A model generated the notes under the pieces. The model was not told where the DNA came from. It ran no database searches and worked only from the letters and a program-made list of their open reading frames with translations. Shown piece after piece: positions 1-64,000 of a DNA stretch of 64,000 bases. Source of the DNA: Calditrichota bacterium (lineage in GTDB: Bacteria > Calditrichota > Calditrichia > Calditrichales > Calditrichaceae); assembly GCA_024278755.1 (NCBI GenBank), contig JAJRSO010000013.1, positions 1 to 64,000 on the forward strand. The letters run 5' to 3'. The position numbers and the translations under genes were made by a program. Numbering within the stretch: position 1 is the first letter of the stretch; each line of letters starts with the position of its first letter.

Positions 1-442
1 AAACTTCCGGTTGACCGATTAGTTCCAAAACCGATGAGTCGTAGATAAAACCCACTTTCTGCGAACCATTGGACGGGGCATAAATTGTTTTATAGCTTTC
101 ACCGAGATATTCTTTAGCACTTGTATCCAGAATTACCGGATCCACAATTTCCACAACACCCAGCAATTTAATATCAAGTTTTTTTAACATATGAAACATC
201 GCCGGAATATCGGTGGCATTGCCCTGCGGTGGCCGACGCAGATTAATATTGTATTGCTTCATCATTTCGCCGTCGTCTTTGCAGGGGAACCACTCCATAT
301 TAAATGATCCAACCCGTATCTCAACAGGTATAGTTTGAGTGTTCAATTCATAAATTACTTTGGGCTGGTGTGGTTTAATAGTCGCACACGAAAAAATTAA
401 TAATAGAGTAAAGATAGAAAGTATAATTTTTTGGAATTTCAT
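1..442 (-). CDS. Exported endonuclease/exonuclease/phosphatase-like lipoprotein (3' end off window)
   Basis: An open frame starts at the ATG at 442 and runs off the left edge, giving about 147 residues. A good Shine-Dalgarno sequence (TAGGAG) lies about 6 bases before the ATG. The product begins MKFQKIILSIFTLLLIFSCA, a lipoprotein signal peptide with a lipobox ending at Cys19. A little further on comes VEIRVGSFNMEWFP, then LGVVEIVDP. This pattern (strand, SFNxEW, then a Glu on the next strand) is how endonuclease/exonuclease/phosphatase fold proteins begin; the Asn and Glu would be metal-site residues. Because the C-terminal catalytic His and Asp lie outside the window, nuclease versus phosphodiesterase activity cannot be assigned. 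The family call is inference from the N-terminal third only. Confidence 0.72.
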   Translation of the reverse strand, partial: MKFQKIILSIFTLLLIFSCATIKPHQPKVIYELNTQTIPVEIRVGSFNMEWFPCKDDGEMMKQYNINLRRPPQGNATDIPAMFHMLKKLDIKLLGVVEIVDPVILDTSAKEYLGESYKTIYAPSNGSQKVGFIYDSSVLELIGQPEV

Positions 443-689
443 AGATACTCCTAAATTTTGTTTATTATAATACTAATAGCTTCAGAGCCTAATTTAAAGT
501 TAAAATACTTGGTTATTTTAATATAAATCCAACCAACAACTATAAACCAGATTCTTCCCCTCACTTTAAAAAGAGGATTAAAATTAATGTTAGCCCTAAG
601 CCCTAATTTGATAAATCTTCTTATTTAAAGCCTAAATGTCCTACTGTATTATATCACTTAATACTGGTTAGAGAGTATATTTTATACTC

Positions 690-2342
690 TCATTTATTAA
701 ATCTAATTACTATTTTTTTATTTTTTTGAGCAATATTTACATTCTTAAAACCTCTCTGTATAAAACTTTTTTTCTTATTGCTTATTGCAGATTTTTCACC
801 ATGATTTAAATATAAATTTATCGACTTTTTATCTTGCTTTTTTAATATATTAAGAGAACCCATAAAATCAGTATGAGAAGAAAAGCATTTATAACTATTA
901 ATAGTTGAATTTACTAAGTATTTTTTATCGTGCCATGACAATTCTTTTTTACCAGATTTTAAAAAGCCACCAGGAGTTCCAGGATCTTGATAACCAACAA
1001 TAAAAACAGTTGTTCTTGTTTTTGACAATTCTGTTAATAAATTTTCAGAAAATGCACTTTCCATCATACCACTTGTAGTGATAATAATTGAGGGCCCTTT
1101 AATTTTTTTTGGAAATTTTCTTGAATAATTTAAAAACAAATTACTGTGTTGATATTTTAAATAAACATTTGATTTAAACCAAACATGTTCTTTAGTCTCC
1201 AACTCCTCTTTATATAATTTTGTAATTTCATTGGCTGATGGAGAAGGGCAATAAACAGGAGTGCTCTTTAATTGTGGATTACTTTTAAGAGCTTCTTTAA
1301 CCATTAATAGCATTTTTTGTGTTCTATCCAATGCAAAAGAAGGTATCCAAACTAACTGGTTGTTATTAAGTGCCTTTATTAAGTCATTTTTAAATTTTTG
1401 TTCTTCTTTATAAACTATATTATCCCTAATTGTGTTGCCATAAGTACTTTCAATAAATATAATATCCGATTTGGGAAAGGGTTTTGGTTTTGGATATAAG
1501 ATTTCTAAATCATTTCCTATATCGCCAGAGAATATAATATTTTTTTCATTTTTTTCATTTCCTTTAATAGTTAGCATTATTGCTGATGCACCAGGGATAT
1601 GTTCTGTCCTCATATATTTAAAAGATATATTTTTATTAAATATAATTTCTTTATTATACGGTATTTCTTTTACTAAATTTTTAATTGAATTATACTCAAT
1701 TTGTGAACAAATTTTGCAAGGAGATATTTTATTAAAAGAATAATTATTCTCATTTTCAATATCTTTTCTTTTTCCTGCAATTGATATTTTATTTGAGTAA
1801 GCAATTTTTTGTTGCCACTTACAATTATTCCAATGTCCCTTTACTGTTTTGACATCATTATCATAGTTTTTAATACTCTTTGTACTAAAAGTCCATTTCC
1901 TAGGTAAATTATCATATCTTATTTGCATAACAAGCATTATTTTCAGCAGTTTTTTCGTCCCAGGAGAAACATAAATAGTTCCATTAAAACCAGATTTAAC
2001 TAATAATGGAATTCTTCCACAATGGTCTAAATGTGCATGAGTAAGTAAAAGACAATCTATATCCTTTGCTCTAAAAGGTAATTTCTGGTTTTTTTCACTA
2101 GCAATTTTTTCTCTTTTAGCAAGAGAAATGCTAGGATCTCCTTCAGGATAATATGCTCCACAATCAATTAATAATTTTGTCCATTTATATTCTATTTCCG
2201 TTAGTGAACCAGAAACTTCATTTGTTGCACCATACGGAATAATAGTAATATTATTATTTTGGCTAAATACATTTAATGTAAAAAATATTACAAAAAATAA
2301 AATTTCAAAACATAACTTTTTCATAGAATATTTATCATTCAT
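690..2342 (-). CDS. Beta-CASP family metallo-beta-lactamase-fold hydrolase with N-terminal signal peptide
   Basis: The 550-residue product has the metallo-beta-lactamase zinc motif THAHLDHCG (residues 101-109). Further on are the third-motif His region (EHIPGASA), SGDIGND (the Asp motif), a beta-CASP motif A (FIESTYGN), TTSGMM, and a late FSSHTDF. Known beta-CASP proteins are mostly cytoplasmic RNA-processing nucleases. Here residues 7-27 form a hydrophobic export signal ending in NVFSQ, so the protein is predicted to be periplasmic or secreted. Start at 2342 or the internal ATG at 2324 (MKKLCFEIL) is possible; neither has a strong ribosome site. An insertion around residues 145-235 has several Cys and Lys and no clear match. 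The gene is much richer in A+T than its neighbours, suggesting transfer. RNase activity is not established. Confidence 0.85.
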   Translation of the reverse strand: MNDKYSMKKLCFEILFFVIFFTLNVFSQNNNITIIPYGATNEVSGSLTEIEYKWTKLLIDCGAYYPEGDPSISLAKREKIASEKNQKLPFRAKDIDCLLLTHAHLDHCGRIPLLVKSGFNGTIYVSPGTKKLLKIMLVMQIRYDNLPRKWTFSTKSIKNYDNDVKTVKGHWNNCKWQQKIAYSNKISIAGKRKDIENENNYSFNKISPCKICSQIEYNSIKNLVKEIPYNKEIIFNKNISFKYMRTEHIPGASAIMLTIKGNEKNEKNIIFSGDIGNDLEILYPKPKPFPKSDIIFIESTYGNTIRDNIVYKEEQKFKNDLIKALNNNQLVWIPSFALDRTQKMLLMVKEALKSNPQLKSTPVYCPSPSANEITKLYKEELETKEHVWFKSNVYLKYQHSNLFLNYSRKFPKKIKGPSIIITTSGMMESAFSENLLTELSKTRTTVFIVGYQDPGTPGGFLKSGKKELSWHDKKYLVNSTINSYKCFSSHTDFMGSLNILKKQDKKSINLYLNHGEKSAISNKKKSFIQRGFKNVNIAQKNKKIVIRFNK

Positions 2343-2506
2343 TTATAAAAAGTATATTACTTTTCTATCTAGATAAAACGACCTTTAGCCAGAATTTTTT
2401 GCATAATATTCTTTATAGATATTTCATATCCCAGAGTTTACTTAATAAATTATTTTTTAAGTTCTTCATTAGAAATTGTTTAATTCAACCCCTAATAACT
2501 ATGAAA

Positions 2507-3016
2507 TTATTGCATAAATTTTTGCAAATTAACCAGCGTTTTTTCCAATCGGCGGACATCCGGCTGTAATTTATTGGTACGAATATGAAAATTATAGATA
2601 TGATCGTACTCTCCGCTACACAGATTCATGCGCAGCGGCGCGCCGCTTAGGGCGCAAATATAGGTACACAACCGATCCTGCATAATGTTCAAATCAATGA
2701 CCAAATCAAACTTTTCCTGACGGAAATTATCCAGGTAGCTTTCATTGGGTAAACCAAACCAGTTCCCGTCTGCCGGACGAAATGAGGAGCGCTCGAAGGT
2801 GGAGACCTGAACCTGCTTGAATATCTCATATAACCCGGAAGCAAAAGACTGTATTTCCTCTTCCAGTTCCGGATGGTCCGCAGGCGCTATAAGCAGGATA
2901 CGTTTAACCTTTCGCAAGGACTCGGGAAAAACCACAGAAGATTCATCCTGCTTAAACCACTTTAAACGAAAATCCATATACTTTTTTAAAATTAATTTTT
3001 TTATGGTCGCCAGCAC
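2507..3016 (-). CDS. Conserved hypothetical protein (possible DUF6913-like)
   Basis: The 169-residue product has an N-terminal basic helix, then alternating hydrophobic strands (RILLIAPADHPE, KFDLVIDLNIMQD) and a helix LCTYICALSGAPLRMN. The layout recalls a Rossmann half-domain of GT-B type and the small Bacteroidota family DUF6913; both are my impressions, not proven. It starts with GTG. The stop codon of rarA (TAG) shares its G with this GTG (TAGTG), so translation is probably coupled to rarA. It is the last gene of the valS-DUF4139-PEGA-rarA run. Function unknown. Confidence 0.7.
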   Translation of the reverse strand: MLATIKKLILKKYMDFRLKWFKQDESSVVFPESLRKVKRILLIAPADHPELEEEIQSFASGLYEIFKQVQVSTFERSSFRPADGNWFGLPNESYLDNFRQEKFDLVIDLNIMQDRLCTYICALSGAPLRMNLCSGEYDHIYNFHIRTNKLQPDVRRLEKTLVNLQKFMQ

Positions 3017-4344
3017 TATTTTTTTCCTTTGTTACGCCACATCGTTTCCAGATATTGTTTCAGCCTGGCTTCTCTGCCCTGTGTCGTCGGTTTGTAAAAC
3101 TTTGTCTTCGTTAATTTTTCCGGCAGATAGGTCTCATCCACAAAATGCCCGTCGTAATCATGCGGATATTTATATTCTCCCCCGTAGTTCAAGTCTTTCA
3201 TCAAACGGGTCGGCGCATTGCGTAAATGCAGCGGCACCTGCCGCGCGCCGTTGGTACGCACTTCTTCCTGCGCGCCCTGAATGGCCTGATAAGCCGCATT
3301 GCTTTTAGGCTGCGCGGCGAGATAGGTGGTAATTTGCGCCAGAATGATACGCGCTTCCGGCATTCCGATTTTTTTAACCGCATCAAAGGCCGCGGAGGCC
3401 AGCGACAGGGCATAGGGCTCCGCATTTCCGATATCTTCCGAAGCCAGCACAATTAAACGGCGGGCAATAAATAGCGGATCTTCTCCGCCTTCCAGCATTA
3501 CCGCCAGCCAATACACGGCCGCATCGGGATCGCTGCCGCGCACACTTTTAATAAAAGCCGAAATCGTATCGTAATGATAATCCCCTTTTTTATCAAAATA
3601 CAACGGATTTTGCGCCGCCGCCAGTTTTACCAATTCTTCATTGATGATAAGCGGTTCGGCATTCTTATCGCTTATCTGAAAAGCTATTTCGAGCAGGTTT
3701 AGGGTACGTCTGGCGTCCCCTCCGCCAAAATGGATCAAAGCGTCTTCCGCTTCTAACCGAATGGGATATTTTTTTAACAGAACATCTTTTGCCAGAGCAT
3801 TATGTACAATCTCCCGCATATGTTTGGTCTTAATCGGTTCCAGCTTTAAAACCTGCATCCGCGAAAGCAGCGGCGCGTTCACTTCAAACGATGGATTTTC
3901 CGTCGTGGCGCCAATCAACACAACAACGCCCGTCTCCACCGCCTGCAAAAGAGCGTCCTGCTGCGCCTTATTAAAGCGGTGAATTTCATCGATAAACAGC
4001 ACCGTGCGTTTGCCGTAAAATTCATTTCGCCGCCGGGCCTGTTCGATAATTTCCTTTACCTCTTTAATACCGGAACTAACCGCCGAGATAGATTCAAATT
4101 CAAACCCGGCTTCGCTGGCCAATAAAAACGAAATGGTGGTTTTACCCACGCCCGGCGGCCCCCAAAAAATAATCGAGGGCAGATAGGAAGAGCGCAGTTG
4201 GCGGCGCAGCGCGGAATCCGGCCCGATAACCTGTTCGTGTCCGGCAATATCATCCAATGCTTTTGGACGGCAACGTTCGGCAAGAGGCTGATTTTCCGAC
4301 AGCACTTTTTTTTGCTGAAAAAGAGACGCCGTATTATGCGTCAT
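3016..4344 (-). CDS. rarA: Replication-associated recombination protein A (RarA/MgsA AAA+ ATPase)
   Basis: RarA is a clamp-loader-like AAA+ ATPase that acts at stalled replication forks. The product shows the family opening LAERCRPKALDDIAGHEQVIG, Walker A GPPGVGKT, Walker B LFIDEIHRFNKAQQDALL, sensor-1 region GATTENPSFE, and the C-terminal RarA-specific half (LIVLASEDIGNAEP, then YKYPHDYDGHFV). The start at 4344 gives 442 residues and has AGGA about 8 bases upstream. A longer frame to 4395 would overlap the preceding PEGA gene and adds a non-family sequence, so it is rejected. The gene follows the PEGA-protein gene by 23 bases and overlaps the next gene by one base. Confidence 0.95.
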   Translation of the reverse strand: MTHNTASLFQQKKVLSENQPLAERCRPKALDDIAGHEQVIGPDSALRRQLRSSYLPSIIFWGPPGVGKTTISFLLASEAGFEFESISAVSSGIKEVKEIIEQARRRNEFYGKRTVLFIDEIHRFNKAQQDALLQAVETGVVVLIGATTENPSFEVNAPLLSRMQVLKLEPIKTKHMREIVHNALAKDVLLKKYPIRLEAEDALIHFGGGDARRTLNLLEIAFQISDKNAEPLIINEELVKLAAAQNPLYFDKKGDYHYDTISAFIKSVRGSDPDAAVYWLAVMLEGGEDPLFIARRLIVLASEDIGNAEPYALSLASAAFDAVKKIGMPEARIILAQITTYLAAQPKSNAAYQAIQGAQEEVRTNGARQVPLHLRNAPTRLMKDLNYGGEYKYPHDYDGHFVDETYLPEKLTKTKFYKPTTQGREARLKQYLETMWRNKGKK

Positions 4345-4367
4345 ACGGTTTTCCTGTTTTTTCCGGT

Positions 4368-6539
4368 TTAAGGCCGGCCGACCGCCACTTTCCACAATGT
4401 GACATAAGATTTAGTGGAAGGAACGGTCTTGATTAGAATTTGGTTATTTCCCGGATGTAAATACTTATTTATCATAAAACTATCGTAATTATCGGCGCCA
4501 ATCTCTTTTTCGGAATGTCCGGGAAGAATCTTTTTCCGTAAAACGTATTGATTAATATTAACCGAATAATAGGAACCCGCCTTTAAAATAAGCGGATACA
4601 AATCCTGTGTTTTATAGATCCATAACTTTAAGGCCAGAGGCTGAGATAAATCCAGGTTAGCCGGAATAAAAATATTCAAAAGCAGAGCGTCCTGTCCGGG
4701 AGGGTTACGATATTGAAACGCATAGCCCAGTTTCCAGACTTTTTCATTAATGGATTTATTTAGTTCTGTTTCAGGACCGGCCTCATTGCTTTGATGGAAA
4801 ATATTATCGCTAAACAGGTAACCCGATTTCACCACCGTATTTGATTTTTGATCCGGCTTAAAGCTCACATTATAATTAAGACTATACGTAAATGTGAGCC
4901 GTTGCGGACTGTCTTCCGTAATTTTAAATTTCTTTACCGTCGGCACATCATAAAGCGTGGATTTGCCAAAACGAATTTCGTGTTCACCCAGGGCAAGCGA
5001 CACATTTACTTCTCCGGTACCCAACAGGCGGCCATCCACAATAATATCACCGGAAACCGGCGTCGTTTTAAGCGTTAAACGCCGCATTAGGCTGGTCAGC
5101 GTAAAATCTGCCGTGGTTTGTTTCTCTTTTCGGCTTAAACGCACCACCTGTTCTTCCGGATAAACCTTATAGCCCTTTTTCTCTATCCGGACAATATGCG
5201 AACCCAGTGGAATGCGTTGTAAGATATAATCCGTTTTATATGTTGTTTTCTGGCCGTCCAGATAAATTTCCGCATTTTTAATATTCGATCGTACTTCCAA
5301 TAGTCCCGATTCCGAAAGGCCTTCGGACGAACGCGACTTTCCCTGATTTCTCAGAGGGTTTAGTGTAAATGAAATATTTACGGTATCACCCGCATTCAAA
5401 CTGAATGTCTGTTGCGGCGGATGCGCCGCATACCCCGGTTTTTCCAGTATAATCGTATAATTCCCTTCCGGCAATATGATAGAATTTGCCTTCCCCAGCG
5501 TACCGTGAAACTCCCCGTTCACAATGACCCCGGCGTCTTTATATGGCGCGGAGATTTGTACCAGTCCGGAAGCCCCAAAGGCTTTCTCTTCCATCGTAAA
5601 CGAAATAGATACCGTATCGTTTCCGGTAACGGTGATAACCCGAAATTTCGGCTTCGTACTGAATCCCTCGCGCAACAAAGTGATTTCGTGTTCGCCGGTG
5701 GCAACGGCATAGGGCTGCCCCTCGGTAAAACCGGCCGCCAGCACCTTATCGATATAAAGCTGTCCTTTTTCTTCATTGACAGAAACCAGCACATAGCCCT
5801 TTTCTTCAACGCCCGAACCGTTGTAAACAGAAGCCAGCCAGAGTAGTGTAATTCCTCCTAAAACAGCCAGCGTTATTAAAACCCTGCGGCCCCAGATTTG
5901 TGCCGGCGTTTCCACCTCTTCCAGAAATTCATCCTGATTTTTATGTTCCTCTTTTGTCATCCAGCGGGTTTCATTCAGATGATTGATATATTTTTTGTAG
6001 CCTTTTTTGCGGCTGTAAAACTTATCGATCTCCTCCTGGTAAATTTTCTGCTCAATTTCGGATTTTTTGCTTTGCATTATTTCTTTTTTACGCGCTTCGA
6101 ATTGCCGAATGCGCTGATAGGCGTCTTCCTGAATCTCCCGGCGCAGTTCCTCGATTTTCCGTTTTAGTTCGGGAGAATCGGATTTGGGCAAGATTTTTTT
6201 TCTTGTAAATTTTTTCTTAAAACGTTCAAAACCGGTCTCCTCCACCGGATAGAATTCATATTCCCCTTCCAGTTCGGCGGGGGTTAGCCAGCGCGCTTCA
6301 TTTAAATGGTTTTCACAATATATAAATTCGGGATACTTCCCGTAGATCTCCTCTTCGAGAGAGAGGCGAAGCAGACGCTCTTCCTGCTCTTTAATGAAAG
6401 ACGTATCATCCCTCGTCAGTAAAGGTTCCGGAGAGGACGGCCTGGGGTTTTCCTCTTTTTGCTCAAACTTTTGGTGCAACTCTTTTTGAATTTTCTCGCG
6501 CAGTTCTTTTTCGATATCGCGTTTTGATTTTTTTGCCAT
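4368..6539 (-). CDS. PEGA-repeat single-pass membrane protein with cytoplasmic coiled-coil region
   Basis: 723 residues. The N-terminal 210 residues are charged and helical, rich in Glu/Lys/Arg, and contain a duplicated motif: NHLNEARWLTPAE at 77-89 and NHLNETRWMTKEE at 186-198. One transmembrane helix lies at about 218-238. It is followed by four PEGA-type beta modules (about 248-316, 328-395, 413-480 and 485-552), recognised by the recurring G-x-H-x-I/V-x-L/I-x-K-x-G-Y/F pattern. A C-terminal domain of about 165 residues ends in a beta-rich stretch of unknown type. PEGA modules are known from envelope proteins, where they probably bind surfaces. The topology is N-in, C-out, inferred from the charge pattern. 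It lies 6 bases after the DUF4139 gene, so the two are probably cotranslated. Molecular role unknown. Confidence 0.85.
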   Translation of the reverse strand: MAKKSKRDIEKELREKIQKELHQKFEQKEENPRPSSPEPLLTRDDTSFIKEQEERLLRLSLEEEIYGKYPEFIYCENHLNEARWLTPAELEGEYEFYPVEETGFERFKKKFTRKKILPKSDSPELKRKIEELRREIQEDAYQRIRQFEARKKEIMQSKKSEIEQKIYQEEIDKFYSRKKGYKKYINHLNETRWMTKEEHKNQDEFLEEVETPAQIWGRRVLITLAVLGGITLLWLASVYNGSGVEEKGYVLVSVNEEKGQLYIDKVLAAGFTEGQPYAVATGEHEITLLREGFSTKPKFRVITVTGNDTVSISFTMEEKAFGASGLVQISAPYKDAGVIVNGEFHGTLGKANSIILPEGNYTIILEKPGYAAHPPQQTFSLNAGDTVNISFTLNPLRNQGKSRSSEGLSESGLLEVRSNIKNAEIYLDGQKTTYKTDYILQRIPLGSHIVRIEKKGYKVYPEEQVVRLSRKEKQTTADFTLTSLMRRLTLKTTPVSGDIIVDGRLLGTGEVNVSLALGEHEIRFGKSTLYDVPTVKKFKITEDSPQRLTFTYSLNYNVSFKPDQKSNTVVKSGYLFSDNIFHQSNEAGPETELNKSINEKVWKLGYAFQYRNPPGQDALLLNIFIPANLDLSQPLALKLWIYKTQDLYPLILKAGSYYSVNINQYVLRKKILPGHSEKEIGADNYDSFMINKYLHPGNNQILIKTVPSTKSYVTLWKVAVGRP

Positions 6540-6545
6540 CGGTGT

Positions 6546-7970
6546 TTACCAGTTCGTCGCATATTCTATGGTTAATGTATATTCGCTTTCCGCCCTTAGC
6601 GGAACTTTAAACGTAAAACGGTCGGCCTGTTTTTTGGAAACCTGAATGGTGGAAGAGAGTAGCTTGTTCTGCTGATAGGCGTTCAGATGTTCAATAATTT
6701 CCACTTCCACGTTGCTTTTTTTATGGCTGCGTAGTGTGTATTCGACGGTTTGCCGCCGCGAGCGTTTGGACGGCCGTTCTGTTTTAATCACCCGCCGCTC
6801 CGAAACCACATCAAAGGCCCGTCCGGCTTTGATATTTAAATCCTCTTTTTCCGGTGTATGCTTTATCGCGTCTTCGCCGATAAATTCCATATCTTTACCA
6901 TCGGCTTTGTACAGACGGATTTTTCCGCCTGGAAGCGGGAATCCCAAATGATTTTTTTTGGAGTTTTTAAGCGAAAGCACCACGTTTACATCGTTGCTTT
7001 TATTAGAATCGACAATATATTTTTTATTTACAGGCGTCCGTATCTCCGGGAAAAGCTGAATCTGTTTCACCTGATTATTAGCCAACGTTGTCTTGCGATC
7101 CAGGCTGTACAAGTGATATTCAAAAAATGTTTTTTCCGAAAAAGCGGGTTTAGCCGAGTAAAACTCAAACACCTCATTCTGTTTGGCCGCCGGTCTGTTT
7201 CGGCGCCCGGATTTTATCAGATGCAGATCCCCGGCCATCAGCTTAAGACGGGCGTCTTTAAATGTTTTACCGCTGTTGTTTTCCACGGTCACCCAGCCGG
7301 CCAGAAGCAGTTCTTTTTCATCGGCGCTTAACCGGCCGGTGTAATCGGCATTCCAGTTCATTCCGCCGGTCAGATAGGTGATGGTGGCGTCATGCCGGCC
7401 GCCCCGTTTTGCATTAACCTGCCAGACCAGAGTTGGCCGTGTGATAAAGCCACCGGAGGTTCCGGCATATTCCGGTAGCATAATTTGTAAATCATCGCCG
7501 CGCGGTACAATCTGAAGTTGTTTATTTTGATCGAGCACCATCAGATATTGGGAGGAAACGGAAATTAATTCACCCCTGAGTTCTCCTGCTTTGGGGCGTA
7601 ACAAACGAATCTGCTGATTCAGTGATTTTTCCAGCACTTTGGTAGCGCTGACCAGATCATACTCATAATTTTGCTCCAGAACCGAAAAAGAGTTCCCTCT
7701 GCTTTCTATCAGCACCGAAGAGGGTTGAATGGAGGTCGGGATATCAACCAGGTTGAAACTATGTGCACCCTGCGTCATTTGCAGTTGACGGGTTTCGCGT
7801 ACGAGGGCCAAGTTGGAATTGGTGACCGTGATGGCCGTGTCATCCGCCGCCATTAAAACGTTTGCCGAAAAGATGAACAGAAAAGCAGAAATAATACGCA
7901 TTGACTGCCGGGGCGCTTTTTGCAATGTCCTAAAAAGCAATGCAGATTTTGGGCTAGTTAAACTTTTCAT
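6546..7970 (-). CDS. Exported DUF4139 domain-containing protein
   Basis: The 474-residue product matches the DUF4139 layout: an N-terminal strand-rich part beginning ITVTNSNLALVRETRQL, then LVWQVNAKRGGRHDATITYLTGGMNWNADYTG and a late part with KKSNVEVEIIEHL. Proteins of this family are exported and of unknown function. The start at 7970 overlaps the valS end by 17 bases and has AAGGGG close upstream. A second Met at 7901 (MRIISAFLFIFSANVLMA) would give a more usual signal peptide but has no clear ribosome site. Either way the signal peptide is the stretch ending LMAADD. Position between valS and the PEGA protein suggests an envelope pair with the latter. Confidence 0.87.
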   Translation of the reverse strand: MKSLTSPKSALLFRTLQKAPRQSMRIISAFLFIFSANVLMAADDTAITVTNSNLALVRETRQLQMTQGAHSFNLVDIPTSIQPSSVLIESRGNSFSVLEQNYEYDLVSATKVLEKSLNQQIRLLRPKAGELRGELISVSSQYLMVLDQNKQLQIVPRGDDLQIMLPEYAGTSGGFITRPTLVWQVNAKRGGRHDATITYLTGGMNWNADYTGRLSADEKELLLAGWVTVENNSGKTFKDARLKLMAGDLHLIKSGRRNRPAAKQNEVFEFYSAKPAFSEKTFFEYHLYSLDRKTTLANNQVKQIQLFPEIRTPVNKKYIVDSNKSNDVNVVLSLKNSKKNHLGFPLPGGKIRLYKADGKDMEFIGEDAIKHTPEKEDLNIKAGRAFDVVSERRVIKTERPSKRSRRQTVEYTLRSHKKSNVEVEIIEHLNAYQQNKLLSSTIQVSKKQADRFTFKVPLRAESEYTLTIEYATNW

Positions 7971-10632
7971 AATTTCCCCTTACCTTTATCAGGTTTTCCC
8001 GAATATTACGCAGTTTATCTTTTTCTGCCTGAACGACTTTGTCCGGCGCTTTTTCAACAAAATTTTTATTATTTAGTTTCCCTGTTACCGCTTTTTCCAG
8101 CCCTTCCAGGCGCTGCGCTTCTTTTAGCAGACGCTGTTTTTCTTTTTCCTTATCAATTAAATCGGCCATGGGAATAAAGAATTCGATATTTTGAACCACA
8201 ATGGTTCCGGCGTCCGATTTATCAAATCCTTCTTTAAAACGGCTGATGCCGTCTACCCGGGCCAGAGCGGAAAAATGCGTTTCGTTATTTTTGATCAGCG
8301 CAAAAATTTTATCCTCTGCACGCACAACCAGACCGGCCTTTTTTGACGGCGGCACATCCATTTCCACCCTCAGATTACGGATGCCGCCGATGGCTTCCAT
8401 AATCAGTTCCATTGATTCTTCGGCCTGCTTGTCCAGAAAAGCCGCATCCAATTGCGGCCAATCGGAAATAACGATACTCTGTTCGTCTCCGGATTTCAAT
8501 TCCTGCCAAATCTCCTCGCTGATAAACGGAATAAAGGGGTGCAGCAATTCCATACTGCCCTTCATAATGTGAACGGCCAGGGCCAGCGCGGTCTGTTTCT
8601 CCGCTTCCCGTTGCGGTTTATACAAACGTTGTTTGATCATTTCAAGATACCAGTCGCAGTAGTTATGCCAGAAGAAATGGTAAATGGCCTGCAGCGCGTC
8701 ATTGATTCGGAACTTTTCGATATTTTCCGTCACATCCGAGATCGTCTGGTGGTAGCGGCTTAAAATCCAGCGGTCTTCCAGTGTAAAATGAGCGCTGTAT
8801 TTGTCAATGTCCGCATCCGGATTCTCTTCGAGATTCATACTCAAAAAGCGAAAGGCGTTCCAGATTTTATTGGAAAAATTCCGGCCGATTTCAAAACTCT
8901 TATCATTTACATTGATATCCTGTCCTTCGGAGCTCAGCATTATCAGCGTAAAACGCACCGCATCGGCGCTGTATTTTTCGATCATATCCAGCGGGTCGAT
9001 GCCGTTACCGAGCGATTTGCTCATTTTACGTCCATGATCATCGCGAACAATTCCATTAAAAAAGACATGCTTAAAAGGCACCTCTCCCTGAAATTCCAAA
9101 CCGGCCATGACCATACGCGCCACCCAAAAGAAGATAATATCGGGGCCGGTCACCAGGGTGGTGGTAGGATAAAAATAGTCCAATTCATCCGTTTTTTTCG
9201 GCCAGCCCAACGTGGAAAAAGGCCAGAGCTGCGAGGAGAACCAGGTATCGAGGACATCCGGATCCTGTGTCCATTTTTCCTGCGGGGTCGACGGATCGCT
9301 GGCGGAAACCTTAATCTCTCCGGCTTCGTTATACCAGGCCGGAATACGGTGTCCCCACCAGAGCTGACGCGAAATGCACCAGTCGCGGATATTGGTCATC
9401 CAGTGCTCGTAGGTTTTTTCGAAACGGCCTTCGGGATGAAACGCAATGCGGCCGTCCTTTACCGCGGTTAGCGCCGCTTCGGCAAAAGGTTTCATTTTAA
9501 CAAACCACTGTTCCGAAAGATAGGGTTCCACCGGCACTTTGGAGCGATAGCTGTGGCCGACCGCGTGGTTGTGTGTTTCAATTTTTTCCAGTTGACCCAT
9601 TTCTTTCAGGGCTTTTACTATCAATTTACGCGCTTCAAAACGATCCTGTCCGGATAAAAATTCGGGGATGGGTAATTCGTCATGAAATTCCTCCTCTCGG
9701 TAAACCTGGCAAACCGGCAGAATGCAGCCGTTTTTATCCAATATAATCACGTTGTCCAAATCGTGCCGCTGTCCCATTTCGAAATCGTTGGGATCGTGGG
9801 CCGGCGTTGCCTTTACAAAACCGGTACCGAACTCTTTGTCCACATGGGCGTCGGCAAAAATTTCCACCACACGGTTTACAAAGGGAATAATGACTTTTTT
9901 CCCGATCAAATGCTGTTTGCTTTCATCGTCCGGCGCAACCGCCACACCCGTATCGCCCAGCAGGGTTTCGGGACGGGTGGTAGCCACAACGAGATAGTCA
10001 TCCGAACCGGCAAACCGATAGCGGATATGATAGAGTTTTCCCTGCACATCGTGGTGCTCCACTTCGTCGTCGGCCAAAGCCGTTCCGGAAGCGGGATCCC
10101 AGTTTACGATACGCAAGCCTTTATAGACCATCCCTTTTTCATACAGGCGGATAAACACTTCCCGCACCGCTTCGGAGAGTCCTTCGTCTAAGGTAAAGCG
10201 TTCGCGCTCCCAGTCGCAGGAGCAGCCCATCATTTTTAGCTGATGGATAATGGTGGAACCGTGTTCCTGTTTCCATTCCCACACTTTTTCCACAAATTTT
10301 TCGCGTCCCAAATCGTGGCGGGTTTTCTTCTCTTTGGCCAATTCACGCTCTACCACGGCCTGAGTGGCGATTCCGGCGTGGTCGGTGCCCGGCAGCCACA
10401 GGGTTTCGAATCCCCTTTTTTTATGAAAACGGATTAAAATATCCTGAATGGTGTTGTTAAAGGCATGGCCCATGTGCAGGCGCGCCGTTACATTGGGCGG
10501 CGGGATAACGATGGTGTAGGGCTTTTTACCGCTTTGGGCGTCGGCGTGGAAATAATTCTGTTCCAGCCAAAAGTCGTACCATTTATTTTCAACCTGTTTG
10601 GGATCATATATTTTTGCGATTTCTTTCTGCAT
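7954..10632 (-). CDS. valS: Valine--tRNA ligase
   Basis: Class I aminoacyl-tRNA synthetase that charges tRNA-Val. The 892-residue length is normal. The HIGH motif appears as HMGH at 53-56, after PPPNVTARL. The KMSKS motif occurs in GRKMSKSLGNGIDP. The editing-domain signature is present (VVATTRPETLLGDTGVAV). The C-terminus is the coiled coil typical of ValRS (EKEKQRLLKEAQRLEGLEKAVTGKL is in that region). It is the first gene of the minus-strand run that continues into DUF4139, PEGA and rarA genes; its 3' end overlaps the next gene by 17 bases. Confidence 0.98.
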   Translation of the reverse strand: MQKEIAKIYDPKQVENKWYDFWLEQNYFHADAQSGKKPYTIVIPPPNVTARLHMGHAFNNTIQDILIRFHKKRGFETLWLPGTDHAGIATQAVVERELAKEKKTRHDLGREKFVEKVWEWKQEHGSTIIHQLKMMGCSCDWERERFTLDEGLSEAVREVFIRLYEKGMVYKGLRIVNWDPASGTALADDEVEHHDVQGKLYHIRYRFAGSDDYLVVATTRPETLLGDTGVAVAPDDESKQHLIGKKVIIPFVNRVVEIFADAHVDKEFGTGFVKATPAHDPNDFEMGQRHDLDNVIILDKNGCILPVCQVYREEEFHDELPIPEFLSGQDRFEARKLIVKALKEMGQLEKIETHNHAVGHSYRSKVPVEPYLSEQWFVKMKPFAEAALTAVKDGRIAFHPEGRFEKTYEHWMTNIRDWCISRQLWWGHRIPAWYNEAGEIKVSASDPSTPQEKWTQDPDVLDTWFSSQLWPFSTLGWPKKTDELDYFYPTTTLVTGPDIIFFWVARMVMAGLEFQGEVPFKHVFFNGIVRDDHGRKMSKSLGNGIDPLDMIEKYSADAVRFTLIMLSSEGQDINVNDKSFEIGRNFSNKIWNAFRFLSMNLEENPDADIDKYSAHFTLEDRWILSRYHQTISDVTENIEKFRINDALQAIYHFFWHNYCDWYLEMIKQRLYKPQREAEKQTALALAVHIMKGSMELLHPFIPFISEEIWQELKSGDEQSIVISDWPQLDAAFLDKQAEESMELIMEAIGGIRNLRVEMDVPPSKKAGLVVRAEDKIFALIKNNETHFSALARVDGISRFKEGFDKSDAGTIVVQNIEFFIPMADLIDKEKEKQRLLKEAQRLEGLEKAVTGKLNNKNFVEKAPDKVVQAEKDKLRNIRENLIKVRGNYEKFN

Positions 10633-11003
10633 TTAAAAACTCCGGAGATTCAGGACAATTACTCTTCTATTTTTTTGCCAATTGAATGGATTTCTGCCGT
10701 TTTATTATTAACAGCAAGTTCAGAATATACTGAATTCTAGGCCGGATTTCATATAATTGTCATTTCAGAGAATGTAAAATAAAGAACCGCGAATAATAAA
10801 AGGTTTTCTATTCATACCGTCTTTACAAGGAAGCGTGCGACCGAAGCAATCTTTTAAACAAAAAAATGCTCGCTCCGTTCGGAAGGACGGCGTTTGACAC
10901 TCCGCTATGGAACAATTCAAATCTATTTTTTAAAAGCAGTAGCGGCATATCTCCTTTTTTTCGTATTTTATTATTCTATTTGAAGAAAAAAATAGCAAAA
11001 AAA
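10633..11003. other. Divergent intergenic region between valS and DUF2085 gene
   Basis: This 371-base stretch separates valS (minus) from the DUF2085 gene (plus), so it should hold both promoters. A reading frame open from 10866 has no membrane-protein or family signature before the Met at 11004 and is best read as non-coding. I see no RNA gene or repeat. Confidence 0.5.
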
Positions 11004-11504
11004 ATGTTCTTAAAATCAATCCGGGCAAACAGCAGTATCGATTCATCCACGCTAAAAATTTTGCGTATCGGCTTCTATTTGCTGTTGTTATGGAACCTGA
11101 GTATTTTGGTAGCGCCGTATCTAATGGCTTCTCCTATAAAAATGTTTCAATATTTCGGAAGCCTGATCTATTTTTTTATGGATCCGGTCTGTCACCAACT
11201 GCCCAAACGCAGTCTATTTCTGGCAGACCTGCCAATGCCGGTCTGTGCGCGCTGTTTCTTTATTTATTCGTCTGGTTTACTGGTTACCGGTTTCGCGTAT
11301 TTTACAAAACGATTTCACTTTTGGAACTGGTATGTGTATGTACTGCTCGCCGTTTTTACGGCAATGGAGGTTTTAGCTGAAAAGATTCATTTATATGGTA
11401 ACTGGGTTGAATTGCGGGCGTTTAGTGGCATTGTACTGGGGGTATTAATTTTTCGTTTGATATTGGAAGGAATTATAAATGGAAACAGAAAAAACAAGCC
11501 TTGA
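11004..11504 (+). CDS. DUF2085 family integral membrane protein
   Basis: From the Met at 11004 (MFLKSIRANSSIDSS) the product is 166 residues with about four hydrophobic segments. It has the DUF2085 signature, a membrane-embedded Cys-His-Cys set: FMDPVCHQLPKRSLFLADLPMPVCARC. These residues suggest metal binding, but no function is known for the family. The frame is open upstream to 10866, but that part is unlike the family and has no ribosome site. The end overlaps the start of the next gene by 26 bases, so the two are probably expressed together. Confidence 0.82.
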   Translation: MFLKSIRANSSIDSSTLKILRIGFYLLLLWNLSILVAPYLMASPIKMFQYFGSLIYFFMDPVCHQLPKRSLFLADLPMPVCARCFFIYSSGLLVTGFAYFTKRFHFWNWYVYVLLAVFTAMEVLAEKIHLYGNWVELRAFSGIVLGVLIFRLILEGIINGNRKNKP

Positions 11505-11973
11505 TAATCAACAAATGTGGCAAGCGGCTATTCTGGGCGGAGCCGCAGCAGCGGCCACAGACGCGCTTCCCTTTTTAAATTTAATCAATTGCCTGTGCTG
11601 TTTGGGAATTGCACTGGGTGGAGCCGTGGCATTACTCTATTTAAAATCAATGAACCCCGGAAAAATATTCGCTCTGCCGGAGATCATTCAGATCGGGCTG
11701 TACAGCGGTCTTGCCGGCGCCTTTATCAGCTTCGGATTTCATTATATCATTTTTCAGATGATCGGCAACTGGCAGGTGGAATGGATTAGCAATATGATTG
11801 AGGAAATGGACGATATCCCGGCCGTTTGGGAGGATTTATATGAGCAGCTTAAATCCCCGGAGATGCAATATTTCGCCGGCTTTAGTATTCTGATTCGTTC
11901 GCTGATTATCTTCCCCATATTTACATTTCTTGGCGCCCTGTTTACTAACCGCGTTTTAACAAGACGGCAGTAG
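11479..11973 (+). CDS. Multi-pass membrane protein of unknown function
   Basis: 164 residues with four likely transmembrane segments: about 15-32 (Ala/Gly rich), 36-54, 66-90 and 130-155. Between the last two is an acidic amphipathic loop (ISNMIEEMDDIPAVWEDLYEQLKS). The layout recalls DUF4199-type proteins, but I do not recognise a decisive motif. It overlaps the upstream DUF2085 gene by 26 bases, suggesting that the two products work in one membrane. Confidence 0.75.
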   Translation: METEKTSLDNQQMWQAAILGGAAAAATDALPFLNLINCLCCLGIALGGAVALLYLKSMNPGKIFALPEIIQIGLYSGLAGAFISFGFHYIIFQMIGNWQVEWISNMIEEMDDIPAVWEDLYEQLKSPEMQYFAGFSILIRSLIIFPIFTFLGALFTNRVLTRRQ

Positions 11974-12020
11974 AACCAATAATTACCAATTACGAATTAC
12001 CAGAAACGAAGTATTACCCA

Positions 12021-12046
12021 AATTTCTAAAGTGAAATTTAGAAATT
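12021..12046. repeat. Palindromic AT-rich hairpin between convergent genes
   Basis: A perfect 10-base inverted repeat (AATTTCTAAA / TTTAGAAATT) with a six-base loop lies between the convergent ends at 11973 and 12160. Around it the short word ATTACC recurs four times between 11980 and 12050. It may serve as a bidirectional terminator, but there is no clean T run. Confidence 0.4.
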
Positions 12047-12159
12047 ACCAAAATGCAAGCGCCAAATTCTAAAATTTAAACATGCCTCGACAAGGCCCTT
12101 TTCCCGTCGCAGTCACGAGAATTTGGAATTTGATTTTTGTGTTACGAAATTTAACGCTC

Positions 12160-13230
12160 TTATCCGGCCATCTCTTCGAGACGCTTGGTGCGCTCTTCGA
12201 TGAGCAGGGCGTCCACCAGTTCCTCGATATTGCCTTCCATCACCTTGTCCAGCTTGTACAGGGTCAAACCGATGCGGTGATCCGTAACCCGTCCCTGCGG
12301 GAAATTGTAAGTGCGAATTTTCGCGCTGCGATCGCCGGAACCCACCATAATTTTTCGCTGTTCGGCAATAGCCGAATTATGCTCGGAAATGGCCAAGTCA
12401 AAAAGGCGCGAACGCAAAACTTTCATCGCTTTGTTTTTATTTTTAAGCTGGGATTTTTCATCCTGGCAACTAACAACCAGTCCCGTGGGAATATGAGTAA
12501 TGCGTACGGCCGAATCGGTAGTGTTAACGCTTTGGCCTCCAGGCCCGGAGGAACGGTAAACATCCACGCGAATTTCATTGGGAGCGATTTCCACATCCAC
12601 TTCTTCCGCTTCGGGAAGCACCACCACCGAAACGGCGGAGGTATGTACCCGGCCCTGGGTTTCCGTATCCGGCACCCGCTGCACGCGATGCACACCGCTT
12701 TCGTATTTCAGATTGCGATAGGCTTGTTCGCCTTCGATGGAAAAAATAATTTCCTTAAAGCCGCCCCGTTCGGAGGGATTGGAGTTCATCACATCAATTT
12801 TATACTTATGCCGTTCGCAGTAGCGGGTGTACATCCGATAAAGGTCTCCGGCAAAAATGCCTGCTTCGTCGCCGCCGGTTCCGGCCCGGATTTCCATGAT
12901 GGCATTTTTATAATCGTCCGGATTTTTAGGAATGAGCAAAACCCGCAGTTCTTCCTCTAATTTTTCAATTTCCGCTTCTAACTCTTCCTGCTCCATCTGG
13001 GCCAGTTCCACCAGTTCCTCGTCCTCATTTTCCAAAAGAATGGCCGCATTTTCTTCGTGATCGTTTACCGCTTTCAGATACTTGTTTCCTATTTCCATTA
13101 TCGCGGAAAGATCGCTCTGTTCACGGGAGATTTCTTTAAATTTTTTTAAATCATTATGAACTTCCGGATCGGAAAGCGCTTTGTTTAATTCTTCCAGGCG
13201 CAGATTTAATCGTTCGATTTTCTCTTTCAT
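12160..13230 (-). CDS. prfA: Peptide chain release factor 1
   Basis: RF1 reads the stop codons UAA and UAG and triggers peptide release. The 356-residue product has the catalytic GGQ at 231-233 ([10 protein letters not shown]). In the codon-reading region it has a PxT-type tripeptide (PDT at 187-189) rather than the SPF of RF2, so RF1 rather than RF2. The N-terminal helical domain (1-110) is present. It starts 7 bases after the DUF1385 gene. Confidence 0.97.
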
Positions 13231-13237
13231 ATTCGCC

Positions 13238-14251
13238 TCAGGCTGTTTCTACTACAATCTCAGAAGTTATTTCCGGTGGCCCGGCTAAACCGCCTTTTAA
13301 ATCATCACCCAACGCGGCCTGCAAAGCGGCAATGGCCACTTCCAGTTGTTGGGCGTCCGGCTGGCTGGTTGTGATGCGTTGCAACCCCAGACCGGGAGCG
13401 GTTAAAAAGCGTACGATGGCATTGTCCAGGTTGGCGGCGGATGCTTTTAACACTTCGTAACTCAGGCCGCCTACTACCGGAATCATCGGCAAATGCACTG
13501 CCAAGCGCATAAACAGAGAAATTCCACCGCTCCAAAGCATTATCACCGTATCCACAAAAGCAAAGAAGATCAGACTTACCAGCATCACAATAACCAGAAA
13601 GCTGGTGCCGCAACGGGGATGAAAAGTCGAATATTGAGTTACATTTTCGGGGGATAGAATTACTTTATCTTCAAAAGCAAACACGGTTTTATGCTCGGCT
13701 CCGTGATATTCAAACAGACGCTTAACGTCCTTCATAAATGAAATACCCCAGATGTACAGCAAGAAAAAAACGATGCGAATACTTCCGGCCACCAGATTAA
13801 AAGCAAGGGCCTGCTTTTCGATATTGAACAGATTGGTTGTCAAATACAAGGGTAAAACAAAAAAGGCGCTGACGCCCAAAATCAGGGCAATTGATATTGA
13901 AAATACGGCGCTTGCCGTAGACATACCTGTTTTCTTGTTTTTCTTTTTTACCTTCTTCCCTTCGGCAATCTCTTTGGCCTCTTCGTCTTCGATGGCTTTA
14001 TCTGCCGACCACTGCAAGGTTTTTATACCCAAAACCATCACTTCAATTAGGGTAACCGCGCCGCGGAAAATGGGGATGTTCAGCCATTTTTTGCGCTGAA
14101 CCAGTGATTGGAACTCCTGTACTTTTACTTCTATTTTGCCGCTGGCGCGGCGCACAGCGGTGGCAATCCGCCTGGGAGAACGCATCATCACCCCTTCGAT
14201 TACCGCCTGCCCGCCGACGGGCATAATTTTTTCTTCAGTACTACCGCTCAT
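13238..14251 (-). CDS. DUF1385 (YqhQ-like) integral membrane protein
   Basis: 337 residues beginning with the family signature [15 protein letters not shown], followed by transmembrane segments at about 115-140, 150-172, 215-240 and 250-270. The invariant [14 protein letters not shown] occurs in the middle. DUF1385 proteins are conserved next to rpmE and prfA in many bacteria; their function is uncertain. The C-terminal 40 residues form a helical extension. The start at 14251 has AAGGAAG upstream and lies just past a strong terminator, so this gene and prfA probably have their own promoter or depend on readthrough. Confidence 0.9.
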
Positions 14252-14266
14252 TTACACTTCCTTTAT

Positions 14267-14308
14267 AAAAAAAAACGGAATGATATGGCTCACCATTTCA
14301 TCCCGTTT
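14267..14308 (-). terminator. Rho-independent terminator between rpmE and the DUF1385 gene
   Basis: Read on the minus strand, a stem of about 16 pairs with three mismatches (arms 14293-14308 and 14273-14288, loop 14289-14292) is followed by nine T residues (14275 back to 14267). This is the strongest intrinsic terminator in the window and separates rho-rpmE from the DUF1385-prfA pair. Confidence 0.85.
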
Positions 14309-14341
14309 TAAATTATTAATAAATACGCCCTAAAGGGCAGG

Positions 14342-14541
14342 TTATTTTCTGTTGTACTTACGCATAAATTTTTCAACACGGCCGGCAGAGTCAACTAATT
14401 TCTGCTTACCGGTGAAAAGGGATGGCAGGCAGAACAGATTTCAACTTTCATATCTCCAACTGCGGTATGCGTTTGGAAGGTGTTTCCGCAGGCGCAGGAA
14501 ACGGTTCCAAGCTTATATTCCGGATGAATACTTTTTTTCAC
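14342..14541 (-). pseudogene. rpmE: 50S ribosomal protein bL31, frameshifted
   Basis: A GTG at 14541 with GGAGG seven bases upstream opens a frame that begins VKKSIHPEYKLGTVSCACGN and reaches VEICSACHPF, matching bL31 closely. The four zinc Cys are present (C16, C18, C36, C39). After CHPF the frame ends early at 14395. If one T is added to the run of four T (complement of 14415-14418), the expected ending appears, FTGKQKLVDSAGRVEKF and then MRKYNRK, stopping at 14342. The repaired protein is 66 residues, normal for bL31. The sequence therefore lacks one base. A sequencing or assembly error is more likely than true loss of a ribosomal protein gene. Position after rho is conserved in many bacteria. 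Confidence 0.88.
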
Positions 14542-14614
14542 TTTCAGACCTCCATGAGACTTTCAATTTCGAGCTTTTGAATGTAATATAATCTTTTACA
14601 GAATTCAAGAAAAT

Positions 14615-15865
14615 TTATGAATTCATGAAACGCAGAAAATCTTTGTTGCTTTTTGTCTCACTCATCTTGTCCAGCATAAACTCCATGCTCTCGATTATAT
14701 TCATTTCGTTAAGCAGTTTGCGCAAGATCCAGATTCTGGATAATTCTTCCCTGCTCAGCAGCAGTTCTTCTTTTCGCGTACCGGAACGGTTAATATCGAT
14801 GGACGGGAAAATACGGCGGTCGGTCAGGCGGCGATCCAGAACCAGCTCATTATTACCGGTGCCTTTAAACTCTTCAAAAATCACTTCATCCATACGGGAA
14901 CCGGTATCGATTAATGCGGTGGCTATGATGGTCAACGAGCCGCCTTCTTCCACATTTCGAGCGGAACCGAAGAAACGTTTCGGCTTTTGCAGCGCATTCG
15001 AATCCACACCGCCGGATAAAATTTTTCCGCTGTGCGGCACCACCGTGTTGTGTGCGCGAGCCAGGCGGGTAATACTATCCAATAAAATTACCACATCTTT
15101 TTTATACTCCACCAGCCGTTTGGCTTTTTCCAGCACCATATCGGCCACCTGCACATGCCGTTCCGCCGGTTCATCAAACGTGGAGCTGATCACTTCGGCG
15201 TTTACAGAACGCTGCATATCGGTAACTTCTTCTGGACGTTCGTCAATGAGCAGCACCATCAGCTCGATTTCGGGATGATTTTTGGTAATGGCATTGGCGA
15301 TTTTCTGCATCAGAATGGTTTTACCGGTACGGGGCTGGGCAACGATTAAACCGCGCTGTCCTTTGCCAATAGGGGTCAACAGATTCATAATCCGTGTTGA
15401 ATAATCGCGGCGGTCGGTTTCGAGGTTAATTTTTTCTTCGGGATACAGGGGGGTAAGCGTATCAAACAATTTCCGTTCGCGGGCTTTGTCCGGGCTCTCA
15501 AAATTTACCGCTTCCACACGCAGTAGGGCAAAAAAGCGTTCATTGTCTTTTGGGGGACGAATCTGGCCGCTGATGGTGTCGCCAGTACGCAGCCCAAACC
15601 GTTTAATTTGTGACGGCGAGATATAAATATCGTCGGGACTGGGCAGGTAACTGTAATTTTCGGAACGTAAAAATCCGTATCCGTCCGGCAGAATTTCCAG
15701 CACACCTTTGGAAAATATAAGCCCCTCCTGTGCCGTCTGTTCTTCGAGAATACGAAAAATAAGATCCGATTTTTTTAACCCGCCAATGGCCGATATTTTC
15801 ATATCCTGGGCAATTTTTGTGAGTTCCGTGATCTTTTTCTGTTTTAGTAGTTCAATATCTAACAT
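14615..15865 (-). CDS. rho: Transcription termination factor Rho
   Basis: Hexameric RNA helicase that ends transcription. 416 residues: N-terminal Rho domain (about 1-45), cold-shock-like RNA-binding domain with the RNP-like stretch DGYGFLRS (61-68), and the RecA-type ATPase with Walker A AQPRTGKT (176-183) and Walker [17 protein letters not shown]. The Q-loop/R-loop region and the arginine finger region follow. The gene precedes rpmE. Confidence 0.97.
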
Positions 15866-15951
15866 TTCAGCCTCTTGAATAAATAAAAATTGGGTTTTTG
15901 CAAATAGTCTTTTATGAAGTTTTGGATATTTTAGTTGTTTAAGGGGATGTT

Positions 15952-15969
15952 AAACCCGCTTACGGGTTT
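15952..15969 (-). terminator. Possible terminator hairpin downstream of folC
   Basis: A perfect seven-pair stem (AAACCCG / CGGGTTT, four-base loop) lies 46 bases after the folC stop and upstream of rho. Only three T follow on the minus strand, so it is a weak intrinsic terminator or an RNA-stabilising hairpin. Confidence 0.4.
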
Positions 15970-16015
15970 GCTGACAAAACGTTGTAAGTTAAGATGACAC
16001 CAAAACCTTGTCAAA

Positions 16016-17293
16016 TTATTTTCGGTTTTTAAGCAGGGCGCCCGTTAAATAGTGACTTCCCGTTATAAGCAAGGTCTGTCCTTTCTGTAATTGCTTACAT
16101 GAAAATTCGTACGCTTTGTTAAAATCTTTAATCGTTTTAACGGAAACAGCAAGCCCTGTAAAGGCCTCTGCCAGGATGTCCGCATCTAACTTCCGGTGGG
16201 TGTGCGGCTCGGTTACGGTAACCTGCTCCGCCCGCTGTGCAATAAAACGGGCCGATTTACGATACTCCTTATCGTCCACCAGACCGATAAGAACATGTAA
16301 ATTCTTCCTGGAAACCAATGCTTGTAAAAATTCCAGCGTCCGGCTAATACCGGCATAATTATGGCTAACATCGAAAATAATATCCGGCTCCCTGCGCACC
16401 CGCTGCAAGCGTCCCGGCCAGATCGTACCGGCCAGCACCTTTCGGTAAATTTCTTCCGAAAAGGCGTACTTGCGCTGTTCGAGAAAATGTCGGCTAACAC
16501 TATAGGCCAGGCATTGGTTTTGAGCCTGAAACCCGCCCAACTGCCGGCTTATAATATTCAATAATTCCTTATTATTCCTCTTATCCATTAGATCAAAACG
16601 CGTATGATCCAGCGTCAGCTCCTTTAAGGAACATTTTAAATAATCGGGCAGATAGAAGAACGGAGTGTGCGGCGTCAGATGCTGTTTCAGTTCGGTAAGC
16701 GCTTCCGCTTCCTGTTCCGCCGAAAAAACACTGCACCCGGGCTTGATAATGCCTGCCTTTTCGCCGGCAATTTTCCGCAGAGTATTGCCCAGTTGCTTTT
16801 CGTGATCAAAATGAATGGGCGTAATTACGGCAATTTCCGGCTGTACAATGTTCGTGGAATCCAGTCGGCCGCCCAGCCCGGTTTCGATGATGGCCACATC
16901 GACGTTTTGCTGTTTAAAATACAAAAAAGACAGGGCGGCGGTTCTATCAAAGAAGGTTGCGCGCCTGTCCAGGACAGTTTTTTTATTCGCTTCCCAAAAA
17001 GAAACAATAAAATCCCGGTTTATCTGCTTCCCGTTAACCGTAATACGCTCCCGGAAATCCATTAAATGCGGGCTGGTGAATAACCCCGTTTTTAAACCCA
17101 TCGCCTGCAAAATAGAGGCGATAAAAAAAGAGGTGGAACCCTTGCCATTTGTTCCTGCCACATGAATAATCGGGTAACTGTTTTGCGGATTATCCATTTT
17201 TGCACATAAAAAACGGATGTTGTCCAGTCCCAGTTTTATAGCAAATTTTTGTAAGTCGAAGAGTTCCTGAACAACGGAAGAATACGAATACAT
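16016..17293 (-). CDS. folC: Folylpolyglutamate synthase / dihydrofolate synthase
   Basis: Mur-ligase-fold enzyme that adds glutamate to folates (and may also make dihydrofolate). 425 residues with the P-loop HVAGTNGKGST (44-54), the FTSPHLMDFRERITVNG segment, the central ligase stretch VAIIETGLGGRLDSTN (DxTN), and FDVSHNYAGI in the C-terminal domain, where families usually have DGAHN or DVAHN. Whether it is mono- or bifunctional cannot be told from sequence alone. It stands alone, with a 539-base gap upstream. Confidence 0.93.
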   Translation of the reverse strand: MYSYSSVVQELFDLQKFAIKLGLDNIRFLCAKMDNPQNSYPIIHVAGTNGKGSTSFFIASILQAMGLKTGLFTSPHLMDFRERITVNGKQINRDFIVSFWEANKKTVLDRRATFFDRTAALSFLYFKQQNVDVAIIETGLGGRLDSTNIVQPEIAVITPIHFDHEKQLGNTLRKIAGEKAGIIKPGCSVFSAEQEAEALTELKQHLTPHTPFFYLPDYLKCSLKELTLDHTRFDLMDKRNNKELLNIISRQLGGFQAQNQCLAYSVSRHFLEQRKYAFSEEIYRKVLAGTIWPGRLQRVRREPDIIFDVSHNYAGISRTLEFLQALVSRKNLHVLIGLVDDKEYRKSARFIAQRAEQVTVTEPHTHRKLDADILAEAFTGLAVSVKTIKDFNKAYEFSCKQLQKGQTLLITGSHYLTGALLKNRK

Positions 17294-17832
17294 ATATGAA
17301 GAGTACCTTAAATTTTACGTTCTAAAATGCAAATAACAAAAATCGTCTTTTAGATACCTGCTTAAATTTTGGACTTTGGATAAACCATATCCGTCCTAAA
17401 TCACTTAGGAAAATCTTGTTAATGCCGTTATAACACTCCCCCTCGTAACAGGCTATTGCCGTTTCTTTTTAAGCCGCGGAGGGATACTGCTTTTCACTGA
17501 TTAAATCCCTTTAGTGTTTTTTGTTCGTTTGTTTAAATGTATTCGCGTTCATTGGCCATTCGCGGCTAAAGTTTCTTTTTGCAACATTTTTCAATGGCGC
17601 AAAGAAATAATATAAGTAGAAATATGCGCTCTTTTTTTAGTTTTTCCGGTGAAACGTTGCCCGCTCTGCGTTTCAACTAGGAACTGCGGCGGCCCGGGTA
17701 AAGGGTGACTACGGTACATCGTTGCCAATAGGCTAAAAAAACAAAACATCTTGATTATTTAGGATAGTTGTGATTAGAAAATTGCTCTTTATTTGGAATT
17801 CCAAAATTTCGTTTTAAAATTTTTGCGGTCTA
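17294..17832. other. Long intergenic region, no gene seen
   Basis: This 539-base gap between the folC start and the next minus-strand gene has no convincing frame, RNA gene or long repeat that I can see. GC content is uneven, with a GC-rich patch near 17670-17710 between AT-rich flanks. The folC promoter should lie near its left end. Confidence 0.5.
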
Positions 17833-18255
17833 TTAAATGATTTTACCCAAGACAAAACCGATTACGATGCCCACCAGCAGCACCACGGTTAAAATCCGGT
17901 AATTGACTACTTCCTGAGAATATCCGCGTTTGATGGCAAGAATAGAAACGAAATAGCCCAAGGCATTGATGAGCCAAAAGAGCGGCAGCGCCAGTATTTT
18001 TGCTACCAGCGGCCCCACCAAAGGCACCAGACCGATAATATTTAGCAAACCGATAAAAGCTTGCGAAATAATACCAAAGATAACCACCGCGCCGCCGATA
18101 ACGCTTTTATCAACCTTATAGTGAATGGCAATTACAATAAATGTAACAATTACAATCCACGTTAAAATTGTTTTCCAAAAAGCACGGAAAAAAAACTTTA
18201 GGGAGACAGTGTAGTTCTTTAGGGGTTGGGTATTTTTTTTTTGTTTTTTATCCAT
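17833..18255 (-). CDS. Small multi-pass membrane protein of unknown function
   Basis: 140 residues with four predicted transmembrane segments (about 27-47, 52-74, 78-108 and 120-139) and a basic N-terminus (MDKKQKKN). I do not recognise a family. The start overlaps the uppS end by 8 bases, so it is probably translated with uppS and may relate to envelope lipid metabolism; that is inference from position only. Confidence 0.75.
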   Translation of the reverse strand: MDKKQKKNTQPLKNYTVSLKFFFRAFWKTILTWIVIVTFIVIAIHYKVDKSVIGGAVVIFGIISQAFIGLLNIIGLVPLVGPLVAKILALPLFWLINALGYFVSILAIKRGYSQEVVNYRILTVVLLVGIVIGFVLGKII

Positions 18256-19036
18256 CCGTTTGCTGCAAAGCAGTTTTGGCCTGAATTTGTTCGCTTACCA
18301 TTCCATAGCGACGTTCGCGCTGTACGTAATCCAGTAGCGCCTGCACGAATTGCGGTTTTCTGAAATCCGGCCAGGCCGTAGGTGTAAAGCAGATCTCGGC
18401 ATAAGCAATCTGCCATAGTAAAAAATTACTGATTCGGTTTTCACCGCCGGTACGAATAATCAAATCCGGTTCCGGCTGGCTGGCGGTTTCCATCAGCTGC
18501 GAAACCGAATCGATGCCAATCATTTCCGGATCGATTTCTCCTGCCTTCGCTTTTCGGGCCAGCGTTTTTACCGCCTCAGTGATCTCCTGCCGCCCACCGT
18601 AACTAAGCGCAACATTTAGGATCAAACCGGTATTTTGTTCTGTCCGTTTAACGGCGGAACGCATGGCGCGCTGTGTAATTTGGGGCAGTTTATCCAGACG
18701 GCCCAAGGTACGGATTCTTACATTTTGCCGTACCAAACGCTCGATCTGTTTATTGATTGTGGTTACCAGCAACTGCATCAGTGTGGCCACTTCCCAGCTG
18801 GGACGCTTCCAGTTTTCTTCGGAAAACGTATAAATGGTCAATACTTCAATACCCAATTCACCACAAGCTTCTACGATTTCCTGAACCGAATTTACACCTT
18901 CATTATGCCCGGCAACCCGCGGCAGACCTTTACTCTTGGCCCAGCGCCCGTTGCCATCCATAATTAAACCGATATGTTTTGGCAATTTGGAATGATTTTT
19001 TAACAGTTCAAATTTTTCTTCAAATTCCATACGCAT
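18248..19036 (-). CDS. uppS: Isoprenyl transferase (undecaprenyl diphosphate synthase)
   Basis: Cis-prenyltransferase that builds the C55 lipid carrier for cell-wall and O-antigen synthesis by adding isopentenyl units to farnesyl diphosphate. 262 residues with HIGLIMDGNGRWAK (catalytic Asp27), the GHNEGV segment, LTIYTFSEENWKRP, and DLIIRTGGENRISNFLLWQIAYAE near the C-terminus, where most homologues read RTSGE. Normal length. The phosphatase for the same lipid (uppP) is at 38822 in this window but is not linked. Confidence 0.96.
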   Translation of the reverse strand: MRMEFEEKFELLKNHSKLPKHIGLIMDGNGRWAKSKGLPRVAGHNEGVNSVQEIVEACGELGIEVLTIYTFSEENWKRPSWEVATLMQLLVTTINKQIERLVRQNVRIRTLGRLDKLPQITQRAMRSAVKRTEQNTGLILNVALSYGGRQEITEAVKTLARKAKAGEIDPEMIGIDSVSQLMETASQPEPDLIIRTGGENRISNFLLWQIAYAEICFTPTAWPDFRKPQFVQALLDYVQRERRYGMVSEQIQAKTALQQTDG

Positions 19037-19345
19037 CTATTATAATTGTGCTGTAGCTCAGTAAATTTAACAGGATTAAAATCAAAGTCAAGAGCGGGGA
19101 TTTTACACAGATTCCGACCCGTATTCAACTTTTTTATTTTAAAATGCCGTTCGCAAAGGCGCAGAGATGAAACACCCTTCCCTTTTTTTAACACAGAAGG
19201 CTGTTTAGCATATATTTTCACTTGTTATTTCATACGAAACATATTAAACTCACACCGTTCATCTATTACTATAACAATTAAATAAATTATTTGCCGTTAG
19301 TATTAAGGCGCTGTATCAATTCATTTTTCTCCGGAGGAGTATACT
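19037..19345. other. Divergent intergenic region upstream of uppS and the M48 protease gene
   Basis: 309 bases between the uppS start (minus) and the M48 gene (plus). A small minus-strand frame at 19000-19221 has no family signature and overlaps uppS, so it is taken as chance. The right end carries the ribosome site GGAGGAG before 19346. Promoters for both genes should lie here. Confidence 0.5.
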
Positions 19346-20143
19346 ATGTTTGCCCCAAAAAAAGGGTATCTTCTTTTAGTATTTCTTGTCATTGCCTGTA
19401 CAACCGTCCCTATTACCGGAAGGAAACAAATTAATCTTATCCCATCGGCGCAGATGAACGCTATGAGTTTTACAAACTACTCCGATTTCCTTAACACACA
19501 CAAAGTCATCAAAAGCGGTAAAGACGCCCAGATGGTAAAACGCGCAGGCAAGCGGATTCAAAGAGCCGTAGAAGCCTATTTCGCAGAAAAGAAAATGTCC
19601 GGCCAATTAAAGGGATATGAATGGGAATTCAATCTTGTGGACGACCCCGCGGTGAACGCCTGGTGTATGCCGGGAGGAAAGGTGGTTGTATACACAGGTA
19701 TCCTACCTATCGCACGGGGTGAAGCCGGACTGGCAGTAGTAATGGGGCACGAGATCGCCCATGCCGTCGCCGGCCACGGAAACGAACGCATGAGCCAGGG
19801 GATGCTGGTACAATTTGGCGGTATAGCGTTGGAAAAAGCGCTGGAATCCAAACCCGAAGAGACTCGTAATTTGTATATGTCGGCTTTTGGCATTGGCGCG
19901 CAACTTGGCGTTATGCTCCCATACAGCCGTTTGCATGAATCGGAAGCGGATCATCTGGGACTTATCTTTATGGCTATGGCCGGATACGATCCTAATACGG
20001 CGGTTGATTTTTGGAAACGCATGTCCGCTATGAAAAACGGAGCCGCTCCTCCGGAATTTTTGAGCACACATCCGTCTGACCAGACACGGATTCGTCAAAT
20101 TGAAAAATTACTTCCAAAGGCGATGAAGTATTATCAAAAATAA
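19346..20143 (+). CDS. M48 family zinc metalloprotease, lipoprotein
   Basis: 265 residues. The N-terminus is a lipoprotein signal with lipobox VIAC (Cys18). The zinc motif HEIAH lies at 135-139 and the third ligand is in ESEAD. This places it with periplasmic M48 peptidases of the LoiP/BepA kind, which degrade or assist misfolded envelope proteins. The start is fixed by GGAGGAG eight bases upstream. It lacks the TPR tail of BepA, so it is the short LoiP-like form. It leads a run of envelope genes. Confidence 0.93.
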   Translation: MFAPKKGYLLLVFLVIACTTVPITGRKQINLIPSAQMNAMSFTNYSDFLNTHKVIKSGKDAQMVKRAGKRIQRAVEAYFAEKKMSGQLKGYEWEFNLVDDPAVNAWCMPGGKVVVYTGILPIARGEAGLAVVMGHEIAHAVAGHGNERMSQGMLVQFGGIALEKALESKPEETRNLYMSAFGIGAQLGVMLPYSRLHESEADHLGLIFMAMAGYDPNTAVDFWKRMSAMKNGAAPPEFLSTHPSDQTRIRQIEKLLPKAMKYYQK

Positions 20144-20146
20144 ACG

Positions 20147-20163
20147 GTCCCGTTTAACGGGAC
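20147..20163 (+). terminator. Hairpin after the M48 protease gene
   Basis: GTCCCGT and ACGGGAC form a perfect seven-pair stem with a three-base loop four bases after the stop at 20143. No T run follows, so it may stabilise the upstream mRNA or reduce readthrough rather than terminate. Confidence 0.4.
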
Positions 20164-20205
20164 AAACCGAAGTGGAATCTAACTACAAACCAATTTGAGG
20201 ACAAC

Positions 20206-20487
20206 ATGGCAGAAACCGTAGAAGAAATTACAATTGCCTGGACCGATGACACCGGCGTGGAAACGGTTAAAGAATTAGACAAAGTGGTGCTTACCAAAGG
20301 GGCCTGGGCTACCCTCGTTTTTAAATATCAGGATTTAAACCGCAGTACCGGAGAGTTTGGCCCTGTAAAATTTCGCATCGGCCGCTATCAGAAACGGAAC
20401 GGCAGCTACTACCCGCATTCCAAATTTAATATTTCATCCGCCGATCAGGCTAAAAAAATAATTGATATATTACAAAACTGGTTATAA
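20206..20487 (+). CDS. Small conserved hypothetical protein
   Basis: 93 residues, no signal peptide. Beta-rich first part (EEITIAWTDDTGVETVKELDKVVLTKGAWATLVFKY is in this region), then KFRIGRYQKRNGSYYPHSKFNI and a final helix. The GRYQKRNGSYYP stretch resembles the strand pattern of PC4/YdbC-type single-stranded nucleic-acid binding proteins, but the similarity is only visual. AGGACA stands upstream of the ATG. It sits between two envelope lipoprotein genes. Confidence 0.7.
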   Translation: MAETVEEITIAWTDDTGVETVKELDKVVLTKGAWATLVFKYQDLNRSTGEFGPVKFRIGRYQKRNGSYYPHSKFNISSADQAKKIIDILQNWL

Positions 20488-20515
20488 CCGTTTAATTTAA
20501 TTAACAGGAAAAAGT

Positions 20516-21373
20516 ATGAAAAAATATAGTTTGATTATCTCCGTTTTCTCTGCTATTCTGCTTTTAGCCGCCTGTAAACAAAAGCAAATCGTTCCCGGCC
20601 CGACAACCGATGACGGCAGCCGTTTCCTGTTATCGGAAGATGATTTATCCGCCGGTACATTCCATACCCGCCATGCCGAACTTTTCGGCCGGGCCATTAA
20701 CGGATATAATCTTGCTATTTTACAGGGCATCGACAAGGTACAGGCCACTGCCGACAGCGGCGGCGGCTATTTTGCCGGGATTCATGCGGTTCCCCCAGAA
20801 TCTCCCGTCGGTTACCCCCTGCAACTTCTCGGCAAACCACTGCTTAATCCTGCCCGAACAACCAGTTACTGCAGCGGTTCTTCCTATGCCGCTTTTATGG
20901 AAGGCATGAATATTCTTTTTAAAGGAAGTGAACAAAAGCTGGATTCTGTCCATTATGAAGCGTTACGTATGCAGGAAGCAGACGGCGGACGGCGGGAAGA
21001 CCATATAAAATTTTGGGGCTGGTGGAATGCCGACGGGTATGGTAACGATTTTGCTCTTATTCAGTACAGCCGGATGGGACGCCGTGTAAAACCGGTGGCA
21101 GCCAGGCCGGGAGATTTCATGAATATTTCCTGGAAAAAAGGCGGCGGGCATTCGGTGGTTTTCCTGGGCTGGTACCGGCGTCCGGATGGTACAAAAAATG
21201 TTGTCTACTGGTCCAGCCAAAAGAGCACCAATGGTTTCGGCGATGCTATCGTTCCAATCAGCCGTATCAAAGAAATGCTTGTTGTGCGTTTAACAACCCC
21301 CGAACATCTTTTTGATTTTACGATTCAGGGACAGCCCAAAAACAGCGCTAAGGGTGATAGCATTATCTGGTAA
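20516..21373 (+). CDS. Putative NlpC/P60-like cysteine hydrolase, lipoprotein
   Basis: 285 residues with a lipobox LLAAC (Cys20). Residues 117-123 (SYCSGSSY) and GGHSVVFLGW (His212) give the order expected for a papain-like Cys-His hydrolase of the NlpC/P60 or CHAP kind: Cys at a helix start, then AxPGD, then GHSVVFLG. The ARPGDFMNISWKKGGGH stretch is typical of the segment before the catalytic His. A peptidoglycan or amide substrate is plausible but not shown. It may be coexpressed with the 93-residue protein 28 bases upstream. Confidence 0.72.
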   Translation: MKKYSLIISVFSAILLLAACKQKQIVPGPTTDDGSRFLLSEDDLSAGTFHTRHAELFGRAINGYNLAILQGIDKVQATADSGGGYFAGIHAVPPESPVGYPLQLLGKPLLNPARTTSYCSGSSYAAFMEGMNILFKGSEQKLDSVHYEALRMQEADGGRREDHIKFWGWWNADGYGNDFALIQYSRMGRRVKPVAARPGDFMNISWKKGGGHSVVFLGWYRRPDGTKNVVYWSSQKSTNGFGDAIVPISRIKEMLVVRLTTPEHLFDFTIQGQPKNSAKGDSIIW

Positions 21374-21435
21374 TCCTAAAAACTATTTCTCGGTTTTTGT
21401 CTTCCGTATCTTAATTTTCTAAGAATCTGCTAAAT

Positions 21436-22620
21436 ATGTCCGATACTATTTATCCGGAAAAAAACGGGCAGGTACTATTGAAAAAAAACAAACTCTTCAA
21501 ATACATTCTGGAAAGACCCGCCATCCAGGCGGTACTGCTAATCCTGGTAATCACTATCTTTGCCGCAGGACTTACCGTCTATTTCGAGGCATCCGGCAAT
21601 CCGGAATTTAAAGGTTTCGGCGATGCGGTTTGGTGGGTACTGGTCACAATTTCTACCGTTGGTTACGGAGACAAAGTCCCTGTAACGCCAGGCGGACGTT
21701 CTATGGCCGTTGTTTTGATGTTTTTCGGCGTAGCGCTGCTTTCGGTGGTTACGGCTACCATTTCGTCTATTTTTGTAACGCGTAAAATTAAAGAGGGTAA
21801 AGGTTTGCAAGAGATTAAACTGAAAAACCATATTTTGCTCTGCGGCTGGAATACCCAGGCAGAACAGATTCTTTCCGTGTTTGAACAGGCAGAATCTAAA
21901 ATCAGCAATGTGGTAATGATCAATCAGCTTTCCGAAGAAGAAGCCGCCGATGTGATGGCGCGTTTTACGAAATTAAAGATTCGGTTTGTCCGCGGCGATT
22001 TCACACGCGAGAACCTTTTAAACCGCGCCAATGCAAACAGCGCCTCTGCCGCTATTATTCTGCCCGACATCAGCGGAGGAAATATGCGTCCCGGCGATGA
22101 ACGCACGATTTTGGCCACCCTTTCATTAAAAACGCTCAACAATAAAATAAAAGTGTATGCCCATATTTTGGATCGCGATAACCTGTCTCATTTAAAGAAG
22201 GCCAAAGCCGATGAAGTGATTATCAGTGATAACCACAGCGGGTATTTACTGGCGAGCCATGTAACGGCGCCGGGCATACCACAGTTTTTCGAGCATCTTT
22301 TTTCCGACAAATCCGGCTATACGCTTAAACGGCACGAATTCGAACCGGAATGGTTTGGACGTTCCTATTCCGAATTTAAAGATTACTACGGCTCAGCATT
22401 CAACGGCATCCTGCTTGGCATCGGTAAAATGAGCGAATCCTTTCAACTCTCCGATTTAATGAGCGACGACTATTCTTATCTGGACGAATTTATCATGCGT
22501 AAATTTCAGGAAGCCGGCAGGGGAACCGAAAACGAAAACCGGGTAAAAATCGTTATCAATCCCAAATTGGAAACCGAATTGCAAAAAAATGATTTTTATA
22601 TCGCTCTGGAAAGTGAGTAA
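21436..22620 (+). CDS. Potassium channel with cytoplasmic RCK (TrkA-N) domain
   Basis: 394 residues: transmembrane helix (about 30-50), pore helix and K+ selectivity filter TVGYGD (74-79), second helix (about 88-112), then an RCK domain from about 128 (KNHILLCGWNTQAEQIL) to about 255 and a C-terminal part. This is the two-helix MthK-like form; the dinucleotide-binding glycine pattern reads CGWNTQA rather than GxGxxG. RCK domains gate the pore on ligand binding. It has no cyclic-nucleotide domain of its own, but such a domain is encoded 2 bases downstream. Confidence 0.92.
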   Translation: MSDTIYPEKNGQVLLKKNKLFKYILERPAIQAVLLILVITIFAAGLTVYFEASGNPEFKGFGDAVWWVLVTISTVGYGDKVPVTPGGRSMAVVLMFFGVALLSVVTATISSIFVTRKIKEGKGLQEIKLKNHILLCGWNTQAEQILSVFEQAESKISNVVMINQLSEEEAADVMARFTKLKIRFVRGDFTRENLLNRANANSASAAIILPDISGGNMRPGDERTILATLSLKTLNNKIKVYAHILDRDNLSHLKKAKADEVIISDNHSGYLLASHVTAPGIPQFFEHLFSDKSGYTLKRHEFEPEWFGRSYSEFKDYYGSAFNGILLGIGKMSESFQLSDLMSDDYSYLDEFIMRKFQEAGRGTENENRVKIVINPKLETELQKNDFYIALESE

Positions 22621-22622
22621 AA

Positions 22623-23156
22623 ATGAGTGCATCAAAATCTTCCATACTTAAAACAAAACACGAATATCTTAAAAAAGTCCCGCTGTTTTCCGGATTGAGT
22701 GACACACAGTTAAAACGAATTACAGCCGTAATGACCGTTTCTAACTTCGAAGCAGGCAGCTATGTGATGCGTGAGGGAGACGACAGCACCGAGATTTATA
22801 TCCTGCTAAAAGGCGAAGTCGAAATTTCCAAATCACTGGTTCTGCCACAGTGGATTCAGTCGGCGCAAAAACAGGAAAAAGCCCTGATTCGCCTGTCGGA
22901 AAAACACCACCCATTTTTCGGTGAAATGTCTATGTTCGGTAAAGACTCCACTCGTGACGCCTCTATCCTGGCCATAAAAAACTGTCAGATGGCCTGTCTG
23001 CAAAAAGAAACACTCATCGAAGAAACATCCCGCGATCCCGAAGCCGGCACAATCATTTACCGCAACATCGCCACCGAACTGGCCAAGCGGTTGCGTAAAG
23101 CCAATAAAGATATTTTAAAACTGACAACCGCTTTTAGTCTGGCATTGGAGGGCTGA
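22623..23156 (+). CDS. Cyclic-nucleotide-binding domain protein, no DNA-binding domain
   Basis: 177 residues made of one Crp-type beta-roll: VPLFSGLSDTQLKRI (helix A), GSYVMREGDDSTEIYILLKGEVEI, HHPFFGEMSMFGKDSTRDASILA (phosphate-binding cassette, FGEMSM) and NCQMACLQKETL. A long C-terminal helix follows and there is no helix-turn-helix, so it is not a transcription factor. The cassette lacks the usual R-x-A pair in exact form (TRDASI), so cAMP or cGMP binding is likely but not certain. Two bases separate it from each neighbour, so it probably works with the K+ channel upstream. Confidence 0.88.
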   Translation: MSASKSSILKTKHEYLKKVPLFSGLSDTQLKRITAVMTVSNFEAGSYVMREGDDSTEIYILLKGEVEISKSLVLPQWIQSAQKQEKALIRLSEKHHPFFGEMSMFGKDSTRDASILAIKNCQMACLQKETLIEETSRDPEAGTIIYRNIATELAKRLRKANKDILKLTTAFSLALEG

Positions 23157-23158
23157 CC

Positions 23159-24976
23159 GTGTTTCTCGCCGGCAGTGAACAGTTTCAATCGTACAGAGAT
23201 TACTATTCGCAAGTAATGCATCGTTATTTTCGGCGAAACCCGCCTATTCCCACCAACTACTATTTAAGCGGAGAGGCTGCTGAATCGGAAGAGTTAAAAA
23301 TACAAATTGCACAGCGCTGCCATTTCCCGTCGATAATCAATATTCTTGCCAATGATGAAAACGACCTGGTTCGTCGGACCGCACGAAATACACGCTTTTG
23401 GAAGCTGGCCGGGCGCTATCAGGATATTCTCGGTTTTGGCAAACGCGAGCGGCGCGCATTTGCCCGCATCGAAGGGCATCCCAACATTCTTGTTCTGCTT
23501 ATGTTCGAAGACGATCCCGATGTAATCAATGAAGTGCTGCACAATCCTTCGGTTTCTTTGCAAATTTTGGTTCTCTTCCAGCAACTGCTTAAAGAGCGCG
23601 GAACGGGCCGTAAAGACGAACAACTGCAAATGATTGCCAGGGGAATCATTTCCGAACGACGGGCACAAATTATAAAAATCTCCGAAATCAATAAAGCGGC
23701 AGAACAAATTGGCTCGCCACAAAACATTATTTCCATTTTACAATATTTTGCCGAAAAAGATGTTACCGTACACCGTGCTGTTGAGAACATCCTAAACGCG
23801 CAATCGGCCGGGATTGTGCGTTTATTCGTAAATAAAGCGCTCGAAAACGATTCCTTTAAACATATTCTGGACCATTTCTCTGTTCTTTCCAGTCTTATCA
23901 GTTTAATCGAACACCGGGAAGATTTAAAATATATCCCCATCAGCGCTCTGGGAATTGATAGTCCGGTTTCGGTTAACGGACCGCTGCAGTCCGTTTCTCA
24001 CTTTTTTTTAAATCTGCTCACTAAAAAAAGACTAAGTGTCATCCGACACAGCGCCGCCAATATTGCCGATTTTAAAAATATTATTTTATTGGCCCGATGC
24101 CATATAAACAGCAACGAAACTCTGCGCCGTCTGGCCACGGAAATAATGCCGGTGGAAGATATTTTACTGCTAATGAATGATATTTCCACCCCGCGCCGCA
24201 TATTTAAAGAGGTGTTAAGCATTCTCGAAAACCATTCGGATGAGTCTGTGGCCGAACGGGTGCACGACACCTATCTTTTAGACAGCAGCCGTATGCGAGA
24301 AAGTTTAAAAGAGCTCGAACTTTCGGTACAGGCTTATTTTGATATCATTTTCCAGTCGTTGGGCTATAACAAAATTAACGAATACCTGAATGTTGTCCGC
24401 TCCATCGAAACAACAAAAAAACAGCTAAGCAAATTCAATCAACTGATACTGGACGAATTGGGCGGCAACTATCAGGCGTTAACAGCCATGTTAGAGCAGA
24501 TTAAAAAAACTATGCGCAAAGAAGCCAATATTATTTATTTTGATATTAGTCCCGGTGTTTCCCGCGAGCTGGAATCCATTTTTTTGATAATCGAAGAGAT
24601 CTTTAAATTAAAAGACATGGGGCTGGCCTCGTTACGACCGGGCACCCCTCAGGACATAGAGTCGGAAATCCGGGCCCGGGCGCGCATTATCTGGCAAAGC
24701 GCCATTAGTATTTATTTGGGACGCATAAAAGATTTATCCGAAATGATTCGCAAAAAAATTCAGCGCTCGGCAGCTCCCTATACGGTAAAAAAGGAACTGG
24801 AAGCCGAAATGCGCACGGCTTCGGAAGAATTGGAAAAATCGTATAAATCCAAAATCCAGTGCGCTCTTACCAACACATGCATGGTATGCGGAAAACGCGG
24901 TTGCGCCGCGGAACGTTTTTTAAACGAGACCCATTTCTTTATCAAAGAATATCTCGATAATTTTATTGACGACTAA
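23159..24976 (+). CDS. Helical-repeat (HEAT-like) protein with C-terminal Cys cluster, function unknown
   Basis: 605 residues, almost all helical, with repeated leucine-rich helix pairs resembling HEAT/leucine-rich-variant repeats; residues 55-145 carry the best repeats (LANDENDLVRRTARNTRFW, then MFEDDPDVINEVLHNPSVS). The C-terminus has a Cys cluster (CALTNTCMVCGKRGCAAE) that could bind zinc or iron-sulphur. It starts with GTG at 23159; GGAGGG six bases upstream overlaps the end of the cNMP-binding gene, so translation is coupled. No family match comes to mind; it could be a scaffold or effector for the channel/cNMP pair. Confidence 0.85.
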   Translation: MFLAGSEQFQSYRDYYSQVMHRYFRRNPPIPTNYYLSGEAAESEELKIQIAQRCHFPSIINILANDENDLVRRTARNTRFWKLAGRYQDILGFGKRERRAFARIEGHPNILVLLMFEDDPDVINEVLHNPSVSLQILVLFQQLLKERGTGRKDEQLQMIARGIISERRAQIIKISEINKAAEQIGSPQNIISILQYFAEKDVTVHRAVENILNAQSAGIVRLFVNKALENDSFKHILDHFSVLSSLISLIEHREDLKYIPISALGIDSPVSVNGPLQSVSHFFLNLLTKKRLSVIRHSAANIADFKNIILLARCHINSNETLRRLATEIMPVEDILLLMNDISTPRRIFKEVLSILENHSDESVAERVHDTYLLDSSRMRESLKELELSVQAYFDIIFQSLGYNKINEYLNVVRSIETTKKQLSKFNQLILDELGGNYQALTAMLEQIKKTMRKEANIIYFDISPGVSRELESIFLIIEEIFKLKDMGLASLRPGTPQDIESEIRARARIIWQSAISIYLGRIKDLSEMIRKKIQRSAAPYTVKKELEAEMRTASEELEKSYKSKIQCALTNTCMVCGKRGCAAERFLNETHFFIKEYLDNFIDD

Positions 24977-25264
24977 TCTTTAATCTCCTGCCAGCAGTTC
25001 GGCAGTTTTTCACAATCCTTACAAATCACGCCCCCCCTGCTTTGCGTTTGCATATCCCCTGCACAAAACAAACCATTGTAACCCGCGGCGCCGGTTTGGA
25101 TATTCTACACAATCCGCCAGATGGTGTTACCCCTCTCTTCGCTTTTCGAAGTTTTGCCAATAATACGGTATTTAATCTTGTATTTTATAATATTTTTTTT
25201 AACTTTGAAGGTCTCAACTTCATGTCTTTACTTTAACCCATCCAACCTAATCGCAGGAGGTAAT

Positions 25265-25720
25265 ATGGCCAGAGGAACTGTAAACAAAGTTATTATCATT
25301 GGAAGATTAGGGAAAGATCCGGATATGCGTTATGCGCCCAGCGGCACTGCGATTGCCAGTTTTACCATGGCAACCAATCACAGTACCAAAGATGCAGACG
25401 GTAACTGGAATCAGCAAACGGAATGGCACAGCATCAAAACATTTGGCCGCCAGGCGGAATTTGTAGGCGAGTACCTAAAAAAAGGAAAACTCGCTTTTAT
25501 TGAAGGCCGCCTTCAAACCAGTAGTTGGGAAGATCAGAACGGGCAGAAAAAATACCGCACCGAGATTATTGCCAATGATGTGCAGATGTTGGGCTCCCGC
25601 AGCGATGGCGAGCAGGCCCAGTCTAAGGCCGAAGCCCCGGCTCAATCTGCCGCAAAACCGGCGCCTAAACCCGCGGAGCCCGAAACAAACAGCCCGGACG
25701 AGGACGATTTACCATTTTAA
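25265..25720 (+). CDS. ssb: Single-stranded DNA-binding protein
   Basis: From the ATG at 25265 with AGGAGG upstream, the product is 151 residues: OB fold (about 1-108; MARGTVNKVIIIGRLGKDPD, then FIEGRLQTSSWEDQNGQKKY), a disordered Ala/Pro/Lys linker, and the acidic tip DEDDLPF that recruits partner proteins. The frame is open 48 codons further upstream, but that part has no SSB sequence and no ribosome site, so the internal ATG is chosen. Confidence 0.97.
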   Translation: MARGTVNKVIIIGRLGKDPDMRYAPSGTAIASFTMATNHSTKDADGNWNQQTEWHSIKTFGRQAEFVGEYLKKGKLAFIEGRLQTSSWEDQNGQKKYRTEIIANDVQMLGSRSDGEQAQSKAEAPAQSAAKPAPKPAEPETNSPDEDDLPF

Positions 25721-25737
25721 TCGATTAATAAGAAACA

Positions 25738-25755
25738 GCTCTGCCGAAGCAGAGC
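25738..25755 (+). terminator. Hairpin downstream of ssb
   Basis: GCTCTGC and GCAGAGC form a perfect seven-pair stem with CGAA loop 17 bases after the ssb stop. It has no T run and precedes the true terminator at 25776. Confidence 0.5.
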
Positions 25756-25775
25756 ATGATTCATCTACATCCGGT

Positions 25776-25798
25776 CAGGCACAGGAAGTGCCTGTTTT
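25776..25798 (+). terminator. Rho-independent terminator after ssb
   Basis: CAGGCAC and GTGCCTG form a seven-pair stem with a five-base loop, followed by TTTT. It separates ssb from the nucleoside salvage genes that begin at 25831. Confidence 0.72.
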
Positions 25799-25830
25799 AA
25801 TAATATCAAAAACTTACTAACGGTTTGCGT

Positions 25831-26229
25831 ATGAAAAAATATGATCTCGGCGCTCTTACACAAAAAGCGCGGGATGCCAGGCAATATGCACAGGCGAAGT
25901 ATTCGCATTTTAAGGTGGGCGCTGCGCTGCTCGCAGACGATAATTCGGTAATCACCGGCAGCAATGTGGAAAGCAGCTCCTACGGCCTGACGATCTGCGC
26001 CGAACGGGTTGCGCTTACCAAAGCGCTTTCCGAAGGAATTACAAAATTTAAAGCCATTGCCATAGCAGCAAAAGACGGTAGCTTTTGTTCTCCCTGCGGC
26101 GCCTGTCGGCAGTTACTGTATGACTACGCGCCGGATTTAGATATTATTTTAACAGATGGGAAAAACAATAAAACATATAAAATAAAGGACTTACTCCCCC
26201 TTGCATTCGAAGATACGCAGTTAGGATAA
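25831..26229 (+). CDS. cdd: Cytidine deaminase
   Basis: Zinc enzyme that converts cytidine and deoxycytidine to uridine forms. From the ATG at 25831 the product has 132 residues, normal for the homotetrameric short type. Zinc and catalytic motif CAERVAL (Cys56, Glu58) and PCGACRQ (Cys89, Cys92) are intact. A TTG two codons earlier could also start. It is followed after 2 bases by udk. Confidence 0.96.
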   Translation: MKKYDLGALTQKARDARQYAQAKYSHFKVGAALLADDNSVITGSNVESSSYGLTICAERVALTKALSEGITKFKAIAIAAKDGSFCSPCGACRQLLYDYAPDLDIILTDGKNNKTYKIKDLLPLAFEDTQLG

Positions 26230-26231
26230 TT

Positions 26232-26861
26232 ATGAAAAAAGGAATCATTATTGGAATTGCCGGCGCTTCCGGTTCCGGCAAAACACTGGTCGCAAATAAT
26301 ATTATGGATACGCTGGGTTCCGAAAAGGTGGTCATGATCCAGGAAGATTCTTACTATCGCGATCTCTCCGACATCCCTTTTGATGAACGCACCGGCCGAA
26401 ATTTTGATCATCCGGATGCTTTTGATCATCAGCTACTGGCTAAACATTTAGCCCGGTTAGTTGAGGGCAAAGCTATTTCGCATCCCATTTATGATTATAA
26501 AACGCATAGCCGTAAAAAAGAGACTAAAACGGTAGGCCCCCATACAATCATTATTTTAGAAGGCATTTTAATTTTAAACGAACCTGCCCTGCGCGATTTA
26601 ATGGATATCCGCATCTTTATCGATACCTCTCCCGACATCTGCTTTATCCGCCGTTTAAAGCGGGATATCAACGAACGGGCCCGCACCGTGGAAGGCATCA
26701 TCTCACAATACGAAGAGACGGTTCGTCCGATGTATTTCCAGTTTGTGGAGCCCTCCAAACGTCATGCCGATATCATCATTCCCCGCGGTGGAAAAAACAA
26801 AGTAGCCATCGATATTATTTCTACAAAAATTAATACCCTGCTCGAAAAGCAGAGCATTTAA
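26232..26861 (+). CDS. udk: Uridine kinase
   Basis: Phosphorylates uridine and cytidine to UMP and CMP. 209 residues with P-loop GASGSGKT (11-18), DHPDAFD in the substrate site, and the RRLKRDINERARTVEGIISQYEETVRPMY segment of the family. It begins 2 bases after cdd and is followed by tdk 21 bases later. Confidence 0.96.
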   Translation: MKKGIIIGIAGASGSGKTLVANNIMDTLGSEKVVMIQEDSYYRDLSDIPFDERTGRNFDHPDAFDHQLLAKHLARLVEGKAISHPIYDYKTHSRKKETKTVGPHTIIILEGILILNEPALRDLMDIRIFIDTSPDICFIRRLKRDINERARTVEGIISQYEETVRPMYFQFVEPSKRHADIIIPRGGKNKVAIDIISTKINTLLEKQSI

Positions 26862-26882
26862 CAGGGAGGTTTTACCAATTTT

Positions 26883-27461
26883 ATGATGCATGTTGTAAGC
26901 CAGCATACCGGCTGGATAGAAGTTATTTGCGGCAGTATGTTCAGTGGAAAGACCGAAGAACTGATCCGCCGGCTGCGCCGGGCAGCCATCGCCCGCCAGC
27001 GAGTAGAAATTTTTAAGCCCAAAATAGATAACCGCTATAGTGATAAAGAAATTGTTTCACACGATAAACAAAAGATTAAATCTCTTGTCATTGAATCGCC
27101 CGACGAAATATTAAAACACGCTTTGGAAGCACAGGTCGTAGGCATAGACGAAGCCCAGTTTTTCGATAAAAGTCTTGTTAAAGTAACACAGACACTTGCC
27201 AAAATGGGTAAGCGTGTGATCATTGCCGGTCTGGATATGGATTTTAGAGGCGAGCCTTTCGGCCCCATTCCTCAATTGCTGGCCACCGCCGAATACATCA
27301 CGAAAACCCACGCCATCTGTGTGGTATGCGGGAATCCTGCAAACTACACCTACCGAAAGACTCAGAGCACCGACAAGGTTGTCGTAGGCGCCGGGGATAT
27401 TTATGAAGCCCGCTGCCGGAATTGTTTTTCGCCACCTAAAAAAGAGGAGACTACAGAATAA
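26883..27461 (+). CDS. tdk: Thymidine kinase (type II)
   Basis: Salvage enzyme making dTMP from thymidine. 192 residues with P-loop GSMFSGKT (17-24), the DEAQFF stretch, the lasso region, and paired zinc Cys (CVVCG, then CRNC). Two ATG codons are adjacent at 26883 and 26886; GGAGG lies 13 bases before the first, a long spacing. Its stop codon overlaps the nupC start (TAATG), so translation is coupled. Confidence 0.95.
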
Positions 27462-28768
27462 TGAAAGATATCGCATTCGGAATTTTTGGTCTGGTTGCAC
27501 TTATCGGTATTGCTGTTTTATTTTCCGATAATAAAAAACATATTCCCTGGAACCAGGTGGCAAAAGGAATTGGCCTGCAATTACTTTTTGCCGTTTTTGT
27601 AATACTTACACCCTGGGGCGCTACCTTCTTTAACTGGATCGGACAGTTTTTTGTTAAAGTTATCTCGTTTACAAATGACGGCTCCCGGTTTGTTTTTGGA
27701 ATTCTGGCCGATCAGGCCGGTTTTAATAAAGCCTTTCCCGATGGAATGGCGGGCGCCGGTTTTATCTTTGCCTTTCAGGTGCTGCCAACCATCATCTTCT
27801 TTTCATCCCTCATGTCGGTTTTATACCATCTCGGCATTATGCAAAAAATTGTTCAGGGGATGGCCTGGGTAATGGCAAAAATACTTAAGGTTAGCGGCGC
27901 AGAATCTATTTCGGTCGCAGCCAATGTGTTTATCGGTCAAACCGAAGCGCCACTCGTTGTTCGCCCCTACGTGGAATCGATGACTAAATCCGAGTTACTA
28001 ACCTTGATGATTGGAGGAATGGCCACCATTGCCGGCGGTGTTCTCGCCGCTTATGTGGGTCTACTTGGTGGCGGCGATCCGGCGCAACAGCTTTTTTATG
28101 CCAAACATTTGCTTTCGGCCAGCATTATGGCTGCGCCGGCAACCATGGTAATCGCAAAAATTTTGATTCCCGAGCGGGAAAAATCCCTGACCATGGGGAA
28201 GGTAAAAGTCGAAATCGAAAAGACGGCCTCCAATGTTATCGAAGCGGCGGCCACCGGCGCGGCGGACGGATTAAAATTGGCGCTTAATGTTGCCGGAATG
28301 TTATTGGCCTTTATTGCCCTTATTTCAATGGCCGATTGGATCATCAGCGGCGTCCTGTCGGATATGATGCACCTGCACACCGCTTCCGGCGGAGATGTTA
28401 CCCTGGAACTAATTCTCGGCTATGTATTAAGTCCTATTGCCTGGATTATCGGCGTACCCTGGCACGACGCTGTTCAGGTCGGTTCGCTTATCGGGCAAAA
28501 AATCGTATTAAATGAATTTATTTCCTATCTGCATTTATCACAAATTATTCCCACCGGAGTACTCAGTGAAAAAGCCGTTATTATTTCGACCTACGCTTTA
28601 TGCGGGTTTGCAAACTTTTCATCCATTGCCATACAAATCGGCGGGATTGGCGGGATTGCGCCCGGCCGGCGTAGTGATTTGGCAAAATACGGGTTACGCG
28701 CCGTTTTGGGCGGTTCTCTGGCAACATTTATGACCGCCACCATTGCCGGTGTTTTAATCTCATTATAA
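27461..28768 (+). CDS. nupC: Concentrative nucleoside transporter (NupC/CNT family)
   Basis: Inner-membrane ion-coupled nucleoside importer. 435 residues, mostly hydrophobic, with the CNT signatures GMAGAGFIFAFQVLPTIIFFSSLMSVLYHLG, FIGQTEAPLVVRPY and, near the end, CGFANFSSIAIQIGGIG. ATG at 27461 overlaps the tdk stop. With cdd, udk and tdk it makes a self-sufficient unit: import then salvage. Confidence 0.95.
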   Translation: MKDIAFGIFGLVALIGIAVLFSDNKKHIPWNQVAKGIGLQLLFAVFVILTPWGATFFNWIGQFFVKVISFTNDGSRFVFGILADQAGFNKAFPDGMAGAGFIFAFQVLPTIIFFSSLMSVLYHLGIMQKIVQGMAWVMAKILKVSGAESISVAANVFIGQTEAPLVVRPYVESMTKSELLTLMIGGMATIAGGVLAAYVGLLGGGDPAQQLFYAKHLLSASIMAAPATMVIAKILIPEREKSLTMGKVKVEIEKTASNVIEAAATGAADGLKLALNVAGMLLAFIALISMADWIISGVLSDMMHLHTASGGDVTLELILGYVLSPIAWIIGVPWHDAVQVGSLIGQKIVLNEFISYLHLSQIIPTGVLSEKAVIISTYALCGFANFSSIAIQIGGIGGIAPGRRSDLAKYGLRAVLGGSLATFMTATIAGVLISL

Positions 28769-28781
28769 AAGAAAGAACCCT

Positions 28782-30503
28782 ATGTTAAAAGGATTTTTAA
28801 AATGGTTTAGCGGTGTTTTTGCCGCATTGGTTTTAGTATTTTTAATCGCCTTCATCGCCATTTCAGCGCTCACCGATAACGAACCAATCGTGGTTGATAA
28901 TTCCTATCTCCATATTCCGCTTTCCGGCAATATCAGCGAATACCAAACGCCGGATCCGTTTGCCGGCGCTCTCGGAAAAACGAAACTGGACATTAAAAAG
29001 ATACGAGACGTATTGGAAAAAGCGCAGGTCGACGAACGCATTAACGGGGTCGTTTTGCAAATTGAAATGCTGCAAACCGGTTATGCAAAAATTCAGGAAT
29101 TACGCCATTTAATTTTAAACTTTCGTAAATCCGGTAAACCGATTTACGCGTTGCTGGGTCCGGATATGGCTTTTACGAAAGATTACTATGTGGCCAGCGC
29201 CTGTGATTCCGTTTTTATGCCCCCTTCGGCCAATCTCTTTTTAACCGGCGTCAGTACGGAGATTACGTTTTATAATGAATTCCTTAAAAAATTTGGCGTA
29301 CACGCGGAGTTTGCACAAATCGGTAAATATAAAAACAGTCCCGATGTGTACACGCGTAGTAAAATGTCCAAACCACACCGCGAAGTGATGACGGATATTA
29401 TTAACCGTCTCTACACAGATGTGGTTGCAACCGTTGCAAAAAGCCGCCATCTTTCCGAGGCAGAGGTAGAACGCCTTATCAATGATGTAAGCGGTTTTAC
29501 CGGACGCGAAGCCCTGAAATCCGGTTTGATCGATCGGGCCTGCTACCTGCCGGATTTTATACAAACCCTAAGCGCAAACGATAAAAAGCCCGTGCGTCTA
29601 TCCGCCGCCGATTACGCCGGTGTCCCGGCCAGTTCTTTAAAAATACGTAATAAATCCCGCATCGCCGTTATTAACTGTGTAGGCGTCATTGCCGGCGGCA
29701 GTGATACAAACGATCCTTATTTCGGTAAAATTATGGGTTCGGAAACCGTCATTAAGAATCTTGAAAAAGCAGCAAAATCTAAATTTATTAAAGCAATTAT
29801 TCTGCGTATCGACAGTCCTGGCGGCTCGGCAACCGCTTCGGAAGCTATCTGGCATGCCATTCGTAAAGCGCGGGAAAAGAAACCGGTTATCGCCTCGGTT
29901 TCCGACTATGGCGCTTCCGGTGGATATTACATCAGTATGGCCGCCGATACCATGTTCGCCGCTCCTAACAGCCTTGTCGGTTCCATCGGTATTTTTGCCG
30001 GGAAATTCAGCTTCAAGGGATTGTATGATAAACTGAGTTTAAAAAACGAAACCATCCAAAACGGAAAAAACGCCGGTTTATTTTCGATAATGCAGCCCTG
30101 GTCTAAATCCGAAAGGAAAATAATCGACCGTCTTATCGCCGATTTTTATCAGGATTTTGTCCGGAAGACCGCCGGCGCCCGCCACATGACTTTTAGGCAA
30201 GTGGACGGACTGGCCCGCGGTCACGTCTGGACAGGTGCGGAAGCCGTGGAGAATCATTTGTTTGACAGCCACGGGTATTTTTACACCGCCGTAAATGCAG
30301 CCATAAAAATGGCCCATATCGATTCGTCTGAATCCGTTCGCTTGATTTATTACCCGAAAGAAAAATCGATGCTGGATGAATTATTTAACACTTTTTCCAT
30401 CTTAAGTTTTAATAAAAATCCGCTGGGCAAACTTCGGGGTATTTTGCAGAAAGTTCAGAACAAACCCATGGCGCTGATGCCTTTTGTTTTACAGTGGAAC
30501 TAA
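28782..30503 (+). CDS. sppA: Signal peptide peptidase SppA (67K type)
   Basis: Membrane serine protease with a Ser-Lys dyad that degrades cleaved signal peptides. 573 residues, two tandem domains, one N-terminal transmembrane anchor (about 8-30). The likely general-base Lys is Lys184 in GKYKNSPD; the nucleophile Ser is Ser379 in YGASGGYY. RIDSPGGSATASE precedes it. The full 67K length indicates the E. coli-like tetrameric form. It lies 13 bases after nupC, inside the salvage run, although functionally unrelated. Confidence 0.94.
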   Translation: MLKGFLKWFSGVFAALVLVFLIAFIAISALTDNEPIVVDNSYLHIPLSGNISEYQTPDPFAGALGKTKLDIKKIRDVLEKAQVDERINGVVLQIEMLQTGYAKIQELRHLILNFRKSGKPIYALLGPDMAFTKDYYVASACDSVFMPPSANLFLTGVSTEITFYNEFLKKFGVHAEFAQIGKYKNSPDVYTRSKMSKPHREVMTDIINRLYTDVVATVAKSRHLSEAEVERLINDVSGFTGREALKSGLIDRACYLPDFIQTLSANDKKPVRLSAADYAGVPASSLKIRNKSRIAVINCVGVIAGGSDTNDPYFGKIMGSETVIKNLEKAAKSKFIKAIILRIDSPGGSATASEAIWHAIRKAREKKPVIASVSDYGASGGYYISMAADTMFAAPNSLVGSIGIFAGKFSFKGLYDKLSLKNETIQNGKNAGLFSIMQPWSKSERKIIDRLIADFYQDFVRKTAGARHMTFRQVDGLARGHVWTGAEAVENHLFDSHGYFYTAVNAAIKMAHIDSSESVRLIYYPKEKSMLDELFNTFSILSFNKNPLGKLRGILQKVQNKPMALMPFVLQWN

Positions 30504-30551
30504 GGTCCGGCGAAACAAACCGATCCGTTTAAATAACCGGGAAGCAATACC

Positions 30552-31373
30552 GTGAACAAAAAAACAGAACAAGCCATCAAAGTTATCCGCACGTATACAG
30601 AGCTAACACCAAAAGCGGGGATAATTTTAGGGAGCGGGCTGGGCGCTTTTGCCGATACGCTGGATGATAAAGTTAAAATCCCCACCGAAAAGATACCTTT
30701 TTATCCCAAATCTACCGTTGAAGGTCACCAGGGGTTTTTGGTTTTCGGAACCCATAAAGGCGTACCGCTACTGGCCGTGCAAGGCCGCACCCACTATTAC
30801 GAAGGGTATCCCATCCGGGATGTAATCTTTGTGGTGCGTATTATGCAGGCGCTCGGGATAGCGGTTTTAATGGTGACCAATGCCGCAGGCGGAGTGAATT
30901 CGCGTTTTACTCCGGGCGATTTAATGCTGATAACCGACCAGGTTAATTTTCTGTTTAACAATCCGCTTATGGGAAAAGAGGAATACGAGGGCCCCCGTTT
31001 CCCGGATATGTCCGACGCCTATTCAAACGAATTTTTTGAACCCGTAGAGAAAATAGCCCTGGAACGAAATATCGCGTTGAAACGCGGCGTTTTATGGATT
31101 TCCAGCGGCCCCAGTTATGAAACAGCCGCCGAAATAAAAATGATTCAAAAATTTGGGGGCGATGCCGCCAGCATGTCCACGGCGCCGGAAGTAACCGTTG
31201 CCAAACATGCCGGGATGAAGGTTGTGGGCATTTCCTGCATCACCAATTATGCCACAGGCATAAGCAGCGATAAACTATCGCATTCCGAAGTTACCGAAAC
31301 GGCGGAACTGGTAAAAGAAAAGTTTTTATCCTTAGTCAGCGGCATAATCGAAAATATCTTCCGTTCGCTTTAA
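30552..31373 (+). CDS. punA: Purine nucleoside phosphorylase (trimeric type)
   Basis: Splits purine nucleosides with phosphate. 273 residues with GIILGSGLGAFADTL (phosphate loop), VQGRTHYYEGYP, VTNAAGGVN and SMSTAPEVTVAKHAGM (purine and ribose site), as in PNP of the trimeric guanosine/inosine-type family. GTG start with GGGAAG upstream. It completes the salvage cluster cdd-udk-tdk-nupC-punA. Confidence 0.94.
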   Translation: MNKKTEQAIKVIRTYTELTPKAGIILGSGLGAFADTLDDKVKIPTEKIPFYPKSTVEGHQGFLVFGTHKGVPLLAVQGRTHYYEGYPIRDVIFVVRIMQALGIAVLMVTNAAGGVNSRFTPGDLMLITDQVNFLFNNPLMGKEEYEGPRFPDMSDAYSNEFFEPVEKIALERNIALKRGVLWISSGPSYETAAEIKMIQKFGGDAASMSTAPEVTVAKHAGMKVVGISCITNYATGISSDKLSHSEVTETAELVKEKFLSLVSGIIENIFRSL

Positions 31374-31481
31374 AAATCATTTTTCATTTTCGTGCGCTTA
31401 AACATAGCATTCACGTATAAAATCCGTTATCTTCTCTTATAATTTGGAGTAGAAGCGTATACCAACGAAGGAGGGTTTTAA

Positions 31482-32642
31482 ATGAAAGCGACCCGTTTCG
31501 GCATATACCTGGCTCTCGTTTTTCTTATGCGGGTTCCGGGATTCACACAAGATATTTCTCTAACTTTCGAGATTTTCAATCAGGAGAAGCTACAATTACT
31601 GTATCTTTCAGATATGGATTTATTACAGCAGGGTGCTTCGGGAACCTCCGAACCGATTTTTGAAATTATTCTCAGCGCTCCGGGTGACCCCGCCCAGCCA
31701 AATGTCACCAGATATACCGGTTGCCGCATCTTTTTGAATATTAAAAAAGATGAAGAATCTCTTGTTTCGTGGCAATCGAACGCCTTCGAAATTCCGGTTC
31801 AGTCCGAACCGTACCATTTATCAAACATACCCTTGATCGCAAATACTTACCGCTTTGATGAAACCGACCCCGCTACGCAGGTCGTTTTAAATAAAACAGC
31901 TCTTAGCACTGATATCGAATCGCTGCAGGAAGACATTTTCAGCAGCGGGAAGCTGCCGGTCGGTAACTACACGCTGGAAGTTCTGCTTAATTATAATTTC
32001 AATGCTCTGCCCTTACAAACCGAACAAACCTTTACCTTTATCGAAGCGGTAAATCCCAGTTTTATTCAACTAATTTCACCGGGCAACCAGGTTGCCGACG
32101 GAGAACCTCAGGCAATTTATAATGAATTCCCTGTTTTTCAGTGGACGGGCAATGGCGATGCGTATCAGGTGGTGGTATTTGAAAAGCGCAATCGTTTTCA
32201 AACTATCGACGACATTGTTCGCTCCCGTGAAAACTGGAAATCCGAACTCAGTTCGGTGGAATCGGTCATCTACCCGCAGGGCGGAAATGTCATCCCTCTT
32301 GAAACCGGAAAAACCTATTTTTGGATGGTGCGCATGTTCGTGAACACCTCTTCGGGTAAAGAAACGGTTAACAGCGAAGTTTGGCAGTTTTATCTGGCTA
32401 ATCCGTCAAATCAGCTCAGTGGCCAGGGACTCATATCCAAGAACGACATGCTTGCCTTTCTGCGGGATCTGCTGGGAGATAAAGCCGATGAAATCGCCGC
32501 TTCACTCGATGATTTTCAGGTTTCCACCGTCAAAGTTAACGGCAGCGAAATTACCATTCAGGAGCTTTATAATTTGATAAATACCTATCGCAGCCAAAAA
32601 GTGGAAGTGCTGGATCTCATCCTTCCCGAAACGATTAATTAG
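31482..32642 (+). CDS. Exported protein with fibronectin-like C-terminal part, function unknown
   Basis: 386 residues with a signal peptide (1-22, ending PGFTQ). The middle is beta-rich; the stretch around 200-300 (FPVFQWTGNGDAYQVVVFEKR, then GKTYFWMVRMFV) looks like a fibronectin type III or Ig-like module. The C-terminus is helical with two near-repeats, KADEIAASLDDFQ and a following ISIQEL-like stretch. GGAGGG stands before the ATG. It is the first gene of a run with a FecR-domain protein, a barrel and a CHASE2 cyclase, so it may take part in the same envelope system. Confidence 0.8.
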   Translation: MKATRFGIYLALVFLMRVPGFTQDISLTFEIFNQEKLQLLYLSDMDLLQQGASGTSEPIFEIILSAPGDPAQPNVTRYTGCRIFLNIKKDEESLVSWQSNAFEIPVQSEPYHLSNIPLIANTYRFDETDPATQVVLNKTALSTDIESLQEDIFSSGKLPVGNYTLEVLLNYNFNALPLQTEQTFTFIEAVNPSFIQLISPGNQVADGEPQAIYNEFPVFQWTGNGDAYQVVVFEKRNRFQTIDDIVRSRENWKSELSSVESVIYPQGGNVIPLETGKTYFWMVRMFVNTSSGKETVNSEVWQFYLANPSNQLSGQGLISKNDMLAFLRDLLGDKADEIAASLDDFQVSTVKVNGSEITIQELYNLINTYRSQKVEVLDLILPETIN

Positions 32643-32652
32643 GAGAACAGCA

Positions 32653-33330
32653 ATGAAAACACGAAATATTAGTATCCTATTTTTAGTCTCTTTACTGTTC
32701 CTGTCGTTTGCAAATGCCGAACCTATCGCGGTTGTTATTAAAACCCGCGGGAAAGTTACCGTTACTTCCAATAACGGAAAAAAATTAAAAGCGCGGGTTG
32801 GAACTCGCCTTTACCCGGGGACAAAAATCACCACCAAAAAGAAGAGCTTTGCCGCTATTCGTTTTATTGACGACGGCAGCCTGGTACGTATCCGCTCTAA
32901 CTCAACCTGTACCGTGGAGGGTAAGCGCGAAAAAAGCGGTTTCTTTAAAAACCTGTTTTTAGAGGCGGGAACTCTGTTTAGTAAAATCGTAAAACAAAAA
33001 AGTATTTTCCGTATCACCACGCCCACCTCCGTGGCCTCGGTTAAGGGTACCGCCTTTTGGGTAAAACAAGAGTTTAAAGGCGGCACCTACTATTTTGGCG
33101 AAGAGGGCGTTGTGGAAATAAGCAATAAAAAGGGTTGGGCCTTGTTGCGTAAAGGCGAAACAGGGTATGTCAGCTCCCCGTCCAGCCGCCCCATTGTGCG
33201 CAAAACCAAAAAAGGCGAAAAACCGGAACGGAAAGACAGCAAAACAACTATTGATGAATTAGAAATTGATTTTAAAAATCAAAAGGGCGATGTAAAATCG
33301 CTTAAGTTTAAAGTAAAAAAAGAAAAATAG
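32653..33330 (+). CDS. Exported FecR-domain protein
   Basis: 225 residues with a signal peptide ending at about FANA (residue 22). A FecR beta-helix-like domain follows: IKTRGKVTVTSNNGKKLKARVGTRLYPGTKITTKKKSFAAIRFIDDGSLVRIRSNS, then the family motif RITTPTSVASVKGTAFWV. The C-terminus is highly basic. FecR domains are known as periplasmic signalling modules. It lies 10 bases after the preceding gene and two genes upstream of a CHASE2 adenylate cyclase. Confidence 0.9.
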   Translation: MKTRNISILFLVSLLFLSFANAEPIAVVIKTRGKVTVTSNNGKKLKARVGTRLYPGTKITTKKKSFAAIRFIDDGSLVRIRSNSTCTVEGKREKSGFFKNLFLEAGTLFSKIVKQKSIFRITTPTSVASVKGTAFWVKQEFKGGTYYFGEEGVVEISNKKGWALLRKGETGYVSSPSSRPIVRKTKKGEKPERKDSKTTIDELEIDFKNQKGDVKSLKFKVKKEK

Positions 33331-33390
33331 AATCGTATTTTACGCTATAAAAAACTTCTTTTTTTACCCTGTCGTTATGGAGGAATATTT

Positions 33391-35778
33391 ATGCAGGGCT
33401 CTAAAGCGTATACAATTATCATCCTTTTAGGCTTGGTTTTTATTTCACGAGCTCAAGCTGTTCAATTTTTTCATGATGAACCGGCGCCGGTTGTTGTTGG
33501 CGAGACACTGCACCTGGAACTGACCTATACCGAGAACAAACAGCCGGTAAACAATGTTTTCTTTTTCTACCGTATGCAGGGCGAACATAACTACCGTTCT
33601 TTGCGCATGCGTCAGGAAGGCCTCATTCTAACGGTGGATATGAATACATCCAAGTTTTTTCCCGGTGATTTGGAATATTATTTTGCTTTTCAGGATGCAT
33701 ACGGCGATGTGAAATACCTGCCGGCCGGAAATCCCGAAGACAACCCCTTTAGAGTCAAAATACTACCGGCAAAGAGCGAAAAACCCAGCGCCGGCGGAAA
33801 ACTGTTCGTACCGCTTCTGCTTAGCCCGGAACCGGGTGAAGTAGTGCCGCCGGATGAACTTTTACTAGCCTTCTCCATTCCCTTTGAACTGGACCCGCAA
33901 AAATTAAGCTATAAATTATTCATCGGCGGAGTGGATGTTTCCCGTCTGCTGAACCGAGACGGTAACCTGCTTACGTTTTCTCCTAAAAGTATCCGTAGCG
34001 GGTTGCACAATGCCGAATTAAAAATTTTAGACGAAAACGGAAAACTCATCGGCCGCAATCAGCTTTCCTTCCGTATCAGCGGAAAGCCGTCCAGACAAAA
34101 AGCATTTGAATCGGCCACCCGTATCTTTTTGGACAATCGTTATCAAAGCATCCAGAATACCGCCGAAAACTATTTTCGCGGCGGTATGTATTTTTCCGGT
34201 AGTTATAAAAAACTGGAATTTAAGGCCCATGCGCTTATCAGCTCCGAAGAGGCCTACAACCTACAGCCCATCAACCAATTCGGTATTCAGGCCAGTTATG
34301 TTTTTAACGAACGCAACAGCATCTATTTAAAAGGAGGCGATTTTACCACGAATTACGATCCTCTCTCTTTTTGGGAAAAACGTATCCGCGGTATTGGCGC
34401 CGGGTTTTATACCAGTTATTTTGATTTCGACTATAGTTATGGTCAGAACTTTCGCGCGGTAGAAGGAAAAATCGATACCGCCGGTTTTATCCGTAACGGC
34501 ACCTTCGAACAGACCTTTACCAGTTTTCGTCCTCAGTTTAACTTTGGCCGTCATTTCAGCTGGGCTTTCGATTTGGTAAACGCTAAAGATGATCCAAAAT
34601 CTATCGTAGACAGTCTGGCCGGAAACCCCAAAGAAGCATTGGTTGCAGGCAGCTCTATGAATCTTGATCTTGATAAAAAGCGCATCTTGTTTAAAGGCAG
34701 TTTTCAGGCCAGTATAAAAAACGAAGATGCCGGCGGTGAAGCCGTGGAGTTCGACAGTATCGCCGCTTCTTATGAACTTTCGGATACAGAAGCCGATCAG
34801 ATAAAACCATTTGTAAATTTTTTAGAAAAAACCGGCTTTCTGACATTAACTCAGGGTCTGACCCCGATTCCCAGTTTTGCTATGCAGTTCGAGACACAAC
34901 TGCGCTATTTCGGACATGCATTTAAAGCCGCTTATAAACGTATCGATGCAGAATTTACGTCTCCCGGAAATCCGTATCTGCGCAGAGACATTGCCGGATA
35001 TTTTATAAGCGACAATGTGCGGATGCTGCAAAACCAGGTGCTGCTTAACCTCTATTTTAATTCCTATGCCGATAACCTTTCCCAGGGGGACGCTAAAACA
35101 CAAAATCAGGCCATGGGGGCTTCTATCTCCTATTTTCCGTTTTCAAACCTACCCAGTGTTACGCTTTCATACGGCAACCAGTCTCGCGAAAATGAGCTGG
35201 CCCGGCAGCAAACAGACCCCGATTCAACTTTTCTTACCGTGGTTGACAACCGCCACCAGCGTTTTGGTATTTCATCTTCATACCGGTTTAATGCCGGAAA
35301 AATACAAAATACCCTTATGCTTAATGCATCCAAATTTCAATATGCCGATGCTGTTTCCAGCAAACGAAATACCGATTTAATTCTCTTTTCCATCGGTATG
35401 CGCAGCCGGTTTTCGTTTCCGATGACCATCCGTTTTAATTATGCGCAGGATGTTTCAAATCTGTATGTTCTGAATACGGACAATCAGGCTTATGTGGGCA
35501 GCGAGGTTAAAACCCGTAAATTTCAGGCAGGTCTTGATTACAATATCCGGAATTTTGCGGGAAGTAGTGATTTGAAGCCATTCCTGAATATCAGCCTGCA
35601 AAAAATTGCCAATGATCAGGAAACAACCGACTATAGCCGTCAAAACTATAGCGCCGGGTTTTACCTGCGTGGAAACCGTTTCGGGAATTTCTCCTTTCGG
35701 TATGATTATATAAACTATGGCCGTCTAAACAACTGGAAAGATACCATAATCAGCACCCGTTACGATATTTCGTTTTAG
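33391..35778 (+). CDS. Predicted outer-membrane beta-barrel protein with N-terminal Ig-like domains
   Basis: 795 residues with signal peptide (1-23, ending SRAQA). Residues 25-120 are an Ig-like domain; 140-235 a second one (LLLSPEPGEVVPPDELLLAFSIP). The remaining 550 residues show many amphipathic beta strands, alternating polar and aromatic residues and a terminal strand ending YDISF, as in outer-membrane barrels. It is not a TonB-dependent receptor: no plug motif is visible. GGAGG upstream of the ATG. Its place between the FecR protein and the cyclase suggests a role in passing an outer-membrane state inward. Confidence 0.85.
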   Translation: MQGSKAYTIIILLGLVFISRAQAVQFFHDEPAPVVVGETLHLELTYTENKQPVNNVFFFYRMQGEHNYRSLRMRQEGLILTVDMNTSKFFPGDLEYYFAFQDAYGDVKYLPAGNPEDNPFRVKILPAKSEKPSAGGKLFVPLLLSPEPGEVVPPDELLLAFSIPFELDPQKLSYKLFIGGVDVSRLLNRDGNLLTFSPKSIRSGLHNAELKILDENGKLIGRNQLSFRISGKPSRQKAFESATRIFLDNRYQSIQNTAENYFRGGMYFSGSYKKLEFKAHALISSEEAYNLQPINQFGIQASYVFNERNSIYLKGGDFTTNYDPLSFWEKRIRGIGAGFYTSYFDFDYSYGQNFRAVEGKIDTAGFIRNGTFEQTFTSFRPQFNFGRHFSWAFDLVNAKDDPKSIVDSLAGNPKEALVAGSSMNLDLDKKRILFKGSFQASIKNEDAGGEAVEFDSIAASYELSDTEADQIKPFVNFLEKTGFLTLTQGLTPIPSFAMQFETQLRYFGHAFKAAYKRIDAEFTSPGNPYLRRDIAGYFISDNVRMLQNQVLLNLYFNSYADNLSQGDAKTQNQAMGASISYFPFSNLPSVTLSYGNQSRENELARQQTDPDSTFLTVVDNRHQRFGISSSYRFNAGKIQNTLMLNASKFQYADAVSSKRNTDLILFSIGMRSRFSFPMTIRFNYAQDVSNLYVLNTDNQAYVGSEVKTRKFQAGLDYNIRNFAGSSDLKPFLNISLQKIANDQETTDYSRQNYSAGFYLRGNRFGNFSFRYDYINYGRLNNWKDTIISTRYDISF

Positions 35779-35790
35779 AAAGGCGGCTCA

Positions 35791-37947
35791 ATGAAATTAG
35801 TAAAATCCGCATCCCGGCCTGGTATTCTGATTTCAATCGGATTTTTTTACGTTATTGCAGCTTTTGTTTTGAGTTTTACTGGGCTCTTTGTAAATCTGGA
35901 GCTTAAAACGCTTGATATGCGTTTTAACCTGCGCGGTGAATTGCCCCTTGAAAACACCTCCGTTGTCATTGTTGCCATCGATGATCAATCGGATGAATCC
36001 ACACCGGCCCGCTGGCCCTGGCCCCGCTCCTATTACGCCCATATTATCAAAAATCTCGAAGAAGCCGGTGTTGCCGTTATCGGGCTTGACGTAATGCTGG
36101 ACCAAAGCGACGATTCCAATCCGGGATCGGATGCCCAACTGGCCAAAGTTTTAGATAAATACGATAATATTGTATTAACCGGTAAACTACTCCGCTCTTC
36201 TGCAAGCTATTCATACAGCACACTTATTCCGCCTTATGAAAAATTTGTGTCGGGTCCTACCTCCTGGGGCCTGGCCGCTCTGGAAGCGGATGCGGATGGG
36301 TTTTTCAGACGCTATTCGGTTGGTCAGATGTACGGTGATTCTCTGTTGCCGTCATTTGCAGCGGAAATACTACGAAAATTTACCCCCGCTTCCGGGCACA
36401 CCTCCCTAACCATTGACAAAGATTATTTTATACTGAATCCATACCATATCTTAAAGTTTGACCCAGCCAGTATGTTGATCAATTTTTCGGGCCCGGCCTT
36501 TAGCTTTCCCTACTATTCATTTGACACTATTTTAGATGACAAAGATTTTAGTCTGCGAGAAGATTTTGATATGGACGCCTTCGATGACCCTGGCAACCCG
36601 GCACTTGGCTTGCCGCCAGGGCTTAAGTATTCCGGAGTTTTAAAAGGCAAGATTGTGTTAATCGGCTCCAGTATGCACGAATTGCACGACAACTTTCCAA
36701 CACCGTTTATGGAGCATCGCAATAGTTCCGGCCAGGAGGTAATGGCCGAAATGCCCGGAGTTGAAATTCATGCTAACGCGCTACAAACTATTTTAAGCGG
36801 AAATTACTTAACGTCTTTATCGCGGTTTACCGTTTTGATAGTATTAATCCTGCTTACCGCGCTTATTTTTCTTAGCACCCGCTTGGCAAGTACATTGCTA
36901 AGCGCTGGTTTTGGTCTGCTTTTACTAATCACCTATACGATTATTGCAGCCTGGGCTTTTTCCGGTAACAATCTCATTCTTCCGGTAATGGCGCCTATTC
37001 TTTCTCTTTTATTTGCCTATACCGGGTTTACCGTTTATAGTTACTTTTTATCCCTTCAGGAAAAAAAGATGCTGCGCGGCGCCTTCGCCTACTATGTGCC
37101 GGAATCGGTTATTCAGGATATTGTGAATAACCCCGAAAAACTTAAACTCGGCGGTGAAGAGCGTGTGGTTACGGTTATGTTTACGGATGTGGCCGGTTTT
37201 ACCACCATTTCGGAAGCGCTTAAGCCGCGGGAACTGGTGGGACTGCTGAATGAATACCTTACCGAAATGACCGATATTGTTATAAAAAATAACGGCGTTA
37301 TCGATAAGTACGAAGGCGACGCCATCATGGCCGAATTTGGCGTTCCTGTTCATTTTGATACTCATGCCCGTGCCGCCTGCAGCGCTGCTTTGGAAATGCA
37401 AAAAAAATTACGCCTGATGCGTAAAAGCTGGGCCAAACGGGGTATGCCCGAATTAAGTGCGCGCGTGGGAATCAACACCGGTGAGGTAATCGTTGGGAAT
37501 ATGGGTTCGCGTGATGTTTTTGATTATACCGTAATGGGTGATCATGTAAATTTAGGCGCCCGCCTCGAAGGCGCCAACAAATTTTACGGAACCCATATTA
37601 TGATTTCCGAATTTACCTACGCACAGGTTAAGGACTACTTTTTAACTCGTCCGCTTGATTTTATTCGTGTTAAGGGTAAAAATAAACCGGTGGAAGTATT
37701 TGAACTGGTAGCCGACAACGAGACGAAATTTACCGATGACTTTTTTAAACTCATGGAATTGTTTGGACGGGGAATTGCCGCTTACCGGAATCGGAAATGG
37801 ATGGACGCCGCCGATATTTTTTCGTATTGTTTAAAACTGTTCCCGGATGATAAACCTTCGGAAATTTATTATAAGCGATGCTTTGAATATCAACAAAACC
37901 CACCCGGAGCCGACTGGGACGGCGTTACGACAATGACAGAAAAATAA
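35791..37947 (+). CDS. CHASE2-domain adenylate cyclase (class III)
   Basis: 718 residues: N-terminal transmembrane helix (about 12-34), a periplasmic CHASE2 sensor (about 40-340), three membrane helices (about 345-365, 368-390 and 395-420), then a class III cyclase domain (about 450-640). Metal Asp residues are D466 (FTDVAGF) and D510 (KYEGDAIMAEFG). Adenine-specifying Lys506 and Asp584, and the transition-state pair Asn587 and Arg591 (GDHVNLGARLE), are all present, so cAMP production is predicted. CHASE2 is a known extracytoplasmic sensor of unknown ligands. A 13-base gap links it to the barrel gene. Confidence 0.95.
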   Translation: MKLVKSASRPGILISIGFFYVIAAFVLSFTGLFVNLELKTLDMRFNLRGELPLENTSVVIVAIDDQSDESTPARWPWPRSYYAHIIKNLEEAGVAVIGLDVMLDQSDDSNPGSDAQLAKVLDKYDNIVLTGKLLRSSASYSYSTLIPPYEKFVSGPTSWGLAALEADADGFFRRYSVGQMYGDSLLPSFAAEILRKFTPASGHTSLTIDKDYFILNPYHILKFDPASMLINFSGPAFSFPYYSFDTILDDKDFSLREDFDMDAFDDPGNPALGLPPGLKYSGVLKGKIVLIGSSMHELHDNFPTPFMEHRNSSGQEVMAEMPGVEIHANALQTILSGNYLTSLSRFTVLIVLILLTALIFLSTRLASTLLSAGFGLLLLITYTIIAAWAFSGNNLILPVMAPILSLLFAYTGFTVYSYFLSLQEKKMLRGAFAYYVPESVIQDIVNNPEKLKLGGEERVVTVMFTDVAGFTTISEALKPRELVGLLNEYLTEMTDIVIKNNGVIDKYEGDAIMAEFGVPVHFDTHARAACSAALEMQKKLRLMRKSWAKRGMPELSARVGINTGEVIVGNMGSRDVFDYTVMGDHVNLGARLEGANKFYGTHIMISEFTYAQVKDYFLTRPLDFIRVKGKNKPVEVFELVADNETKFTDDFFKLMELFGRGIAAYRNRKWMDAADIFSYCLKLFPDDKPSEIYYKRCFEYQQNPPGADWDGVTTMTEK

Positions 37948-37981
37948 AGGCACTTTGTTGTTATGTGTGTGTAATAAGTTT

Positions 37982-38017
37982 AAAAAAAAGGCCGTCTGAA
38001 ACCAGGCGGCCTTTTTT
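37982..38017. terminator. Bidirectional Rho-independent terminator
   Basis: A nine-pair stem with one G-U pair (37990-37998 and 38003-38011, loop AAAC) is flanked by eight A before and six T after. It lies between the convergent cyclase gene (plus, ends 37947) and groES (minus, ends 38035) and can terminate both. Confidence 0.85.
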
Positions 38018-38034
38018 AATGTATAAAAAGACGG

Positions 38035-38301
38035 CTATTTAACAATAGCCAGAATATCGCCACGTTGTACAATCAGATATTCCTTATCATCTATTTTCAG
38101 TTCATCTCCGGAATACTTTGAGTATATAATTGTATCGCCGGTTTTTACATGCTCCTGCAAATCTTCATCCGTACCAACGGCAATAACTTTAGCCATACGC
38201 GGTTTTTCTTTAGCAGATTCGGGGATAATGATGGAACCGACTTTTTCTTCTTCTTCTACCTGTTCAACTAACACACGGTCATCTAAAGGCTGAATATTCA
38301 T
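38035..38301 (-). CDS. groES: Co-chaperonin GroES
   Basis: 88 residues: IQPLDDRVLVEQVEEEEKVGSIIIPESAKEKPRMAKVIAVG, the mobile loop (GSIIIPESA, GroEL contact) and a closing EYLIVQRGDILAIV. GroES caps GroEL. No groEL lies beside it in the window; the gene is instead 13 bases after a glutaredoxin gene. A main groESL pair may lie elsewhere. RBS GGAGG before the ATG. Confidence 0.95.
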   Translation of the reverse strand: MNIQPLDDRVLVEQVEEEEKVGSIIIPESAKEKPRMAKVIAVGTDEDLQEHVKTGDTIIYSKYSGDELKIDDKEYLIVQRGDILAIVK

Positions 38302-38314
38302 GGTATTAACCTCC

Positions 38315-38566
38315 TTACTTTATTCCTAACAGCTTATTTATCTTTGGTTTGTCAAATCCAACAATGGATCGGTTATTAATCAAAATTACCGGTACTCCGG
38401 TCTGGCCGGTTCGGCGCTGCATATCCTGAGCGGCTTTATGGTCTCTGGAGACATCCACATCACGAAACCGGATTTTCTTTTCCCTGAAATAGCGCTTTGC
38501 CATATTGCAATAAGAGCAGGTCGGCGTTGAAAAGACAATAACTTTCGGCTGTGAACTCGTATTCAT
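38315..38566 (-). CDS. Glutaredoxin-like protein
   Basis: 83 residues with thioredoxin fold and active site CSYC (residues 17-20, TPTCSYCNMAKRYF), a cis-Pro segment TGVPVIL and GFDKPKINKLL at the end, as in NrdH/glutaredoxin-type reductants. A redox role is likely; partner unknown. It is upstream of groES by 13 bases and is probably cotranscribed. Confidence 0.92.
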   Translation of the reverse strand: MNTSSQPKVIVFSTPTCSYCNMAKRYFREKKIRFRDVDVSRDHKAAQDMQRRTGQTGVPVILINNRSIVGFDKPKINKLLGIK

Positions 38567-38821
38567 TTTTCACCTCATTTAGTTCATCAATGGAGATTTT
38601 TCTTAACTCCGTATTTGATGAAAAGGATGAAAAAAAGATACACTCCATTCCATAATTAAGCTGATAAAGTTATGCTTTCTGATACTCAAAAGCAAGGTCT
38701 GAAAATTATATCTGCCGCATTTCGGATTCAGTTGCCTTACCATAATCAACAGCTTGTTAATTTCTTTTGTTAATCTCCCGAAAAATTTCTATTTTATGTA
38801 TTGTAATTTTAATATGGAGTG

Positions 38822-39637
38822 ATGATGGAGCAGTTTATTAAAGCCTTGGTTTTAGGGATAATTCAGGGGTTAACTGAATTTCTACCGGTTTCAAGTTCCG
38901 GCCATTTGGTTCTTTTTTCAAACTTACTAAATTTCGAAGTAAACGGTATTACTTTTGATATATTTGTACATCTCGGAACGCTTGTATCGGTGCTTATCGT
39001 ATTCCGAAAAGAACTAAGCAAAATGATTGTGGCGCCTTTTGCCGTTTGGCTGCAAAAAAATGACGACCCGGAACTGAAAGAATTTTTAAACTGGGATATT
39101 TTTGTTGTTGTGGCCACCATCCCCGCCGTCATTGTCGGTTTATTTTTTAAAGACGCAATCGAAAACGCTTTTACCAGTGTACTGTTTGTCTTCTTTATGC
39201 TTCTCATAACCGGCCTACTGATGTTTTTAACTCAGTTTCTGAAAAATCAAGATAAACCGTTTGGCTATACCAATAGTTTCATTATCGGTATTGCCCAGGC
39301 GTTTGCCATTTTGCCTGGTATCTCCCGCAGCGGCAGTACTATTTTTACCGGCACGGCGCTGGGAATTGACCGGGTGAAAGCAGCGAAGTTTTCATTTATC
39401 ATGTCTATCCCGGCAATTGTGGGGGCTGCAATACTTCAGATTAAAGACGTTCTGGAAACACCGCCGACTTCCATGGAGTTTTTTACCTTCTTGGCAGGCG
39501 GACTTATGTCGGCCATTACCGGTTACATGGCCATTATCTGGCTGATAAAAATTGTTCAGCGCGGACGTCTTCAGTGGTTTGGTTACTACTGTTTTGCCGT
39601 TGGAACCCTTGGTATTATTTGGTATTTTGTAAAATAA
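38822..39637 (+). CDS. uppP: Undecaprenyl-diphosphatase
   Basis: Integral membrane phosphatase that recycles the C55 carrier and is linked to bacitracin resistance. 271 residues, with QGLTEFLPVSSSGHLVL and PGISRSGSTIFTG, the two signatures of the BacA/UppP family. Starts at 38819 (GTG), 38822 or 38825 (ATG) are all possible; GGAG is at 38816-38819, so the 38825 ATG has the best spacing. The stop overlaps the next start (TAATG). Confidence 0.95.
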   Translation: MMEQFIKALVLGIIQGLTEFLPVSSSGHLVLFSNLLNFEVNGITFDIFVHLGTLVSVLIVFRKELSKMIVAPFAVWLQKNDDPELKEFLNWDIFVVVATIPAVIVGLFFKDAIENAFTSVLFVFFMLLITGLLMFLTQFLKNQDKPFGYTNSFIIGIAQAFAILPGISRSGSTIFTGTALGIDRVKAAKFSFIMSIPAIVGAAILQIKDVLETPPTSMEFFTFLAGGLMSAITGYMAIIWLIKIVQRGRLQWFGYYCFAVGTLGIIWYFVK

Positions 39638-41085
39638 TGAATCAACCCAAAAAAGAATATTTCAGTACCCGTTTCGGCTTATTGGCTGCTGCCATTGGCA
39701 TGGCCATCGGCGCCGGCAATATCTGGCGCTTCCCGCGCCTGGCCGGGCAATACGGTGGGGCCTTTTTAATCCCCTGGTTTTTATTTCTGTTTATCTGGTC
39801 CATTCCTCTTCTTGCTGCGGAATTTGCCATCGGTAAAAAAACCAAATCGGGAGTAATCGGCTCTTTTGTGGCGATAATGGGCAGAAAATACGCATGGATG
39901 GGCTGGTTCGTTGCTTTTTGTACCACCGCTATTTTATTCTATTATTCGGTTGTTACCGGCTGGAGCCTGAAATATTTTCTTCTATCCGTCAGCGGACAAT
40001 TGCAGGCATTGAACCATGAGCAGTACTGGCAAAACTACTCGGCATCGCTGTACCAGCCTTTAATATTCCATTTCATTTCCATTGGCATCGGCGGATTTAT
40101 CATCTACCGCGGCATTACAAAGGGTGTGGAAAAATTCTCTAAAATTATCGTTCCGGCTCTCTTTGTTTTATTGCTTGTTGCCGCTGTAAAAGCGCTTTCA
40201 TTGCCCGGCGCAAAGACCGGTGTTCACTATTTTTTTAGCATTAACACGGCACAATTTTCAAATTACAGACTCTGGCTCGATGCTCTTTCGCAATCGGCCT
40301 GGTCCACAGGCGCCGGCTGGGGACTTTTACTGACATATGCCATTTACACCCATGAACAGGAACCGGTCATCAGCAATTCCGTTATAGCGGGACTGGGTAA
40401 TAATGCCGCTTCCATTATTGCCGGTTTGGCCATTGTGCCTACCCTCTTCGCCCTAAGCTCTGCCGCTTCGGCACAACAGGCGCTGCAGTCCGGAAATCAG
40501 GGCTTGGCGTTTATTGCCATCCCGCAACTCTTTGCACAGATGTCCGGCGGAATAATCTTTGCGTCTGTTTTCTTTTTAGCTCTGTTTTTCGCCGCGCTTT
40601 CCAGCCTGATTTCGATGATCGAACTGGCGGCGCGGATTTTAATGGATTTCAATATCAGTCGAAAAAAATCTGTCCTCTTTATCACATTGCTTACGGCCAT
40701 TGCCGGAGCGCCGGCTGCCGTTTCATTATCTTTTTTTGATAATCAGGATTGGGTCTGGGGACTGGGACTTATTTTAAGCGGCGCTTTTTTTATGTTTGCT
40801 GTGTTAAAAAACGGGGTTCCACATTTTGTGACAGATTGGTTAAAACCACAACGCCGCCGGAAACTTTTTCTGACCGTTTTTCGTATTTTGTTCTACGTCA
40901 TTATTCCCCTCGAATTTGTTCTGATGATGGGCTGGTGGCTGGTGCAGTCCGTCTCCTGGTATCCGGAAACCTGGTGGAATCCCTTTGAAAAATTTAGCCT
41001 CGGCACCGCTTTTTTTCAGTGGACAGTTGTTCTGCTGGTGGGTCTTTTCTTTAATTCAAAATTTGTGAAGGCGTTAAAAAAATAG
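39637..41085 (+). CDS. Sodium-dependent transporter (SNF family)
   Basis: About 482 residues from the ATG at 39637, with the neurotransmitter:sodium symporter opening FSTRFGLLAAAIGMAIGAGNIWRFPRLAGQYGGAFL and ten to twelve hydrophobic segments. Substrate probably an amino acid, cannot be specified. The start overlaps the uppP stop (TAATG), so the extended upstream frame is rejected. It ends one base before holA. Confidence 0.93.
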   Translation: MNQPKKEYFSTRFGLLAAAIGMAIGAGNIWRFPRLAGQYGGAFLIPWFLFLFIWSIPLLAAEFAIGKKTKSGVIGSFVAIMGRKYAWMGWFVAFCTTAILFYYSVVTGWSLKYFLLSVSGQLQALNHEQYWQNYSASLYQPLIFHFISIGIGGFIIYRGITKGVEKFSKIIVPALFVLLLVAAVKALSLPGAKTGVHYFFSINTAQFSNYRLWLDALSQSAWSTGAGWGLLLTYAIYTHEQEPVISNSVIAGLGNNAASIIAGLAIVPTLFALSSAASAQQALQSGNQGLAFIAIPQLFAQMSGGIIFASVFFLALFFAALSSLISMIELAARILMDFNISRKKSVLFITLLTAIAGAPAAVSLSFFDNQDWVWGLGLILSGAFFMFAVLKNGVPHFVTDWLKPQRRRKLFLTVFRILFYVIIPLEFVLMMGWWLVQSVSWYPETWWNPFEKFSLGTAFFQWTVVLLVGLFFNSKFVKALKK

Positions 41086-42081
41086 ATGGCCACAATTTCA
41101 TTACATGCAGCTATCGGACAGCTAAAAGCAGGGAAAATTGCGCCGGTCTATTTTCTGCCGGGTAAGGAAAAATTTTTCCAGGATCAATTTATTGATGCGG
41201 CCCTGCAATATATTTTTCCGGACAAGGCCTCCAGAGATCTTAATCTGACTATTTTATACGGCAGCGAAAACACACTCTCCGATCTCCTTTCGGCCTGTAT
41301 GTCGTATCCCATGCTGGCGGCGCAGCGGCTGGTTTTAGTGCGGGATTTTGACAAAATGAAAATGACCGACGCCCTTGCAAAGTATCTCGACCATCCTCAA
41401 AAGACAACCTGCCTTATACTCAGCGCTTCGGAAAAAGGCCGGGCAAAGATTTACACAACCCTGGCCAAAATGGCTCAAACCATCGACTGTACGCCAATTC
41501 GTGAATATAAAATTGGTGGCTGGATTAGTGAACACTGCCGGGAAAAAGGATATCGCATCGAGCCCCAGGCCGTTCAATTTTTAGTTGATCTGCTTGGTAC
41601 CAATCTGCTTAGTTTAACGCAGGAAATAAATAAGATCATCGATTTTAAAGGCGATTCCACACCGATTACCATAACTGATTTAGAGCAGACGACCGGGATT
41701 TCTAAAGAAACCAATGTTTTTACCCTGCAACGCGCATTGGCGCGCAGGCAGCTTAAAACCAGCTTAAAAACCGCAGCCCGCTTAACGGAAACCGGAACGG
41801 ATATTACTGCGCTTAACGCCGTTTTATCCGCATTCTTCCGCAAGTTGCTCCAAGCGGCTTCACTACAGAGCAAAGGAAAAGACCGCAGACAAACGGCTGA
41901 AGCCATGCATATACGTGATTTTCAGCTAAAGGAAATATATGAAGCTCTGACCTTTTTTAACCTGCGGCAAATAGAGCAGATCCTAGGGATTTTACATGAA
42001 ACCGATATTGCCGCCAAAACATCCGGCGGTGATAAGAATTCTTTAGTGCAAATGCTTTGCTACAAAATTTGTAAAATTTAA
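41086..42081 (+). CDS. holA: DNA polymerase III delta subunit
   Basis: Clamp-loader subunit that opens the beta clamp. 331 residues with APVYFLPGKEKFFQDQFIDAAL (the P-loop relict seen in HolA), a middle RKLL/LGTNLLSLTQEINKIIDF region, and the C-terminal helical collar domain. The ATG directly follows the stop of the SNF gene. Confidence 0.9.
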   Translation: MATISLHAAIGQLKAGKIAPVYFLPGKEKFFQDQFIDAALQYIFPDKASRDLNLTILYGSENTLSDLLSACMSYPMLAAQRLVLVRDFDKMKMTDALAKYLDHPQKTTCLILSASEKGRAKIYTTLAKMAQTIDCTPIREYKIGGWISEHCREKGYRIEPQAVQFLVDLLGTNLLSLTQEINKIIDFKGDSTPITITDLEQTTGISKETNVFTLQRALARRQLKTSLKTAARLTETGTDITALNAVLSAFFRKLLQAASLQSKGKDRRQTAEAMHIRDFQLKEIYEALTFFNLRQIEQILGILHETDIAAKTSGGDKNSLVQMLCYKICKI

Positions 42082-42131
42082 TTTTTTTGGGAACTAATCA
42101 CACCATTTGGTGTTAAATGAGAAGATTTTAA

Positions 42132-42728
42132 ATGGAAAATCAAGTCCGGTATGAAAATGAAACAAGCGATGAAGTTTTAATCGGGCGTTTTCAACAGGGT
42201 GATAATTATGCTTTTGATTTGCTTGTTAAACGCTACAAAGATCCGCTGATAAACTTTATCTACCGGTTTCTCGGAAGCCAGACAGACGCCGAAGACGTAT
42301 TACAGGAAACATTTCTTCGGTTATATAAAAACAAGCATTACTATAAAGAAATTGCAAAATTTTCCACATGGATTTACACAATCGCCGGGAATCTTGCAAA
42401 AACGGAACTACGAAAACGAAGACGCAGGACATTCTTTTCCATTAATCAGTTTGGCGGAGAAGAAAAGGATTACGAAATTCCGGATGATTCCAATAATCCG
42501 GAACAGGAAACTAACACGCAGATAACCGATGATATTATCCAGGCAGCCATCGAACGGTTGTCTCCCAAATTCAAAGAAGTTATCATTCTGCGCGATATCC
42601 AGGGATTCTCTTATGAGGAAATTGCAGATATGATACAGGTGCCGCTTGGTACCGTTAAATCGCGTGTGAATCGTGCGCGACTAAAATTACAAGATGATTT
42701 GCAGCATTTGATGAAAGACGTTGATTAA
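42132..42728 (+). CDS. ECF-type RNA polymerase sigma factor
   Basis: 198 residues with region 2 (DEVLIGRFQQGDNYAFDLLVKRYKDPLINFIYRFLGSQTDAEDVLQETFLRLYK) and region 4 (IERLSPKFKEVIILRDIQGFSYEEIADMIQVPLGTVKSRVNRARLKL), separated by a charged linker with RKRRRR. Lacks sigma regions 1 and 3, as ECF factors do. 23 bases separate it from the anti-sigma gene. Confidence 0.95.
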   Translation: MENQVRYENETSDEVLIGRFQQGDNYAFDLLVKRYKDPLINFIYRFLGSQTDAEDVLQETFLRLYKNKHYYKEIAKFSTWIYTIAGNLAKTELRKRRRRTFFSINQFGGEEKDYEIPDDSNNPEQETNTQITDDIIQAAIERLSPKFKEVIILRDIQGFSYEEIADMIQVPLGTVKSRVNRARLKLQDDLQHLMKDVD

Positions 42729-42751
42729 CCTGAAATTTAATAAATGAAAGT

Positions 42752-43270
42752 ATGCCTATGAACTCTTGTGACAATGTGAAAGCTCTTTTTTCTGACTACA
42801 TTGACGACTCACTCTCTGCAGAACAGCGTGCCCAAGTAGACGCCCATACGGCCGATTGTGCAGAGTGCCGGATGGTTTTAAAGCAGGTTGCTCATTTAAC
42901 ACAACGCATTCAAACCATGTCTGCCATCTCCGCTTCCGATGCTTTTGACCAGAGTCTTCGCAACCGGATTATGGAAAATTATGCTACCGAATCCAAATCC
43001 AGTTTAAAACGCAGCTTTACCTTTGGTTTTTCCGGCGCCGCTGTTTTAGCCGCTCTCACTTTTTTTATACTGAGCACATTCGAAGGCCCATCCGTCGAAA
43101 CGGTTCCTGCCGGAATTAGCGGCGCGGCGCCCAAAGCGCAGCCGGAACTTATTCGCCGTGAAGCTGCTCCGCAATCAGCACTTGCTGCCGAAACCTTAAA
43201 AAAAGATTCTCTAAAGAATACGCCCGCTCGTGTCGATCAAAAGATACAACTGGTCGGGCAAGATAAATAG
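42752..43270 (+). CDS. Anti-sigma factor with zinc-finger-type ZAS domain and one membrane helix
   Basis: 172 residues. The zinc-binding HxxxCxxC is His32, Cys36, Cys39 (DAHTADCAECRM) with an earlier Cys6 that may complete the site. One membrane helix lies at about 92-110. The periplasmic part is Ala/Pro/Lys-rich and unstructured. It pairs with the ECF sigma upstream; the presence of Cys in the site leaves open redox sensing. Two starts are possible (42752, 42758). Confidence 0.88.
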   Translation: MPMNSCDNVKALFSDYIDDSLSAEQRAQVDAHTADCAECRMVLKQVAHLTQRIQTMSAISASDAFDQSLRNRIMENYATESKSSLKRSFTFGFSGAAVLAALTFFILSTFEGPSVETVPAGISGAAPKAQPELIRREAAPQSALAAETLKKDSLKNTPARVDQKIQLVGQDK

Positions 43271-43447
43271 CCGGAAAAATACTTTTACTGACTGCTGTTC
43301 CCCGGGTATTCGGATAAATACAGATCAATCTCGTAGCATATAATTTCCGAAAGCATCGGGGGAGTAATTTTTACTGGCTGATTTCAAAAAATTTGTTTTT
43401 GCCCTCTATTCTTGTTACCTTTCCGAATTTTTGGGGATACTGCGTCT

Positions 43448-44671
43448 GTGTATAAATTAATCGGACTTTATCTTCTTGCGGTTATTGGCATTTTTGTAGA
43501 ACCGGATTTTTTAGGTTCTACGGGAAACATTATTTTTAAAGTGCTGATATTGGCTGGTATTTCATATCTCGTTTACGGGCAATGGAATGATAAAGCGGAA
43601 GATAGCGCGCCGGATGAGAGAAATCCACAGCCAGAGCAGCAACCGGCTGTCGTTCCCGAACCGGTCTTTGACACCATATCAACTCATTTAGGCACTGTTC
43701 TTACCACGAATAGCGGATTAAAACAATTTCTGCTGAACCAGTTTTCCATTTATTGGAACTATACACTTCCTCAGAATGGCTTTTTATTATATAAAAACGG
43801 CTCCGAAGGCGTTCAGCTTTTGGAAAAACATACAAACAACTCGCTACGTTTTAATGCGAAACCTGGATTTACCGCTCTTATTTCCTTACTGGGGCAAAAT
43901 GAAGGTATTTTGATTGAAAACAACCTGGCCGACGCTAAAGCGCTGTTCCCTTTTTATGATTTTTCAGAATATGAACCCCAGTCTTTGCTGGCCTTTCGTA
44001 CACTGGTCGACCAACAGCAGACACTTTATTGGTTTTTTGATGCCGCAGGTATCAATTATTTCAATCTTCAGGATAAGCCCATTCTTCTTAAGATAAACAT
44101 GAACACCCTGTTTTCTGTTAACGAAGCACTTAATAACCAGGGGCTTATGGACAATTCAAAAGAGGCCATGCATCTTTCGAATCTGGCACACGCACTGAAC
44201 CAGGCGCTAAACTTTGAACAGTGTATCGATATTTTTACGGATTTCATTATTAATGAATTTGAAGCATCAAAATTTACCATTGCCATACGGGAGACCGATA
44301 ATGAATCTGCCCGTATTCGTAAAAGTATCGGAATTGATGATTCCTATAAAACCGGGACATCCTTCCGGCTGGATGAAGGTTTACACGGATGGGTTATATT
44401 AAAAAACAAGCCTTATTTAATAGATAATATTGACAAGGGCGAATATTTTATTCCGCGTTTTTCCCGGTCTGAAAAAACCAACTATTCGCTGCGTTCATTT
44501 TTATCTGTTCCGTTACAGGAAGACGATGAGGCTTTTGGTGTGGTTTCACTGGAAAATAAAAGTGAAAATAAATATACAGAAAATGATAAAAGCCGCCTGA
44601 AAAGCTTTAGCGCTATTTTGGCTTCGGCCTTCAGACGATTTAAAGACAACACAATAGAGATTGGAGAATAG
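43448..44671 (+). CDS. Membrane-anchored GAF-domain protein
   Basis: From the GTG at 43448 the product is 407 residues; the frame is open back to a TTG at 43412 but GGGG at 43433-43436 favours the later start. Two short hydrophobic helices open the protein (LIGLYLLAVIGIFVEP, IIFKVLILAGISYLVYG). A GAF domain occupies about 240-405 (FTIAIRETDNESARIRKSIGIDDSYK, then SFLSVPLQEDDEAFGVVSLENK). No output domain is visible. It may be a sensor for the sigma/anti-sigma pair or for the next gene, 2 bases away. Confidence 0.85.
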   Translation: MYKLIGLYLLAVIGIFVEPDFLGSTGNIIFKVLILAGISYLVYGQWNDKAEDSAPDERNPQPEQQPAVVPEPVFDTISTHLGTVLTTNSGLKQFLLNQFSIYWNYTLPQNGFLLYKNGSEGVQLLEKHTNNSLRFNAKPGFTALISLLGQNEGILIENNLADAKALFPFYDFSEYEPQSLLAFRTLVDQQQTLYWFFDAAGINYFNLQDKPILLKINMNTLFSVNEALNNQGLMDNSKEAMHLSNLAHALNQALNFEQCIDIFTDFIINEFEASKFTIAIRETDNESARIRKSIGIDDSYKTGTSFRLDEGLHGWVILKNKPYLIDNIDKGEYFIPRFSRSEKTNYSLRSFLSVPLQEDDEAFGVVSLENKSENKYTENDKSRLKSFSAILASAFRRFKDNTIEIGE

Positions 44672-44673
44672 AA

Positions 44674-44868
44674 ATGGCAAAGAAACAGGATTTTGTCAGT
44701 AAAACACAAAAATTAGCCCGGCACGGAAAATCCTGCCCGGTATGTGGTGAGTTTTATTCACATATTAAAACAGTAAATATGACGGTTTCCGATAAAACAG
44801 GCGCTCAACGCTTTGTTGAAAAAAACGTTGCTGTTTGTAAATGTAACGAAAAAGAAATTTACGGTTAA
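44674..44868 (+). CDS. Small zinc-ribbon-like protein
   Basis: 64 residues with CPVCG at 21-25 and KCNEKE with Cys56 and Cys54 near the end (VCKCNEKEIYG), giving a CxxC/CxC pair that could bind one zinc. Lys-rich N-terminus. No known family recognised. It lies 2 bases after the GAF-protein gene and is therefore likely cotranslated. Confidence 0.8.
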   Translation: MAKKQDFVSKTQKLARHGKSCPVCGEFYSHIKTVNMTVSDKTGAQRFVEKNVAVCKCNEKEIYG

Positions 44869-44917
44869 AATCCGGATCTCTTTTTTACACATTTAAACTG
44901 TTTTAACTGAACAACTT

Positions 44918-44954
44918 CCGGATATTCATCCCATATATGGGGAGGGATATCCGG
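44918..44954. terminator. Hairpin between convergent genes
   Basis: An imperfect stem of about 15 pairs (CCGGATAT and ATATCCGG are perfect outer arms) lies between the plus gene ending at 44868 and the minus gene ending at 44973. Only three T follow on the plus strand. Confidence 0.5.
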
Positions 44955-44972
44955 TTTGTCTAAAACAAACGC

Positions 44973-45446
44973 TTAGGTTTTTACTTTATAAAACGTTACT
45001 TCTGTTTCGCGACCATTTACCGTAAGTATTGCGACCGAAGGGCCTCCTTCGTCCCGCGGGTAAACAATGCTCCCGGGGTTAATGAATAAAATGCCATTAT
45101 ATTTTTGAACCTCCGGGCGGTGCGTATGCCCGAAAATTACCACATCCACTTTTTTATTCATTTTATATAATTCATAAGCAAAGCTTTTGGGATTGTTTAA
45201 AATATGCGTCACGCTAAGAGTCAATTCTTCCGCTTTGATAAAAGCAATCCGAGACAATCTGCCTGCCGGCAAGGAATGATCCATGTTGCCGTAAACCGCT
45301 GTTACCGGCGCTAACGCCCGAAGATCCGTCAATACGTTTTCGGCTCCTATATCTCCGGCATGTATGATTAAATCCACACCCGAAAAAATAGTAAAAATAT
45401 CCGCCGGCAGATGGCCGTGCGTATCTGAAATTAATCCGATTTTCAT
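44973..45446 (-). CDS. YfcE-family metallophosphoesterase
   Basis: 157 residues with the metallophosphoesterase metal motifs SDTHGH (7-12), HAGDIG, GNMDH and FGHTHRP. YfcE-type enzymes cleave phosphodiesters in vitro; the natural substrate is unknown. It is 3 bases downstream of the MFS transporter gene. Confidence 0.93.
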   Translation of the reverse strand: MKIGLISDTHGHLPADIFTIFSGVDLIIHAGDIGAENVLTDLRALAPVTAVYGNMDHSLPAGRLSRIAFIKAEELTLSVTHILNNPKSFAYELYKMNKKVDVVIFGHTHRPEVQKYNGILFINPGSIVYPRDEGGPSVAILTVNGRETEVTFYKVKT

Positions 45447-45449
45447 TTT

Positions 45450-46769
45450 TTATGCTCGTTCCAATACATTTCCGATTGATTTATCCGCCCGTTTCAGCAA
45501 AATAGCAAAAAACAGACCCAGCACGCCCAAGCCGGCAAACATCAACATACTGGAATTATAGGAATTGGTTAAGTCCCGAAGCAGCCCATTAAGGTACGGG
45601 AACAAGGCCAGGCCGATATTTTGGATAAACGTTATCAGGCCAAACGCCGTGCCCACATGTTCCTTTTTGACAATCAGCGGAACCGAAGGCCACATAGCCG
45701 CCGGAACCAAAACAAACGCAGCTCCGAGAATCATCATGGAGATGGCCGGAAAAATCATGGTAAAGCCCATCATTAAATAGGCCGGTATCATAATCACCGA
45801 ACCGACAATCATCAAACTAGCCCGCTTACCGGTTTTATCCACCAGATGCCCGGCAAATGGCGCCAGTACCATGGAAGCAAAAATAATGATGGATGAAATC
45901 CCGCCGGCGGTTGTGAACATGTGCAGGAAATTATTGAACGCCTGGTAAAGAAATCCACCACTGGCTTCGGCAACCCGGGCAATACCCCATTTATCTACAA
46001 AAAAATCGGTGGATAATGCCGTAAACGGAAAAACAGCGGAATAAAACAAAACGCACAGCATACTGATATACCAAAAGGCCGGTTTGAAGTTTTTTATATC
46101 TTTAAATATTATTTTATCTTCCGTTTCCGAATCGGCCAGTTTCAGTAACCGTTCTCCACGACGATCCATAAAAATATAAACAACATTTGCCAAAACCGAA
46201 ATCAAAACAAAAAGCATAGCGGCAATTAAGGCATAGCGGTAGCCACCGTAATAACTGGCGATCAACTCTCCCATATTAAAACTGAACAACGTGCCCAAAC
46301 GGCTTACGGTTAGGGCAATTCCAAAGGAAAGGGCTAACTCCTTCCCTTTAAACCAGCGAGCCAGTATGGCGCTCTGAGCGACCACCAGAGGCTCGGAACC
46401 GGCGCCAAAGATAAAACGTCCCACAAAAAGAACCGGAATGCTGTCGGCAAAAGCTACAAAAACGGATCCGATTAACACTAAAAGCGAAAAGATCATACTG
46501 GCTTTACGAGTACCAATCCAGTCGATTAAAAAACCGCCAATTAAAACCGAAATAATGGCGGCAACGGAATACATAGTGTAAAATCCACCCAGCGTACTGC
46601 GGGCTGCGCCCATCTCTTCCACCAGTCGCGGAGCAATCGCACCGATAATATCATAAGCAAAATAGCTGCCGAAGGTCAACATCGACACAAAAAAGAGAAC
46701 CGTGAAGCGGTATAATTTTGTCGACGGATGAAAAGATGATGGGCCTGTTTTATGCGTAATGTTAGACAT
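45450..46769 (-). CDS. MFS transporter
   Basis: 439 residues with twelve predicted membrane helices. The cytosolic loop between helices 2 and 3 has GGFLIDWIGTRKASM, a variant of the MFS G-x-x-x-D-R-x-G-R motif, and a mirrored one, GHLVDKTGKRASLM, begins the second half. Substrate unknown. It is followed by the phosphodiesterase gene 3 bases later. Confidence 0.92.
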   Translation of the reverse strand: MSNITHKTGPSSFHPSTKLYRFTVLFFVSMLTFGSYFAYDIIGAIAPRLVEEMGAARSTLGGFYTMYSVAAIISVLIGGFLIDWIGTRKASMIFSLLVLIGSVFVAFADSIPVLFVGRFIFGAGSEPLVVAQSAILARWFKGKELALSFGIALTVSRLGTLFSFNMGELIASYYGGYRYALIAAMLFVLISVLANVVYIFMDRRGERLLKLADSETEDKIIFKDIKNFKPAFWYISMLCVLFYSAVFPFTALSTDFFVDKWGIARVAEASGGFLYQAFNNFLHMFTTAGGISSIIIFASMVLAPFAGHLVDKTGKRASLMIVGSVIMIPAYLMMGFTMIFPAISMMILGAAFVLVPAAMWPSVPLIVKKEHVGTAFGLITFIQNIGLALFPYLNGLLRDLTNSYNSSMLMFAGLGVLGLFFAILLKRADKSIGNVLERA

Positions 46770-47035
46770 TTGAAGGCCTTTCCCTGTGTGTTATTCGTTG
46801 CGGCGTTGCTGTATTAATCCGCAAGTATAAAAATTACGTGTTTTAACGATTCATATCAATTGAAAATAATGCGGTTTGGTTTTCACTTTAAATAAAAGGG
46901 ATACGTATGTCTGTAACCGAACAATCATTCTTATAATTTAAGCAATCTAAACAAAGGACTGAAGTAAAAACAGAATCACTAAATTTATTTTTTAATTTTG
47001 CTACAAGAGAGCAGAGAACAGAAAGCCAAATTCTC

Positions 47036-49129
47036 TTAGTTCGAAACCCAGAGACAAAACCCGAAGGGGCCTAATTTGATTTCAATTGTATCTTTTATAA
47101 AAGAAAATTCCCCGTCGCCCCCTACGAGACGCCATTTTCTCCCATTTATAAAACCCGGGCTTTTAAAGATCATACGATTCGATTTTCCGCCTTTATTGAG
47201 GGCAATCAACAGCCGTTCCGAACAATCCCCACGCGTATAGGCCCAGCTATCTCCTTCGGCATAAAGGGTTTTAAAATCACCCCGGCGCAGCGCAGAATGC
47301 TTTTTGCGCCAATGAATTATCTTTTTAACCCGCTCAAATTGCCTTTTTTCCGTTTTCGTAAGCTGTGCTCCAAAACGCATCATACGCCGGTTATCCGGAT
47401 CGGCAGCCCCGGTTAAACCGATTTCATCGCCATAATAGATTACAGGGATTCCCGGCACGGTAAGCAAATAAGATAAAAACACTAATTCTTTTTCGTACGC
47501 CTCAGGATGGTCCACCTGCAGCGGCGGTTTCTTCCAGGCCCGTTCGGCGCCATTGTCGGACAGGGTTAAATCGCCATCAAAAAACGCCATCATGCGCACC
47601 TGGTCATGGCTGTCCATCAGGTTACCCATAAGATGGCTGTATCCGTAAACGTCCAATGCTTCTTCCACCGCCGCAGCGAGATCAGTAAAATTTCCACCGT
47701 TTTCCACAAGAACCCGGCGGGCCGTAAAAAACTGATTAAAATTAAACTGCGCATCCAGCATACCCGGATTGATATAGGATTTAATCAACTGGTTGCCGCC
47801 AAACGTTTCACCAATCTGATATATTTTATGGGAACGCCGCGGATTAACTTCCGTTTTGATTTTACGGGTTAACCGTTTCCAGAATTTATAGGGTACATGT
47901 TTGGTGGCGTCGTGCCGAAAGCCATCGATACCTGTTTGTTTCAGCCACCAGATTGCGTTATCGGTCATCGTTTCTACAGCCTCATTCGAAGTCAGATAGT
48001 CAAACGATGGCAAAAAGGTATCAAACCAGGTGGTTAAGCGATATTCATCCCAGCGCCGGATATTTTTTTCTCCGTTGGACAGGTCCACCGCTCCAAACCA
48101 GTCGCAATGGTCTTTGAAAAAGGGATGTTCTTTGTGCACATGGTTGGAAACAAAATCCAGCAGTACCCGCATATCTTTTTGATGGGCGGCATTTACAATT
48201 TCCTTAAAATCATGCAGCGAACCGAAGCGGGGTTCCACTTCCGTGGCGCTGACCGGCCAATAGCCATGATAACCGGAAAAATAATGGTGCGGCTGCGGCC
48301 ACTCCCGATAGGCTTTATTTGTGGTTTTATTGATGGGAAAGACCCAGAGTGTGTTTACCCCGAGCGAATCAAAATAACCATCGTTCAGTTTTTGCCGGAT
48401 ACCCGCCAAATCACCACCGTTAAAATTAGCCTGCTTTGATAGATTGGGATCTTGTACCGGCCGGTCATTTTGGGGATTGGCATTAAAAAAACGATCCGGC
48501 ATAAGCGAATAAATAATAGCGTCGTTCCACAACGTCTGCTCTCCGCCAGGCAGCGCCCGGCCGTCTTTCAGCCACACCGTCAGGACATTTCCTGGCTGAT
48601 TTTCAGCGGTAGCTACAAAACGCAGAATATGCCTACCCGGCAGCGCAGGCAGCGCCGATAAATCAATGATATAGTTTCCCGATTCAATCCGTTTGGCGCC
48701 AACCTCTGCAAACCGGTTATCCAGCAAGACATGCAGTTGCGCAGAATCTGCCTGTGTTTTACTTTCCAGCGCAAGCCGAATATGGTTTTTTTCTGTGGAT
48801 TGTAAAAAGAAAATCCCCGGCGCTTTTTCCTTTGCTGCCGATGTAACCCGTAAAAGAGAATTAAAAGAACCAAAACCATTATCCACTTTTTCTTTGTTTT
48901 CGGGATCGAATATTTCATGTTTATCAACAACAAACTGGTATTCATACACGCCGTTATCCAAAGGCAGGCGCGTTTCATAAATTCCGTCCCCGTCCGCGTC
49001 TGTCATTCGGTTTCCATGACGATTCCAGTTATTGAAATTTCCCATTACAAAAATATCTTTCATTATCCGGTCCGGACGATAGCGCAGGGTAACCACTGTT
49101 TTTTTCTTTACTTTAACCGGTAGTACCAT
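47036..49129 (-). CDS. GH13 alpha-amylase-family enzyme, main part of a frameshifted lipoprotein gene
   Basis: 697 residues from GTG/ATG-type Met at 49129. An N-terminal CBM48-like module (about 1-95) contains the phrase DIFVMGNFNNWNRHGNRMTDADGDG. The catalytic barrel has DALIY-type openings (NDAIIYSLMPDRFFN), VLLDFVSNHVHKEHP, nucleophile Asp in GIDGFRHDATKH, acid/base Glu in YQIGETFGGN, and the third Asp in LMDSHDQVRMM. A C-terminal beta domain ends the protein. Coding sequence clearly continues upstream in this frame to the T10 tract at 49271-49280 (see the entry at 49260). Substrate is an alpha-glucan or maltodextrin by family. Confidence 0.9.
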   Translation of the reverse strand: MVLPVKVKKKTVVTLRYRPDRIMKDIFVMGNFNNWNRHGNRMTDADGDGIYETRLPLDNGVYEYQFVVDKHEIFDPENKEKVDNGFGSFNSLLRVTSAAKEKAPGIFFLQSTEKNHIRLALESKTQADSAQLHVLLDNRFAEVGAKRIESGNYIIDLSALPALPGRHILRFVATAENQPGNVLTVWLKDGRALPGGEQTLWNDAIIYSLMPDRFFNANPQNDRPVQDPNLSKQANFNGGDLAGIRQKLNDGYFDSLGVNTLWVFPINKTTNKAYREWPQPHHYFSGYHGYWPVSATEVEPRFGSLHDFKEIVNAAHQKDMRVLLDFVSNHVHKEHPFFKDHCDWFGAVDLSNGEKNIRRWDEYRLTTWFDTFLPSFDYLTSNEAVETMTDNAIWWLKQTGIDGFRHDATKHVPYKFWKRLTRKIKTEVNPRRSHKIYQIGETFGGNQLIKSYINPGMLDAQFNFNQFFTARRVLVENGGNFTDLAAAVEEALDVYGYSHLMGNLMDSHDQVRMMAFFDGDLTLSDNGAERAWKKPPLQVDHPEAYEKELVFLSYLLTVPGIPVIYYGDEIGLTGAADPDNRRMMRFGAQLTKTEKRQFERVKKIIHWRKKHSALRRGDFKTLYAEGDSWAYTRGDCSERLLIALNKGGKSNRMIFKSPGFINGRKWRLVGGDGEFSFIKDTIEIKLGPFGFCLWVSN

Positions 49130-49259
49130 CTGCTGCCGTTTACTTTTAAAACGGATAAATGTAAGGCCGGAAAACGCCTCTGCCGGTAAGAGAATGAGTT
49201 GTTGATTTGTCCGGTCGTATTTCAGGTCGATATGGGGATTGTTTTCAAATTGCAGTGCG

Positions 49260-49448
49260 TTATCTTCTGTAAAAAAAAAACTCCCCCAACGATAGGGTGT
49301 CGCTCTTACCGGCTTCGACGGAAATAAACCGAATCAATTCCGGCCAGGTAGAATTTTTCCGTACGGTACACTGGCTTAAAACGATTACCGCAAATAAGAT
49401 AGAAAAAGAAAAAATCGTTTTTTTTAAACCTTGCTGCTTTACACTCAT
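49260..49448 (-). pseudogene. N-terminal lipoprotein fragment of the GH13 gene, separated by a frameshift in a T10 tract
   Basis: 62 residues beginning MSVKQQGLKKTIFSFSILFA, with lipobox LSQC (about residue 27), then IRFISVEAGKSDTLSLGEFFFYRR before a stop. On the coding strand the run is T10 (complement of 49271-49280). With nine T the frame reads on as GEFFFTEDNALQFENN, continues through ILLPAEAFSGLTFIRF and joins the GH13 frame at 49129. So the two parts are one lipoprotein gene (47036-49448) with a single base too many. Phase variation, decay or a homopolymer read error would all explain it. Confidence 0.85.
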
Positions 49449-49476
49449 CCGAAAGCCTTTCCTTGTCCATATTTTA

Positions 49477-51789
49477 TCAACGCCATAACACCATTGCCGA
49501 AATAGGATTTAGCGTTACTTCCTTTGCCGAAAGGGTTCGAATCGTTTCAACTCCGGCAATTTGATCATCTACCACAACCCGCCACTCTCCCTCCGGCAAC
49601 TGAAACGCTTCCGCTGATCGGTTAGGATTGATTAGTACAACCACCTCGTTCCACGCATCCTCTGTATTTCCCTTTTGCAACAGATAGCCGATTCCTTTTT
49701 CCGGTTTTGTAAAATTTAACGCCTTATAAAATTTCAGATTAGCTCTGATTTCCTGTGCACGGGTCATTCGAAAGACAGGATGCTCACGGCGCAATTTTAT
49801 TAACCCCTGATAGTATTTAAACACATTAAAGTGTTGTTGTTTCCATACCCAGCGAATCTTATTGATTTCATCTGGTTTATTGTAACTATTATGTGCGCCA
49901 AATTTAGTGCGCAACATTTCCTGCCCACCGTGGATAAATGGCACGCCCTGTGAAGTAAAAAGAATCGCCGCGGCCAGCTTGTCCATGGCTACCAATTGTT
50001 CGTCTGTAACAGAAGAATCTGTTTTGGTGGAGGCTTTTAATTGATCCCATAGAGTACGGCCGTCGTGTACCGCCACATAATTGATTGACTCGAAGGGCTT
50101 GGCGGTGAAATCGTCTATGCTGCCCGCAATGCCCTTTTTTACTGCTTGTACATTTCCCCCGGTCTGAACGTATCCGGGTTCCGTATTATACCAGGGCCCT
50201 TTTAAAGCATCGCGAAAATGGTCGTTAAAAACCGAAAACCCCTGGTTTCGCTGGCTCCCTTTCAGCGTCGGAACAATCGAAGTATTGCCGGCTGTCCAGG
50301 GTTCACCATATAAAAATATATCCGGTTTAACGGCCTTCAGAGTACGCACAATCTGTTCCATCGTTTCCTTATCGTACAGACCCATCAGGTCAAAACGAAA
50401 GCCGTCGATATTGTATTCTTCTACCCAATAGGTAAGCGATTCCAGCAAAAAACGGCGCACCATCGGATGCTCCGTGCGCAATTCGTTTCCACAGCCGGAA
50501 CCGTTCCAGTACGTTCCATCAGCTTTTTGACGGTAATAAAATCCGGATGACAATCCGTTAAAATTATAGCATATTTCGGAATTACTTTCGGAAGTATGGT
50601 TATAAACCACGTCCAGCACTACCTTAATTCCCATTTGATGGAGGGCGCTTACCAGCGATTTAAACTCCCAAACCGGTGTGGCGTCGTCACTGTAGGTTGC
50701 GTACCACCCCTCCGGCGCGTTGAAATTAACCGACATGTATCCCCAAAAATAACCGCTTGTTTTTGGGTCAAACTCAAAACTCTGAATCGGCATAAGCTGC
50801 ACCGTATTGATACCCAATTCTTTCAAAGCATCAATTCCCGTAGCCAGATCTGTTCCGGGCAACGTTGTACCGTGTTCGGTAAAACCGAGATATTTCCCTT
50901 TATTTTTTATACCGGAATCTTCGCTAATGGAAAAATCCCGTACGTGCAGCTCGTAAATAACCGCCTTATCAAACGAGAAACCGGGCCCGTCCGGGACCGA
51001 AACGGTATCGTGCACAATGATTCCTCTTCCGTTATAACGGGTCACCGCTCTGGCGTAAGGGTCGATTATTTCTCTGGCCTCTTCTGTTTCCTGATCGTAC
51101 CGAATAATGGAATAGGTATAATACCGCTTTTTAAGATCGCCGTTTACCCGAACCGACCATAGGCCTGCGGTTTGCGGTTCCAGTTCATATATTTGCGCCT
51201 GCCCGCCTTCGGGTAGATCATAGAGTTGTAGCCGAACGGTTCGGGCGCCGGGCGCATAAACGGCAAAGCGTGTCTGTTGCGGATTATAAAACACACCCAG
51301 CGGTTCATCCGTAATATAGTTTGAATTGTCCAGAACCGAACGTAAAAAAACACGGCCGGAACGATAACCGTCTGCTTCGATTTGCGCCGGCAGCAACGCC
51401 GGCTCTATTCGCTCCGCTGTTTGTAGCGCAATGATAGCAGAGTTTTTATTTCCGTTTTTTATAAGACGGAGGGATTGAGCCGCCACCTGTTTTCCCGATG
51501 CAAGCAGCACAACGGGCTTAAACGTCTGAAACGCAGTTTCACTTAGCGGATGGCTTAGAACCAGGGTAAGCGAATCGGCGCCGTCTAAAAATGCTCTGCG
51601 TATGGCGGCTCCTGTTTCGGGCTGATAATCAAACACCTTCGCTTCTCCTTCCAAAATCCATATTTCTCCGGGCATGGTTCGAGTCCAAAAGCGGTTCGGA
51701 TCGTCCTTAGCCTCCCAGTTTTTATACTTAGGCAAAAAATTTATGGCGCCCATAAGCGGATAGTCATCTGTTTTAAGCGTAAAAACCAC
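49477..51789 (-). CDS. pulA: Type I pullulanase-like GH13 enzyme
   Basis: 770 residues from the GTG at 51789. Domains: an N-terminal part (see entry at 51790), a beta module with ITDEPLGVFYNPQQTRFAVYAPGARTVRL (CBM48-like), then a GH13 barrel with YELHVRDFSISEDSGIKNKGKYLGF, VVLDVVYNHTSESN, nucleophile Asp in GFRFDLMGLYDKET, acid/base Glu in LYGEPWTAG, and the third Asp in AVHDGRTLWDQL. The type I signature region reads YFWGYMS rather than the canonical YNWGYDP. It debranches alpha-1,6 links by family; the exact specificity is unproven. Starch locus context supports it. Confidence 0.88.
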   Translation of the reverse strand: MVFTLKTDDYPLMGAINFLPKYKNWEAKDDPNRFWTRTMPGEIWILEGEAKVFDYQPETGAAIRRAFLDGADSLTLVLSHPLSETAFQTFKPVVLLASGKQVAAQSLRLIKNGNKNSAIIALQTAERIEPALLPAQIEADGYRSGRVFLRSVLDNSNYITDEPLGVFYNPQQTRFAVYAPGARTVRLQLYDLPEGGQAQIYELEPQTAGLWSVRVNGDLKKRYYTYSIIRYDQETEEAREIIDPYARAVTRYNGRGIIVHDTVSVPDGPGFSFDKAVIYELHVRDFSISEDSGIKNKGKYLGFTEHGTTLPGTDLATGIDALKELGINTVQLMPIQSFEFDPKTSGYFWGYMSVNFNAPEGWYATYSDDATPVWEFKSLVSALHQMGIKVVLDVVYNHTSESNSEICYNFNGLSSGFYYRQKADGTYWNGSGCGNELRTEHPMVRRFLLESLTYWVEEYNIDGFRFDLMGLYDKETMEQIVRTLKAVKPDIFLYGEPWTAGNTSIVPTLKGSQRNQGFSVFNDHFRDALKGPWYNTEPGYVQTGGNVQAVKKGIAGSIDDFTAKPFESINYVAVHDGRTLWDQLKASTKTDSSVTDEQLVAMDKLAAAILFTSQGVPFIHGGQEMLRTKFGAHNSYNKPDEINKIRWVWKQQHFNVFKYYQGLIKLRREHPVFRMTRAQEIRANLKFYKALNFTKPEKGIGYLLQKGNTEDAWNEVVVLINPNRSAEAFQLPEGEWRVVVDDQIAGVETIRTLSAKEVTLNPISAMVLWR

Positions 51790-51987
51790 CCCAAAGCTAT
51801 CCTGTTTCAGCGCATTTAATTCCAGCTTTGTTTCATCCAGCCAGGTCCATAGCGTCCAGTTTTTATACGAATTATCGTAACGGTGATAGTGGATTGTTAC
51901 GCTTTGGGAAGAACGATTGGTGCAACGAATATTAATAAATACAAAGAACAGTACAATCGAATATACATATATGTTTTTAATTGAAAT
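51790..51987 (-). other. In-frame upstream coding extension of the pullulanase (CBM41-like), no standard start codon
   Basis: Reading upstream from the GTG at 51789 in the same frame gives SVTIHYHRYDNSYKNWTLW, the hallmark beginning of CBM41 pullulanase modules, and before it a hydrophobic stretch IYVYSIVLFFVFINIRCTN that looks like a lipoprotein signal. No ATG, GTG or TTG occurs between the in-frame stop (in the end of the previous gene) and the module. An ATT at 51987 or a CTG could start, or a single base error shifts from the ATG near 51971 in another frame. So the gene is probably longer than the 770 residues. Confidence 0.7.
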
Positions 51988-52001
51988 CCCGTTAAACAGT
52001 A

Positions 52002-54899
52002 CTAACGCAGTAAAATCATTTTACGGGTTTGTACAAAGTGTCCTGCTTTAATCTGATAGATATACAAACCACTGGCCATTCCAAAAGCTTTTAAGGTAAC
52101 CGAATGGTGGCCGGCTTGCCGGTTCCGGCTTACCAATGTCTGCACCTTTTGGCCCAACAAATTGTACACCGATAATTCGACATATTCCGCCTGCGGTAAT
52201 TCATAGTGAATTACCGTTTCCGGATTAAACGGATTGGGATAGTTTTGTCCCAGCGAGAACTGCAGCGGTAACTCCGGTTTGTCTGTTTTAAGGCCCGTTA
52301 ATAAACCCTTTTCCGGCGTTTGTAGCTTTTTATTTGTATAAATATGAAACGCACCCGGTTCCAGCGGAATGGGTTCCGTTTTATTTATCACCACCATCGA
52401 ATCGCCGCTAAAATAATCGTACCAGGTGCCGGTAGTGTTAAAATTCGGATTCACCGATGTGGCAGTGACGCCGAAATTTCCGACTATGGAAGCGCTCATG
52501 GCGGAGTTTATAATACTGATACGTTTGCCGGCGCCGGAAACAGCAAGGCTCACTATTGAATTGGAATTTTTAAACGTAGCCGTTTCTCTGCGCAGCTTTA
52601 ATAAAGCGGCCCAGGTTTTATACAGCTTTTTTCGTTCACCGTTTTCCATATAATCCCAGCGAATCGGCTTATTTCCCACCCGGCCGTTATAATCGATGGA
52701 AAAATCGTATCCCAGTTCACCGAACTGCCAAATCATTTTGGGCCCGGGAAGTGTAAAAAAGAAAGCACCCGCAAGTTTTTGCCGGTTTAAAGCAATGGAA
52801 ACATTCTTAATATCATAAGACCCGTCGCTGTTTCCATATTCCAGATTTTTATACATCAGCCGTTCTTCGTCATTGCTCTCCATATAGGTAACCAAACCGG
52901 GTTTGGACCATCCGCGGGTTTTATAGAACCCCCAGCTAAAATCCGAATTATTATTCCAACCCATGGTGGCTTCGTTATAATTATAATTGGAATTACCCCA
53001 CACCATCATGCCGTAATTGCTTAATTCGCGCTCTTCACTGTTTTCGGCAAAATGCTCTAATATGACATAAGCCAGCGGATTCACTTCCCAAAGTTTATCG
53101 GCCATCCGTTCTAAAATAGAAATCCGCGAAGCGTCATACCCGCCGCCGTCGCCCGGCGTGTTGGTAAAGCCCTTGGTGAAATCAAAACGAAACCCGTCCA
53201 CATTGAACTCGGTTAACCAATAGCTGTTTACTCGGTCCACCAGTTTCTGCGTGGCCGGACTCTGATGATTAAAATCCGCGCCCCAGCGATAGGTTTGATT
53301 TGGCGAACTCTGATTAAACCAGGGATTGGGGATTTTCATGATGATTTCGTTAGAGCCGTAATGATCGAGATAAAGCTGCACAAAAGGAGACTGGCCAAAG
53401 CAATGATTAAGTACCATATCCACAATCACGGCAATTCCCCTTTGATGACAGGCGTCTACAAACGCTTTTAAATCCTCCGCCGGACCGTAATATTTATCCG
53501 GAGCAAAATAAAAGGCCGGATTGTATCCCCAGCTTTCGTTGCCTTCGAATTCATTAACAGGCATCAGTTCGATGGCATTTATACCGAGATTTTCTAAATA
53601 ATCCAATGTATCAATGAGCGTTTTATAATCATGGGCCGTAACAAAATCACGAATTAAAAGTTCGTAAATTATCAATTCTTCCTTTGCCGGCGGCTGATAG
53701 TCGGTGGCCTGCCAGGCATATTCCGTCTGCTCCGTTTGTAAGACACTCACAATTTCATCGGTCTTCCCCGACGGATAAGCCTTTAAATTCGGATAAGTGC
53801 TTTCATCAATCCAGGGGTCGTCCCAGGGATTCAGCACTTTTTCGGTATAAGGATCGGCGATGCGCAGCGTACCGTTTACGAGATACTGAAAGGCATATTC
53901 TTTTTGTGCCGTAAGCCCGTCAATGGTCAACCACCATAAGGTACTGTCGGCAGTCGGGCTATATTTGTTCATCAGATACAAGGTATCTACAAACCAGTTG
54001 TTAAACTCTCCGATGACAAATACATGTTCTTTGTACGGAGCAAATAAGGCCAGCGTTACCCTACCGTCATCCCAGTAATTGATCCCCGCACGCACCCCGG
54101 CAGGAGGATTTTTTTCGGCGGCTTGCGGATCAATCATATAATAGAAACGCGCCGTGTCCGTCTCTCCCGAAGAAGCATATACAACAAGTTGAATCGGGAA
54201 CATTCCCCTGCCGTAATCGGCCGCGTTAAATGTGTAAGATAACGTATCCCGTACCGTTTCCAGGAGTATTTTCCTGTTTTCTACGAACAAGGCCAGACTG
54301 TCGATTGTAACACCGGAAATAACCGCGCTACCTTCTATCGCAACCGTGTCGTCTGCTCCGATGAAAAGCGGAGACCGTCGTGGATCGCTAAAAGCATTAT
54401 TCACCTGTGGTTTGAGAAACAAGGCCGTTAGCGCACCCTGAAACAAGTCGATATTCCAGTTAGCGCCGGCGCCGTCGCTATGCGCCCAGTTTTCCCCGTA
54501 ATTCGACGGAGTTCCGTTATTAAAAACAAAATGCAGGGTAGAAATAGTACTGTTTGTTTTTATCTTAATTTGCCAAAGCGTCGCGCCAACCTTATTCATG
54601 GGCGATCGGGCGGCGACGCCGGAAAGCACTGTCCCCCCCGGCCAGGTACTGGAGTCGGGCGCCTGCCAGTTACCGCTACCCGTTTCATTAACACCCCAAT
54701 GCAAAACCATTGTCGCGTTCGAATTCGGCATCTCCGCACTTTGGGAAGCATCAAAATAGATGGTTAGCGTATCACCCGTAAACACCTGTTCTGGTTCCCA
54801 GGAACCGCCGTTTTGGGCAAAAGAATTAAACGGAGCGGTAATAATTATTAGAAGAACAATGTATATTACATTTTTTTTAATCCTGTTATGCATTCCCAC
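52002..54899 (-). CDS. Secreted GH13 alpha-amylase-family protein with type IX-like sorting domain
   Basis: 965 residues with signal peptide (1-28, ending SFAQ). A starch-binding-like beta module (about 32-150) and an Ig-like region (to about 265) precede a CBM48-like module with HVFVIGEFNNWFVD. The GH13 barrel has IIYELLIRDFVTAHDYKTLID, VIVDMVLNHCFGQSP, nucleophile Asp in VDGFRFDFTKGF, acid/base Glu in VILEHFAENSEE and third Asp in YMESNDEERL. The C-terminal 85 residues are a Por-type sorting domain with NYPNPFNP and MASGLYIYQIKAG. It is predicted to be exported by the type IX route and act outside the cell. Confidence 0.93.
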   Translation of the reverse strand: MGMHNRIKKNVIYIVLLIIITAPFNSFAQNGGSWEPEQVFTGDTLTIYFDASQSAEMPNSNATMVLHWGVNETGSGNWQAPDSSTWPGGTVLSGVAARSPMNKVGATLWQIKIKTNSTISTLHFVFNNGTPSNYGENWAHSDGAGANWNIDLFQGALTALFLKPQVNNAFSDPRRSPLFIGADDTVAIEGSAVISGVTIDSLALFVENRKILLETVRDTLSYTFNAADYGRGMFPIQLVVYASSGETDTARFYYMIDPQAAEKNPPAGVRAGINYWDDGRVTLALFAPYKEHVFVIGEFNNWFVDTLYLMNKYSPTADSTLWWLTIDGLTAQKEYAFQYLVNGTLRIADPYTEKVLNPWDDPWIDESTYPNLKAYPSGKTDEIVSVLQTEQTEYAWQATDYQPPAKEELIIYELLIRDFVTAHDYKTLIDTLDYLENLGINAIELMPVNEFEGNESWGYNPAFYFAPDKYYGPAEDLKAFVDACHQRGIAVIVDMVLNHCFGQSPFVQLYLDHYGSNEIIMKIPNPWFNQSSPNQTYRWGADFNHQSPATQKLVDRVNSYWLTEFNVDGFRFDFTKGFTNTPGDGGGYDASRISILERMADKLWEVNPLAYVILEHFAENSEERELSNYGMMVWGNSNYNYNEATMGWNNNSDFSWGFYKTRGWSKPGLVTYMESNDEERLMYKNLEYGNSDGSYDIKNVSIALNRQKLAGAFFFTLPGPKMIWQFGELGYDFSIDYNGRVGNKPIRWDYMENGERKKLYKTWAALLKLRRETATFKNSNSIVSLAVSGAGKRISIINSAMSASIVGNFGVTATSVNPNFNTTGTWYDYFSGDSMVVINKTEPIPLEPGAFHIYTNKKLQTPEKGLLTGLKTDKPELPLQFSLGQNYPNPFNPETVIHYELPQAEYVELSVYNLLGQKVQTLVSRNRQAGHHSVTLKAFGMASGLYIYQIKAGHFVQTRKMILLR

Positions 54900-54933
54900 T
54901 CCTGACTCGCAAAGAGCAATTTGATTTGTGTTC

Positions 54934-54993
54934 GGTTAGATAAAAAACTCTTTTTAAAAGAAGAAACCGGGTTTATTACTTCGTTATCTAACC
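54934..54993. promoter_or_regulatory. Candidate operator: widely spaced inverted repeat
   Basis: GGTTAGATAA (54934-54943) and its exact reverse complement TTATCTAACC (54984-54993) are separated by 40 bases, 35-94 bases upstream of the amylase start. The core TTATCTAA also occurs upstream of the symporter gene (57996-58003). Binding by the TrmB-like regulator is a guess from position. Confidence 0.35.
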
Positions 54994-55053
54994 CTCCCCG
55001 TTCCCTTCCCTAATTCATTGAGGGAGGAGTTTGACGAAGAAAAGGGGTGGGTT
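54990..55053. repeat. REP-like extragenic palindrome
   Basis: AACCCTCCCC (54990-54999) and GGGGTGGGTT (55044-55053) pair 9 of 10, with an inner pair CTTCCCT and AGGGAGG. This long C-rich/G-rich foldback resembles extragenic palindromic elements. Only one copy is seen in this window. Confidence 0.4.
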
Positions 55054-55216
55054 AATTTGCTATTTAAGAATCAAGTCTCTGTTTTGCATATGAGGCCCTT
55101 CCTTTTGGTGCTTCTCTTGCTTTTTGTATCCGGCGTTATTTACCACACAAAACGACATAGTACTATATTTGCGGGTCTATTCCGTATCGATAAAATTTGG
55201 CGCCTTCGGGTCTCTT

Positions 55217-56134
55217 TTACTTCTCGTTGCCGTTATTATTTATTTTATCCAGCTCCCCGCCCAGTTCTTGTAGATTAATCAGCTGGTTGGACGGATATTT
55301 TTCCTGCAGCATTTCATCCAGACGGTCACTGCCCCGGTTCATCATATTTTTTACCGCTTCGTTGACGTCCAGGTTTAATCTCAAACCGGAAAGAGTAATA
55401 TCCAGGATTAAATGGTTGGTGGCAATATCAACGATGGCTTTGTTTGTGGTCCATGCTGTTTTTTTAGGCAGTTTTTCATCGGCCTCTCCCATCAACAATT
55501 CTTTTTTATCGGCCACTAAAATTATTTTATGGGCCCAGAATTTAGCGAGTTCTTCCTCCGGGAGATTATAGGTAAAAAGGTAGTCTGCCTTACAATCAAT
55601 TTCGGTAAAGGCAAAAATTGTAATTTTTACGCCTCTGGAACGGGCGTTCCGGAGATCGTCTTTAAAATGATCAATCTCTCTTCTCCAGGCCGAAAGGTAG
55701 ATTTCCTTTTGAGAATTCTGAATAATTTCCCGGGCTTTATGGATCATATTCTGGTAACCCACAATATTCCATAAATGGTCGGCCATCAGGTTGGACTCAA
55801 TTCCCTTTAAACCTTCCATGGCTTTACCAATGCGCTCTTTCAGGCGGTTTTCGAGTAGTTTAAATAATTGCTCCGGAGGAAGAGGTATGTATTTCTCCGG
55901 ATGTGAATAGAGGGCGTTTACCGCTCCCAGATTTTCCAATTGTTTAATTACACTGTAAATAGCGGAACGCGGCACACCGGAATTTTTGCTTAATTCATAT
56001 CGGGTAACAGGGCTGTTTTGTAAAAGCGACACATATGTTTTGGCCTCGTAAACGGTAAAACCCAATTCTTTTACATGCATGGCTATTTGTTCCAGTTGTG
56101 GCAAAACGAACTCCTTTTTTTCAAGTTGTTGCAA
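55217..56134 (-). CDS. TrmB-family transcriptional regulator
   Basis: 305 residues. N-terminal winged helix at about 22-90 (ELGFTVYEAKTYVSLLQNSPVTRYELSKNSGVPRSAIYSVIKQLENLGAV), a coiled segment, then a sugar-binding-type domain with REIIQNSQKEIYLSAWRREIDHFKDDLRNARSRGVKITIF. TrmB proteins in archaea and some bacteria regulate maltose/trehalose/maltodextrin genes by sugar binding. The gene sits between the amylase and the symporter genes, so it is probably the local regulator. Effector unknown. Confidence 0.9.
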   Translation of the reverse strand: MQQLEKKEFVLPQLEQIAMHVKELGFTVYEAKTYVSLLQNSPVTRYELSKNSGVPRSAIYSVIKQLENLGAVNALYSHPEKYIPLPPEQLFKLLENRLKERIGKAMEGLKGIESNLMADHLWNIVGYQNMIHKAREIIQNSQKEIYLSAWRREIDHFKDDLRNARSRGVKITIFAFTEIDCKADYLFTYNLPEEELAKFWAHKIILVADKKELLMGEADEKLPKKTAWTTNKAIVDIATNHLILDITLSGLRLNLDVNEAVKNMMNRGSDRLDEMLQEKYPSNQLINLQELGGELDKINNNGNEK

Positions 56135-56158
56135 ATATTTAAGCAGGCACAGTACCCG

Positions 56159-57976
56159 CTAATCCATTTTCACTTCCGTGGAAAGATGCCGGAACCAATT
56201 AAAATACAATCCTACCGACAATGCTATAAGAAGGATCAGTAACCAGCCGAATTCGTCCCAACGTTTCATGATTACCGCCATTCCGGTAAGGAACAGCACT
56301 ACCTGCCAGGGGACAGCCAGAATTGTGGAAAATATATCGCGTTTATTTTCTTTATTGATTTCAACCATTGTTTCGGCAGCAATTTTTTTACGTATCGGCC
56401 CCCAAAAGCCAAAAGGACGTGTACGTTTATAAAACTCCAACAGCACTTTCTCGTCTGTGGGCTTAGCGGCATAGGTTCCGATAATAACGCCTATCAAAGA
56501 CGCGCCGGAAGCGACCGTAAATGCAAAATATTCCGGAATATCCGGGAGAAAAATACGTTGGAATACGGCCGCCACCATTCCGGCAAACGTGCCTCCGGCA
56601 AATCCGTAGCCATTCATCCGCCACCAGTACCAGCGTAACATCGTCGGGATTAGCAATCCGGCGCCCAAGCTCGATGTTATCCAGCCCCAGATTTCATTGA
56701 TATTGTTAATCAATAACATAAAACCCAAACCCAAAACCACAATGATAACCGAAGACCAGCGGCTGTGTTTCATCAGCTGCGCCTCGGTTGCTTTGGGATT
56801 GAGATACGTTTGATAAATATCTTTTACCCAATAAGCCGCTCCCGCATTTACCGTAGAATCAAACGTAGACATGGCGGCGGCCATTAATCCGGCTACCAAA
56901 AAACCTTTAATTCCAATAGGAACCAATCTGTTTATTACAACCGGCAGAACGGTCTCCGGATCTGCGATCACCCCTTGCTGAGAACCAAAGACAACGCCCA
57001 TTGTGGCAATCGCCGCGATAAAAGGCCAGCGGAATGAAAGTAAAAATGTCCAGAATAAAGACAATAAACCGGATTCCCGATCGCTGCGGGAAGCAAAAAA
57101 GCGCTGAATCATATACTGGCTGGTTCCGCCGCTGCCTTCCAGAATAACTTTTATTAGATAGAATAAAATAGCAATTCCGAACAGATTATAAATGGAATAA
57201 GCCGATTCGGCCGGCATGTTTAAATTCCAGGAGGGAATCATACTGGTCCAGGCCTCGCGAGTTGTTTCCAGAGCCATAAAGCCGCCATCCCGCAACGGAA
57301 CGGATATCTGAAATACTTCAGGCAGATTAAAACTAAAGAAAGCTAATCCACAGATATAAATAATCGTTCCAAAGATTAAGAGGCCCTGAAACACGTCTGT
57401 CCAGATAACGCCGTATAAACCACTGGCCACCGTATAAATCATGGCCAGCACAATCATTAAGGTAGCCGCCCAAAATTGGGACGGCAATCCCCAGAAACCG
57501 GGAATACCCAAAAATTCACCGACAAATTTCCCCGAACCGATGGCAAAATAGGTAATCATGGCAATGGTCATAATTAAAATGGACAGAGCCGCAATTAAAC
57601 GGGCCACATCTCCCTGTTTGTCTCTGCCAAAACGAAAATGCATCCATTCGGCCAGAGTCATTACCAGAGCCCGGCGATTCCATTTTCCCTGAAAAATCAT
57701 TAAAAAAGCCATAATCAGAGTAACGCCGCCCCGGATTTCTATAAAAAAGCCGCTGGCTCCCAGAGCGAAAACAAAAGCCGTGTTGATCATTGTTCCGCTT
57801 ATATCCAAATTGGATGACATTCCGGAAGCGCCCAGCGCCCACCAGGGAATCGTACGTTTCCCCAAAAAATACGAATCTATACTTCCCGAAGCCCGGCGCT
57901 GAAAATATAAACCGATAACAACCATACCAACCAGATAAGTAACTACAATACTATAATCGAGTACAGACATATACAC
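56159..57976 (-). CDS. Sodium:solute symporter (SSS/SGLT family)
   Basis: 605 residues with about 14 membrane helices. Family features include DYSIVVTYLVGMVVIGLYF, the helix around GASGMSSNLDISGTM, YTVASGLYGVIWTDVFQG and MAAAMSTFDSTVNAGAAYWVKDIY. The long form and GTSQYMIQRFFASRSDRESGL recall sugar symporters, and the surrounding starch genes make a maltodextrin product or glucose likely, but the substrate is inferred. Starts at 57976 or 57970 are possible. TrmB-like gene follows 24 bases later. Confidence 0.92.
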   Translation of the reverse strand: MYMSVLDYSIVVTYLVGMVVIGLYFQRRASGSIDSYFLGKRTIPWWALGASGMSSNLDISGTMINTAFVFALGASGFFIEIRGGVTLIMAFLMIFQGKWNRRALVMTLAEWMHFRFGRDKQGDVARLIAALSILIMTIAMITYFAIGSGKFVGEFLGIPGFWGLPSQFWAATLMIVLAMIYTVASGLYGVIWTDVFQGLLIFGTIIYICGLAFFSFNLPEVFQISVPLRDGGFMALETTREAWTSMIPSWNLNMPAESAYSIYNLFGIAILFYLIKVILEGSGGTSQYMIQRFFASRSDRESGLLSLFWTFLLSFRWPFIAAIATMGVVFGSQQGVIADPETVLPVVINRLVPIGIKGFLVAGLMAAAMSTFDSTVNAGAAYWVKDIYQTYLNPKATEAQLMKHSRWSSVIIVVLGLGFMLLINNINEIWGWITSSLGAGLLIPTMLRWYWWRMNGYGFAGGTFAGMVAAVFQRIFLPDIPEYFAFTVASGASLIGVIIGTYAAKPTDEKVLLEFYKRTRPFGFWGPIRKKIAAETMVEINKENKRDIFSTILAVPWQVVLFLTGMAVIMKRWDEFGWLLILLIALSVGLYFNWFRHLSTEVKMD

Positions 57977-57983
57977 TCCATTT

Positions 57984-58076
57984 ACGGTTTTTTGATTATC
58001 TAAGCGGAAAATGATACTTCATTTCCTGCCTGGGCAATCCTTTTATCTATCGTTATAAAACGGATTAAAAAACCGT
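57984..58076. promoter_or_regulatory. Candidate regulatory inverted repeat upstream of the symporter
   Basis: ACGGTTTTTT (57984-57993) and AAAAAACCGT (58067-58076) are exact inverted copies about 73 bases apart. The first arm is followed by TTATCTAA (57996-58003), shared with the amylase upstream region. Both may be chance; the short A/T runs weaken the evidence. Confidence 0.3.
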
Positions 58077-58144
58077 GCCCGGTAATTAGTTTTACACTTC
58101 TGAGGGATAACAACGTACCAGTTGTAACAGATAAATTTTATTTG

Positions 58145-58186
58145 ATAAAACTATGCCGGTCTTCCGCTGGGAAAACCGGCATAGTT
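58145..58186 (-). terminator. Rho-independent terminator of the 990-residue exported-protein gene
   Basis: On the minus strand, a perfect twelve-pair outer stem (58175-58186 with 58149-58160) encloses a smaller TTCC/GGAA stem, followed by TTTT. It lies 21 bases past the stop at 58207. Confidence 0.82.
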
Positions 58187-58206
58187 AAATTCATAAAAAA
58201 TCTATC

Positions 58207-61179
58207 TTATTTCATTAAAATCATTTTCTTTACAGCCGTATAATTTCCGGCCTGAATTTTATAAAAATAGATACCGGAAGCGGCCTTATTACCAGCCTGG
58301 TCCAAACCATTCCATTTGGCAAGATAGGTTCCTGCAACCGTATTCCGGTTATTGATCAGCGTATAGATTTTCTGACCCAGCACATTGAAAATAGTCAATG
58401 TTACCCTACTTGCTTTGGGGACCGAATAGGAAATGGTTGTTGTCGGGTTAAACGGGTTCGGATAGTTTTGATTTAAAGCATACTTGGCTGGCAAGCTGTT
58501 TTCCAAATCATCAATACCTGTGGCATCTTCAAAATTCCAGGCATTGTAGAACAGAGGATCGATACTACCGAACTGTGAACGCAGGTACGTTTCGGTCTGA
58601 CTGTCATCAAGATTTTCGATATGATTATTACCATAACCGCCTTCGTTATCGCCCCCCTTAATACCAAACTTAAATTCCTGACCTTTTGCGGTTCCAGCCG
58701 GGAACATAATCGGCATAGTGAAGATTGAATCACCGGCTACAACATCCCCGTGTGTTCCATCGTCGTACATAGTACGCGAGGTATCCATTTGGAGCGTTGT
58801 TCCCCAGGTATTCCATCCGCCGGTCGCAGGGCCGTTAATACGAACGCCCCAAGCCAAAACGCTGTCTGCTTCCGTTACATCAAAATTACCCTGAATGTCT
58901 TTCAATGTTTTACCTGATAAAACCGTATAGTAAGCGGGACGCAGGTCTACTTCGAAGTAAACCGTAATATCCTGACTAATCGGATCCAGGTTACGGAAGT
59001 TAGGCTGACGCCGCAGACTAGCTACATCCGTCTCAAAATCTTCAACCGTTTGTGTATTGGATGTTAGGGTGACTTTACGTTTTTCGGCAGCGCTTCCGCC
59101 TTCGGTATCTGTAAAATCATAAAAAATTTCACGATATTCGATGCCGTCTTTAACCACATAAAAATTATACTGCAGGTCGTCGTTAAGAGAGGTAATGATC
59201 GTATCGGTAACCGTATACATATTGCCGATTAAACCTTCTTTTATCATCATCCCCGTTGTATATATTTCGGATGCGGTTTTATTCCAGCCGGATTTTATAA
59301 CAACGGTATCACCCGGAGTAAATCCACGGGATTCGATTGCTGTTGTCAAATCTGCTTTAAAGGTAACGATAACCGTATCTTCATTCACTTTTTGTGCAGG
59401 ACGCATACGATCGTACCATCTCCAGTAAATGGTTGTATCGTTTCCGCTGGTACCAAAAGAAATTTCTTCTTCGAGGCCGGGATTCCACATCATATTGCCC
59501 CAATCCTCACTCAGATCGTGATCTTTATAATGAACGACAAATTTCCATTTTAATCCGGTACCCTGATACCTATTCGGTACATGAACTGCGCCGGAATAGA
59601 AATATTTGGCATTGTACTGGCGGCTTCCGCCGTTCGGATGATCCGCTTCCTGCGACAATGCATAGGTGGTACTCCAGCTCATTTCACCGGTTTGTCCCCA
59701 ATCTGACGTGTTAGAACCGCGAACGCCTACCACATGCTGTTCCGGATCAAACGCCTCGAAACCTTCCATATTAACACGCAGCCAAACTGTAAAAGTACTG
59801 TCCGTATTCGTCCACGGGTGTGCATACTGACCTGGTTTATCCGCCCAGCCATTTACATACTGAACAGCCAGAGTAGTATCTTCACCGGTAAAATTTGATA
59901 GATCCAAAATCCGATCATTTGCTTCATCCGAAATATTCTGTTCCCAACCCTGATGTTCCCACTCGTCGCCGGCGGCAACGGTACTGTGTGAGGAATTGGT
60001 ATAAAACTTATAATAGGTTACGTTTGCGGGAAAAATGGTATGGCCAGTCCAGTAATCACTGCTTCCCCATTCATCCGTGGAAGTGACCGGATTAAGGTTA
60101 AACAGAGAACTGCCCCCCCATTGTAACGGAGCAGCGCTGCCGCGTACCTGAACAACAGAGCTTTTACTCATTGTATCCGGAACCGTTGCCGTATTGGCAG
60201 TAAAATAAACCATAATACCGCGAGGGCCGTTTGCCGCGCCGGGTGTTCCGCCAAAAGCGCTAGCCTGCCAGTTTGCCGGATCATTGTTATCGGTTGCATA
60301 ATCGACTAATTCCAGTGAAGAACCGCTGCCGTCTGCCCATTTAGGCCAGTCGCTGCCCCAGTCGTCATAATTCACGCTGTCAACGGTAGCGCCGGAAGCA
60401 TCATGCAAAACAATATCTTCACCACTGTTTTTTAAGCCGCCGGTAGTCCACTGAACACTGCCTTCATAATTGGCGCTGTTATAAGCTAAAACAAAATATC
60501 CACCGGCTTTAATGGTATCTGCCGCAACAAATGTGTACTCAATACCTTCTGTAAACGTATATCCTTCCAAAGGAATATCCGTATCGCCGGGATTGTATAA
60601 TTCTAAAAATTCGAAATCCGAATCGCTACCCTGCATAGTGGGGGGATTGTAATAGATTTCGTTGATCGTAATCATCGGATCATATCCATCATCGAACACT
60701 ACGTTGTCAACAAAAACCACCGGAGCGGTTGTAGAGCCGGTGCTATATAGTCTAATATATCCCGATGTACCCAGATCGGCTGTACCGTTTAATGTAAAAG
60801 TAGTATAACCTGTATTACCGGATACAACAACCGACGGCTCTGTAGAGCTCAGGCCCTGGACGGATAAAGTAAGATCGCCGCCGCCCCAGGTGTCAACATT
60901 GATATCGATTGTTAAACTATACGCCTTGCCCATTACCCCTGTAACAGGTCGTTTGGCTAAGAACGTATAACCGCCGTCCGTAAGTTTCAGCGCTCCGCCG
61001 CCACTAACGCCTCCGGATGCATCCCATGTTTCCGAGGTCCACACATTGGTTTCATCATAATGACTCCAGTTTGCAACATCCGAATCATCATCAAATGTAA
61101 TGTTTAAATCACCTGCAAATGCCATGCTGCTAAACGCAACCAGCATTAGGCTTACCAGAAAGATGGTAAACTTGTTCAT
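58207..61179 (-). CDS. Large exported protein: lamin-tail domain, carbohydrate-binding-like modules, type IX-like sorting domain
   Basis: 990 residues with signal peptide (1-22, ending MAFAG). Residues 24-165 form a jelly-roll carbohydrate-binding-like module ending in VVFVDNVVFDDGYD. Residues 168-318 are a lamin-tail (LTD) domain (INEIYYNPPTMQGSDSDFEFLELYNPG, YVLAYNSAN-type stretch, LVDYATDNNDPANW). Residues about 320-900 hold several beta modules: one around 470-560 (TFTVWLRVNMEGFEAFD), others around 625-720 and 740-890 (ITVYFEVDLRPAYY), resembling modules of starch-binding outer-membrane proteins. The last 85 residues are a sorting domain with NYPNPFNPTTTISYSV and AASGIYFYKIQAG. No catalytic motif is visible, so a binding role is likeliest. 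Confidence 0.85.
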   Translation of the reverse strand: MNKFTIFLVSLMLVAFSSMAFAGDLNITFDDDSDVANWSHYDETNVWTSETWDASGGVSGGGALKLTDGGYTFLAKRPVTGVMGKAYSLTIDINVDTWGGGDLTLSVQGLSSTEPSVVVSGNTGYTTFTLNGTADLGTSGYIRLYSTGSTTAPVVFVDNVVFDDGYDPMITINEIYYNPPTMQGSDSDFEFLELYNPGDTDIPLEGYTFTEGIEYTFVAADTIKAGGYFVLAYNSANYEGSVQWTTGGLKNSGEDIVLHDASGATVDSVNYDDWGSDWPKWADGSGSSLELVDYATDNNDPANWQASAFGGTPGAANGPRGIMVYFTANTATVPDTMSKSSVVQVRGSAAPLQWGGSSLFNLNPVTSTDEWGSSDYWTGHTIFPANVTYYKFYTNSSHSTVAAGDEWEHQGWEQNISDEANDRILDLSNFTGEDTTLAVQYVNGWADKPGQYAHPWTNTDSTFTVWLRVNMEGFEAFDPEQHVVGVRGSNTSDWGQTGEMSWSTTYALSQEADHPNGGSRQYNAKYFYSGAVHVPNRYQGTGLKWKFVVHYKDHDLSEDWGNMMWNPGLEEEISFGTSGNDTTIYWRWYDRMRPAQKVNEDTVIVTFKADLTTAIESRGFTPGDTVVIKSGWNKTASEIYTTGMMIKEGLIGNMYTVTDTIITSLNDDLQYNFYVVKDGIEYREIFYDFTDTEGGSAAEKRKVTLTSNTQTVEDFETDVASLRRQPNFRNLDPISQDITVYFEVDLRPAYYTVLSGKTLKDIQGNFDVTEADSVLAWGVRINGPATGGWNTWGTTLQMDTSRTMYDDGTHGDVVAGDSIFTMPIMFPAGTAKGQEFKFGIKGGDNEGGYGNNHIENLDDSQTETYLRSQFGSIDPLFYNAWNFEDATGIDDLENSLPAKYALNQNYPNPFNPTTTISYSVPKASRVTLTIFNVLGQKIYTLINNRNTVAGTYLAKWNGLDQAGNKAASGIYFYKIQAGNYTAVKKMILMK

Positions 61180-61267
61180 AAAAAGTACCTCCAGTTTGTT
61201 TAATAAAATAAATATTTACATCTTTAATTTTGTGGCGCCAACCTCCTTTTCTCTTAAAAATAACTGG

Positions 61268-62302
61268 TTAAAAAATATAACTCACTGCAAATGTCTGAAT
61301 ATCTGAAAAATCCTTAAATGTTAAAAAGGCATAATCTATTCGTATAATGCCTATCCCAAACAGAGAATAGCGCAATCCCAGACCGGCTGTCCACGACTCG
61401 CGGCTATCGTCATCAAACAACCCTTTGTAGCCGGCTCTTAAAGCAAAGACATTATTCCATAAATACTCGCCGCCCAAATTCACCGATTCAACATTGTCTG
61501 TCGGGTGCAGGGCGTCTGCGGCAAAGGTAAGCCGATTTTTTGATTCTTTGATTAAATCATAAGCAAGTCCAATCCGAAAGTAAAGAGGCAATGGATACGA
61601 ATCCGTTTTTAAACGGGCAACCAGCGTTTCATTGTTGCCGCTGTGCTCAGGGTCTATATCAATTCTATATAACAGATCATCCCCCGCTAACTGCATATCG
61701 GGGCCGTAATTAGAAATATTCATTCCCAAACGCAGACCTTCAAAATTTGTATGAAACAGAAACCCTAGATCCAGAGCAATAGTAGAAGCTGTTTCATTCC
61801 AGATATGCCGGGCAATATATTTAAACGTTCCGCCGATTGCAAAACGATTGGTTAACGCTTTGGACAATGTTAAACCAAAAGCTAAATCCTGTGCGTCCCA
61901 GTAGCGACCGGTGCCTTCCTGCTGCTCCAGTGTGGTAATTTCGTCCCGACCATAATCGAGCTGTGTTAAACTTACGCCCAATGCCGTTTCCGAACCCAGC
62001 TGTATACGCAACCCCAGCCAGTTAAAGCCGGTACCTAAAAGCCAGGTGGTATGCGAAACCATAAACTCACCGGAGGGCAGCATGGCCAGGGCGCCCGGAT
62101 TCCAATAAAGAGCCGTTACATCGTTAGCATCCGCTACGTAAGCGCTGCCCATAGCCTGAGCCCGCGGGCCAATAGATATTCCCAAAAAGGGTGCGGCGGT
62201 AGTGCCAACTTTGTTTTGTGCAAAAACAGCTGTATTTAATAAAAATATAAGGAAAATACTTTTAAAATTGATCCGTGATCTTAAACGCATTGAAAACCCC
62301 AA
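61268..62302 (-). CDS. PorV/PorQ-like outer-membrane protein (UPF0164-type)
   Basis: 344 residues with a signal peptide (ending VFAQ, residue 29). The family opening is GTTAAPFLGISIGPRAQAMGSAYVADANDVTALYWNPGALA, followed by an amphipathic beta-barrel, typical of FadL-like PorV/PorQ proteins. PorV is a shuttle and attachment component of the type IX secretion system in Bacteroidota. It lies between two sorting-domain protein genes, which supports a role in cargo handling. A start at Met5 (MRLRSRIN) is also possible. Confidence 0.88.
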   Translation of the reverse strand: MGFSMRLRSRINFKSIFLIFLLNTAVFAQNKVGTTAAPFLGISIGPRAQAMGSAYVADANDVTALYWNPGALAMLPSGEFMVSHTTWLLGTGFNWLGLRIQLGSETALGVSLTQLDYGRDEITTLEQQEGTGRYWDAQDLAFGLTLSKALTNRFAIGGTFKYIARHIWNETASTIALDLGFLFHTNFEGLRLGMNISNYGPDMQLAGDDLLYRIDIDPEHSGNNETLVARLKTDSYPLPLYFRIGLAYDLIKESKNRLTFAADALHPTDNVESVNLGGEYLWNNVFALRAGYKGLFDDDSRESWTAGLGLRYSLFGIGIIRIDYAFLTFKDFSDIQTFAVSYIF

Positions 62303-62309
62303 GTCTTAT

Positions 62310-64000
62310 CTATTTAATAATAGCCAGCTTACCACGTTTGGTACCAACCGGCGATTTAACCACGTAAAAATAAACGCCAAAGGCGATATCCAGATTTTCT
62401 TTATTTTTCAAATTCCAGTTTGCTGTACCGTTAAAATTACCGCTTTGCTGCGGAACTACTGTGGCAACCAATTCTCCCGCCGCGGTAAAGATATAAATTT
62501 TACTATCCTGCGGAAGATGGGTAAAAGTCACTTTGCGCTCTCCGCGTCCGCTGGTTATGGTTGGAGGCAGTGGCGCTTCATGCGCATTGGCCACAACGTA
62601 TGGATTGGGCACTACCTTAATCTTATCCATCTCAGACGCTGCTTTTTTCAGATTGATTTCCGGTTTACTGGTTACCAGTACAAATTCATCCCCTCTGCGA
62701 AATGATTTGCTTACATTTAAGTGCAGATTATCGCCCGATTGAATATCCAGCGTATCGCCGATAAATTTAATTTCCCAGGTGTAGTTAAGTTTACCGTTCA
62801 CCTCTTCTTCAAAAAACAAGATACCATCATTCAAATGAAGATCGTAATACCCATTCTCATTTGGCGTCGGATAGACTGTTGGCGCCAATAAAAACTTAAT
62901 TGGTTTTTTAAGCGTCTTATTATAGATACTAAAATTCACCGGGGTTGCCGGGACTCCTAAAGAATCAATTGAGTAACTAACAACGGTATCGGAAAAAACG
63001 ATTTCGTAGTTATTAGGGGTTTTATGCCCGCGCAAAGTTAATTGGGCGCTAACAATTATATCTTCAGTGGAAAACACATATTCCGCCACATCGGGTCGAT
63101 TCCAGCCCGATGTGGAATCAATATTTTGTATCCGGTTGTAATTGATAAATGATAATTCAAGCCCATCAAAAATATCGGTATCAAATTGTGTAGCGTCTTC
63201 ATCGTCCTGAATGGTACCGATGTATTCGCTATTGTACACGGGAAAATATGAATACGATATCCGGCAGGTTTCGCCGATTTCGAGCGTTCGATTCGGATCT
63301 TCTCCATTAATTTTAATTGTGCCTTTTACCGGGTCCACAACATACGCGGCGGCGCTAACAACCGTACCGTCCGACTTTTTAACCACAACAGAGGCCGCAT
63401 CCAGGTTTTGTTTTTTCAGACTTACAAAGCTACTGTCTTCAAAAAGGATTTCATCCGTATAAATCGTTTGATCCTTAACCCGGTAAAACGAGGTAACCGG
63501 CCAAAACTCATCGGGATCATTTAAATCCACATTCGGTTCATTACTGTCAGGCAAACCATTTCCATTTAGATCGTCCTCTGCCAGATTCCAGTCGTTGTCA
63601 TTGTCAATACCATCGTTACTGCTGTCAAAAAAATCCACCAGATACTCGCGGTCACCAATGGCCTTTTCATCGACAATTTTTAAGGAAACAGTTCCATCCG
63701 CAGGGCCCTTGGAATGCAACAATATCCCCTCCTGCTGATTGGTTGTAAATCCGGCCGTATTGGTCCCCGGGATAACGCGTACCGTATTTTTCCCGGTGGT
63801 CACGGTCCCGTCCGATAACACAGTTACAAGAAAAGGACTTTCCGCCGGGAAAACATCCAGACTATCATCGCCGGTGTCATAAGCGCTAATGGCATAATAA
63901 TACACTCTGCCGTTTTCCACATCCCTGTCCACGTAAGAGTGACGCAATCCCGTTTCACTGCCAAGGTTCCATGAATAGCCGTTGGCAGCATCTTCCAGTT
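62310..64000 (-). CDS. Large exported protein, 3' end only (5' end off window)
   Basis: The frame stays open to the right edge; the Met at 63947 is internal because coding sequence (LEDAANGYSWNLGSETGLRH) continues upstream in frame. The visible 560 residues include an Asn/Asp-rich calcium-binding-like stretch (DSSNDGIDNDNDWNLAEDDLNGNGLPDSNEPN in part), beta-rich modules and a C-terminal repeat ending in IAFGVYFYVVKSPVGTKRGKLAIIK, a type IX-like sorting end. The EDLNGNG stretch resembles thrombospondin type 3 or EF-like repeats. The gene is 7 bases upstream of the PorV-like gene, so they are likely cotranscribed. Confidence 0.85.
   Translation of the reverse strand, partial: LEDAANGYSWNLGSETGLRHSYVDRDVENGRVYYYAISAYDTGDDSLDVFPAESPFLVTVLSDGTVTTGKNTVRVIPGTNTAGFTTNQQEGILLHSKGPADGTVSLKIVDEKAIGDREYLVDFFDSSNDGIDNDNDWNLAEDDLNGNGLPDSNEPNVDLNDPDEFWPVTSFYRVKDQTIYTDEILFEDSSFVSLKKQNLDAASVVVKKSDGTVVSAAAYVVDPVKGTIKINGEDPNRTLEIGETCRISYSYFPVYNSEYIGTIQDDEDATQFDTDIFDGLELSFINYNRIQNIDSTSGWNRPDVAEYVFSTEDIIVSAQLTLRGHKTPNNYEIVFSDTVVSYSIDSLGVPATPVNFSIYNKTLKKPIKFLLAPTVYPTPNENGYYDLHLNDGILFFEEEVNGKLNYTWEIKFIGDTLDIQSGDNLHLNVSKSFRRGDEFVLVTSKPEINLKKAASEMDKIKVVPNPYVVANAHEAPLPPTITSGRGERKVTFTHLPQDSKIYIFTAAGELVATVVPQQSGNFNGTANWNLKNKENLDIAFGVYFYVVKSPVGTKRGKLAIIK

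Follow-up and report, generated by a model that had tools for sequence, protein, structure and literature searches.

In a bacterium of the phylum Calditrichota, four consecutive genes probably encode a relay that crosses the cell envelope, passing from an outer-membrane barrel through a periplasmic FecR protein to a CHASE2 adenylate cyclase and cAMP. The window that we analyzed (64,000 nucleotides; GCA_024278755.1, contig JAJRSO010000013.1) carries these genes as four co-directional plus-strand open reading frames of 386, 225, 795, and 718 codons at positions 31482-37947 (Table 1). As the sequence-only reading of this DNA had it, the genes follow one another at short distances, with gaps of 10, 60, and 12 bp in order. 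Its naming of the products as an exported Ig-like protein, a FecR protein, a barrel, and a CHASE2 cyclase was borne out by Pfam, by signal-peptide-like starts, and by AF2, which predicted the Ig-like and barrel folds. On the 5′ side, the neighbor of the cassette is a purine nucleoside phosphorylase-like gene; on the 3′ side, RNA folding detected a strong terminator hairpin (−21.8 kcal/mol, z −5.85) with a U run after it. The number of sites found by a promoter scan at the operon was not above chance expectation, so a dedicated promoter is not established.

Table 1. Features of the four-gene cassette and its 3′ boundary, in window positions.
Feature	Position	Strand	Evidence
Gene 1, exported 386-aa protein, Ig/FN3-like	31482..32642	+	ORF, sub-threshold Ig_Rha78A_N, AF2, Foldseek, conserved position at cassette head
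Gene 2, exported 225-aa FecR-domain protein	32653..33330	+	PF04773, invariant core in orthologues, homology to NsrA FecR part
FecR domain of gene 2	about 32824-33072	+	Pfam
Gene 3, exported 795-aa Ig-like and predicted barrel protein	33391..35778	+	AF2, Foldseek, profile match to PPAD Ig-like domain
Two periplasmic Ig-like domains of gene 3	about 33472-34080	+	AF2
Predicted outer-membrane beta-barrel of gene 3, about 26 strands	about 34105-35766	+	AF2, Foldseek
Gene 4, 718-aa CHASE2 adenylate cyclase	35791..37947	+	PF05226, PF00211, TM-like segments, conserved catalytic residues
CHASE2 of gene 4	about 35854-36867	+	PF05226
Cyclase domain of gene 4	about 37165-37689	+	PF00211
Intrinsic terminator hairpin, between operon and convergent groES-like gene	37990..38017	.	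RNA fold

The products of genes 1 to 3 all begin with signal-peptide-like N termini that lack a lipobox Cys. For gene 1, the Pfam match to an Ig domain (Ig_Rha78A_N) fell below threshold (0.0074). Its AF2 model consists of beta-sandwich domains and a short helical tail (pLDDT 72.5, pTM 0.45), and Foldseek of this model returned weak Ig/FN3 matches. Gene 2 encodes a signal peptide and a FecR domain (PF04773, 2.3e-10), the sole Pfam match, with no cytoplasmic anti-sigma part; a TPTSVASVKGT core region is invariant among its orthologues. Gene 3 had no Pfam match even at E ≤ 1, including none to a TonB plug, a TonB-dependent barrel, or an STN domain. Only 1 of 29 orthologues matched a Pfam family, weakly (Porin_4). 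AF2, using 11 sequences, modeled two Ig-like domains followed by about 26 long strands (residues 239-792) and a C-terminal Phe, with middling confidence (mean pLDDT 71.6, pTM 0.52). The structures matched by Foldseek were mostly outer-membrane barrels of several families, including porins, ushers, LptD, SprA, and the Mtr complex barrel, the last among the best TM-scores (0.39/0.46). Taking the modeled strands together with these barrel matches, the prediction that gene 3 encodes an outer-membrane barrel is well founded, although we assign it to no family. The first of its Ig-like domains gave a profile match to the Ig-like domain of peptidylarginine deiminase (PPAD), and tblastn with the barrel detected no match among 72,556 plasmid records. 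Sequence searches of Pfam, NCBIfam, and PDB with genes 1 and 3 recovered no family beyond Ig-like domains. The earlier statement that these two proteins have no clear family is therefore right as to named families, but each is a coherent family conserved across genomes.

Gene 4 matched CHASE2 (PF05226, 4.5e-56) and Guanylate_cyc (PF00211, 2.2e-24), with TM-like segments before and after CHASE2 (residues 8-39 and 339-415). In all orthologues long enough to read, D466, D510, K506, T580, N587, and R591 are conserved; we take these to be the two metal-binding Asp, the substrate Lys, the Thr at the adenine site, and the Asn-x3-Arg pair. With these residues, gene 4 has the sequence features of a class III (IIIb-like) adenylate cyclase and is predicted to produce cAMP. 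Six cNMP-binding proteins are encoded in the genome. Most of these genomes additionally encode solo CHASE2 cyclases, and in a phylogenetic tree the cassette cyclases grouped apart from these. In this genome, the other CHASE2 cyclase gene stands alone and falls in the separate clade; it is thus not a second copy of the operon.

The closest counterpart is found in Sinorhizobium meliloti, where cAMP signaling in response to an external protein depends on both NsrA (an outer-membrane barrel) and CyaK (a CHASE2 cyclase) (PMC7529298, PMC13001267). We searched the gene immediately upstream of cyaK on pSymB, which is NsrA by its published description, and detected a FecR domain at residues 85-179 followed by TPRs. 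The C-terminal half, which is the part called a barrel in the literature, had no Pfam match; nsrA ends in a stop codon that overlaps the start of cyaK. The FecR region of NsrA and gene 2 are homologous (hhalign probability, 97.9; E, 5.4e-13). By contrast, no relation was detectable between the barrel of gene 3 and the barrel half of NsrA (hhalign probability, 0.4), and we abandoned the identification of gene 3 as an NsrA barrel because no homology was found. In both systems, then, a barrel (here predicted), a FecR domain, and a CHASE2 class III cyclase are encoded side by side. Whereas NsrA is one FecR-TPR-barrel polypeptide, the Calditrichota FecR and barrel are separate genes, with Ig-like domains in place of the TPRs, a barrel not detectably homologous to that of NsrA, and an extra exported protein (gene 1). 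Fusion in one lineage and separate neighboring genes in another are a classic sign of joint function, and FecR and barrel show it, being fused in rhizobia and adjacent in Calditrichota. By this analogy, the cassette may work like NsrA-CyaK, although gene 3 is not an NsrA. The idea of a barrel coupled to a CHASE2 cyclase is accordingly not wholly new, NsrA-CyaK being the precedent; the FecR domain in NsrA was found here.

The gene order is strongly conserved. The barrel gene was present in 37 of 39 other genomes of the class, and the named genomes that matched the barrel profile (a 7-row alignment) belong to Calditrichota/Calditrichia. The cyclase lies directly 3′ of the barrel in 35 of the 37 Calditrichota genomes with a readable downstream side (G032 and G037 in this count were read from split contigs). 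In 34 of the 35 loci that could be read on this side, FecR lies directly 5′ of the barrel; upstream of FecR comes gene 1, at every locus whose contig extends that far. The flanking genes (SppA, PNP, groES, glutaredoxin) are retained only in closer relatives. An order kept phylum-wide while its flanks vary is more than a chance arrangement, and the four-gene unit as such thus appears to be under selection. No chaperone, secretion, polysaccharide, or sigma gene falls within the conserved unit. Outside the phylum, the complete cassette was detected in at least three genomes (G046, G082, and G089), and G117 has a related gene-3-like barrel in the permuted order cyclase-barrel-FecR. Conservation of the barrel and first gene with the cyclase, the lack of which would have spoken against the sequence-only reading, thus extends across Calditrichota and beyond. 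Four genomes depart from the pattern. G027 has genes 1 to 3 and no cassette-type cyclase, and G005 has the barrel without genes 1 and 2 beside it; we counted both against a relay, together with the lack of a detectable relation to the NsrA barrel and the middling barrel model. G029 retains the cassette-type cyclase elsewhere on the chromosome, and G007 has neither the canonical barrel nor a cassette-type cyclase; these two genomes were counted in its favor.

Other known systems share parts of this arrangement. In the Burkholderia BiofilmReg operon and its P. aeruginosa relative, FecR proteins adjoin CHASE2 kinases (PMC5192318). There too a periplasmic FecR-domain protein is encoded beside a CHASE2 sensor, but it is a LysM-FecR protein, a histidine kinase and a response regulator form the output, and no barrel is described (PMC5192318). 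In the MtxA-CHASE2 cyclase cluster of magnetotactic bacteria (PMC4439547), the gene for an exported Ig-like-domain protein, likened to gene 1 by description, immediately precedes that for a CHASE2 adenylate cyclase; MtxA, however, has TPRs, and the description of the cluster mentions neither FecR nor a barrel. FecA-FecR-FecI likewise pairs an outer-membrane barrel with a FecR-domain protein as periplasmic partners, and FecR contacts FecA (PMC5498481). The Calditrichota output, by contrast, is a cyclase rather than a sigma factor, the barrel has no TonB plug or signaling domain, and the FecR protein has no fused anti-sigma part.

On these precedents, the barrel of gene 3, with its periplasmic Ig-like domains, would detect an extracellular ligand or the state of the outer membrane. 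FecR and the Ig-like protein of gene 1 would pass that state across the periplasm to CHASE2, the periplasmic domain of the inner-membrane gene 4 product, which would control its class III adenylate cyclase. The resulting cAMP would be read by cNMP-binding proteins encoded elsewhere in the genome. We infer the direction of signaling, the protein contacts, and a release of CHASE2 inhibition from NsrA-CyaK and FecA-FecR. The step from barrel to FecR would follow FecA-FecR, and that from FecR to CHASE2 is suggested by gene linkage and by NsrA-CyaK. Control of cAMP by CHASE2 is likewise inferred. A CyaD1 construct without CHASE2 produces cAMP constitutively (PMC5498481), which points to a role for CHASE2 as a brake. 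The sequence-only reading had proposed that an outer-membrane state is read by CHASE2 and turned into cAMP. This interpretation is partly supported, more strongly than sequence alone allowed and with a precedent that it had not named: the conserved linkage, the catalytic residues, and the NsrA-CyaK counterpart with its FecR domain speak for it; the contacts, the production of cAMP, and the signal are putative parts of the model.

A different arrangement of the same parts was considered, in which the barrel, the FecR protein, and the Ig-like protein make up an export or surface machine, be it a translocon, a porin, or an attachment complex, whose assembly the cyclase would monitor or regulate instead of responding to an external ligand. 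The ushers, LptD, SprA, porins, and Mtr complex barrel among the Foldseek matches of gene 3 would fit such a machine, as would the exported Ig-like protein of gene 1 and the occasional occurrence of FecR proteins alongside CHASE2 outputs other than cyclases. The conserved unit, however, includes no chaperone, secretion, or polysaccharide gene, and the constant partner of the barrel cassette is the cyclase; we regard this explanation as rather unlikely. Less likely still is that envelope genes of similar need are simply co-expressed, with barrel and FecR sending no signal to the cyclase. G027, with its three genes and no cassette-type cyclase, fits mere co-expression, and the contacts among barrel, FecR, and cyclase are putative. 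Yet the linkage has held over phylum-level distances, and in a permuted order as well, FecR-CHASE2 adjacency is far above chance, and the rhizobial FecR-barrel fusion adjoins a CHASE2 cyclase in a system whose cAMP response needs the barrel.

A divergent Fec-type (FecA-FecR-FecI) surface signaling system, in which FecR would regulate a sigma factor, might be suspected from a FecR Pfam domain adjoining a predicted outer-membrane barrel and from a sigma-70-family-like gene about 4 kb downstream (42132-42728). The terminator and two genes on the opposite strand, however, separate that gene from the cassette, and it has a candidate anti-sigma gene of its own after it. The partner that is constant in the cassette is the cyclase, and the conserved unit includes no sigma gene. 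Because a TonB-type receptor (Pfam, E ≤ 1), a cytoplasmic anti-sigma part in gene 2, and an adjacent FecI-type sigma gene are all missing, this explanation fails in its defining features; we consider it extremely improbable and rejected it. The relay from barrel through FecR to the CHASE2 cyclase remains the reading that we favor.

The pairing of FecR with CHASE2, which had been taken as unusual, proved to be common. Among 54 high-completeness genomes sampled outside the phylum, all with CHASE2 among the matches listed, 21 have a FecR gene within 5 kb of a CHASE2 gene, whereas gene numbers and genome sizes predict 0.78 if genes are placed at random and genomes are independent. Several of these pairs have a further barrel beside them: an AlgE-type barrel (PF13372) in G118, the gene-3-like barrel in G117, and likely barrels in G098 and G057, the last two judged only from their length, a signal peptide, and a C-terminal Phe, with strand-count and signal-peptide heuristics crude enough that we treat them as hints. 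In G057, a gene for a cNMP-binding protein directly follows the cyclase. It is possible, and we propose it only tentatively, that a general class of trans-envelope signaling in diderm bacteria, not described so far, is built around FecR and CHASE2, with unrelated families of outer-membrane barrels plugged into it and a cyclase or kinase as output; the Calditrichota cassette would be a stable four-part form of it.

To our knowledge, few cases of signal transfer across two membranes to a cytoplasmic second messenger have been described. What CHASE2 domains recognize is stated to be unknown (PMC5192318). The wider pattern of FecR, barrel, and CHASE2 is the most interesting lead from this locus: if the reading of FecR proteins that report on outer-membrane barrels is a general function of CHASE2, an orphan sensor domain would be explained, and many unannotated barrel and FecR genes would gain a likely role.

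G007 and G029 are among the Calditrichota genomes that depart from the usual arrangement of the cassette. G007, which lacks the cassette, carries a FecR-barrel pair (see table), the barrel of which is a distant relative of the gene 3 product. In G029, the position after the barrel at which the cyclase was expected (L067 10600-14050) is occupied by a stretch of Ns and by unrelated genes, of which one resembles a TonB-dependent receptor. The cassette-type cyclase of this genome was instead located at C1:628333, a separation from the barrel that may reflect either rearrangement or misassembly.

The genome of the window (G000) encodes a second CHASE2 adenylate cyclase, next to genes that resemble those for an aminotransferase and a response regulator, with neither FecR nor a barrel at the locus. 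This cyclase falls in the separate solo clade, which was present in most of the Calditrichota checked.

Coordinates of the features discussed in this section
Feature	Position	Remark
G007, FecR protein with Glucodextran_B Ig-like domains, then barrel	L145 303-3523	at contig end
G000, second CHASE2 adenylate cyclase	L003 8693-10900 (G000:C10)	
Ion channel, two TM plus RCK/TrkA_N domain	window 21436-22620	
Separate cNMP-binding protein	window 22623-23156	starts 2 bp past channel gene
605-aa protein	window 23159-24976	after cNMP-binding gene
G057, barrel-like protein, 824-aa FecR protein, CHASE2 cyclase, cNMP-binding protein	L142 1790-9704	one strand
G056, FecR protein, 386-aa barrel-like protein, nitroreductase-like protein, CHASE2 cyclase	L144 1210-5913	
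Rhizobium sp. BG4 plasmid pRPC2, pair of FecR-barrel and CHASE2 cyclase genes plus Pycsar-annotated gene	L075 1636-7917	

On the downstream side, beyond the terminator of the cassette, a sigma-70-family-like gene was observed beside a gene for a small protein whose N-terminus resembles a zinc finger, a candidate anti-sigma factor (window 42132-43270). One gene of the rhizobial plasmid, located close to the FecR-barrel and cyclase pair but read from the opposite strand, carries the annotation Pycsar system effector family protein.

The channel gene, the cNMP-binding gene and the gene for the 605-aa protein, which matched no Pfam family, form a run roughly 7 kb upstream of the cassette that is possibly a cAMP-gated channel operon. 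Rows of consecutive genes that include FecR, barrel-like and CHASE2 cyclase genes were also observed in G056 and in G057, the latter from a different phylum. Because the G057 row itself includes a cNMP-binding gene, its product is a possible cAMP effector encoded within the same cluster.
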